Shown piece after piece: positions 1 through 29,839 of a stretch of 29,839 nt of DNA; positions within the stretch are counted from its first letter, which is position 1; each line of letters begins with the position of its first letter. The DNA is from a virus. The stretch is from positions 1-29,839 of IMG/VR virus record IMGVR_UViG_3300035670_000974, one strand, 5' to 3'. Under the pieces are notes generated by a model, which was not told where the DNA came from, did not search any database, and saw only the letters and a list, made by a program, of their open reading frames with translations. The position numbers and the translations under genes were made by a program.

Positions 1-1
1 G

Positions 2-139
2 AAAGAGGCCATCCGCGCTCCTGCCCTGACGCAAGCGGAGCGTGAGGCACTGGAAGTCGCCGTAGAATACGTTGGCTCGGCGTATGCGGTGGAGCATCAC
101 GCCAGGACGATTGAGCGGCTGCTGGAGAGGACGCGGTGA
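2..139 (+). CDS. C-terminal end of a truncated small phage protein
   Basis: An open frame enters from the left edge and ends at TGA 137-139, leaving 45 residues. The visible part is charged and helical and ends in ERLLERTR. No family is recognised. Its stop overlaps the GTG start of the next small gene in a GTGA arrangement, the coupling style used throughout this window, which supports it being a real gene. The start lies outside the window. Confidence 0.5.
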   Translation, partial: KEAIRAPALTQAEREALEVAVEYVGSAYAVEHHARTIERLLERTR

Positions 140-255
140 GTGACAACGAGCCGGTGGCGTGGGCGGTCGCCCTCGGTGACGAGTGGCATGGGCGTGTGCC
201 TTCTACGTTGCCTGCGACGGCCTGCCAAAAGTATTCAGCCTCATTGAGCGGATAA
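136..255 (+). CDS. Small phage protein with an EPVAWAV segment, possibly truncated
   Basis: A 39-residue frame starts at GTG 136, overlapping the preceding stop. It begins VSDNEPVAWAV, a type of opening I associate with short hypothetical phage proteins that are usually longer. The last ten residues (CQKYSASLSG) look unlike the opening, so the gene may be broken near 225, where the sequence also becomes less GC-rich. The function is unknown. The start is supported only by the GTGA overlap. Confidence 0.4.
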   Translation: MSDNEPVAWAVALGDEWHGRVPSTLPATACQKYSASLSG

Positions 256-262
256 CCCAATG

Positions 263-290
263 TCTGTAGAGGCGGAAGAGAGGCTACAGA
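263..290. other. Stem-loop in the gap before the next gene
   Basis: TCTGTAG (263-269) and CTACAGA (284-290) form a perfect 7-bp inverted repeat around a 14-nt loop. It lies just after the stop at 255 and before the gene at 376. There is no following T-run, so a Rho-independent terminator is not supported. It could be an operator or an RNA structure marking an operon boundary. Confidence 0.3.
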
Positions 291-375
291 TGTGTATGCA
301 AAAATCTGACCGCCCGTCCCAGAAAAACAGAAACGTGTCGCCCGTGAGCCGTTAGAGCAACAGATCAGAAACGAT

Positions 376-585
376 ATGTCTCCCGTCGCGACCTTTCGCT
401 ACAGCCTTCCCGACGAGCAGGCGGAGTTCGACGCCGCCCGGCTCGGCAGGCAGGCACTCACCACGCTCTGGGAGATCGACCAGCGGTGTAGGTCGCTGTT
501 GAAGCACGGTGAGCCAACGCCAGAGGAGCGACGGCTGGCAGAGGAGATCAGGCGGATGATCCCGGGGGAGCTACTGGACACGTAG
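376..585 (+). CDS. Conserved small phage protein with YSLPDEQ motif
   Basis: This 69-residue protein opens with a short beta-like stretch (TFRYSLPDEQAEFDAARLG) and continues as a helical, charged domain containing LLKHGEPTPEERRLAEEI. Proteins with a y-LPdE--eF-aA start and a later LKHG segment are familiar to me as short hypothetical phage proteins that sit near structural genes. The function is unknown. The ribosome binding site is weak, but codon use and motif preservation favour a real gene. A gap of about 120 bp precedes it, so a late promoter could lie between 256 and 375; no convincing -35/-10 pair was found. Confidence 0.65.
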   Translation: MSPVATFRYSLPDEQAEFDAARLGRQALTTLWEIDQRCRSLLKHGEPTPEERRLAEEIRRMIPGELLDT

Positions 586-634
586 CGGCGCACCCCCTCT
601 AGCCGGCCCGCCCCGCCGGGGACACTGGCGGGTC

Positions 635-1705
635 ATGCTCGAGCACCTGCAAGCCCTGGCGATTCATGCGTTTTACGCAGGCGAACTGGAAACAGGCCGG
701 CGGGCCTGCGAGCGCATTTTGTCGACGCCTGGACTACCGGTGGAGACAGCCCTGCAAACCAGAGCAAACCGTTTGTGGTACACGCCAACGCTGTCCGAGC
801 TAGCACAAGCCACGTTCCGGCAGATCGACATTGCGCCGGCCTATGAAGGCTGGTCGCTGTTTAATCCAACGGTGATCAACCACGGCGGCGACCTGGTCGG
901 CATCGTTCGCAGCAGCAACTACCGGATAGAGGCTGGACAGTACGTCATACCGCCTCAGGATAACGGGCGGATCCGCACCGAAAACCTGCTGGTCCGTTAC
1001 GACCACGACTTGCGTCCCATCACATCTCGGCGGCTGGTTGCCGACTATGCGCAAACCGACTACGTGGTCGACGGCCTCGAGGACTGTCGGTTGCTGCGGC
1101 AGGCCGGCGACCTTGGAGTGTCCTGCACGGTGCGCAACGCGGCACCGTTTGACGGCCGTTGCCGGATGGCCACCGGCACCATCGACATTAAAGCGGGCGC
1201 TGTCACCGGGCTGCGGGTGCTCGATGGGATCACCACGCAGCAGCACGAAAAGAACTGGATGCCGATCGTCGGCCGCGGCGGCTGGGTCTACGCGTGCTCA
1301 CACGGCGGGCACGTCGTGACGGTCGAGGCCGACCCGGGGCTGGCCGGCGGCTGGCAAATCCTGCAGCGAAACGCTGCCCCGCCGATTGCGTCCGAGTTTC
1401 GCGGCGGCTCGCAGCTCGTGCCCTACCGCGACGGGTGGCTGGCGGTAATCCACGAGGTGGCCTACCTCGACGGGCGGCGCTGCTACGAGCACCGGTTTGT
1501 TTGGTTCGACGCCAACCTGCGGCTGGCGGCCGCTTCGCAACCGTTCGCGTTTCGCGAACAGCAAGCGATCGAGTTTGCGGCCGGTTTGGCCCAGTTGGGC
1601 AGCCGGCTGGTCGTGTCGTTCGGTGTGCGGGACGCCGAGGCGTGGCTGGTTTCAATCCCGGAGGCCGAGGTTTGGCCACTCTTGTTACCGGTTACGTCCG
1701 GCTGA
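635..1705 (+). CDS. GH130-like five-bladed beta-propeller protein
   Basis: A 356-residue protein. Residues 1-45 are helical and TPR-like; from about residue 60 onward the sequence looks like a beta-propeller of the glycoside hydrolase 130/43 superfamily. Visible blade motifs are GLEDCRLL (147-154), HEKNWMP (204-210), FRGGSQLV (255-262), YEHRFVWFD (284-292) and SFGVRDAEAWL (328-338). Related domains handle mannosides or are attached to bacterial glycosyltransferases; the precise substrate cannot be told. It is the first of five overlapping genes that also encode a methyltransferase and a glycosyltransferase, so a role in making or trimming a glycan is likely. It could also be a non-catalytic sugar-binding propeller. 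Confidence 0.7.
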   Translation: MLEHLQALAIHAFYAGELETGRRACERILSTPGLPVETALQTRANRLWYTPTLSELAQATFRQIDIAPAYEGWSLFNPTVINHGGDLVGIVRSSNYRIEAGQYVIPPQDNGRIRTENLLVRYDHDLRPITSRRLVADYAQTDYVVDGLEDCRLLRQAGDLGVSCTVRNAAPFDGRCRMATGTIDIKAGAVTGLRVLDGITTQQHEKNWMPIVGRGGWVYACSHGGHVVTVEADPGLAGGWQILQRNAAPPIASEFRGGSQLVPYRDGWLAVIHEVAYLDGRRCYEHRFVWFDANLRLAAASQPFAFREQQAIEFAAGLAQLGSRLVVSFGVRDAEAWLVSIPEAEVWPLLLPVTSG

Positions 1706-2376
1706 ACAACGCCAACCGCAGCCATGCCCGCTACCTGGAGCTGGGCCGGCGGCTGATTGGTCTGGGCCTGCCTACCGTGGCGTTCTACGACGGCCACGCC
1801 GACGACCTGGTGCCAACGCGGGCCTGCCGGGTCCATCGGGCAAGCCTGTCAGACTGCTGGATGGCGGCTGCGGCCGCCCGTTGCCAACCGCCGCCCGGGA
1901 CACCGATGAAGGACACGACCGCGTATTGTGCCGTCCAGCACCAGAAAACCGGCTGGCTGGCCGAGGCGGCCGACGTCGATGACGTGCTCATCTGGGTGGA
2001 TTTTGGCATTTTCCACCTGCCGTGCCGATTGACCGATGGCCAAGTTCGCGGGCTGTTCGCCGCAGTGGAGGCCGCCCCGCCCGACCGGATCACGATCCCG
2101 GGCATTTGGCCCATGCACGGCCGGCCGATGATCGCCTGGGGGCAGCCGGCCTGGTACGTGGCCGGCGGGGTGGTCGTGATGCCGTCGCATCTGGCGGATT
2201 GGTTCCACGCCACGACCGTCAAGTACGCCACGCTGCAGATGGAGGCCAGCGGCCAGACCACCTGGGAGGTGAATACCTGGTCGGCCATGCTGCGAGACCA
2301 CCCAGAGAAGTTCAACGTCTACGCGGCCGACCACAACGAGACGCTGTTCACCAAGTACGGAGGGGCGGCCCCATGA
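1672..2376 (+). CDS. Unknown protein, paralogue of the next gene, possible glycosyltransferase-like enzyme
   Basis: TTG 1672 is chosen as start because GGAGG (1660-1664) lies seven bases upstream and the protein-like composition begins there; longer in-frame starts would run through the propeller gene. The 234-residue product opens with a strand-rich segment (LVTGYVRLNNANRSHARYLE), has an acidic DDVLIWVDFG segment in mid-protein and ends with WEVNTWSAM and ADHNETLFTKYG. The same layout recurs in the next gene. An aspartate-bearing strand followed by a W-E-x-N and DHNET ending recalls HtrL/YibB-type or viral glycosyltransferase-like proteins. This is inference, with no clear catalytic DxD motif. 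Confidence 0.6.
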   Translation: MATLVTGYVRLNNANRSHARYLELGRRLIGLGLPTVAFYDGHADDLVPTRACRVHRASLSDCWMAAAAARCQPPPGTPMKDTTAYCAVQHQKTGWLAEAADVDDVLIWVDFGIFHLPCRLTDGQVRGLFAAVEAAPPDRITIPGIWPMHGRPMIAWGQPAWYVAGGVVVMPSHLADWFHATTVKYATLQMEASGQTTWEVNTWSAMLRDHPEKFNVYAADHNETLFTKYGGAAP

Positions 2377-3068
2377 AGGCCATGGCAGTCAGTGGATTCG
2401 TGACGGCACCGTTTCCGGCCCGGCACCTGACAGGCAGCCAGTGTGCCGATCTAGGTGGCCGTCTGAAGGCCGCGCTGGGGGACAAGCTGCACGCCTTCGA
2501 CACCGGCTGGCGGCTGGAGGACTGCTGGGCCTACCGGCTGCTCGAGGCCAACCCTGGCCTGCTGCCGTCCTGTGCCAATCCGCCCGCCGACCGCTTCGAA
2601 GAGCCGTACCACATGACGCGGTCGAATATCGTCCTCCTCCAGCGCTACTGGTGGATGCGGCGGGCGGCCGAGCTGCACCCCGACGTCGATGTGTTCGCCT
2701 GGGTGGAATGGACTGCCCTGAAACAGCGCAACGTGACAGAGGACGTCTTACGGGCGTTCATGGCCGACCTAGAGCGGCGGCCGTGTGACGCGATCACGCT
2801 GCCCGGCTGCTGGCCGAAGGGGCCGGTCGACGACGCCGAGGCTCATTGGCGGTTCGTCGGGTCGTGCTGGATCTGCCCGCGGCAGTTGGCCGCGCCGCTG
2901 TACGACGCGGTCGAGACGGTGGCCAGCCTGCGGGCCAGGCTCACCGGCCGGCTGTCGTGGGACATGAACACGATGGCCTACGTCGAGCTGCTGGAGGCCC
3001 TGCCGATCCGCTGGTATCCGGCGAATCACGACGAGACCCAGTTCAGCCACTACGGGAGGTACGCGTGA
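2373..3068 (+). CDS. Unknown protein, paralogue of the preceding gene
   Basis: ATG 2373 overlaps the previous stop (ATGA) and follows GGAGGG at 2359-2364. The 231-residue product shares its plan with the preceding protein: VDVFAWVEW against DVLIWVDFG, AITLPGCWP against RITIPGIWP, LSWDMNTMAYVE against TWEVNTWSAM, and NHDETQFSHYG against DHNETLFTKYG. The two therefore arose by duplication and diverged. The N-terminal half differs more and contains CWAYRLLEANPG. The role is presumably in the same glycan pathway as its neighbours, either as a transferase or a partner subunit. Nothing in the sequence proves an activity. Confidence 0.65.
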   Translation: MKAMAVSGFVTAPFPARHLTGSQCADLGGRLKAALGDKLHAFDTGWRLEDCWAYRLLEANPGLLPSCANPPADRFEEPYHMTRSNIVLLQRYWWMRRAAELHPDVDVFAWVEWTALKQRNVTEDVLRAFMADLERRPCDAITLPGCWPKGPVDDAEAHWRFVGSCWICPRQLAAPLYDAVETVASLRARLTGRLSWDMNTMAYVELLEALPIRWYPANHDETQFSHYGRYA

Positions 3069-3697
3069 CGCCCCTGTGTGAGTTGGCCAGGAAGCATCAA
3101 ACCGACAAGGGCGGCGGCCACCTGGTCTACGGTGGCGAGGCAACCGACACCTGCCACAACTACACGCCGGCCTATCACGACCTGTTTGGGCAGCGTCGTG
3201 ACGAGGTCCGCCGCGTGCTCGAGGTCGGCATCAACCGCGGGTGTTCGCTGCGAATGTGGGAGGAGTATTTCCCGCGGGCGGACATCATCGGCCTCGACAT
3301 CGACCCGGCGACCTTGTTTCGTGCGGGCCGGATTCGTTGCTATCAGGCAGACCAAGGCGTTCGCCAGTCGCTCCAGGCCGCGATCGCGGCCGCTGGCGGC
3401 GGCACGTTCGACCTGATCATCGACGACGGCAGCCACCACCCGCTGCACCAAGTGATCACAGCCGAAACGCTGCTGTCGATAGTCGCCCCTGGCGGCACTT
3501 ACGTGATCGAGGACTTGGAGGTGGACTGCCGGCCCGACTTGCTGGCCGGCCTGATCCGGCATCCAGCCGGCATGGCCTGGCGGGCGGTCCCGTGCGGGCA
3601 CGGGATCGGGCCGAAAGCCGCCTGCCGGGCGCTCTGCCAGTTTTGCGGCGGCACCGCCGGGGAGCAGCTGCTGGTCTACCGTTGGGGGGCGGCATGA
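3065..3697 (+). CDS. Class I SAM-dependent methyltransferase (macrocin O-methyltransferase-like)
   Basis: GTG 3065 overlaps the previous stop (GTGA) and follows GGGAGG at 3054-3059. The 210-residue protein has the class I methyltransferase signatures: SAM-binding loop LEVGINRGCS (52-61), acidic strand end GLDID (76-80) and the IIDDGSHH strand (118-125), then a strand with GGTYVIED. The opening KHQTDKGGGH and HNYTPAYHDLF is typical of the sugar O-methyltransferase family that includes demethylmacrocin methyltransferases. In this context it probably methylates a hydroxyl on the sugar handled by the neighbouring enzymes. The fold assignment is firm; the acceptor is unknown. Confidence 0.82.
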   Translation: MTPLCELARKHQTDKGGGHLVYGGEATDTCHNYTPAYHDLFGQRRDEVRRVLEVGINRGCSLRMWEEYFPRADIIGLDIDPATLFRAGRIRCYQADQGVRQSLQAAIAAAGGGTFDLIIDDGSHHPLHQVITAETLLSIVAPGGTYVIEDLEVDCRPDLLAGLIRHPAGMAWRAVPCGHGIGPKAACRALCQFCGGTAGEQLLVYRWGAA

Positions 3698-4746
3698 AAA
3701 TCGGCGTTTACGCGTTGAGCAAGAACGAGCAAAAGCACGCCCTAGCGTGGGCCGAGTCGTGCCAGGAGGCGGACGTTCGGGTGGTCACCGACACCGGCAG
3801 CACCGACGGCACCGTCCAGCGGCTGCACGCCGCCGGCGTGACGGTGGCCACCGGCTACGTTTGTCCCTGGCGTTGGGATGACGCCCACAACCTGGCGCTC
3901 CACCACCTGCCGCCGGACGTGGACGTGGCGATCCGGCTGGACCTCGACGAGCGCCTGCAGCCCGGCTGGCGGGCGGCGATTGAGCGGGCCTGGGTCGACG
4001 GGATCAACAACCTCCGGTATCGCTACGTCTGGAGCTGGGCCGACCACCCGGGCGGCCGGCCGGGGCTAGTGTTTTATTGCGACCGCGTGCACGCCCGACA
4101 CGGCTTCCGCTGGGGCGGGGCCACCCACGAGGGTCTCGTTTGCTGGCACGGGGAGCGGCGGGTGGCCGTGGCCGACGGGCTGCAAATCTGGCACTACCGC
4201 GACCAAGGCAAGAAACACGGGACCGACCTCGAGCTGCTGCGGGTAGCCGTGGCGGAGGCCCCGCACGACGCCCGGATGCGGTGGTATCTGGCGAGGGAGT
4301 GCGACTACCGCGCGTTGCCAGAGGCCGCGGCCCAGTTTGCGGCCTACCTACGGATGCCCGGCGGCCAGCCCACCGAGCGGTCCTATGCCCTGCGTGCGCT
4401 CCACCGGCTGACAGGTGACGAGGCCCACCTGCACAAGGCTGCCAGCGAGGCACCGTGGGAGCCAGACGCTTGGGAGCGGCTGGCTTGGGTTCGCTACCAG
4501 CAGCAGGATTGGCGTGAGGCCTACGGTTTCGCCAGGGCGGCCCTGAAGGCTCCCGGCCCCAGTACCCACGCCACCGATCCCAACGTGCCCGCCAAGGCGT
4601 CAGACCTGGCTGCCGTGGCCGCCTGGAACCTCGGCAGGCGGCCAGAGGCCCTGCAGTTGGCGGAGGCTGCAGTGTCACTATGCCCAGGTGACCCGCGGCT
4701 TAAGGCCAACGTGGAGGCCATGCGGCGGCAGACGGAGGCAGCATGA
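3694..4746 (+). CDS. GT2-family glycosyltransferase with C-terminal helical repeats
   Basis: A 350-residue protein starting at ATG 3694, overlapping the methyltransferase stop. The N-terminal GT-A fold shows VTDTGSTDGT (31-40), the nucleotide-sugar contact region, and DLDE (83-86) as the metal-binding DxD equivalent; HEG (145-147) corresponds to the usual acceptor-side motif. Residues of about 187-340 are helical pairs resembling TPR repeats, as in GT2 enzymes that glycosylate proteins or polysaccharides. Its stop overlaps the start of the tail completion gene at 4743, so it is probably translated together with virion proteins. The donor and acceptor cannot be read from the sequence. Confidence 0.85.
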   Translation: MKIGVYALSKNEQKHALAWAESCQEADVRVVTDTGSTDGTVQRLHAAGVTVATGYVCPWRWDDAHNLALHHLPPDVDVAIRLDLDERLQPGWRAAIERAWVDGINNLRYRYVWSWADHPGGRPGLVFYCDRVHARHGFRWGGATHEGLVCWHGERRVAVADGLQIWHYRDQGKKHGTDLELLRVAVAEAPHDARMRWYLARECDYRALPEAAAQFAAYLRMPGGQPTERSYALRALHRLTGDEAHLHKAASEAPWEPDAWERLAWVRYQQQDWREAYGFARAALKAPGPSTHATDPNVPAKASDLAAVAAWNLGRRPEALQLAEAAVSLCPGDPRLKANVEAMRRQTEAA

Positions 4747-5180
4747 GCACGGCCCGCGAAATCGCAGACGCCCTGGCCAACTCCATCGACGCGTATTCGT
4801 TTTCACTGACGCCAGCCGTCGAGCGGCGAAACTGGCCGACCTACGACATTGAGGACATGGCCGAGCCGGTCGTGGCCGTGATGCCGGGGGCGATCGAGAC
4901 GACCAGGGCCGACCGGACGCATTGGCAGTACGACTACGCGGTGGTCGTGTTCGTCGGCCGGCACGCCCCGACCGAGGCCCTGGCCGACGAGACCATGGAC
5001 CTGGCGGAGGAGATGGTCGACGCGATCCGGCAGCACAACTGGACCGGGGCGGTGTCGTGGCCGGCCGGCGTGACAAGCCCGATGGAGGTCGAGGTCACGC
5101 TGAATCCGGACGAGGGGCTGCAGGAGCGGAACGTCTGGCGGGCCGTGATCACGGCGACCTATCGCGTCCACCGCACGTAG
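4743..5180 (+). CDS. Putative tail completion/terminator-like protein
   Basis: A 145-residue protein starting at ATG 4743, four bases inside the glycosyltransferase stop. It mixes helices (REIADALANSIDAY; EEMVDAIRQHN) with strands (HWQYDYAVVVFVG and VWRAVITATYRV at the end), the alpha/beta plan of gpU-like tail terminators and minor tail proteins. Its place just before a gpG/gp10-like protein and the tail tube genes fits a head-tail joining or tail terminator role. The assignment rests on context and architecture, not on a diagnostic motif. Confidence 0.6.
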   Translation: MSTAREIADALANSIDAYSFSLTPAVERRNWPTYDIEDMAEPVVAVMPGAIETTRADRTHWQYDYAVVVFVGRHAPTEALADETMDLAEEMVDAIRQHNWTGAVSWPAGVTSPMEVEVTLNPDEGLQERNVWRAVITATYRVHRT

Positions 5181-5189
5181 GGGGCGGCC

Positions 5190-5894
5190 ATGCCGATGCC
5201 GACGACCGTGAAGGTGCGGGGCAAGGTCAACGTCCCGCACATCAAGAAACGCTATCAGGCGGGGCGAAACAAAAGCCTCGACCGGATCGGCGTGTTCACG
5301 ATGCAGGCCGCCAAAAAGCAGTTTTTGAACCGTCAACCCAAAAAGAAGCCGGAATGGCGGCGGGTGGGCGAGCAAGACGGAATCCCGGTGCTCGAGGTGA
5401 CGTTTCGGCCGCCGACGCCCGGCCGGGTGACGAGCTGGAAGACCGGCCGCGGCCGGGCGGCCAAGGGCTTCCTGCGGGGCAGCGTCCGCTACGAGCGGGA
5501 CGACCGGAAAGGCTCGGTCGTGATCGGGCCGGCCGAGCGGACGGTGTGGCTGAACCGAATCCAAGAGTTTGGCGGCAGCCGGCCGGTCCAGTATCGCTAC
5601 CTGTCGCGGAAGCCGCTGAAGGACAAACTGAAAAGCGGTCACGCCATCCCGCAGGGCATGGGCCGCGGCAGCAAACGCGGCGGGCGTGACGGCCGCGGGC
5701 GATTTTTGAAGGGCACCGGCGGCGAGGCCTACGTGGTCGTTCGCAAGGACGCCCAGACCGGCCGCCGCAGCAAGGCCGGCACCTTCAAGACCGACCGTGG
5801 CAAGGTCAAGCCTGGTCGGTACATGAGCCAAGGTCTGGCCAAAGTTCGCACGAGAATCCCGAAAGCCTTCCAAAACTTTGTCTCTGGGCCGTAG
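5190..5894 (+). CDS. HK97 gp10/virion morphogenesis-like protein
   Basis: A 234-residue, very basic protein. After a lysine-rich N-terminal region there is a segment typical of gp10/gpG-type neck and tail proteins: FLRGSVRYERDD, then VVIGPAERTVWLNRIQEFGG. The C-terminal third is rich in Arg, Lys and Gly (GRGSKRGGRDGRGR), unusual for this family and possibly a disordered nucleic-acid or protein contact region. ATG 5190 follows a GGGGGCGG stretch; ATG 5196 is an alternative. It lies between the tail completion gene and the tail tube genes, as expected. Confidence 0.6.
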   Translation: MPMPTTVKVRGKVNVPHIKKRYQAGRNKSLDRIGVFTMQAAKKQFLNRQPKKKPEWRRVGEQDGIPVLEVTFRPPTPGRVTSWKTGRGRAAKGFLRGSVRYERDDRKGSVVIGPAERTVWLNRIQEFGGSRPVQYRYLSRKPLKDKLKSGHAIPQGMGRGSKRGGRDGRGRFLKGTGGEAYVVVRKDAQTGRRSKAGTFKTDRGKVKPGRYMSQGLAKVRTRIPKAFQNFVSGP

Positions 5895-5959
5895 CCAGAC
5901 CCCCTGCGGTGGCCGGCCGGCCGGCCGTACCGTGAAAGCCACGCCCCCAGGAGCACATC

Positions 5960-6277
5960 ATGGCCGTCACGCTAGGCAAAGACGTCTCGATCACGGGCCT
6001 TTCGAACGCCCGGACGGTGACCGTCACCAACAGCGCCGCCGAAATCGACGTCACCAAGCTGGGTGACACCAGCCGCAAATATCGCAAGGCGATGATCGAG
6101 CAGACCGTCGAGGTCGAGTGCGTCGACGATCCCGGAAAAACCGTTGGCCAGACCTTCACCCTGGCCGGTGCCGACACGGGCAACGTCGTCTACGTGGTCA
6201 CCAATGTGGCCGAGGCCGACCCGATCGACGGGATCAAGACGTTCACGGTATCCGCCAGCCGCACCGAGCAGTCCTAA
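5960..6277 (+). CDS. Tail tube-like protein, copy 1 of 3
   Basis: A 105-residue beta-rich protein starting after CAGGAG. It opens MAVTLGKDVSITGLSNARTV and ends with IDGIKTFTVSASRTEQS. The two following genes open and end the same way, so the three are tandem paralogues. Small beta-barrel proteins in front of a tail chaperone and tape measure are normally tail tube subunits, and the a--tDP..G..t...-type beta layout with a final strand of alternating hydrophobic residues fits. This copy contains VECVDDPGKTVG, absent from the others. Which copy forms the tube is unknown. Confidence 0.6.
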   Translation: MAVTLGKDVSITGLSNARTVTVTNSAAEIDVTKLGDTSRKYRKAMIEQTVEVECVDDPGKTVGQTFTLAGADTGNVVYVVTNVAEADPIDGIKTFTVSASRTEQS

Positions 6278-6295
6278 CCAGGGAGACCAGCACGC

Positions 6296-6616
6296 ATGGC
6301 CATTACGCTTGGCAAGGAGGGTACCGCCCCTCCGTTCGGAACTGACGTCATTTCGGCCACCTATACCGAAGAGAAAGAGGTCGTCGACGTCACCAACCGC
6401 ACCAACATGGGCGGCTCAACCGGAAACCCGGGCTATCGCGTCTACAAGGCCGGCCTGACGAACAAGCTCTGGGAGATCGAGTGCCACGACGCCACTGGCT
6501 TGATCGCAGCCCTGGAGACGAACACCGCCACCAGCGATTTCATCGTGATGGGCGTGACCGAAAACATCAGCATCGACGGAGCGGTGACGTTCACCGTGAC
6601 CGCCCGGGAGGCCTAA
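6296..6616 (+). CDS. Tail tube-like protein, copy 2 of 3
   Basis: A 106-residue protein starting 18 bases after copy 1. It opens MAITLGKEGTAPPFGTDVIS and ends SIDGAVTFTVTAREA, matching the ends of its neighbours while the middle differs: this copy has a distinctive TNRTNMGGSTGNPGYRVYKA stretch, close to the serine/glycine-rich segments seen in major tail proteins. Copies diverged in the middle but preserved at both ends suggest a shared barrel with different surface loops, which might let them form successive rings or a tube plus decoration. Confidence 0.6.
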   Translation: MAITLGKEGTAPPFGTDVISATYTEEKEVVDVTNRTNMGGSTGNPGYRVYKAGLTNKLWEIECHDATGLIAALETNTATSDFIVMGVTENISIDGAVTFTVTAREA

Positions 6617-6620
6617 ACCC

Positions 6621-6980
6621 GTGGCGATCACGCTGGGCAAGGACGCGACTGTTTCGGCTGGTGGATCTGTTGTCGGCGTCCGAAACGTGCAGTTCTCCAG
6701 CTCCGCCCGCACGATCGACCTGGAAGAGTATGGCAGCCGGTTTTCCTCCGTGTATTCGACCGGCCGCGATGCGTCCCTGTCGATGGAGGTCAACGACGAC
6801 CAGTCCATGTCCGGGCTGTTTGCGTCTTTAAACAACGGCACCGAAATCACTGTTTCTGGCGGCCAGGGATCGTGGTCGTTTCCGGCCATTGTCACGGCTA
6901 TCAACGAATCGGCGTCGATTGACGGCGTCGTGACGTTTCAAGTGGAGGCCCGGCTGACCAAGTCGGGATTGAGAACGTGA
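6621..6980 (+). CDS. Tail tube-like protein, copy 3 of 3
   Basis: A 119-residue protein starting at GTG 6621, with GGGAGG at 6606-6611 giving a good spacing; the alignment of MAITLGKDATV with the other copies fixes this start. It ends SIDGVVTFQVEARLTKSG, again like copies 1 and 2. The middle resembles phage tail tube proteins that contain r-v-fs-sa-tiDle--Gs, here NVQFSSSARTIDLEEYGSRF. The stop overlaps the GTG of the tail chaperone gene. This copy sits directly before the chaperone, the usual place of the major tail protein. Confidence 0.65.
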   Translation: MAITLGKDATVSAGGSVVGVRNVQFSSSARTIDLEEYGSRFSSVYSTGRDASLSMEVNDDQSMSGLFASLNNGTEITVSGGQGSWSFPAIVTAINESASIDGVVTFQVEARLTKSGLRT

Positions 6981-7648
6981 AAGAGTTCAGGGACGACCAA
7001 GGCCGCCCGTGGATGGTGGCACTGACTGTGGCGGCTGCCGATCGCGTCCGCGGCCTGGTCACGCTCGACGTCACCGAAGACGTCGACCAGCCAGACGGCA
7101 GCGTCCAGCGGCAGACGCGGGCGGTGCCGTTCGACCTGATCGACGCCGGCACCATCGGCAAGACGCTCGAGGTGCTGCGGACCAACTACGCCAAGATTGG
7201 GGAGATCCTCTACGCGATCTGCCGCGGCCAGGTCGAGGAACGCAAGCTGACCAAAGAACAGTTTCTCGACGGCCTGCGGGGCGACTCGCTCGAGGCGGCC
7301 CAGCTCGCCCTGGAGCAGGAGCTGGTAGATTTTTTCCCGCCGGGCCTCCGCAAAATGGTCGGACTCATGGCCGCCAAAATCCGCGAGATGGCGGACGAGG
7401 TCATGACCAAGGCGGAGGCCGAGCTGGCGAAGGCGACGGCGGCCGACCTCCTCGCACGATCTGGGACACCATCTGGGAGTCCGCCGGCATCCTGGGAGTC
7501 CACCCCGGCGAATGGACCCTCCGATCCCTCCTTATCGCCAGAAGCGCCCGACTCGAAATGGACTGGTGGCACACCGCCAACGTCCTCGCCCAGCAGGCAA
7601 ACCTCCACCGGTCGAAGCACGCGCCGAGCGTCGACCCACGCCGCCTAA
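6977..7648 (+). CDS. Tail assembly chaperone, upstream frame (gpG-like)
   Basis: The frame begins at GTG 6977, overlapping copy 3 of the tube genes. About 155 residues look like real protein: a beta-rich start, then helices including LRKMVGLMAAKIREMADEVM. After roughly residue 160 (position about 7455) the frame becomes a Ser/Pro/Thr-rich run with no protein-like pattern, although it stays open to 7648. At the same point the -1 frame begins to encode a tail chaperone T-type domain. This is the G/GT arrangement of long-tailed phages, in which a fraction of ribosomes shift to make a fusion that chaperones the tape measure. Confidence 0.75.
   Translation: MKEFRDDQGRPWMVALTVAAADRVRGLVTLDVTEDVDQPDGSVQRQTRAVPFDLIDAGTIGKTLEVLRTNYAKIGEILYAICRGQVEERKLTKEQFLDGLRGDSLEAAQLALEQELVDFFPPGLRKMVGLMAAKIREMADEVMTKAEAELAKATAADLLARSGTPSGSPPASWESTPANGPSDPSLSPEAPDSKWTGGTPPTSSPSRQTSTGRSTRRASTHAA
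7330..7336 (+). promoter_or_regulatory. Canonical -1 slippery heptamer in the tail chaperone gene
   Basis: The sequence T TTT TTC is in the zero-frame phase required for tandem -1 slippage (codons gaT TTT TTC). The -1 frame is open from here to 7746. It lies about 120 bases before the point at which protein-like coding changes frame, farther upstream than expected, so it is a candidate and not an established site. Confidence 0.4.
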
Positions 7649-7746
7649 ACCCGTTCGCCACGACCAAAAAAGCCGGCCGGCAGGCCACCCCAGAAGAAAT
7701 CAAAAAACTTCTAGGCCCCAACTGGCATGAGGTAAACACCGAATGA
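7441..7746 (+). CDS. Tail assembly chaperone, -1 frame extension (gpT-like domain)
   Basis: In the -1 frame relative to the gene above, recognisable protein starts near 7453 with RTIWDTIWESAGILGVHPGE and continues through a helical domain (EMDWWHTANVLAQQANLHR) to TGA 7744-7746. The W---wE-aGi-G--P-ewT plan is that of phage tail chaperone C-terminal domains. No convincing ATG or GTG with a ribosome binding site precedes it, so it is expected as the tail of a fusion rather than a free protein. The exact junction is uncertain; the left coordinate given is approximate. The stop overlaps the tape measure start. Confidence 0.65.
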   Translation, partial: GRPPRTIWDTIWESAGILGVHPGEWTLRSLLIARSARLEMDWWHTANVLAQQANLHRSKHAPSVDPRRLNPFATTKKAGRQATPEEIKKLLGPNWHEVNTE

Positions 7747-10115
7747 GCAGGGTACGGGGCGGGCAAGTATTCGTTGAAATCGGGGCCGATCCCCGCCGGC
7801 TGTTTAAGTCGCTGCAAGACTTGAACAAACACATAGGCCGGGTGGGGAGCCAGCTGCAGTCGCTGGGCACCCGGATGACAGCGTTCGGGGCGGCGCTCAC
7901 GGCTCCGCTGGCGCTGGCTACCCGGCAGTTCGCGACCTTTGACGACGCGATCCGGGCGACGGCCGCCGTGTCTGGGGCCAGCGGGGCGGCCCTGCAATCG
8001 CTGAACGACCGCGCCCGCGAGCTGGGGGCCACGACGTCGTTCACGGCGGTCCAGGTGGCCAACCTCATGACCGAGCTGGGCCGGGCCGGCTTCAGCCCCG
8101 ACGAAATCAACTCCATGACCGGTGCCGTGCTGGACCTCGCCCGGGCCACCGGCACTGACGCCACGCTGGCGGCTGGAATCATGGCGGCTACCCTGCGGCA
8201 GTTCGGCCTGGGTGCTACCGAAGGTGCTCGAGCGGCCGACGTCCTGACCAAGGCGGCCAACGCGACGTTCAACACGGTCGAGGGCTTGGGCGAATCGCTC
8301 AAATACGCCGGGCCGGTCGCCCAGTCGCTGGGCATGAGCCTCGAGGACACGGTGGCGGTCCTGGGCGTGCTCGGCAACGTCGGCATCCAGGGCAGCGAGG
8401 CTGGCACGGCCCTGCGGCGGCTGTCGGTGATCGCGGCCGGCAGCGGCGACGAGCTGCAGAAGCTGTTTGGCGTGACCAACACAGACGCGGCCGGCAACCT
8501 CAAGCCGCTGGTGGACATTCTCGACGAGATCAACACCGTCACGGCCGGGATGCCGGTGGCGGAGCGGACAGCCAAGATGGCCCAGGCGTTTGGCCTTTTG
8601 GGTATTACGTCCGCTAATGTGCTGTCGTCCAGCGCCGACGGCGTGAAGGGCTTGGCGGAGCAGCTGCGGAACGCCCAGGGCACTGCCGCGGCAACCGCCA
8701 AGGAAATGGACGCCGGGCTTGGCGGGGCGTTTCGGATCATGGCATCGGCGGTCGAGGGAACGGCCCTAGCGATCGGGGACGCGCTGGCTCCATCCATCCA
8801 GTACCTCGTCGAAGGCATCACACACGCGGCCGGCACGCTGACGGCGTTCATCAAAAACAACGAGGAGATGGTTGTCGGCATTGCCAAGGGTATCGCCACG
8901 TTTGCCGGGATCTCCGCTGCGATCCTGGGCATGGGCGTTGCCCTGTCGGCGGTGGCCGCGGCGTTTGGCCTTGTCCTGTCGCCCGTCGGGTTGATTGTGG
9001 CTGGTGTCGTCGGCCTGGTCGCAGCCGTCAACCAAGCCACGGGCGTCCTGGGCCAGTTGGCCGGCATTGCCTCGACCACGTTCAGCGGGATCTACGACGC
9101 TCTTGCGGCTGGCGACCTCGGCCTAGCCATGGAGATCATGTGGGCCGGAGTGCAGGCGGCCTTGATCCGCGGCGTCAATGCCACGATGGCCACATTTGAT
9201 TCGTGGGTGGCGTTTCTGCAGAACGTCTTCACCTACGCCGGCGTCGATCTGATGGCCGTCTGGGAATCGCTGTGGAGCGGCATTGTCCAAGTCTTAAACA
9301 CAGACAAAGCGATCGTTTTGGGTGTAGTCGACAACATCGTCAACGGCGTGATGGCAGCCTTTGACGCCATGGTGGCCGCAGTCAAAAAATCGTGGAACTG
9401 GGTGCAGTCCTTTATCGTCAAGGGCTACGACCTGGCCGAAGAGAACCGCAAGGTCGACAGCGAAATGCAGGCACGAGCCGCACAACGGTCGGCATCGCGG
9501 CCGGGCGTTCAAGGCCGCATGGCCCAGGCGGCAGACGAAAACGCCGCAACAGCCGCCGCAACGCAAGCCCGCATTGACGGCGCCAGGGCCAATGCCGACG
9601 CGATTGCCCAGGGACGGCTGGACGAGAACGCTCGCCGGGCCGCGGCTCGCGATGCGGACGCAGTAGCCTTGGAGGGCCGCGTGGGCGAGCTGCGGCAGAC
9701 GGCGGCCGATCGCCGGGCCGTCGCCGGGCAAGTCGGAGAGTTGGACCGAAACCTGGCCAGCGTCACGACCATGGACCAACTGCAGGAACTGGCGGGCACG
9801 TTCCGCGAGTTGCGCGACAGCGGCAAGCTCTCGGCAGAGCAGCTAGGCCGGCTGGAGTCGTCCCTAGATGACGCCAGCGAACGAGTCATGGAAGCCGGGT
9901 TGGGCGGCAGCGACGTCGGTCAAGCGGCTGCCGCTGGTGCTGCTGCCGCGCAGGCCACTGCCACGCAGTCGGCCGCCGAGGTCGTGGGAACGTTCAGCGG
10001 CGCTGCACTTGGCCAGCTCGGATTCGGCGGAAACCTGGCACAGCGGCAGCTCGACGAGCAAAAGCGGACGAACCAAATCCTAAACGACAAACTGGGCACC
10101 ACTGTGGCCGACTAA
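7743..10115 (+). CDS. Tail tape measure protein, TP901 type
   Basis: A 790-residue protein starting at ATG 7743. Residues of about 60-360 carry the TP901 tape-measure core, including FDDAIRATAAVSGASG, LGATTSFTAVQVANLM and the later GIQGSEAGTALRRLS. Around 375-440 are hydrophobic stretches (GISAAILGMGVALSAVAAAF; LSPVGLIVAGVVGLVAAV) typical of the membrane-active part. The C-terminal third is Ala/Arg/Glu-rich coiled coil. The protein sets tail length and is probably ejected into the host envelope during infection. At 790 residues it implies a tail near 120 nm by the usual 1.5 Angstrom per residue rule. Confidence 0.92.
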   Translation: MSRVRGGQVFVEIGADPRRLFKSLQDLNKHIGRVGSQLQSLGTRMTAFGAALTAPLALATRQFATFDDAIRATAAVSGASGAALQSLNDRARELGATTSFTAVQVANLMTELGRAGFSPDEINSMTGAVLDLARATGTDATLAAGIMAATLRQFGLGATEGARAADVLTKAANATFNTVEGLGESLKYAGPVAQSLGMSLEDTVAVLGVLGNVGIQGSEAGTALRRLSVIAAGSGDELQKLFGVTNTDAAGNLKPLVDILDEINTVTAGMPVAERTAKMAQAFGLLGITSANVLSSSADGVKGLAEQLRNAQGTAAATAKEMDAGLGGAFRIMASAVEGTALAIGDALAPSIQYLVEGITHAAGTLTAFIKNNEEMVVGIAKGIATFAGISAAILGMGVALSAVAAAFGLVLSPVGLIVAGVVGLVAAVNQATGVLGQLAGIASTTFSGIYDALAAGDLGLAMEIMWAGVQAALIRGVNATMATFDSWVAFLQNVFTYAGVDLMAVWESLWSGIVQVLNTDKAIVLGVVDNIVNGVMAAFDAMVAAVKKSWNWVQSFIVKGYDLAEENRKVDSEMQARAAQRSASRPGVQGRMAQAADENAATAAATQARIDGARANADAIAQGRLDENARRAAARDADAVALEGRVGELRQTAADRRAVAGQVGELDRNLASVTTMDQLQELAGTFRELRDSGKLSAEQLGRLESSLDDASERVMEAGLGGSDVGQAAAAGAAAAQATATQSAAEVVGTFSGAALGQLGFGGNLAQRQLDEQKRTNQILNDKLGTTVAD

Positions 10116-10118
10116 ATC

Positions 10119-11027
10119 ATGCCAACCTTTACCTGGGTCGAGGATAACACGTCACGCGGGGCCACCATCCACCGCCTGGGCAAGCGTGCCCAATCGACGT
10201 ACCGCAAAAGCTGGAAGATTTTCGGCACGACCAACGACGTAGCCGTCCACGACGACGTTAATGCGACGTTGTGGCAAAACTACATGTTCTGGCAGTACCC
10301 CGGGCAGCCTCAAAACAGGCTGCACGCCGAAAGCTACACGCTGGAATATCTAGGCGACGAGGCTTGGCATCTCGAGGTTAGTTACGCCAGCCAGGGGGCT
10401 GAGGATGACCAACAACAGGATCCCCTCAAGCGCTCTCGCTCGTTTGACACCGGCGGAGCCACGCAGCACATCACGCAGGCGATTCCGTCGGACACGTTTC
10501 CTTTTGGCGACCAGTCATTTCATACCGGATCGCCAGCGGCGCCCAACATGCGCGGAGCTATCGGCGTTGATGGCGACAGCGTGCAGGGCGTCGACATTGT
10601 CGTTCCGCAACTGACCTGGACGGAAACGTATGACGTTCCGGCCATATTTGTCACATCTGCGTATATAAAAAACGTGTCGAGTCTGACTGGCACGGTGAAC
10701 GATGCCACGTTTCGCGGGTTCGCTGCCGGGGAGGTCCTGTTTCTTGGAGCAAGCGGATCACAGCAGTGGGATAGCGACAAGGGAGACGGACCCTGGAGCC
10801 TGTCCTACAAGTTCGTCGCTAGTGCCAACCAAGGCAACGGAAAAACTTACCCGGCGATCAAGATTGGCGACATCACTGGCATAGAAAAAGACGGGCACGA
10901 CTACCTGTGGGTGCGGTACGAAGACCTGGTGGAAAATCAGACGCTGCTGAAAAAACCAAAGTTCGTTTACGTCGACAAGGTGTACCGGCGGGCGTCGTTT
11001 AATCAGTTGGGAATCGGAGTTGCCTGA
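10119..11027 (+). CDS. Putative distal tail or tail tip protein
   Basis: A 302-residue protein directly after the tape measure, where distal tail proteins are encoded. It is rich in beta strands and aromatic residues, with PTFTWVEDNTSRGATIHRL near the start, a central segment on a cargo of Gly/Asp/Thr, and DGPWSLSYKFVASANQG followed by ITGIEKDGHDYLWVRYED near the end. The latter part looks like a compact beta domain that I associate with conserved hypothetical phage proteins. No catalytic motif is seen. Its stop overlaps the next start (ATGA type), so the tail tip genes form one unit. Confidence 0.5.
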   Translation: MPTFTWVEDNTSRGATIHRLGKRAQSTYRKSWKIFGTTNDVAVHDDVNATLWQNYMFWQYPGQPQNRLHAESYTLEYLGDEAWHLEVSYASQGAEDDQQQDPLKRSRSFDTGGATQHITQAIPSDTFPFGDQSFHTGSPAAPNMRGAIGVDGDSVQGVDIVVPQLTWTETYDVPAIFVTSAYIKNVSSLTGTVNDATFRGFAAGEVLFLGASGSQQWDSDKGDGPWSLSYKFVASANQGNGKTYPAIKIGDITGIEKDGHDYLWVRYEDLVENQTLLKKPKFVYVDKVYRRASFNQLGIGVA

Positions 11028-11590
11028 TGAGTCGCGCAGACGGTCGAGTCCGGCCGGGCCAGCACATCAACACCGCGTTTTCTGCCAGGGCGTGGAACCG
11101 CGCCCAAGATGCGGCCGACATCGTGCTAGGGTCGATGGACGGACTAGTTGAAGGCGCTGGCCCTGGGACGCCGCGCGCGTCCAATGTCATCATCATTCTC
11201 AACAATGCAACGACAGACGTGGACCGGTTTGGGGTGCTCGGCGTTGTAGGTTTTGTGCCAATCGACCCGACGTCGTCAGAGTATGCCGCGTCCAGTTTTG
11301 CCCAGAGGCCCGTATTCGAGGGCCGCACGCCACAGCTTGAAACCTTGAGCCGGTTTGCGGTTTGCCTGGAACCGATCAAGCGATTGAGTTTTGGCAGGGC
11401 GATCGTTGGCGGGACGTTTGCCTGCAAGGTTCGCGTGAACGACGTGAATCATCATTACGCGGTAGCGCTGCCAGGCAGTACGACGCAACTGCAGAGCACC
11501 ACCTGCGGCCCGGTGTGGCTAGCGTGGAAAGATGTGTCCGACTGGTCCGAATCGACCCGGGACGATCGCTGGGCCGGTTGCGTGATGTGA
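11027..11590 (+). CDS. Hypothetical tail tip protein
   Basis: A 187-residue protein beginning MSRADGRVRPGQHINTAFSA, then a helix (RAWNRAQDAADIVLG) and a beta-rich body with NVIIILNNATTDVDRFGVLG and a C-terminal stretch ending WAGCVM. A short N-terminal helix that docks the subunit, followed by a beta domain, is common in phage tail tip and baseplate-like proteins, but no family is recognised. The start is fixed by overlap with the previous stop. Codon use is less GC-biased here than in the genes to the left. Confidence 0.5.
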   Translation: MSRADGRVRPGQHINTAFSARAWNRAQDAADIVLGSMDGLVEGAGPGTPRASNVIIILNNATTDVDRFGVLGVVGFVPIDPTSSEYAASSFAQRPVFEGRTPQLETLSRFAVCLEPIKRLSFGRAIVGGTFACKVRVNDVNHHYAVALPGSTTQLQSTTCGPVWLAWKDVSDWSESTRDDRWAGCVM

Positions 11591-12732
11591 TGAACCGAGA
11601 GTTTCCGTGCCGTTGCTGTGGCCTTGGCGTGGCGTTGGCCAACTTTACTGGGCTTCAGTCTGTATTTAACTTTTCATCAGCACGCCTCGGAACAAACTTT
11701 GCTATTCCGTCGGTTTCGCCACAGCTTGCGTTTGGCTTAGTAACGGATGCTAACGGATGGCAGGTGCTGCACGTCATCAACTTGCCAAAACTGTCCACCG
11801 GGACACTGGTTAGTGTGCAGCAGTCAACAATCGACAGGGTAGCGTACAAATACGATGACGATCGGCAACTTGTCTTGCTTCAAATCCGGTTGCGTGTTTT
11901 CAAAACTGGGCCTGAGCGGTGGCGCTGGGATCTCGACTACGAAATCCCGTTTACAGACTTTAATGACCTGATCGCTACCGGCAGGCTTTCGCTAAATCCG
12001 TTTCTTACGGCTGCCAATCATTCAGGAGTCGCAACAGATTCATTCTTTGTTCGTGGCCAAACCGTCTCTGGCCAGGCCAACGACGCTGGCGACCTCGGTG
12101 ATATCGTGCTGGCCTGGCCACCGTTTGAGTTGGACTTTGCCGATCATCGCCTGCTGTTCAGCATGACCGCCGAAAACCCGATTGTCATGGACCCATTTAT
12201 TGAGTCTAGGCAAGCCGTAAATCTGACGTGGGCGGCACAACAGTTTGAGTTTGTGTTCGACGCTAGCACTCAACAGCCTGAATACAACGTTGGCACGGAA
12301 ACGATATATCGCCAGACTTTCGAAGACACGATCACACACGGGTATGCGTCTGATTGCTACAACTGGGTTCGCGCTACTCACCGCGGCGTCGTTGAGCGAG
12401 ACCCACGCGCAGACCGTGAAGGCTTGTTTTACAGCCCGAGTCTAAACATCGACTTTTTGACCGCATCTGAGTGCCAAAACATTGGAACGGAAACGCCGGT
12501 TTCCATTAGCAACCTGAGCATGCGGTGGGGCATACATGGAGTCTGGTGGAACGCGTTCGCTGTCGATAACGTCGTGCAGGTCACCGAGACGTTTTCCGGC
12601 AACCCCTCAACGTCGCCTATTCTCAACGTAGCGCAGATCGGGTTTACCCCAGTGCAGCCATCGCCGCTAGGCCTAACTGAATCACAGATTGGCAGCGCTA
12701 TTGTTCGAGTGGAGGTTACACCGCTTGAATAG
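11590..12732 (+). CDS. Large hypothetical tail tip/fibre protein with N-terminal Cys cluster
   Basis: ATG 11590 overlaps the previous TGA (TGATG), giving 380 residues; GTG 11587 is an alternative. It opens MNREFPCRCCG, a tight cysteine cluster that could bind metal or form disulfides in the virion. The rest alternates aromatic and hydrophobic strands, with ERWRWDLDYEIPFTDFNDLI, AAQQFEFVFDAST and VWWNAFAVDNVVQVTETF, as in receptor-binding or tail tip proteins. Base composition is lower in GC than in the flanking genes, often seen in host-range proteins that are exchanged. The function is inferred from position only. Confidence 0.5.
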   Translation: MNREFPCRCCGLGVALANFTGLQSVFNFSSARLGTNFAIPSVSPQLAFGLVTDANGWQVLHVINLPKLSTGTLVSVQQSTIDRVAYKYDDDRQLVLLQIRLRVFKTGPERWRWDLDYEIPFTDFNDLIATGRLSLNPFLTAANHSGVATDSFFVRGQTVSGQANDAGDLGDIVLAWPPFELDFADHRLLFSMTAENPIVMDPFIESRQAVNLTWAAQQFEFVFDASTQQPEYNVGTETIYRQTFEDTITHGYASDCYNWVRATHRGVVERDPRADREGLFYSPSLNIDFLTASECQNIGTETPVSISNLSMRWGIHGVWWNAFAVDNVVQVTETFSGNPSTSPILNVAQIGFTPVQPSPLGLTESQIGSAIVRVEVTPLE

Positions 12733-13015
12733 CCGGCTGTGCGACATAGACGACTCGCTGCGTTGCACGTCGTGCGGCCGGCGGGCTGGGAGCCGACGCG
12801 TAATCCGCGCCTGCCGGCCGCGGCCAGGCATCGGTGACCGCGTTGCCGCGGCGCTGTCTGCCGTTGGCGTCACCCAGGCCCGCGCCCAGGCGGTCGCCCA
12901 GGCGTTTGGGCTGGCGGACTGTGGCTGCGGCGGCCGCCGGCAAATGCTGAATCGCGCTGGCTGGGCCATGGGGATCGGCACGCCACCCCCTCCGCCAACT
13001 GGGCCGACTGGCTGA
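12725..13015 (+). CDS. Cys-rich small phage protein (zinc ribbon plus CGC motif)
   Basis: TTG 12725 is chosen because GGAGG (12711-12715) lies nine bases upstream and it overlaps the previous stop. The 96-residue product has a first Cys pair in CTSCGRRAG, a helical middle (GDRVAAALSAVGVTQARAQA) and ADCGCGGRRQMLNRAGWAMG, then a Pro-rich end. Short phage proteins with a d-cgCa-R---LN--G ending are familiar as hypothetical proteins next to tail genes. Two Cys pairs separated by a helical domain suggest zinc binding. The role is unknown. Confidence 0.6.
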   Translation: MNSRLCDIDDSLRCTSCGRRAGSRRVIRACRPRPGIGDRVAAALSAVGVTQARAQAVAQAFGLADCGCGGRRQMLNRAGWAMGIGTPPPPPTGPTG

Positions 13016-13031
13016 AAATGCGGCCGAAAAT

Positions 13032-13072
13032 GCCATTTGACCTGTGGCGAACCAAGCCACAATGCAAATGGC
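13032..13072. other. Long nested stem-loop directly before a ribosome binding site
   Basis: GCCATTTG (13032-13039) pairs with CAAATGGC (13065-13072), and inside it TGTGGC (13043-13048) pairs with GCCACA (13056-13061) around a 7-nt loop; a three-by-three internal bulge separates the two stems. AGGAGG of the next gene starts at 13073, the base after the stem. No T-run follows, so simple Rho-independent termination is unlikely. Roles to consider are translation control, mRNA protection or an RNase III site at the late operon boundary. Confidence 0.6.
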
Positions 13073-13083
13073 AGGAGGCCACG

Positions 13084-13368
13084 ATGGCTCGCGTTCGTAA
13101 AACTCGCACGGTCTACATCGGAGACCAACGATGGAAAATCGTCCGCGCGACCTTACGTGGCAAATACGGCGACTGCGACTACACCAACCGGGTTATCAGG
13201 ATCCACCACACCCTGACCGGCACGGACCTCATGGACACGCTGCTTCATGAGTTGCTCCACGCTAGGTGGCCCGATTTGCTGGAGTCAAGCGTCGAAGAGT
13301 TCGCTGCTACGTTGACAGCAGTTCTAGAGGCAGAGAGGTTCGGCATGCACGATGAGGGGTACGAATGA
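13084..13368 (+). CDS. Minimal zinc metallopeptidase-like protein (HELLH)
   Basis: ATG 13084 follows AGGAGG (13073-13078); longer in-frame starts would place the hairpin inside the gene. The 94-residue product has HELLHARW with the HExxH motif at 55-59 and an EEF segment at 71-73 that could supply the third ligand. It resembles SprT- or ImmA-like minimal zincins that phages encode near structural or accessory genes. At 94 residues it is shorter than SprT (about 150-170) and lacks its zinc ribbon. The substrate is unknown. It could process a virion or host protein, or be a non-proteolytic fold. Confidence 0.65.
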   Translation: MARVRKTRTVYIGDQRWKIVRATLRGKYGDCDYTNRVIRIHHTLTGTDLMDTLLHELLHARWPDLLESSVEEFAATLTAVLEAERFGMHDEGYE

Positions 13369-13625
13369 CACAAGCCAGCGACATCGTCGCAGAGATCGCC
13401 CGCGCCATTCCATCGGGCCGTCCAGGTTCAAAACCGTGGTGGGAACGTACTGCTCCTGAACACGAGGACACGCTCGCTGCTATCCATTCCGCCTGGCACG
13501 CCGGCGAGTTTGGGCCGCGGCGAATCACGGCAGCTCGTGTGATCGCAAAGACGCTGAACGACATGGGCATTGAGATCGGGGAACAGGGGGTGATCGCGTG
13601 GTTAAAGCTAGCGCCAAGGTCGTGA
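13365..13625 (+). CDS. Small helical DNA-binding-like phage protein
   Basis: An 86-residue protein whose ATG overlaps the peptidase stop. The end (RITAARVIAKTLNDMGIEIGEQGVIAWLK), described by key residues, reads like two helices of a HTH module, as in small proteins that accompany phage terminase or packaging regulators. The first half contains GSKPWWERTAPEHEDTLAAI. Its last 28 bases overlap the start of the metallophosphoesterase gene. The function is unknown; DNA binding is an inference from the helical pattern. Confidence 0.6.
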   Translation: MTQASDIVAEIARAIPSGRPGSKPWWERTAPEHEDTLAAIHSAWHAGEFGPRRITAARVIAKTLNDMGIEIGEQGVIAWLKLAPRS

Positions 13626-14677
13626 ACGAGATCGCTGCGGCCGTAGCGTCGGAACAGCAGCTCGAGGCCGACGCCGAGATTGCCCGGCTGCGGAGCGAAG
13701 TGGCCACGCTGAAGGCCCGATACAAGGCCTCGTTGGCGCAGATTGACCGCGAGCGGGAGCGGGCGGACGCGATCGCGGGCCTGACCGGGATTAAGCCGGC
13801 CAGGCCGCCGGCGGCCAAGGCTAGGTCGAAACAGCACGACGCCACGGCTATTGTCGTGTTGTCCGATTGGCACATTGAGGAGCAGGTGGGAGAGGAGGTG
13901 GGCGACCTCAACCGCTACGACCTGGACATAGCCGACCGCCGCGTGGGCGAGCTGGTCGAGCGGATGACGGCCCTGGTCGAGCACGAGCGGCACCTAGTCA
14001 AGATCGACCGGATCGTGATCGCGGCCTTGGGAGATTTCCTGACCGGGCACATCCATGAAGATTGCGTCGAAACCACGCAGCTGCCGCCGCTGGCAGCGAT
14101 GCGGTACGCCGCCGAGCGGCTACGGATGGTCATCGACCGGGCGGCCGACCTGGCCAAGGAGGTGATCGTCGTGACCCAGCCGGGTAACCACGGCCGCAGC
14201 AACGCCGGCCGGCCGCGGATGGCGACCGAGCACGATCACAGTTTTGAACAGAACGCCTACCTCGTGATGGCGGCCGGCGAGAAACGCAAGAACGTCCGGT
14301 GGGACGTGGCCGTGTCGTACCTGGGCTACCTGGACCTCGAGGGGTTTATCGTCCGCTACCACCACGGGCACCAGATCGGTCGGTTCCAGGGCGGCGTTGG
14401 CGGGATCACGATCCCGGCCAACAAGGCGATCGCCCAGTGGAACCGCAGCCGCCGGGCCGACATCGACATTTTTGGCCACTGGCACCAGTGGGGCTGGCTG
14501 CGAGGCCGGTACGTGTCAAACGGCAGCCTGATCGGCATGAACGCATTTGGCCTGCGGATCCGGGCCGAAATGGAGGCACCCTGCCAGTCGTTCCTGGTTG
14601 TCGATCACCAGCGGCGGGACATTACCCGGGCGATGCCGATTTTTTGCGACCGCGACCTGCAGGCTGGCAAGTGCTGA
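13598..14677 (+). CDS. Calcineurin-like metallophosphoesterase
   Basis: A 359-residue protein starting at GTG 13598. After an N-terminal coiled coil (residues 20-60) the five metallophosphoesterase motifs appear in order: LSDWH (D90, H92), GDFLTG (145-150), GNH (196-198), HHGH (255-258) and GHWH (293-296). These bind two metal ions in a catalytic site. Related phage proteins may act on DNA ends, nucleotides or phosphoproteins; the coiled coil suggests dimerisation. All metal ligands are present, so an active enzyme is expected. The specific substrate is unknown. Confidence 0.9.
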   Translation: MVKASAKVVNEIAAAVASEQQLEADAEIARLRSEVATLKARYKASLAQIDRERERADAIAGLTGIKPARPPAAKARSKQHDATAIVVLSDWHIEEQVGEEVGDLNRYDLDIADRRVGELVERMTALVEHERHLVKIDRIVIAALGDFLTGHIHEDCVETTQLPPLAAMRYAAERLRMVIDRAADLAKEVIVVTQPGNHGRSNAGRPRMATEHDHSFEQNAYLVMAAGEKRKNVRWDVAVSYLGYLDLEGFIVRYHHGHQIGRFQGGVGGITIPANKAIAQWNRSRRADIDIFGHWHQWGWLRGRYVSNGSLIGMNAFGLRIRAEMEAPCQSFLVVDHQRRDITRAMPIFCDRDLQAGKC

Positions 14678-15312
14678 CCGACGAGCAACTGGCCGCCATG
14701 CGGCTGCGAAAGAACCGATTCATGGGCCAATGGACGGGCACATCGGGTGCCCTAGCCGCCGACTGTCACTATCTCATGGAGGACCGAAAAACGATGGAAT
14801 CGACGATTGGCCGGCTTGAACAGGAAAACGCCGCCCTGCGTGAGGCCGTTGAAACCAGGCTGGCAGCCACCGAGGAATCCTGTTGCGACGGAGGCCGCTG
14901 CCATCCCGAGGTCGTCGACGAGCCGGCCGCCATCCCGGTCGACTGGATCCTGCAGGGAGAGGCGGCCTTGAAGGCCGACCGAGAGGCTCCGCGGTTTCGC
15001 GGGGACAGCCTGCTGGACGCGCCGCCGGATGACGAGACGCCGCCGGCGGAGCGGCTGCTGCTGAAGACGCTCGAGGTGATCCGCGACCGCCGGCCGAAGT
15101 ACGGCGGGCCGAAGCAGCATTTCGCCCGCACCGTCGGCATGATCAACGCGGCTTTCGCGGGCGTGCTGAAACGCCCGCTGACCGAGGCCGACTGGGCTGT
15201 GATTATGACGCTGGACAAGGTGGCCCGGTATATGGGGCCGAGTAAGACCACAGACGGCCCCGTTGACCTCGCCGGCTACGCCGCCTGTCTCGCGGAAGTC
15301 GAGGCACCATAG
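14671..15312 (+). CDS. DUF6378-like phage protein with coiled-coil N-terminus
   Basis: GTG 14671 overlaps the previous stop and gives 213 residues; ATG 14698 is the alternative. A short N-terminal region with LEQENAALREAVETRL is coiled coil, then an acidic linker with CCDGGRC. From about residue 125 the protein carries a domain like DUF6378: RRPKYGGPKQHFARTVGMI, then LTEADWAVIMTLDKVARY and the closing DLAGYAACLAE. This domain is widespread in phages and is thought to have a MazG-related, nucleotide-binding helical fold, but its function is not established. Confidence 0.7.
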   Translation: MLTDEQLAAMRLRKNRFMGQWTGTSGALAADCHYLMEDRKTMESTIGRLEQENAALREAVETRLAATEESCCDGGRCHPEVVDEPAAIPVDWILQGEAALKADREAPRFRGDSLLDAPPDDETPPAERLLLKTLEVIRDRRPKYGGPKQHFARTVGMINAAFAGVLKRPLTEADWAVIMTLDKVARYMGPSKTTDGPVDLAGYAACLAEVEAP

Positions 15313-15351
15313 CCCCTGCGATTCGCTGCCTGGCTGCCGTAGCGTGGCGGC

Positions 15352-15588
15352 ATGATCGCGGCGGCACATTTTCGACGCGGTGCGGGCGACAGGGAGCAGA
15401 TCGCGGCCCCCGGGGAGTCGCCGTCGTTTGCGGCCAACTACACGCCCAGCCAGCAGGCGTGGGGCAAGTTAACTAGCCGCGAGCCGCCACCGGATAGCCT
15501 CGCGGCGTTGCAGCTGACAGCGTTTCGCTTGGGCGTCAAGCCGGCCGCGTTGCTGAAGGCCATTAAGGTGGGGCTGTTCAATGGCTGA
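15352..15588 (+). CDS. Hypothetical small protein
   Basis: A 78-residue frame after a 39-base gap, ending eight bases into the next gene. The last 30 residues (LAALQLTAFRLGVKPAALLK and KVGLFNG) form a clear amphipathic helical pattern; the first half is polar and less ordered. No family is recognised. No good ribosome binding site precedes ATG 15352, so the start may be internal. The coupled overlap with the next gene and good codon use favour a real product. Confidence 0.5.
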   Translation: MIAAAHFRRGAGDREQIAAPGESPSFAANYTPSQQAWGKLTSREPPPDSLAALQLTAFRLGVKPAALLKAIKVGLFNG

Positions 15589-16096
15589 TTCAGTCAACGA
15601 CACGCTGACAGGCACGATCCGGACTGTGATGATCTGGAATCGCACAGATTCCCAAGAAATCGGGTCCATCGCCAACGCCAAAACGGTGATTAACGACTAC
15701 CGGCTGGCGGACGGTGACGGGGCGGGCGAGGCGGACCTGGTCTACGCAGACAGCCGCACGATCGCGGCCGGCGTGATGGAGCATTTTGACCTGACCAACC
15801 TCACCCAGACCACCCTTGGCACGAGCGTGCCGTTTTCGTTTAAGCAGGTCAGGTGCGTCAAAGTCCGAAACACGTCTGCGTCGTCAGGCAGCCGGCTGCT
15901 TGTCGGCGTGTCGCCGGGTTCGCCGTTGACGGTGTATGCAGCCGAAGTCGGCCCTGGCAGCGAATGGTTTGCCATCAACTACACCGACGCGTGGGAAGTC
16001 ACCGACGCCAACAAGGTGTTTCGCTTGAGCAACCCAACCGCTGACGCAATCACCTACGAGTTCTACGTTTTCGGCACGTCAGTGGAGGCATCCTGA
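15581..16096 (+). CDS. Putative virion surface protein, paralogue 1 (DGDGAGEAD motif)
   Basis: A 171-residue beta-rich protein. It carries LADGDGAGEADLVY near residue 45, then alternating strands including VRCVKVRNTSASSGSRLLVG and ending YEFYVFGTS. The next gene has the same motif (LSDGDGAGEADGYW) and the same order of strands, so the two are paralogues. The acidic DGDGxGEAD stretch could bind calcium. Small paired beta proteins of this type in a phage late region may be decoration or adsorption proteins. The function is not known. Confidence 0.6.
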   Translation: MADSVNDTLTGTIRTVMIWNRTDSQEIGSIANAKTVINDYRLADGDGAGEADLVYADSRTIAAGVMEHFDLTNLTQTTLGTSVPFSFKQVRCVKVRNTSASSGSRLLVGVSPGSPLTVYAAEVGPGSEWFAINYTDAWEVTDANKVFRLSNPTADAITYEFYVFGTSVEAS

Positions 16097-16581
16097 TGCC
16101 GACCTTTACGCTGAACGGCCAGTTGCGAATCGTGCCGAGGTGGTCTGACGTCATGTCCACCACCGACGTCACTGATAGCGTCAGCGTGTTTCAACAGCTC
16201 GCGCTGTCCGACGGCGACGGGGCAGGGGAGGCCGATGGTTACTGGCGAGACGTGCGGTCGGTTGCCGCGACCACAACCGACACGATCACGCTGGCTTCGC
16301 TGCCGCTGTCTGTGTTTGGCGGCAGCGGCACGCTGGACCTCGACGAGCTGAAGCTGGTCTACGTCCGCAACCTGTCGGCCACGCTGCCGCTGCAGTTGCG
16401 GTTCGGCTACCCGACCGCCCAGGTCACAACCGACCTGATGCTGCGGCCGGGCGGGCTGCTGCTGCTGTCCGGCGGGACCGCGCTACAAGTCGACAGCACC
16501 GCCCCGACCACGATCGAGGTGGAGAACGCAGGGGCCACGGCCGCCCAGTATGAAATCGTCCTTGTAGGAGTGCAGGCATGA
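16096..16581 (+). CDS. Putative virion surface protein, paralogue 2 (DGDGAGEAD motif)
   Basis: A 161-residue protein starting at ATG 16096 on the previous stop. It shares with paralogue 1 the acidic motif, the following R-x-x-AA segment and a strand with KLVYVRNLSATLPLQLRFG against KCVKVRNTSASSGSRLLVG-type residues, then a closing strand YEIVLVG. The opening PTFTLNGQLRIVPRWSDVM is its own. Divergence between the copies is large, so the duplication is old. The likely role is the same as that of its partner, perhaps as a hetero-oligomer. Confidence 0.6.
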   Translation: MPTFTLNGQLRIVPRWSDVMSTTDVTDSVSVFQQLALSDGDGAGEADGYWRDVRSVAATTTDTITLASLPLSVFGGSGTLDLDELKLVYVRNLSATLPLQLRFGYPTAQVTTDLMLRPGGLLLLSGGTALQVDSTAPTTIEVENAGATAAQYEIVLVGVQA

Positions 16582-16946
16582 TCGCAGACGCCCCCCTGGC
16601 CGCTGGCAGCCAGTTCACCGACGTCGTGAACGCTGCCAGGGCCTACGTTGTCACCGCCAAGGCAGCGGCCCGCGACGGCCTGACCTGGACCGAGTTTGGC
16701 GAGCTGCTGGTGGGCCTGCTGCGGCTGGCCGTCCAGACCGTCGACGTCCTTAACGTGCCCGGTGAGCAGAAAAAGGCCGTGGTCATGGAGGCCGCCGCGG
16801 CCCTGTTTGACGCTGTGGCCGACAAGGCGATCCCGACGCTGGCCTGGCCGCTGTGGGTGCTGATCCGCCCGTCTGTCCGCTCGCTGGTGCTGGCGTTGGC
16901 CAGCGGTGCCGTGGAGCAAATCCTGCCAATGGTGAGGGATCGCTAA
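16578..16946 (+). CDS. Hypothetical helical protein at the start of a membrane-associated run
   Basis: A 122-residue, almost wholly helical protein with ATG on the preceding stop. It is rich in Ala, Leu and Val. The last third (LAWPLWVLIRPSVRSLVLAL, followed by ASGAVEQILPM) is hydrophobic enough to lie on or in a membrane, though charged residues interrupt it. It precedes four genes with membrane segments, so a role in lysis or envelope contact is possible. No family is recognised. Confidence 0.55.
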   Translation: MIADAPLAAGSQFTDVVNAARAYVVTAKAAARDGLTWTEFGELLVGLLRLAVQTVDVLNVPGEQKKAVVMEAAAALFDAVADKAIPTLAWPLWVLIRPSVRSLVLALASGAVEQILPMVRDR

Positions 16947-17504
16947 ATGCTGACCGCCGCGCTGATCATCGCTGCCGCCCTGGTCCTGGGCGGCAAAGAC
17001 CTCTGGCACAAGCTGGCCCCGATGGTGGCTGCGGTGCCGCGGCCGGAGTTGTCGTGGCGTCAGGTGGCCGCGGCGGCCCTGCTGATCGGGGCGGTGGTCG
17101 CGTTCAACCTGGGCAGCCCGGTGGCCCCGGCTCCCGGCCCCGAGCCGGCCCCGGGGCCAGTTGACCTCCGCGGGCTGTTCACCGGCCCGACCGGGGCCGA
17201 AGACGCCGCGATCGTGGCGGCCCTGACCGGCGAGCTGGCCGACGAGATCGCGTGGGACGGGACGCTGGAGGAGCCGCTCCTGAAGACGGGCGTGGCCCTC
17301 GACGACCTCCGGCAGCGAGCCCGCGAACTGCGATGCCGTGGCGTGTCGATCGGCCAGCGGCAGCCAGCAGCCCGGGACGCGATCGCCAAGCACCTAGAGG
17401 CGGCCGTCGGCACGTCCGGTGGCCCGATCGACGACCAGGCCCGGGCCGCGTGGGTGCGGGCGCTCCGCGAGATTTCGGAGGCGGCTGAACGTGTCACGCG
17501 CTGA
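16947..17504 (+). CDS. Membrane protein with two N-terminal hydrophobic segments, holin candidate
   Basis: A 185-residue protein starting directly after the previous TAA. Hydrophobic segments lie at 1-16 (LTAALIIAAALVLGG) and about 41-57 (VAAAALLIGAVVAFNLG), separated by a short polar loop, then a Pro/Ala/Gly linker (SPVAPAPGPEPAPGP) and a soluble helical domain of about 110 residues. Two membrane segments would be compatible with a class II holin-like topology, but the large C-terminal domain is unusual for that. Alternatively it anchors a cytoplasmic or periplasmic domain. It sits just before a papain-like peptidase with its own membrane anchor. Confidence 0.55.
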   Translation: MLTAALIIAAALVLGGKDLWHKLAPMVAAVPRPELSWRQVAAAALLIGAVVAFNLGSPVAPAPGPEPAPGPVDLRGLFTGPTGAEDAAIVAALTGELADEIAWDGTLEEPLLKTGVALDDLRQRARELRCRGVSIGQRQPAARDAIAKHLEAAVGTSGGPIDDQARAAWVRALREISEAAERVTR

Positions 17505-18603
17505 GTCAAACGCCCTCCGCCTCTTCGCCACGGTGTTCCTGCTCGCGCTGGGCGTCGGGGCGTACATCTACTCGAGCACCGCCCCGCGGCTGGTGGCCGA
17601 TGCCGGCTTTGGCTGGCAGCCGGACCCCGAGGGCGTGGCCGAGTTTCTCGACGAGTTGGGCGAGCGACGGTTTTTCAGCCAGGCCGCTCCCGAGGCCATG
17701 GAGAAGGCCCAGCGGGTCGACACGTTTCTGTATCGGGCCATGGCCAAGGCCCACCAGGCCCGCTACGGCCGGCCGTGGGTTTGTGAAAAGCAGGGCATTG
17801 GAGATTGCGTGGCGTGGGGAGCCGTGCACGCGGTCTGGTGCTCTGAATCAATCTCGTGGGATCTGGGCCTGATCGCGGAGCCGCCGCTGCTGCCGAGCCC
17901 GGAGGCGATTTACGGCGGGAGCCGCGTCGAGGCCCGCGGCAAGCCCGAGGGCGGCGGCGGGTGGAGCGACGGCAGCTATGGCGGGGCCGCCGCCAAGTGG
18001 CTGAGAGACTGGGGCGTCGTCTACCGGCTGCCGTTCGACGACCTGGGCTACGACCTCACCAACTACTCAAAGGACCGGGCCAAGCAGTGGGGCAACTGGG
18101 GCGCGGGCGGCCAAGGCGACAAGGGCCGGCTGGACACGATCGCCAAGAAGCACCCGGCCCGCCACGTCGTGGCCGTGCGGACCTGGGACGAGCTGGTGGC
18201 CGCGGTGACCGCCGGTTTCCCGGTGACCATCGCGAGCAATCAGGGATTCGGCTCGCGAACCGATGAGGTGGGCGCGCTGCCGGCCCAGGGCACCTGGATG
18301 CATCAAATGTGCATTGTGGGGATCCGGTTTGCCGACAAGTCGCCGCCCGGCGTCAAGCCAATGGACGCCGCGCTGATCCTGAACAGCTGGGGCACCCGCT
18401 GGATCAGCTACGCCGGCAAGTACCCGTCCGACCAGCCCGACGGATCATTCTGGGCCACGCGGCCGGTCGTAGAGCGGATCCTGCGGCAGGACGATTCCTA
18501 TGCCATTGGTGACATCAAGACCGGATTCAAGTGGCGCGACATTCATCACGGCAACTGGCTGGCCCCCGGGCCGATCGAGACCCTCTCACAGGTTGAACCA
18601 TGA
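17491..18603 (+). CDS. Papain-type (C1) cysteine peptidase with N-terminal membrane anchor
   Basis: GTG 17491 is chosen because GGAGG (17477-17481) lies upstream and the hydrophobic N-terminus begins just after. The 370-residue protein has a signal-anchor at 10-27 (RLFATVFLLALGVGAYIY). The catalytic set of papain is visible in order: Q101 and C106 in QGIGDCVAWG, H271 in WMHQMCIVGI, and N298 in LILNSWGTRW. All of oxyanion Gln, Cys, His and Asn are present, so activity is expected outside or at the membrane. No classical endolysin is recognised in the window; this enzyme, between several membrane proteins, is the best candidate to cut envelope protein or peptide cross-links. Confidence 0.8.
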   Translation: MSRAESNALRLFATVFLLALGVGAYIYSSTAPRLVADAGFGWQPDPEGVAEFLDELGERRFFSQAAPEAMEKAQRVDTFLYRAMAKAHQARYGRPWVCEKQGIGDCVAWGAVHAVWCSESISWDLGLIAEPPLLPSPEAIYGGSRVEARGKPEGGGGWSDGSYGGAAAKWLRDWGVVYRLPFDDLGYDLTNYSKDRAKQWGNWGAGGQGDKGRLDTIAKKHPARHVVAVRTWDELVAAVTAGFPVTIASNQGFGSRTDEVGALPAQGTWMHQMCIVGIRFADKSPPGVKPMDAALILNSWGTRWISYAGKYPSDQPDGSFWATRPVVERILRQDDSYAIGDIKTGFKWRDIHHGNWLAPGPIETLSQVEP

Positions 18604-18857
18604 CCATCGACCGAAAGACAGTGGCGGCGTTTCTGATCGCGTTCGTGCTGGGCTACTGGTGGGCCTCGTCGGCGTGCCGGCCCTGGACGCCACACACCGA
18701 CCGGCCCGTGCTCACCTGGCTGGCCGGGGCCGCCAAGCGGCTGTTGTGGATCGCCATCGTGGCCGACCCACCGCCGGCCGACATCGAACAGCGAGCGGTC
18801 GAGGCCCGCGTTGGTGACGACGGGTTTCGCGTCGTGCAGCACAGTCGGGGGTGGTGA
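18600..18857 (+). CDS. Small single-span membrane protein
   Basis: An 85-residue protein with ATG overlapping the peptidase stop. A single hydrophobic segment at about 8-24 (VAAFLIAFVLGYWWASSA) is followed by a soluble tail with a second weak hydrophobic patch (LLWIAIVADPP). One-span proteins after a lytic enzyme are often spanins or antiholins; no lipobox is seen here. The residue pattern does not identify a family. Its place in the membrane-gene run is the main argument for a lysis-related role. Confidence 0.55.
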   Translation: MTIDRKTVAAFLIAFVLGYWWASSACRPWTPHTDRPVLTWLAGAAKRLLWIAIVADPPPADIEQRAVEARVGDDGFRVVQHSRGW

Positions 18858-18858
18858 C

Positions 18859-19221
18859 ATGAGCCTGTGGCGTTGGTTGATCGGATGGCTCGTTTGGCTG
18901 TCGGCCGACCCGGCCGCGGTCGACCTCGAGCGCCCGAAGGCCGCGGCTGCCGTGGCGGCTGCCCGGGCAAGCCTGGTCACGTCCTCCCCGACGCCGGCAC
19001 CGCCGGACCCGAAGCCCGGCGAGTGCTGCGGTGAGTGCGGCGGCCGCGGCTACCTCGTGATGCCGGACGGCCACCGTGTTGCGTGCCCGTGCCCGGCCAC
19101 CTGCCTCTGCAAGGCCACCAAATCCGCCCAGAAGCCCGAAGCCTGTCCGGACGGCAAATGCCCCGCCCCGGGGGCCTCGCCCGCGACTGCTTCACCGGCC
19201 AGGCCTGCGGGCGGGAGGTGA
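18859..19221 (+). CDS. Membrane-anchored Cys-rich protein
   Basis: A 120-residue protein starting at ATG 18859 next to the previous stop. The start MSLWRWLIGWLVWLSADPA is a short Trp-rich hydrophobic anchor, followed by an Ala-rich helix and a Pro-rich stretch. A Cys-rich module follows: CCGECGGRGY, then CPCPATCLCK and CPDGKCPAPG, resembling a DnaJ-type zinc ribbon (CxxCxGxGx...CxC). In an oxidising compartment the same residues could form disulfides. The function is unknown; an outer-facing spanin-like or envelope role is only a guess. Confidence 0.55.
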   Translation: MSLWRWLIGWLVWLSADPAAVDLERPKAAAAVAAARASLVTSSPTPAPPDPKPGECCGECGGRGYLVMPDGHRVACPCPATCLCKATKSAQKPEACPDGKCPAPGASPATASPARPAGGR

Positions 19222-19223
19222 CG

Positions 19224-19601
19224 GTGGGCGAGGCTCCCGTGGCGACACCGCTCTTAGACCTGCAGGAAGAAATCCGCCGGCGGATGGGTGCCCAGGCCGC
19301 CGGGATGGCCGAGGCCTGCGACGAGGTTGTGATGGCGGCTTGCCGGTGGTGGCCCCAGCGGCACATGGCCAGCATCGCTCGCCAAGGCCGCGAGCACGGG
19401 CCGGAGGCCCTGGAGGCTGTGCCCGTGATTGAGGCCAAGATCCGCGAGGATCTGGAGGCCCGCTACGGGACCGATCCCAACACCCTGCGGGCGCTCGACC
19501 TCCTGGTCCAGTCCGTGGTGATCGAAATGTGCTCGCTCTGGTTCAACGACGTCGAGGCCCGCATCGCCATGCGGCGGGCCATGTGGGTGGCCCGGCTTTA
19601 G
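19224..19601 (+). CDS. Hypothetical helical protein at the end of the late operon
   Basis: GTG 19224 is preferred because GGGAGG (19213-19218) is five bases upstream; GTG 19218 would overlap the previous stop but has no spaced site. The 125-residue product is all-helical with Trp/Arg-rich segments (MAACRWWPQRHMASIARQG) and a long charged helix (VIEAKIREDLEARYG), ending MRRAMWVARL. No family is recognised. It is the last rightward gene before the converging integrase operon, and its stop overlaps the stop of a 23-residue peptide on the other strand. Confidence 0.55.
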   Translation: MGEAPVATPLLDLQEEIRRRMGAQAAGMAEACDEVVMAACRWWPQRHMASIARQGREHGPEALEAVPVIEAKIREDLEARYGTDPNTLRALDLLVQSVVIEMCSLWFNDVEARIAMRRAMWVARL

Positions 19602-19669
19602 CCGGCCAGGCCCGCGGCGAAGATCCGCAGCAGGACGATGGCAATCTCGATCCAGAATGTGGCGTTCAT
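19598..19669 (-). CDS. 23-residue membrane peptide with perfect ribosome binding site
   Basis: On the minus strand ATG (19667-19669) starts a 23-codon frame ending at TAA (19598-19600). The peptide begins MNATFWIEIAIVLL and ends RIFAAGLAG, a single hydrophobic helix with one Glu and one Arg. AAGGAGGG (19677-19684) lies seven bases upstream, the best ribosome binding site in the window for so small a gene. Twin operators lie just upstream. Such peptides can be holin-like toxins, superinfection-exclusion peptides or small membrane regulators. It could also be chance, but the start signal makes that less likely. Confidence 0.5.
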   Translation of the reverse strand: MNATFWIEIAIVLLRIFAAGLAG

Positions 19670-19691
19670 CGGTTGGCCCTCCTTGGCCGTG

Positions 19692-19736
19692 GTTGTCAGG
19701 TGACAACTACTCTATCGGTTGTTGTCAGGTGACAAC
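19692..19736. promoter_or_regulatory. Tandem 16-bp operators, GTTGTCA-GG-TGACAAC
   Basis: Two identical copies of GTTGTCAGGTGACAAC occur at 19692-19707 and 19721-19736. Each has perfect 7-bp arms around GG. The centres are 29 bp apart, close to three helical turns, so one protein dimer on each copy would sit on nearly the same face of the DNA. They lie between the excisionase-like and 23-residue peptide genes, one copy inside the former. TTGTCA of the right copy with TAGAGT (minus strand, 15-bp spacing) could form a weak leftward promoter that a bound repressor would block. Confidence 0.7.
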
Positions 19737-19891
19737 TTGAGGGCGTCGGCCCGCAGGATGAACAGCAACCCGTCGATCACGACTGACCGCACCCGGCCGT
19801 CGAGGGCCAGCCGCCGCATGTATTGGCGGGACACGCCGGCCAGCTTGGCAGCGTTGGTGCAGGTCACGTAGTCGGCCGGGTCGATTTGCAT
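19712..19891 (-). CDS. Excisionase-like MerR/Xis-type HTH protein
   Basis: A 59-residue protein from ATG 19889-19891 to TAG 19712-19714. It reads as a winged-helix module: VTCTNAAKLAGVSRQYMRRL, then LDGRVRSVVIDGLLFILRAD. The n-aAklaGvSr-y-r-l plan followed by a beta hairpin wing is that of excisionases and MerR-type DNA-binding domains. It lies 21 bases after the integrase stop on the same strand, as expected for an int-xis unit. No good ribosome binding site is present, so it may depend on coupling to the integrase. Its 3' end overlaps the twin operators. Confidence 0.7.
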   Translation of the reverse strand: MQIDPADYVTCTNAAKLAGVSRQYMRRLALDGRVRSVVIDGLLFILRADALKLSPDNNR

Positions 19892-19912
19892 GGGGGCGGA
19901 TTGTACCCGTGC

Positions 19913-20818
19913 CTACGCCGCCCCGGCTGCCCCCGGCGGCGGCTCAAGGTCGCCCGGCCAGATCCGCGGCAGCAGCTGCCACGGGGCCGGCTGCCCGGCC
20001 TGGGTGATCCGCGGGTCGAGATATCGGCGGGTGACCTTTTCGGACGAGTGGCCGAGGGCCTCGCGGGCGTCCCCACCGGCGGCCGACAGGTGGCTGGCGA
20101 ACGACCGCCGCAGGGCGTGAAACTGGACCTCCGGCCCGTCGCCCAGCCCGGCTCGGCGCGTGATCACCTTCCACCGTTCCCGCAGGGCCGTGTCGGATGC
20201 CGGCCAGTAGAACAGGGACTGGGCGTCGTGCTGAGACACTTGGTCGACTAGGTTGGCAACGTGATCCGGCATGGCATACGTTGCCGGTTTGCGGCTGCCC
20301 TTGCGGGCCTCCGCCGGCACCGCCAGCCACGGCCGCGACCAGCCGGTTTTCTGGACCCGCATTACGGCCGTGATCCGCTCGCCAGAGTAGAACAGCACGC
20401 CCAGGAGGGCCTGAAACCAGACGCCGGCACGCACGGGGCCGACGTACCCGCGGACCTGGCCGCAACTTGTCCAGAGGCGTCCCAGCTCCTCGGCGGTGAA
20501 CGCCCGCGGCGTCCGCTCCGGAATCAGCTCCGGGGCCACGAGCGGCCGCAGGCGGACAAGCCCGCGGGCCTGGGCGAGGTTCCACATGGCCAACAGGCCC
20601 GACCGTTCACGGGCCACGCTGTTGGGCGACAGGCGGGCGGCCCTTGCGGCCAGGAACTGCGACACCGTCAGGTCGTCGAAGTCCTCGAGCGTGGCATCGC
20701 GGCCCAGGTGGAGGCTGAACTGCCGGATGGCGTGACGGAGGAGGCGAACGCTTTCTGGCGACCGACCGCGGAGTTTGAGTGGGACATAGACCGAATCCAA
20801 AAACGTAGACAACAACAT
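19913..20818 (-). CDS. int: Tyrosine recombinase (phage integrase)
   Basis: The start ATG 20816-20818 has GGAGG nine bases upstream; a longer in-frame start exists but lacks a site. The 301-residue protein has an N-terminal SAM-like core-binding domain (about 1-95) and a catalytic domain with R148 (SGERITAV), a Lys in the beta hairpin (K173 or K177), H234 and R237 (HALRRSF), H257 (LGHSS) and nucleophile Y266 (RRYLDP). All catalytic residues are present. It integrates the phage into the host chromosome at attB and works with the excisionase-like protein encoded downstream. This shows the phage is temperate. Confidence 0.92.
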   Translation of the reverse strand: MLLSTFLDSVYVPLKLRGRSPESVRLLRHAIRQFSLHLGRDATLEDFDDLTVSQFLAARAARLSPNSVARERSGLLAMWNLAQARGLVRLRPLVAPELIPERTPRAFTAEELGRLWTSCGQVRGYVGPVRAGVWFQALLGVLFYSGERITAVMRVQKTGWSRPWLAVPAEARKGSRKPATYAMPDHVANLVDQVSQHDAQSLFYWPASDTALRERWKVITRRAGLGDGPEVQFHALRRSFASHLSAAGGDAREALGHSSEKVTRRYLDPRITQAGQPAPWQLLPRIWPGDLEPPPGAAGAA

Positions 20819-20977
20819 CGTCAGCAACCTCCACTTATGGGTAGGTCGCCTCCCTGCGCGCGGCCGCCGGAAAATCCCTGCGGCCCGCACCCTTGGTCCT
20901 TTCTGGTGCGGCTGGCACCAGTCGTGCGGGTGGTATCGCCGCCCATCCTGGGCATCCTGTCCCCGCCATTCCTGAAC

Positions 20978-21004
20978 CTTCGAATCCCCTCGCGGGGATC
21001 GAAG
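20978..21004. other. tRNA T-arm-like hairpin, possible attP core
   Basis: CTTCGAATCCCC (20978-20989) pairs with GGGGATCGAAG (20994-21004) around TCGC, leaving one bulged A. The segment TTCGAATCCCC equals the T-loop and 3' T-stem sequence of many bacterial tRNAs, but no tRNA surrounds it. Phages with tyrosine integrases often carry a tRNA 3' fragment as attP beside the integrase, and this lies 160 bases upstream of the integrase start. It could equally be a repressor-region terminator or operator. The rest of 20819-21070 shows no gene and no convincing promoter. Confidence 0.35.
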
Positions 21005-21070
21005 CCCAGGCGACCCGGCCAGCGATGAACGCTATGGCCGGGGAGGATCCAAAGGCAAGCGGAGGCCACG

Positions 21071-21313
21071 ATGGCCGCAGCACGACACCCGGGCGGCACG
21101 CCCCGGACCTTGAAGCGGTGCCCGCTGGGGCAGCGCATCGAGCGACTGGCGTCGGCACGCGGGCTGCACATCGACGAACTGGCGACCGCCGCGGGCATCA
21201 CCCACCCTACCCTGAACCGGATCTGCACCGGCAGGATCAAGTCTCCAAAACTGGAGACCATCAAGGCGATTGCCGAAGTGCTCGGCGTCAAAATCGACCT
21301 GCTCGCAAAATAG
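21071..21313 (+). CDS. Cro/CI-type HTH repressor
   Basis: An 80-residue protein starting at ATG 21071 with GGAGG (21061-21065). A complete XRE helix-turn-helix fills residues 19-79: LGQRIERLASARGLHIDELA, then AAGITHPTLNRICTG and SPKLETIKAIAEVLGV. There is no extra dimerisation or peptidase domain, so it is closer to Cro or to short host-type regulators than to a full CI with self-cleavage. It lies divergent to the integrase and just before the early promoter, where it can control the lysogeny decision. It is the most likely partner of the operators nearby. Confidence 0.85.
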   Translation: MAAARHPGGTPRTLKRCPLGQRIERLASARGLHIDELATAAGITHPTLNRICTGRIKSPKLETIKAIAEVLGVKIDLLAK

Positions 21314-21330
21314 CCTATTTTTCGGCTATT
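21309..21330. terminator. Weak stem-loop at the repressor gene end
   Basis: AATAGCC (21309-21315) pairs with GGCTATT (21324-21330) around TATTTTTC; the repressor stop codon lies in the left arm. The stem is only seven pairs and no T-run follows the right arm, so it is a weak terminator at best. It could also be part of the operator region. Confidence 0.35.
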
Positions 21331-21340
21331 TCGTACGCGT

Positions 21341-21380
21341 AAGAACTGGTGTTGACTGAGTTCTTGCGTCCGCGTAATCT
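21341..21380 (+). promoter_or_regulatory. Rightward early promoter with overlapping operator
   Basis: TTGACT (21352-21357) and TAATCT (21375-21380) are separated by 17 bp, a good sigma-70 type promoter pointing into the early operon. An inverted repeat AAGAACT (21341-21347) and AGTTCTT (21359-21365), 11 bp apart, brackets the -35 box and extends by further partial pairing. GCGTAA repeats at 21337-21342 and 21372-21377 flank it. A repressor dimer here would block RNA polymerase. The repressor gene ends 28 bases upstream. Confidence 0.65.
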
Positions 21381-21493
21381 CTCGCCCGTGACGTGCATCG
21401 CACGCCACCACGCGGCATGGACGGACCAGCCGCGTGACGGACGCACCAGGCGAGGGACACCGCCATGGCCGCAGGACGCGGAGCAACCGGCAC

Positions 21494-21516
21494 GACCTGG
21501 CCCACGACAGGAGGTC
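21494..21516 (+). promoter_or_regulatory. Leader hairpin masking a ribosome binding site, possible CsrA target
   Basis: GACCT (21494-21498) can pair with AGGTC (21512-21516), hiding the AGGAGG (21509-21514) of the next gene; CCTG/CAGG is an alternative pairing. ACAGGAGGT resembles the ACARGGAUG core bound by CsrA, and a CsrA is encoded 0.7 kb downstream. Control by CsrA is an inference. Confidence 0.3.
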
Positions 21517-21519
21517 AAG

Positions 21520-21834
21520 ATGGGATTCAGGGCCACGGTGACGGACCAGCAGATCCGCAGTTGGAGGCTGCGGGGCTACTCGCTCGAGCGAATCGCATCG
21601 GCTTGCGGACTGACTACCTGTGCAGTCTCGCACCGGATACAGCTGATCTGGCAACACGATCAACTCAAAGACGGACGCTGGGGGGATCCGGACGAGGCGG
21701 AAATCAAACGCCTGTGCCAAGAGATCCAAGCCGGGTGGTCCGAGCGGGAGCGGCAGAAGCGCGAAGTCGGACGCGCAAGCGCGTGGAGACCGGACGTCGT
21801 ACACGCCTCCGTGCTGGAACGTGCCCGCAGCTAG
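21520..21834 (+). CDS. HTH protein, first gene of the early operon
   Basis: ATG 21520 follows AGGAGG (21509-21514), giving 104 residues. Residues of about 9-40 are a helix-turn-helix: TDQQIRSWRLRGYSLERIAS, then CGLTTCAVSHRIQLIW, the pattern of sigma region 4-like or resolvase-type HTH modules. The rest is helical and charged. As the first product from the early promoter it may be an early regulator such as an anti-repressor or antitermination-type protein. No larger domain is present. The leader of 140 bases between promoter and start is otherwise without a gene. Confidence 0.7.
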   Translation: MGFRATVTDQQIRSWRLRGYSLERIASACGLTTCAVSHRIQLIWQHDQLKDGRWGDPDEAEIKRLCQEIQAGWSERERQKREVGRASAWRPDVVHASVLERARS

Positions 21835-21851
21835 CCGGCTGGCTCCACCGC

Positions 21852-22181
21852 GTGGCCCGGGTTCACGCCCACCTGTGCGCGATCGTCCGCCTCTATGGCA
21901 ACCCGTCAAAGGCTGGCGGGCAATCGAACCAGGGCGAGACCTACGCGGCCCGGGCGGCCCGGGGCGATCGAACGCTGCTCTACGACGCGGTCGGCTTGTC
22001 GATCGACGAGCTGACCGAGATCCGCGAACAGATCCAGGCGGTGATCGACGCCGCGGTGCCCACGGCCGCGGCCCCCGGCACCGCGGACAAGGTTGAAGAA
22101 ATGGCACGCCGAGCCGAGCGCGGCGAGTCGTTGTTTGTCGATGGGGATGGACCCCGACCGGGCGATGGATCGACCGGGTGA
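21852..22181 (+). CDS. Hypothetical early protein
   Basis: GTG 21852 is the best visible start, 17 bases after the HTH gene, though no clear ribosome binding site precedes it. The 109-residue product has MARVHAHLCAIVRLYG at the start, a helical region with LSIDELTEIREQIQAVID and an Ala/Pro linker before a charged end. In-frame sequence upstream of 21852 is Arg/Gly/Thr-rich and does not look like protein. The function is unknown. Its TGA overlaps a GTG in frame with the csrA gene. Confidence 0.5.
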   Translation: MARVHAHLCAIVRLYGNPSKAGGQSNQGETYAARAARGDRTLLYDAVGLSIDELTEIREQIQAVIDAAVPTAAAPGTADKVEEMARRAERGESLFVDGDGPRPGDGSTG

Positions 22182-22246
22182 TCAGGGACGGTGGTGCCGG
22201 TCGCTGGCGAGGGATCGCCGGCGGCCGGGTTTTGAAAGGGACGTTT

Positions 22247-22453
22247 GTGCTGGTGTTGTCGCGAAGGCTGGGGCAGTCGGTGGTGATCCCAGGTTGCCGG
22301 GTCGAAATCGTGGTGCAGGAGATCCACGAGGGCACGGTGCGGCTGGGGTTCAAGGCTCCCGACCACGTTGACATCTACCGGGACGAAATCTGGCGGGACA
22401 TGTGTTTTGAGGATTGGAACAAGAGGAGCGACCACGATGGGACTGAAGATTGA
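22247..22453 (+). CDS. csrA: Phage-encoded CsrA-family RNA-binding regulator
   Basis: GTG 22247 is chosen because the product then begins MLVLSRRLGQSVVI, the classical CsrA start, and AAAGGGA lies just upstream; an open extension upstream to GTG 22178 has no conserved sequence. The 68-residue protein keeps the RNA-contact residues R6 and R7, the VRLGFKAPDHVDIYRDEI core and R45. CsrA dimers bind GGA in mRNA leaders and usually block translation. Here it lies between early regulators and a recombinase, so it may re-tune host mRNAs or the phage's own GGAGG-rich leaders. Confidence 0.9.
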   Translation: MLVLSRRLGQSVVIPGCRVEIVVQEIHEGTVRLGFKAPDHVDIYRDEIWRDMCFEDWNKRSDHDGTED

Positions 22454-23345
22454 ACGCGGACTGAAGGACTCGCCGGTGCGGGCCGTGATCTATGGCACCG
22501 AGGGCATCGGAAAATCGACGCTGGCGGCCCAGTTTCCCGGGCCGCTGATCCTCGACACCGAGGACGGGACCGGGCGGATCGACTGCGCCCGGGTCGTGTG
22601 CCACGACGCCCTGACCCTAGAAGGTGCGATGTTGGACCTGATCGGGGACGCCCAGGGATTCAAGACGGTCGTGGTCGATTCGGCCGACTGGGCGGAGCGG
22701 CAGGTGCTCGAGCACCTGCTGAAGAAAGCCGGCAAGCGGTCGATTGAGGACTTTGGTTTCGGCAAGGGCTACACAATGCTAGCCGAGGCCTGCGCCCGGA
22801 TCCTGAGTCTGGGCGATCAGATGGTTGCCCGGGGGCTGAACGTCGTGTTCGTGGCCCACGCCGCCGTCAAGCGGTGCAGTCCGCCGGACGAAACCGACGG
22901 CTACGACCGCTACGAGTTGAAGCTGACGCGGCAGACCGGGCCGCTGTTCAAAGAGTGGGCCGACCTGGTGCTGTTCTGCAACTACAAGACCCGCCTGGTC
23001 GAGGGCAGCGACGGCCGCAAGAAAGCCACCGGCGGCAAGCAGCGGGTCATGTACGCCGAGCGGGCCGCGGCCTGGGACGCCAAGAATCGGTACGGCCTGC
23101 CGGCGGAGATGCCGATGGCGATCGGGGAGCTGGCCCCGGCGCTCAAGTCGCAGACGCTGGCCGAGACCATCGCCGGCCATATCGCGGCGGCCACGAGCGT
23201 CAAGCAGCTGGGCAAGTTTGGCGACCGGATCGACGAGCTGGTGAGCGAGGACAAGATCAGCGGCGACGAATGGTCGAGGCTGACCGACGCGATCGCCGCC
23301 CGCCACCAGGAGCTGGAGCCGGAGAAGGAGGTGGCCGATGCCTGA
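22437..23345 (+). CDS. RecA-like AAA ATPase, Sak4-type recombinase candidate
   Basis: A 302-residue protein from ATG 22437, overlapping the csrA end by 17 bases. It has Walker A GTEGIGKST (20-28) and Walker B VVVDS (78-82), then NVVFVAHAAVKRC, a sensor-like strand. The MG-KIerG layout, the FGFGKGY segment and the C-terminal region are those of the phage AAA_24/Sak4 family, single-strand annealing or strand-exchange ATPases usually encoded beside an SSB, as here. It probably acts in phage DNA recombination and repair. A purely packaging or replication ATPase is less likely. Confidence 0.8.
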   Translation: MGLKIERGLKDSPVRAVIYGTEGIGKSTLAAQFPGPLILDTEDGTGRIDCARVVCHDALTLEGAMLDLIGDAQGFKTVVVDSADWAERQVLEHLLKKAGKRSIEDFGFGKGYTMLAEACARILSLGDQMVARGLNVVFVAHAAVKRCSPPDETDGYDRYELKLTRQTGPLFKEWADLVLFCNYKTRLVEGSDGRKKATGGKQRVMYAERAAAWDAKNRYGLPAEMPMAIGELAPALKSQTLAETIAGHIAAATSVKQLGKFGDRIDELVSEDKISGDEWSRLTDAIAARHQELEPEKEVADA

Positions 23346-23619
23346 GCCCGCCTGGCATAGCAGCTGGTCGCGGATGCGGGGCTACGGCCGTGGTCGGTCG
23401 TGGATGACCTGGTCTGAGTTTCAAGGCCTGCTGGCCACGCTGATCGGTGTGGCGCTGTCGCCGTACCACGTTCGACGGGCAACCAGAACCTCCCCGCCGG
23501 CCCGGGTGCATGGCCGCAAACGCTACCAGGACTGTCATGTGCAGATGGCCGTCGGCTACGCCCGGGCCAAGGGGCTCGTCCGGATGCCGAAGCCGCAACG
23601 TGAGGAGGTGCCAGCATGA
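23338..23619 (+). CDS. Hypothetical early protein
   Basis: A 93-residue, basic protein; ATG 23338 overlaps the ATPase stop by eight bases and follows a GGAGG. It contains MTWSEFQGLLATLIGVALSP, then a basic region (YHVRRATRTSPPARVHGRKR) and a helical end (VQMAVGYARAKGLVRM). A basic, Trp-bearing protein between a recombinase and SSB could bind DNA, but no family is recognised. Confidence 0.6.
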   Translation: MPEPAWHSSWSRMRGYGRGRSWMTWSEFQGLLATLIGVALSPYHVRRATRTSPPARVHGRKRYQDCHVQMAVGYARAKGLVRMPKPQREEVPA

Positions 23620-23819
23620 CCCAGGACGAGCGGCTGCGGGCCGCGGTGATCCAAGAGGAGGCGATCGTGATCGAGCGGATCCGCGACGCCTGCGAAACGT
23701 ACCAGCGTGGCGGGGCGACCTACCGCCACGTCGTGGAACTGATCGAGGACGTGATCGACGCCCAGGCCCGCATCGTGCGGGTGGGCAACAAGGTCCATAC
23801 CCCGGAGGTGAAGGCATGA
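23616..23819 (+). CDS. Hypothetical small helical early protein
   Basis: A 67-residue protein, ATG 23616 on the previous stop. It is a two-helix, charged protein (MTQDERLRAAVIQEEAIVIE; HVVELIEDVIDAQARIVRVG) without a recognised motif. It is one of a series of coupled small genes in the recombination module. Confidence 0.6.
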   Translation: MTQDERLRAAVIQEEAIVIERIRDACETYQRGGATYRHVVELIEDVIDAQARIVRVGNKVHTPEVKA

Positions 23820-24319
23820 GCGACGGTATCCGATTCGACGACTGGTGGGACGACGACGCTGGCACGGCGGCCGTGGCCGACGACCTGCCCAAGGCTCCGG
23901 ACGGCCGGCACGCGGGCGAGATCGTCGACGCCCGGATCAAAGACCTCAAGTTCAAGGTCAGCGACCGCAACAAGGCCGGCACGTCGCTCGTGGTCAAGGT
24001 CGACCTGGGCAAGTACCAGGCGGTCGAGGCAATCGTGCCCGTCCAGTATCGCGGGCTGGTCGAGGCGATCTGCCGGGCGGCCCGCGTGGAGGTGCCCGTC
24101 AAGGGTGAGTCGTGGCAGCCGGACGTGCTGGTCGGCTGCCAGGTCCAGGTCGAGACCGTGCTGGGCGTGGCCAAGAGCGGCAACGAGTTCATCCGGATCG
24201 ACAAGTGGCACCCCGGCCCAGAGCGGCCGGCGGTGGCGAAGCCGGCCCCGGCGCGGACGCCGGCGGCCAAGGTTGAGGCTGCCGGGCAGGGAGGGGCGAG
24301 CGATGACATCCCCTTTTGA
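23816..24319 (+). CDS. ssb: Single-stranded DNA-binding protein (phage SSB)
   Basis: A 167-residue protein from ATG 23816. The middle is beta-rich like an OB fold (TSLVVKVDLGKYQAVEAIVP; LVGCQVQVETVLGVAKSGNE), then a flexible Pro/Ala/Lys linker and the C-terminal tip ASDDIPF. An acidic tail ending DDIPF is the partner-binding tip of bacterial SSB and recruits replication and repair enzymes. It follows the Sak4-like ATPase, the usual pairing in phage recombination modules. The identification as SSB rests on the tip, the fold pattern and the context. Confidence 0.8.
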   Translation: MSDGIRFDDWWDDDAGTAAVADDLPKAPDGRHAGEIVDARIKDLKFKVSDRNKAGTSLVVKVDLGKYQAVEAIVPVQYRGLVEAICRAARVEVPVKGESWQPDVLVGCQVQVETVLGVAKSGNEFIRIDKWHPGPERPAVAKPAPARTPAAKVEAAGQGGASDDIPF

Positions 24320-24509
24320 AATCGCCGAGATCGTCGGAGGCCCGTGGGACGGGGCGACGTTTGAGCGCCGCGGCGAGGCCTTTCCAGACAACCTGCCGCT
24401 GCCACGCAACGGCGTCCTGTTTCTGTACGTCGCCGGCATCGGCCGGCTGGGCAATCCGGTGTACCGGTTTATGGGTCGGTTCGATTTCACGATGGAGGTG
24501 GTGCGATGA
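24303..24509 (+). CDS. Small conserved phage protein (GGPWDG motif)
   Basis: A 68-residue protein from ATG 24303, which overlaps the SSB end by 17 bases. It reads as a small beta barrel: IAEIVGGPWDGATFERRGEA, then VLFLYVAGIG and VYRFMGRFDF. Short proteins with GGPwDG and a final yrf-g-f segment are common, unexplained products of phage early regions. The function is unknown. Confidence 0.65.
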   Translation: MTSPFEIAEIVGGPWDGATFERRGEAFPDNLPLPRNGVLFLYVAGIGRLGNPVYRFMGRFDFTMEVVR

Positions 24510-24817
24510 CGCTGGACAGGAAATCGATCAAGGAAGGCGACACGATCTGGACCGTGTTCACAGGCTGCGACGGCGGAGGGCCGTTTGCCAGAGTGTGTGG
24601 CGGCGACGTCGTGGCGACGGACAAGAACGGCTCGATCACCTATCGGGATGGCAGAGGTTCGCTGGAGACGACCCACAACTGGGGCATTTACACGCTGCAT
24701 CCGACTCAGGCCGAGGCCTGGGAGGCTGCGGCCGAGAGACTTCAGCGGTTGGCCGATCAGGTGGCTGCCAAGGCAAACGAGTGCCGGGCCAAGGCCGGCG
24801 GTGAGGTGGCGGCATGA
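24506..24817 (+). CDS. Hypothetical early protein
   Basis: A 103-residue protein from ATG 24506 on the previous stop. The first 65 residues are beta-rich (EGDTIWTVFTGCDGGGPFAR; NGSITYRDGRGSLETTHNWG) and the last 40 form one charged helix. No family is recognised. Confidence 0.6.
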   Translation: MTLDRKSIKEGDTIWTVFTGCDGGGPFARVCGGDVVATDKNGSITYRDGRGSLETTHNWGIYTLHPTQAEAWEAAAERLQRLADQVAAKANECRAKAGGEVAA

Positions 24818-25050
24818 CACGCGTCATCGACCACGGCAGTTGGACCGAAACGATCACTGACCTGTCGGAATGTGGCCGGATGACGGTGATCAGCCGGAAG
24901 GATCCCGAGGCGGTGCCGGTTTTTCGGCTGCCGCATCACGGCGGGCTGGGCACCGGGCTGGTGCGAATCATTGAGGCCGACGCCGCGACCGACCAAGCGG
25001 CTGAGGACGTGACGACCGAGTGGGATCGCAGGTGGGCAATCGGGCAATGA
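24814..25050 (+). CDS. Hypothetical early protein
   Basis: A 78-residue protein from ATG 24814 on the previous stop. It contains MTVISRKDPEAVPVFRLPHH and an acidic helical end with a Trp-Asp-Arg-Arg motif. No family is recognised. It is coupled on both sides, which supports expression as part of the early operon. Confidence 0.6.
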   Translation: MTRVIDHGSWTETITDLSECGRMTVISRKDPEAVPVFRLPHHGGLGTGLVRIIEADAATDQAAEDVTTEWDRRWAIGQ

Positions 25051-25409
25051 GCGACTACTACCCCGACATCGACGCCGCAGTGTCAACGCTGCCGCTGTTT
25101 CGCAAGACCGACCCGCCCACGAGCGTGGCGGCCGGCGAGCGGGCACGGGCGAAGTTCGTGACGGGGCAGTGTCGGGCCGTGCTCCTGGCCCTCGAGCACG
25201 GGCCGGCGGGGCAGACCGAGCTGGGGCGGCGGTGCGGGCTGCTGCCGCACCAGGTCAACAAGCGGCTGGCGGATTTGAAGCGGGCCGGGATGGCGGTGCC
25301 GACCGGACGCGAGGTGGTGAATGAGGGTGGGAATCGGGAGCGGGAGTGGCAAGTCATGCCGGGCGGCGCGTTGCCGGCCGGTGAATTTAGGTGCGATTGG
25401 TCTAAGTAA
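25047..25409 (+). CDS. Winged-helix DNA-binding phage protein
   Basis: A 120-residue protein from ATG 25047. After FRKTDPPTSVAAGERA, a segment familiar from phage early proteins, comes a winged helix: CRAVLLALEHGPAGQTELGR, then HQVNKRLADLKRAGMAVPTG and the wing with NREREWQV. This MarR/GntR-like module probably binds DNA as a regulator or helps replication. No effector domain is attached. It is the last gene of the coupled block before a short gap and a gene of lower GC. Confidence 0.7.
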   Translation: MSDYYPDIDAAVSTLPLFRKTDPPTSVAAGERARAKFVTGQCRAVLLALEHGPAGQTELGRRCGLLPHQVNKRLADLKRAGMAVPTGREVVNEGGNREREWQVMPGGALPAGEFRCDWSK

Positions 25410-25420
25410 AAGGTGATGAA

Positions 25421-26314
25421 ATGAGCTACGAGCTTGTTGGTCCTGTTGAGGTGCTGGTGCTGACTAAGGATGTGGCAAAAAAGTTTAGGGACATGGACGG
25501 CGTTCCTAGTGACCGCAATCTTTCGACGGCGCGGCTGGAAGCGTACCGCAAGATCGCAAAGGCTGGGCTGTTTCGGCCGTTGCAATGGGCTACAGCTTAT
25601 TGCGTGGAGACAGGAGGCACGTATCGAGTCAACGGTAAGCACACTAGCACGCTCTTTGCTGAAGAGAGCGTTGCTATCCCTGAAGGACTGGTTGCGGTGT
25701 TGGAGCACTTTAAGTGCGACACGCTTGAAGATCTAGCCAAGCTGTACGCGACGTATGACTCGCGGGCTATGGTGCGAACGACTAACGACATTAACAAGTC
25801 GTTTGCGGCTGTTGACGAAGATTTGGCGGACATTCCCGTGACGGTTGTCTCCCTGTGCGTAACTGCCATTGCCTATACGAAGCACGGCGACTCTTACGCC
25901 CAAAAGCCGGCGGCTGAAAGAGCGGAAGCCCTGTTTGATCCGCAAAACAAGCAGTTCGTGCGATGGGTTTGCGGGATGGTTGCTGGCACAGACGCCAAGC
26001 ACATTCGTCGCAGCCCTGTCGTGGCGGCCATGTACGCAACGTGGAGCAAATCACATAAGGCCGCGACCGAGTTTTGGACTGCAGTCAGGGAACACACCGG
26101 AGAAAACCCGGGCCTGCCTGACCGAAAGATCGGCAAGTATTTGTTGACTAGGACGGTCAACACCGGCAACGGCGGCAGGAAGCACATGGGCAGCAGTGCT
26201 TGCGCTCCACGCGAGATGTACGTCAAGTGCCTTCATGCCTGGAACGCTTGGCGCAAAAACACCACGACCGACTTGAAGTATCACGCGGACGGAAAGGTGC
26301 CGTCCGTTATTTAG
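25421..26314 (+). CDS. ParB-like (NGKHT-motif) phage protein
   Basis: A 297-residue protein from ATG 25421. The region GLFRPLQWATAYCVETGG followed by TYRVNGKHTSTLF resembles the ParB/sulfiredoxin-like fold, in which a y-vdGqHR motif normally binds nucleotide; here it is NGKHT. The helical remainder is unassigned, with CGMVAGTDAKHIRRSPVV near the middle. Base composition is clearly lower in GC than in its neighbours, so the gene may have a different history. A ParB-Dam fusion is encoded just downstream. Roles in DNA modification, partition or counter-defence are possible, but none is shown. Confidence 0.55.
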   Translation: MSYELVGPVEVLVLTKDVAKKFRDMDGVPSDRNLSTARLEAYRKIAKAGLFRPLQWATAYCVETGGTYRVNGKHTSTLFAEESVAIPEGLVAVLEHFKCDTLEDLAKLYATYDSRAMVRTTNDINKSFAAVDEDLADIPVTVVSLCVTAIAYTKHGDSYAQKPAAERAEALFDPQNKQFVRWVCGMVAGTDAKHIRRSPVVAAMYATWSKSHKAATEFWTAVREHTGENPGLPDRKIGKYLLTRTVNTGNGGRKHMGSSACAPREMYVKCLHAWNAWRKNTTTDLKYHADGKVPSVI

Positions 26315-26438
26315 GCCAGCAGAAAAAACACCACCCCCGTGATAGGCACGGTGCCCGGTCGGCGCGGGCGGGGTGGGATGGAAACGACGACCACACCCCC
26401 TGCGGCCCACATCTACACGCATCTACAAACGGTGACGA

Positions 26439-26645
26439 ATGAGCCAACGGTGGCTGACCAGCGACGAGGTGGCAGAAATGCTGCGGGTGCGACCGGCGAC
26501 GGTGGCCCAGTGGCGGTGGCGTCGGCGCGGGCCGGCGTTCGTGAAACTCGCGGACGGGCCGGCCGGCAAAGTCAGGTACGAGCGGCGGGAGGTTGAGCGG
26601 TGGATGAAAGATCCGGTGAGTTACCAAGCAAGGAGGATGAAGTGA
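26439..26645 (+). CDS. MerR/excisionase-type HTH protein
   Basis: A 68-residue protein from ATG 26439. It is a complete helix-turn-helix of the HTH_17 kind: WLTSDEVAEMLRVRPATVAQ, then WRRRGPAFVKLADGPAGKVR and EVERWMKD. This is a second excisionase-like protein, distinct from the one beside the integrase, and is coupled to the ParB-Dam gene by a GTGA overlap. It probably regulates this early block. The preceding gap (26315-26438) holds only a few short repeats and no gene. Confidence 0.75.
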   Translation: MSQRWLTSDEVAEMLRVRPATVAQWRWRRRGPAFVKLADGPAGKVRYERREVERWMKDPVSYQARRMK

Positions 26646-27841
26646 CGACAGCGACAGACACGATCACGATGATCCCGGTTTCGCAACTCAAGCCGCACCC
26701 GAAGAATCCGCGGGTCGCCCTGCGCGACGACGTCGTGGACGCGATAGCGGCCGACTTGGCCGAGCGCGGCCACATGGAGGCAAGGCACGCCATCACCGTC
26801 CGGGAGGTCGGCGACGGCTACGAGATCATTAGCGGCCACCACCGCCAAGCGGCGGCCGGAAAGGCCGGGCTCGAGGAGGTGCCGTGCTGGGTAGTTGAGA
26901 TGGACGACGACCAGGCCTATATGGCGTTGGCGACGAGCAACAACCAAGGCGAGATTTCACCGCTTGAGATCGGTCTTCACGCCCTGCACCGGGGCAAGGG
27001 TGACAAATGGAGCGGCCCGAAGGGCAAGAAGTATGCCGAGCTTGTTGGACGACACGAGCAGGAGGTTTCTCACGCGAAGGCAGCGGCGCAGGTTTACAAG
27101 CTTGTGCCGGAAGAGATCAAATTTACATATGTAAATTTGAGGGCAGAGGGTCACGACAAGTGGCGGCACCTTGCCGCCGTCAAGCAGATCAAGGACAAGA
27201 CGCATTGGGGCGAGGCCGTCGGCAGAGCGTTCCAAGAGACGCTAACGGTTGAGCAATGCCAGCGGCTGGCTGACGGCGTGAACGCTGGCCAGCGAGTGAA
27301 GGACGTCAAGCTGGCTGAGTCGCTGTGCCACGTCGCCAACAACAGCGGCGATAACGAGTGGTACACGCCGGACGAGTACCTTGATGCGGCACGCCGCGTC
27401 ATCGGTGAGTTTGACTTAGATCCGGCGTCAAACCCTGTTGCAAACGAACGTGTTCGGGCTGCTGTTTTCTACACAGCCGAAGACGATGGACTAGCCAAAG
27501 ACTGGTCTGGCGTCGTCTGGATGAACCCGCCATACGAGTCGTCGCTGGTTGACAAGTTTGCCAAGAAGCTGGCCGACAGTTATTTCGCCGGCGATGTGAC
27601 GGCCGCGGTGGTCCTTGTCAACAACGGCACTGAAACAAAGTGGTTTCAGTGCCTCGCGGAGCAGGCGTCTGCGATTTGCTTCCCTAAAGGCCGGGTCAAG
27701 TTTTGGCATCCGCGCAAGGAGGCGGTGCCGCTGCAGGGCCAGGCCGTGCTTTATCTCGGCGACGACACGGAGGCCTTTGTCGCCGAGTTCTCTTCGTTTG
27801 GCTTCTGCATGGAGGTATCTAATGAGCTGGTCGAACGGTAA
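26642..27841 (+). CDS. ParB-N domain fused to phage Dam-type N6-adenine methyltransferase
   Basis: GTG 26642 follows AGGAGG (26631-26636) and overlaps the previous stop. The 399-residue protein has a ParB N-terminal domain (about 9-115; IPVSQLKPHPKNPR and SGHHR at 64-68), a helical linker (115-230) and a Dam-type domain from about 238: NEWYTPDEYLDAARRVIGEF, FDLDPAS and the catalytic NPPY at 295-298. Such fusions occur in phages and methylate adenine, which may protect phage DNA or mark replication sites. The ParB part may recognise the DNA. A 24-bp perfect palindrome lies inside the gene at 27117-27140. Confidence 0.88.
   Translation: MTTATDTITMIPVSQLKPHPKNPRVALRDDVVDAIAADLAERGHMEARHAITVREVGDGYEIISGHHRQAAAGKAGLEEVPCWVVEMDDDQAYMALATSNNQGEISPLEIGLHALHRGKGDKWSGPKGKKYAELVGRHEQEVSHAKAAAQVYKLVPEEIKFTYVNLRAEGHDKWRHLAAVKQIKDKTHWGEAVGRAFQETLTVEQCQRLADGVNAGQRVKDVKLAESLCHVANNSGDNEWYTPDEYLDAARRVIGEFDLDPASNPVANERVRAAVFYTAEDDGLAKDWSGVVWMNPPYESSLVDKFAKKLADSYFAGDVTAAVVLVNNGTETKWFQCLAEQASAICFPKGRVKFWHPRKEAVPLQGQAVLYLGDDTEAFVAEFSSFGFCMEVSNELVER
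27117..27140. repeat. 24-bp perfect AT-rich palindrome inside the ParB-Dam gene
   Basis: The left half TCAAATTTACAT (27117-27128) is the exact reverse complement of the right half ATGTAAATTTGA (27129-27140), with no spacer. It sits in GC-rich coding sequence at codons 159-167. The length and AT content are far from its surroundings. It is a candidate operator, ParB-binding centromere or replication site. Confidence 0.8.
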
Positions 27842-28322
27842 GCCGATGGTCGAGGATGCCTACGCTCAAGGCAAAATGCTCGACAACTCAAGCTGGAAGC
27901 TCGCTAGAGGCTCTAGCCCTTGTGATGCGGATTCTGTCCAGCCTGTTGGCGGCGAGCCTGTGCAGTTGCCCTGGATGCTGGACTCGCACGGCTGCTTCAT
28001 CTGGGCGTTTATTGAGCGAGGACACGCGAATCCCGAGTGGCTTTCTGTTGGCCAGCGGCGTGTGCTGAGTGGACTAGCGAAGCTTCCAGGCAATCACGCC
28101 TGCTGCGTTGCCAAGCACAACGTCCCAGCGGCTCGGCAGATCAACACCAAACACGACATCGAGGAGGTGTGCGTGGTGTTCGACATGGGGACGCGGCAGC
28201 ACAGCATCGACAACAACGAGTGGATCGTGTTCGTGGAGTCTTGGGCTCGCAACGCCAAGACGGCCTTGGATTGGCTGCGTAGCAAGGCAAACATCGCCGC
28301 CACGATTGAGGAGATGATCTGA
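27822..28322 (+). CDS. Hypothetical early protein
   Basis: A 166-residue protein from ATG 27822 with GGAGGT (27811-27816), overlapping the end of the methyltransferase gene. It contains LPWMLDSHGCFIWAFIERGH, a helical part with VLSGLAKLPGNHACCVAK and a last strand-helix part with VCVVFDMGTRQHSIDNNEWI. It may be a small alpha/beta protein; no family is recognised. Base composition is again somewhat lower in GC, as in the ParB-like gene upstream. Confidence 0.6.
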   Translation: MSWSNGKPMVEDAYAQGKMLDNSSWKLARGSSPCDADSVQPVGGEPVQLPWMLDSHGCFIWAFIERGHANPEWLSVGQRRVLSGLAKLPGNHACCVAKHNVPAARQINTKHDIEEVCVVFDMGTRQHSIDNNEWIVFVESWARNAKTALDWLRSKANIAATIEEMI

Positions 28323-29158
28323 TGGCCGGTGAATGGATCGCCTACGACCTGGCCCTCCCGGACAAGCCGGAGGTCCAGGAGCTGATCGACCTGACCGGCG
28401 AGCCGGTCGAGGCTGTCGTGTTCAACCTGCTCCGCCTCTGGGGCTGGGCCTCAATGCACTGTGCCGACGGCACGGCCCGCATGACCCTGACCAGGCTGGT
28501 CAGGACGTGCGGGGCCGACGACGGATTCTGGCGGGCCGTGGCGGCCGTCGGATGGCTGGAGATCGACGAGACGGCCGCTACCGTTGCTGTCCCCGGATGG
28601 GACCGCCGGTTTAGCCAGGCGGCCAAGTCGAGAATCCAGCACCGCGACCGGGCAGCGGCCCAGGAGGGCCGAAATCCCGGCCGAAAACGCAGCGCAGGCA
28701 CCGGCTGCGCTCAAGCGCAGGCGCCGCCTGCGCCCGAGCGCAGTAGAGGAGAGGAGATGAGAGGAGAATATCCTCCTCCTCCGCCCCCGGCTGACGCGTG
28801 GGAACGGCTGCGGGCAGCATGGCGGGCAGGGCCTGGCAGGCCCTGGAAGCCGGCAGAGCCGCCCGACGGGCTCGCGGAGCGGCTGGCGGAGCCCGGGTGG
28901 CTCGACGAGGCCCTGGAGGCGATCCCGCGGCTGGCAGGGTGCCGATTCTTCAAAACCCCGCCGACGCTGATCCAGTTCGTGAAACAGGGCTTTGTGCGGC
29001 GGGTCATGGGTGGCCAATACGACGACCCAAAGCCGGCCCGCGGCCCGGCCCCGGCAGACGACCGCCCGCCGGCCCGGGGATGGACCGGGGACGATGCCGC
29101 CCGCCTCGAGGCGACCCGCCGGGCCATGGCGGCCAAAATGCAAGCGGAGGTGGCGTGA
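28322..29158 (+). CDS. Replication initiator-like protein (phage O/DnaD type)
   Basis: A 278-residue protein from ATG 28322 on the previous stop. Residues 1-105 form a winged-helix domain of the kind found at the start of phage replication initiators: WIAYDLALPDKPEVQELIDL, LLRLWGWASMHCADG and VGWLEIDETAATVAVPGWDR. A low-complexity linker follows, encoded by tandem iterons. The C-terminal half has a helical domain (WERLRAAWRAGPGRPWKPAE; RFFKTPPTLIQFVKQGF) that could load a helicase. Phages often place the origin inside the initiator gene, as lambda does in O. Confidence 0.7.
   Translation: MAGEWIAYDLALPDKPEVQELIDLTGEPVEAVVFNLLRLWGWASMHCADGTARMTLTRLVRTCGADDGFWRAVAAVGWLEIDETAATVAVPGWDRRFSQAAKSRIQHRDRAAAQEGRNPGRKRSAGTGCAQAQAPPAPERSRGEEMRGEYPPPPPPADAWERLRAAWRAGPGRPWKPAEPPDGLAERLAEPGWLDEALEAIPRLAGCRFFKTPPTLIQFVKQGFVRRVMGGQYDDPKPARGPAPADDRPPARGWTGDDAARLEATRRAMAAKMQAEVA
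28692..28743. repeat. 23-bp iterons inside the initiator gene, candidate origin
   Basis: Two 23-bp units (28692-28714 and 28715-28737) each begin GCGCAGGC and contain CTGCGC 13 bases later; a third partial copy GCGCAG follows at 28738. The second unit carries a perfect inverted repeat GCGCAGGC-GCC-GCCTGCGC. The unit length is not a multiple of three, so codon repetition cannot explain it. A purine-rich tract with a GGAGAATATCCTCC core (28763-28776) follows to the right. Confidence 0.6.
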
Positions 29159-29358
29159 TGCTGTTTCGCTGGCTGCGATCTCGACGCGAGGCCTTGGACC
29201 TGGCCAAGAGCCTGGAGCGGGAGAACGAAGAACTGAAAACCAGGCTAAAGGCCATGCAGGGCTACGTGGCCCAGGTCTCGGCATTGTGCCGAGCCCTGCG
29301 GGACGTCAACGCTGACCTGGACGCCAAGCTGATGGAGGTGATCCCATGGGGCGAATGA
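29158..29358 (+). CDS. Small coiled-coil protein
   Basis: A 66-residue protein from ATG 29158 on the previous stop. A basic start (MLFRWLRSRREALDLAKSLE) leads into a heptad-like coiled coil (RENEELKTRLKAMQGYVAQV). No enzyme motif is present. Its end overlaps the next gene by 13 bases. It may be a small accessory factor for replication. Confidence 0.6.
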   Translation: MLFRWLRSRREALDLAKSLERENEELKTRLKAMQGYVAQVSALCRALRDVNADLDAKLMEVIPWGE

Positions 29359-29768
29359 GCCGCCAGAAGGGCAAGCGTGGCGAACGCGAGGCCGCAGCAG
29401 AGCTGGGGGCGATCCTCAACGTAGAGGCCCGCAGGGGCGTCCAGTATCAGGGCGGGCCAGACTCGCCCGACGTCGTGCTGCCGGGCGTTCCGATCCACGT
29501 CGAGGCGAAGCGGACGGAGCGGTTGTCGTTGTGGTCGGCACTGGAGCAGGCCAAGGCCGACGCGCCGGCCGGGAGCGTGCCGATCGTGTGGCACAAGCCC
29601 AACCGCAGGGGCAGCGTGATCATCGTCGAGACGGATAGCCTGTGGGCGTTGGCTCATGCCGTGTTCATGTCGCGACGGTGGCGTGGTGCGGACGAGGACA
29701 GCACGACAGACGCCCGAGGATCGCATGAGACGGGCGACGATACTCGAGACGGCCCTAGCGACGTGTAG
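29346..29768 (+). CDS. PD-(D/E)XK nuclease, Holliday junction resolvase-like
   Basis: A 140-residue protein from ATG 29346, with GGAGG (29334-29338) before it; ATG 29355 is an alternative. It has the nuclease core: E14 in KGKRGEREAAAEL, D42 in GGPDSPDVV, and E53-A-K55 in HVEAKRTER, then a helix and the strand IVWHKPNRRGSVIIVE. This layout is typical of phage Holliday junction resolvase/VRR-related nucleases that resolve branched DNA late in replication. The Asp/Ser-rich C-terminus is unstructured. The activity is inferred from the motif set. Confidence 0.75.
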   Translation: MGRMSRQKGKRGEREAAAELGAILNVEARRGVQYQGGPDSPDVVLPGVPIHVEAKRTERLSLWSALEQAKADAPAGSVPIVWHKPNRRGSVIIVETDSLWALAHAVFMSRRWRGADEDSTTDARGSHETGDDTRDGPSDV

Positions 29769-29839
29769 CCGCTGGACGGGCGGCAGGCGGCCCGTGAGAG
29801 GCCCGAGCATAGGTTCTCCCGCCAGGGTGGACGCAAACC
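29769..29839. other. Right-end non-coding segment
   Basis: These 71 bases after the nuclease stop contain no supported gene. GC-rich inverted stretches (GGGCGGCAGGCGGCCCG) occur, without a terminator T-run. A promoter or the next gene start may follow outside the window. Confidence 0.5.

Follow-up and report, generated by a model that had tools for sequence, protein, structure and literature searches.

A mobile phage gene cassette built around a papain-fold peptidase as a candidate for protease-centred host lysis

The closest described systems to the locus reported here are the holin-endolysin-spanin cassettes of phages lambda and Mu: compact late gene sets, near the tail genes or upstream of the terminase, in which small membrane proteins accompany one envelope-degrading enzyme, and in which unrelated enzymes are exchanged at the same slot. 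The SAR endolysins (P1 Lyz, phage 21) carry an N-terminal signal-anchor segment and are known to be released from the membrane, and the CHAP and NlpC/P60 endolysins combine a papain-like fold with Cys/His catalysis. In methanogen viruses the pseudomurein endoisopeptidases PeiW and PeiP provide a case of a cysteine protease acting as a lysin on an unusual wall. For archaeal viruses of S-layer hosts, lysis by a protease has been put forward as a hypothesis (PMC4456609).

How phages leave protein-walled bacteria is unsolved, and the composition of the planctomycete wall has been disputed for decades. The planctomycete envelope is described as SDS-resistant, Pro/Cys-rich protein with many disulfides that stabilise it (PMC3035269), and wall preparations contained Cys-rich YTV proteins (PMC8567305). 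There are reports of peptidoglycan in planctomycetes (work cited in PMC10632474), and murA-J, mraY and pbp2 are dispensable in Planctopirus (P. limnophila; PMC10632474). Here we describe a five-gene cassette that we read, with a probability of about two in three, as a host-lysis module in which a papain-type protease takes the place of a peptidoglycan hydrolase.

The cassette and its papain-fold peptidase

The window, that is, the whole 29.8 kb stretch of an IMG/VR record that was analysed, belongs by its gene content to a temperate tailed phage. It contains tail genes, a tape measure gene (PhageMin_Tail, 2e-45), an integrase, a repressor, CsrA, ParB-Dam and others, and no terminase, portal or capsid gene was found in it, which makes it a partial genome. 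The absence of an endolysin from the window alone is therefore little proof, and longer relatives were searched for this reason. The cassette (16578-19221) lies after the tail block and before the inverted integrase; its features are as follows.

16578..16946, + strand: M1, 122 aa, conserved helical protein, possibly membrane-active, holin candidate (conservation; no Pfam/PHROG match)
16947..17504, + strand: M2, 185 aa, two transmembrane (TM) helices, Pro-rich linker and four-helix bundle (alignment, AlphaFold2)
17491..18603, + strand: C1, 370 aa, N-terminal TM anchor and papain-fold cysteine peptidase (alignment, AlphaFold2, Foldseek)
17791..17793, + strand: Gln101 of C1, oxyanion-hole residue (invariant in the alignment)
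17806..17808, + strand: Cys106 of C1, predicted catalytic nucleophile (invariant in the alignment)
18301..18303, + strand: His271 of C1, predicted catalytic residue (invariant in the alignment)
18382..18384, + strand: Asn298 of C1, in the NSWG motif, predicted catalytic residue (invariant in the alignment)
18600..18857, + strand: M4, 85 aa, one N-terminal TM segment and a conserved C-terminal motif ending in RGW (in 71/80 contigs)
18859..19221, + strand: M5, 120 aa, hydrophobic N-terminus and Cys-rich (DnaJ-like) domain (in 62/80 contigs)
19224..19601, + strand: X, 125 aa, helical, 3' of the cassette, optional member (in 39/80 contigs)

An earlier note on this DNA had described five coupled genes, and their junctions bear this out, with gaps of 0-1 nt or overlaps of 4, 14 and 4 nt. 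The gene at 16096-16581 overlaps M1 via ATGA, the ATG of M2 begins directly after the M1 stop, the last 14 nt of M2 are shared with C1 (GTG at 17491 being the best start for C1), C1 and M4 overlap via ATGA (4 nt), and 1 nt separates M4 from M5. The membrane topologies it had given stand in part: M2 has two TM segments and M4 has one, but M1 and M5 are without a strong TM segment, M5 being Cys-rich.

The same note had recognised C1 as a peptidase with complete Gln-Cys-His-Asn residues and a membrane anchor, which agrees with our comparison of 28 diverse relatives. In their alignment Gln101, Cys106 (KQGIGDC), His271 (WMHQMC) and Asn298 (NSWG) are invariant, and a hydrophobic N-terminal segment is present in all 28. 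The AlphaFold2 model of C1 (pLDDT 84.8) has a papain fold; its Foldseek matches include xylellain (3ois, E=5.6e-11), cathepsin B and many further cathepsins and, among the weaker ones, phage lysin proteins. The papain assignment draws on these residues and on the structure, as sequence profiles fall short. Searches of the window with the Pfam C1 and C39 families gave no match, the C1 protein of the window lies below the curated cut-off of PF00112, only 3 of the 28 family members match PF00112 (best E 0.029), and a profile search of PDB sequences with the 28-sequence alignment gave no match. Judged by conserved residues and predicted structure, C1 is a divergent relative of peptidase family C1 and not a member of Pfam PF00112. 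IMG/VR holds 101 confirmed relatives; none were found among isolated phages. The charges around the TM segment (65 K/R before it against 48 within the following 15 residues, over the 28 sequences) show a weak positive-inside bias, so that an outside location of the catalytic domain is uncertain.

M1 is conserved and helical with weak TM segments, Pfam and PHROG searches with it recognised no holin family, and its slot is filled in distant proviruses by unrelated small TM proteins; by analogy it may be a holin. M2 always lies directly upstream of C1. Many of its relatives have one TM segment and a separate small one-TM gene, and the versions in distant proviruses are lipoprotein-like; its model (pLDDT 88.5) found no match in a fold search of the PDB. 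M4 occurs in variants among the relatives and matched no known fold. The topology of M2 and M4 would suit spanins, with no family match. The phage M5 is Cys-rich and is linked by profile to homologues in planctomycete proviruses (L092-L094) that have a thioredoxin domain (PF00085, 1.4e-6; PF13899, 1.3e-7), and in L093 and L094 the Cys-rich part is fused to the thioredoxin part.

Mobility and exchange of the cassette

Among 80 viral contigs with C1, M2 is found in 78 and M1 in 74, and some of the contigs without a partner gene simply end early. Purifying selection acts on each of the five genes (dN/dS 0.13-0.30; M1 0.13-0.25). Recurrence and selection together mark the gene set as more than a chance arrangement. 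The flanking genes vary between phage groups while the cassette stays together: it lies between the tail block and the integrase (the window, G005 and G009), at the end of the early region upstream of the terminase (G004 and G008), or between the head-maturation protease and the major capsid protein (G012), and in the proviruses G409, G319, G172 and others C1 adjoins other types of head genes. The occurrence in at least three genomic positions suggests that the cassette travels alone. The first two placements, after tail genes or upstream of the terminase, are late-gene positions.

The slot itself can be occupied by a different protease. We gathered sibling phages by their capsid gene of the G012 type; among the loci of this capsid family that were long enough, 15 have the C1 cassette in the slot, four have a trypsin-type cassette and none has neither. 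At L171 and L211, where the tail region is longer, there is no C1 within 10 kb. The four trypsin-type loci (L238-L241) all belong to one phage type. They keep M1, but in place of M2-C1-M4-M5 they have different small membrane proteins, C1b (290 aa) and a protease gene. The product of the latter has a signal peptide and joins a DnaJ-like, Cys-rich domain to a trypsin-like protease (Trypsin_2, E=3.4e-22; DegQ, 1.8e-9; H94/D125/S197 conserved). C1b has 114 relatives, the trypsin gene is present in all 69 loci with room for it downstream, and 65 of the 78 trypsin-type (C1b) cassettes have M1 upstream and no C1. M1 is thus common to both cassette types, and the two never overlap (156 C1 and 81 trypsin loci). 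The exchange of one protease for another at one slot, next to the same presumed holin-like partner, points to proteolysis in the envelope as the output of the cassette. C1b also has invariant Gln, Cys and His residues; we do not class it as a papain, since its profile comparison with C1 was not significant (probability 3.5%) and a PDB search gave no meaningful match.

Hosts, peptidoglycan and other possible roles

Known peptidoglycan-cutting enzymes were not found in the phages searched. Six-frame searches, run with positive controls, of 14 viral records, two of them near-complete genomes of 44 kb (G005 and G009), found no Amidase_2, SLT, CHAP (PF05257), Phage_lysozyme, M23 or M15_3 domain, and no muralytic domain turned up when the window, two long relatives and the Blastopirellula marina provirus were scanned with Pfam. 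The 44.0-kb genome G005 encodes terminase, portal, capsid and tail proteins, an integrase and recombination functions, and G009 is similar. The scans of the long relatives cover the best 25 of 33 families (the remaining eight being weak) and the best 25 of 81, together with most of the ORFs of G005 and G009 that had initially been left out; as the searches address known families, an endolysin of a new fold would escape them. The earlier note had recognised no muramidase, amidase, transglycosylase or CHAP-type enzyme in the window and had suggested a search of the rest of the genome for an endolysin; the domain searches of the window are likewise negative, and neither the near-complete relatives nor the Blastopirellula provirus yielded one of a known family.

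The eight C1 loci obtained by scanning about 85,000 species genomes lie in Planctomycetota (including Blastopirellula marina), in a bacterium MAG, in a small contig assigned by binning to Alphaproteobacteria and in two Mucilaginibacter. Most cellular homologues are thus from Planctomycetota, and the traceable hosts of this virus group are planctomycetes; for the window virus itself such a host is putative. The two Mucilaginibacter chromosomes have a lone C1 homologue without the N-terminal TM segment among ordinary genes, hence the family is not confined to phages. B. marina and two related genomes share the gene order M1-M2-C1-M4-thioredoxin-like-142aa-TerL-portal-capsid. This element, in which no integrase was recognised, is syntenic at one chromosomal site (55-97% identity) and so vertically inherited; it resembles a gene transfer agent.

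All five genomes with a close cassette (G001, G141, G353, G359 and G002) are without the penicillin-binding transpeptidase PF00905, which is absent from only 15 of 392 planctomycete genomes. For the whole C1 family, present in 12 of the 392, the overlap with PF00905 loss is 5/12 (Fisher p=2.7e-5); it is 3/10 (p=0.003) when the Blastopirellula-like trio is counted once, and shared ancestry still inflates this figure. Distant C1 homologues occur in genomes with penicillin-binding proteins (PBPs; G172, G214, G303, G319, G341, G381 and G409), so that the tie to peptidoglycan loss is not strict.

These distant homologues, in hosts with two PBPs, bear on an alternative explanation, namely that C1 acts as an endolysin with a papain fold and cleaves peptide or isopeptide bonds of (residual) peptidoglycan in the manner of CHAP or NlpC/P60 enzymes. 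Papain-fold endolysins are common, phage lysins appear among the weaker structural matches, and the peptidoglycan reported in planctomycetes would offer a target. However, C1 carries a genuine papain signature (Q-C-H-N, with NSWG) and has xylellain and cathepsins as best matches, the CHAP search is negative, the hosts of the close cassettes are without D,D-transpeptidases and the protease of the alternative cassette is of the trypsin/DegQ type. We consider this explanation unlikely, although it is the strongest of the alternatives.

Another possibility, which we judge improbable, is that the cassette acts in lysogeny, with an anchored protease that protects the lysogen from superinfection by cleaving receptors in the envelope or the proteins of incoming phages. 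The phage is temperate (integrase, repressor), and exclusion systems typically are membrane proteins, as C1 with its membrane location could be. Yet the cassette sits in a late block on the same strand as the tail or terminase genes, it is retained in the vertically inherited element without a detected integrase, and five genes with a holin-like partner exceed the needs of such a system.

The position of C1 next to capsid genes in one phage group could also mean that it matures a structural or cassette protein. This is still less probable: those phages encode a head-maturation protease apart from C1 (phrog_80, 1.8e-43), and C1 is TM-anchored and differs in position between groups. Prohead protease and virion roles were considered and set aside. 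Least probable of all is a protease carried on the virion to open the envelope at entry, opening of the envelope during entry having been the second option of the earlier note: proteases on phage tails can aid entry, but C1 is membrane-anchored in 28/28 aligned relatives without a link to virion proteins, and the cassette moves independently of the tail genes.

Proposed mechanism and comparison with known systems

Lysis centred on a protease, the first option of the earlier note, thus gains support from several sides: the cassette is conserved, mobile and found in positions typical of lysis genes, near-complete relatives have no known peptidoglycan hydrolase, an unrelated secreted serine protease can be swapped in, thioredoxin domains occur in the M5 slot, and hosts are without D,D-transpeptidases. 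We infer lysis itself, the export of C1 and the roles of M1, M2, M4 and M5 from this pattern. The N-terminal anchor of C1 would direct its export and leave the catalytic domain outside; either M1 or the TM part of M2, or both, may be the holin-like trigger; M2 might tether or control C1; and M5, in its Cys-rich or thioredoxin form, would keep disulfides of C1 or of the envelope reduced. Together the products would dissolve the disulfide-stabilised protein wall, the putative substrate of a presumably proteolytic C1, and free the virions. A protease paired with a thiol-redox protein would suit a disulfide-rich protein wall. The wider proposal, that planctomycete phages lyse their hosts enzymatically and independently of peptidoglycan, by breaking down a protein wall through proteolysis combined with disulfide reduction, using papain- and trypsin-type cassettes that are interchangeable, has in our estimate about even chances.

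Our literature search found no description of such a protease lysis cassette and no precedent. If the proposal is true, the cassette is a concrete genetic candidate for protease lysis in bacteria and represents a novel mode of bacterial lysis by phages; it would reveal the load-bearing polymer of the wall, supply enzymes to dissect that wall, broaden the definition of an endolysin and provide a marker for planctomycete phages.

The cassette may work like a lysis cassette, but it is not a canonical holin-endolysin one, as no muralytic enzyme was found. It shares with the lambda and Mu cassettes the compact late arrangement, the placement and the exchange of unrelated enzymes; in contrast to them, its enzyme is a predicted protease, it has an additional Cys-rich or thioredoxin partner, and its holin and spanin roles are putative. 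The N-terminal anchor of C1 and the existence of TM-less homologues recall the SAR endolysins, from which C1 differs in its papain protease fold; membrane release is known for the SAR enzymes, whereas for C1 only the anchor is seen in the sequence. With CHAP and NlpC/P60 endolysins C1 has the general fold and Cys/His catalysis in common, and it is set apart from them by its Gln-Cys-His-Asn residues, its NSWG motif and its best matches. PeiW and PeiP we take to belong to a different peptidase family and to act on a different substrate. The nearest likeness in fold and catalytic residues is to the xylellain-type bacterial C1 peptidases; unlike these, the peptidase described here falls below the PF00112 cut-off, is encoded by a phage, is anchored in the membrane and forms part of a cassette.

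Genes around the papain cassette

Immediately upstream of the papain cassette, the putative lysis module that includes the anchored papain-fold protease C1, many relatives carry a pair of paralogues matching phrog_22694, which in the window are two adjoining genes (15581-16581). Within the cassette, the M2 membrane protein of the window has an additional N-terminal transmembrane helix compared with the lineages whose M2 has one such segment, and in these lineages a small separate gene for a one-span protein lies between M1, the holin candidate, and M2 (L045:9219-9456 and equivalents). Elsewhere the window encodes a CsrA-family regulator (22226-22453; PF02599, 1.6e-15) and three tail-tube-like paralogues in a row (5960-6980; 105, 106 and 119 aa), which are likewise triple in the long viral relatives G005 and G009.

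A trypsin-type cassette

A second type of cassette is abundant, being found in at least 114 viral contigs (L238:5170-8671; L251-L327). Besides M1 and small membrane proteins, it encodes a secreted, cysteine-rich trypsin-like protease and a conserved protein of 290 aa in which Gln76, Cys82 and His235 are invariant. The two cassette types share a common slot, and no locus carries both.

Occurrence in bacterial genomes

On two Mucilaginibacter chromosomes a lone C1 homologue without the N-terminal membrane anchor is surrounded by ordinary chromosomal genes (L086 and L087, about 10001-10800).

Three Blastopirellula-like genomes harbor, at a single syntenic site, an element of ~24 kb (L084:5991-20398 with L121:5145-15191; L137/L138; L142/L143) that encodes terminase, portal, capsid, tail tube and a lysis-like cassette, and in which no integrase was recognised. 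Among its other products are an ABC-ATPase fused to GNAT and a protein that contains the C-terminal domain of RNA polymerase alpha (L084:6721-7797 and 7891-8265). The element looks like a domesticated provirus or a gene-transfer-agent-like element.

Follow-up and report, generated by a model that had tools for sequence, protein, structure and literature searches.

Why should a viral gene that joins a ParB-type DNA-binding module to a DNA methyltransferase carry a long perfect palindrome inside its coding sequence? The question is raised by a linear IMG/VR virus record of 29,839 bases (the window, the whole stretch of DNA analysed here), which encodes a ParB_N-HTH-Dam fusion protein of 399 amino acids at 26642–27841 on the plus strand, with a GTG start that agrees with the ATG of its close relative L002. 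The ParB N-terminal domain (PF02195, residues 7–93, 26660–26920, plus strand) gives profile matches to Spo0J, Noc, and ParB structures, and Noc aligns with the profile of the window protein over 6–194. A helix-turn-helix (HTH) at residues ~126–153 (helices 126–135 and 139–153; 27017–27100, plus strand), placed by the Noc profile alignment and a low-confidence AlphaFold2 model, is the proposed reader of the palindrome. The Dam N6-adenine methyltransferase domain (PF05869, phrog_111) follows at residues 237–356 (27350–27709, plus strand). Of the motifs relevant to CTP binding and hydrolysis and to clamp sliding, the protein has a Box II-like SGHHR, and its Box III reads SNNQGE versus ENxxR. The window thus provides the ParB_N domain with an HTH that a ParABS system requires; a ParA ATPase (AAA_31) is found neither in the window nor in 20 other phage ParB-fusion records, which are possibly fragments, and the suggestion of the first-pass annotation that the site serves plasmid-like segregation in this phage finds no support there. 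As context, a replication initiation protein gene lies at 28322–29158 on the plus strand (phrog_2509, E 1e-20), and ahead of the tail tape measure gene lies a gene at 3241–4746 that matches phrog_13126 (beta-1,4-glycosyltransferase).

The palindrome, TCAAATTTACATATGTAAATTTGA, lies at 27117–27140, the coordinates also given by the first-pass annotation. It is perfect and spacer-free (12+12 bp), is the longest perfect palindrome among all in the window, and overlaps the codons of residues 159–167 (IKFTYVNLR; 27116–27142, plus strand) immediately past the HTH. It includes several codons that this phage seldom uses (GTA 5%, ACA 12%, AAT 15%, and TTG 15%). As a short inverted repeat of 24 bp within a ParB-fusion gene, it has both the form of a parS site and the usual location of one, within or adjoining par genes. 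From base composition, ~0.005 perfect arms of at least 12 are expected per window, and an arm of 12 was reached in 3 of 400 shuffles of the synonymous codons of the gene. Taken by itself the window palindrome is therefore unusual and moderately improbable but not decisive; the earlier statement that chance is very unlikely holds once relatives are compared, and it is through that comparison, not from the window alone, that a chance origin was ruled out. The palindrome was also said to lack GATC, and there is indeed none inside it; one GATC does overlap its left edge (27115–27118) and has no counterpart in L002, where the letters are AATC. A search of the window for the further copies that had been suggested, tolerating as many as three mismatches, returned none, and an exact 20-mer had no match in other viral contigs. 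Another perfect palindrome of the window, GCAGGTGCTCGAGCACCTGC, with 10-bp arms, is found at 22700–22719 within the AAA_24 gene at 22368–23345.

The comparison with near relatives reveals mirrored change. The L002 protein is 89% identical to that of the window, and its palindrome, TCAAAGTTACATATGTAACTTTGA, has G for T on one arm and, at the mirror position of the other, C for A, so that 12 of 12 pairs are kept; both changes are non-synonymous (F to V and N to T). A search with the ParB part retrieved L038–L043, which belong to the same ParB subfamily as the window. Perfect palindromes with different letters are present at the same place in L038 (AAATCCATAAGTCAACTTATGGATTT), L039 (AAATCTGTAAGTCAACTTACAGATTT), L040 (AAATCCACAAGTCAACTTGTGGATTT), L041 (AAATCCGCAAGTCAACTTGCGGATTT), and L042 (AAATCGTTTACTCAAGTAAACGATTT), and the counterpart in L043 is AACTGTTGTAACGATACAACAGTT. 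Among L038–L042, 58 of 58 pairwise differences within the palindrome are mirrored, compared with 0 of 54 and 30 of 88 in flanks of equal length. An internal control is available in the hairpin at 27626–27653 (11-bp arms, in the Dam part, 500 bp away), which loses two pairs in L002 and is apparently not maintained. The methyltransferase of L038 is a different one, PF01555, which indicates that the palindrome accompanies the ParB module and not Dam. The first-pass annotation had proposed weighing the palindrome against synonymous change in homologues, with free loss of the palindrome under a kept protein sequence counting against it; what is observed is that letters and amino acids both change and the palindrome is kept by mirrored changes. 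The dyad is maintained by compensatory change across relatives.

The letters that are chosen follow the DNA-reading part of the protein. This result rests on clostridial and phage sets, the window's own subfamily having only eight known members. In a scan of 37 clostridial representatives with <85% identity, the columns most informative on the half-site, its own codons aside, were 143, 129, 131, 142, 146, and 140, where residues 141–147 form the recognition helix and columns 129 and 131 belong to the neighboring linker. With palindrome codons and these two linker columns removed, the top columns are 143, 142, 146, and 140, all within the HTH; columns before residue 117 and past the HTH have z below 3.7. 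In a partial Mantel analysis of 32 representatives, r is 0.40–0.43 for the recognition helix (p 0.0005); the first HTH helix reaches 0.17, and six other segments lie between −0.08 and 0.05, controls outside the HTH being about 0. In the phage set the Mantel r for the helix is 0.64 with controls at 0.26–0.33, which means that phylogeny is only partly removed there; the helix and half-site pairs in this set include EKTIRR with GGAC, PATVRR with GATC, QATIRR with GCTC, and EKTVRN with GGNAA. In L239 and L231 the outer arms differ and the inner arm that matches their helix is retained. The palindrome and the HTH are tens of bases apart, and linkage therefore adds to the covariation. The half-site letters change together with recognition helix residues 142, 143, and 146 and show no such tie to the remainder of the protein.

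The arrangement extends well beyond the close relatives of the window. Other phage ParB-Dam genes have palindromes of other sequence, situated between ParB_N and the HTH, and the core GGACAAAATGTCC is translated as Q-N-V in some phage genes and as D-K-M-S in others; being read in two frames, it is conserved as DNA and not as peptide. Of 80 clostridial-type genome ParB loci, 74 have a linker palindrome scoring at least 8, mostly of the form ACTTSNNNNCAASTTGNNNNSAAGT; no palindrome is present in other ParB groups, whose linker is different. The spacing at the palindrome center varies by family from 0 to 5 nt. ParA is directly upstream in both chromosomal relatives that were checked (L208 and L162). 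A generic pattern found 1–6 sites in 20 of 22 whole genomes and none in the control, and of 46 genome stretches inspected, 39 place the site in a ParB gene or linker (35 by strict motif and four, L244, L264, L277, and L285, by eye). No second copy was seen in the flanks, of up to 3 kb, of 75 genome loci, and the phage records of five relatives have one site each by a search pattern that does not fit the window, L002, and L043 types.

Several individual loci deserve mention. Palindromes of the clostridial form occur outside any recognized parB gene in L247, L265, L268, L269, L271, and L280, and those of L268 and L269, which share one contig at a distance of ~6.7 kb, are almost identical. At the extreme end are L031, L032, and L147, with a 32-bp perfect palindrome, AATCGCAGGTGGCAAATTTGCCACCTGCGATT, and 18-bp arms in L147. 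One ParB linker, that of L097 (match start 2001, residues ~121–145), holds tandem palindromes with 18-bp and 12-bp arms and encodes TSGQSDQKL twice. The genome of L164 (G002) has six clostridial-form sites with at least four half-sites (CCGAC, GTCCC, GGGCC/GGGTC, and TGGAC). Avoidance of cross-binding among co-resident elements would predict such diversity, yet some half-sites are shared. A non-ParB HTH protein, L159, has a near-palindrome, TTTCAACTGTTTCAAATGAAACACTTGAAA, just past its HTH, and the phenomenon may therefore reach beyond ParB.

These observations argue strongly that the palindrome is a parS-like double-stranded DNA site for the HTH of the ParB-type protein encoded by the same gene, a reading that we consider very probable on the comparative data. 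The earlier proposal of a ParB-type site inside a parB-like gene is thus likely to be correct, given that the site letters track the recognition helix and that precedents for parS within parB exist. The HTH would bind the palindrome within its own gene, and a ParB clamp would be loaded there. The half-site of each lineage coevolves with the recognition helix, so that each element would have a private protein–site pair. The site is placed where the protein tolerates change: in most families this is the loop that connects ParB_N to the HTH, and in the window's it is just past the HTH. In the L046 model, residues 116–126 are the sole segment with pLDDT <50 and the palindrome encodes ~120–128; for the window protein, AlphaFold2 gives a model that is poor beyond residue 100 and puts the palindrome immediately past the HTH with low confidence. 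In relatives with ParA the site would be a centromere used for partition. In the window type, the fused Dam methyltransferase could be brought onto the phage's own DNA via the site, and since no ParA is found in the phage ParB-fusion records, the site there is more likely to act in loading the protein together with its methyltransferase, or in autoregulation. A more tentative extension is that the phage ParB-Dam protein is a nucleotide-gated clamp that loads at the palindrome of its own gene, slides in cis, and methylates only the DNA molecule carrying that gene; if true, this would amount to self versus non-self methylation with a private, fast-evolving address.

Autoregulation is also the substance of the best-surviving alternative, in which the palindrome is an operator for roadblock repression by the encoded protein, such that the protein–site pairing is the same and only its use differs from loading or partition. 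The site does lie within a transcribed gene, the ParB-family protein KorB, a weak match, is a repressor, and all of the covariation data are compatible with such a role. However, the site is ~475 bp past the start codon, far from a promoter, and relatives adjoin ParA; we regard an operator as unlikely. Considerably less credible is an mRNA hairpin between the ParB and enzyme domains that acts as a translational pause or regulator. Every site is foldable as RNA, and the coding strand is presumably transcribed, but dyads without a spacer exist and a hairpin gives no reason for covariation with a DNA-reading helix. At positions 2–12 of 71 distinct sites (one row mis-centered), the arm mismatches comprise 14 A.C and five G.T, the opposite of the G-U tolerance expected of a stem; since an RNA stem should favor G.T, the lack of a G.T excess points to a DNA dyad, and the RNA stem was discarded on these counts.

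We give still less credence to a mobile palindromic element inserted in frame, comparable to Rickettsia palindromic elements or PARCELs. The variable linker length, the occurrence of the same core in two frames, the tandem double palindrome of L097, and the few copies outside parB could all be read in this way. Such elements, however, have copies in unrelated genes, whereas the same palindrome was largely absent from unrelated genes within these genomes, the sites inspected are in ParB genes in the large majority of stretches, and the flanks of the 75 loci have no further copies. The palindrome is nearly always at one place in one gene family, and inserted copies should decay, whereas divergence here comes with perfect symmetry. 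Least probable of all is a mutational artefact, template-switch correction of quasi-palindromes being a known mutation process that would preserve perfection without selection and yield mirrored changes like those of L002 and L038–L042, but that predicts no single homologous place in one gene family across phyla, does not explain letters tied to the recognition helix, and is at odds with the two pairs dropped in L002 by the hairpin at 27626–27653.

If the palindrome is indeed the parS-like site of the encoded protein, each gene holds a DNA-reading helix together with its presumed site, so that very many natural protein–site pairs can be read from sequence. Direct tests thereby become possible of the ParB recognition code, of how partition specificity and incompatibility evolve, and of what phage ParB-methyltransferases do, and the genes are candidates for coding sequence that is shaped, amino acids included, by a DNA-binding site.

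In terms of known systems, the closest precedents are chromosomal and plasmid-borne. In Bacillus subtilis, parS-359 lies within the parB (spo0J) coding sequence (PMC4442127), as the site does in the window; unlike the sites described here, it is one of ~ten with a common 16-bp consensus (PMC7022226) and has not been reported to be hypervariable or to coevolve within the gene. The parS1 and parS2 sites of the Streptomyces plasmid SCP1 are, like that of the window, inverted repeats within parB genes (parB1 and parB2); the cognate ParB binds them specifically, with a KD of ~380 nM, and the recognition helices are divergent (PMC13245405). Unlike in the window, there are three copies of each around the operon, ParA is present, and a methyltransferase is absent; nor are these sites presented as something fixed throughout a gene family. 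Specificity switching between ParB and Noc has established that residues of the HTH domain set site preference (PMC7383237), with two specificities (parS and NBS), whereas here tens of natural half-sites adjoin their own HTH. Phage ParB-methyltransferase fusions of the same type as the window's are described in a survey as enriched in prophages, with a possible anti-defence role suggested (PMC12704722); its main text does not contain the word palindrome, and we found no binding site shown there for these fusion genes. In the open-licence literature we found no account of ParB gene families in which a hypervariable palindrome that coevolves with the HTH is a standing feature, nor of any such site inside phage ParB-methyltransferase genes. 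A parS inside parB (B. subtilis parS-359 and SCP1) and the switching of specificity by HTH residues were thus already known; new here are a hypervariable site that coevolves with the HTH within a coding sequence and the occurrence of this site in phage ParB-methyltransferases that lack ParA.
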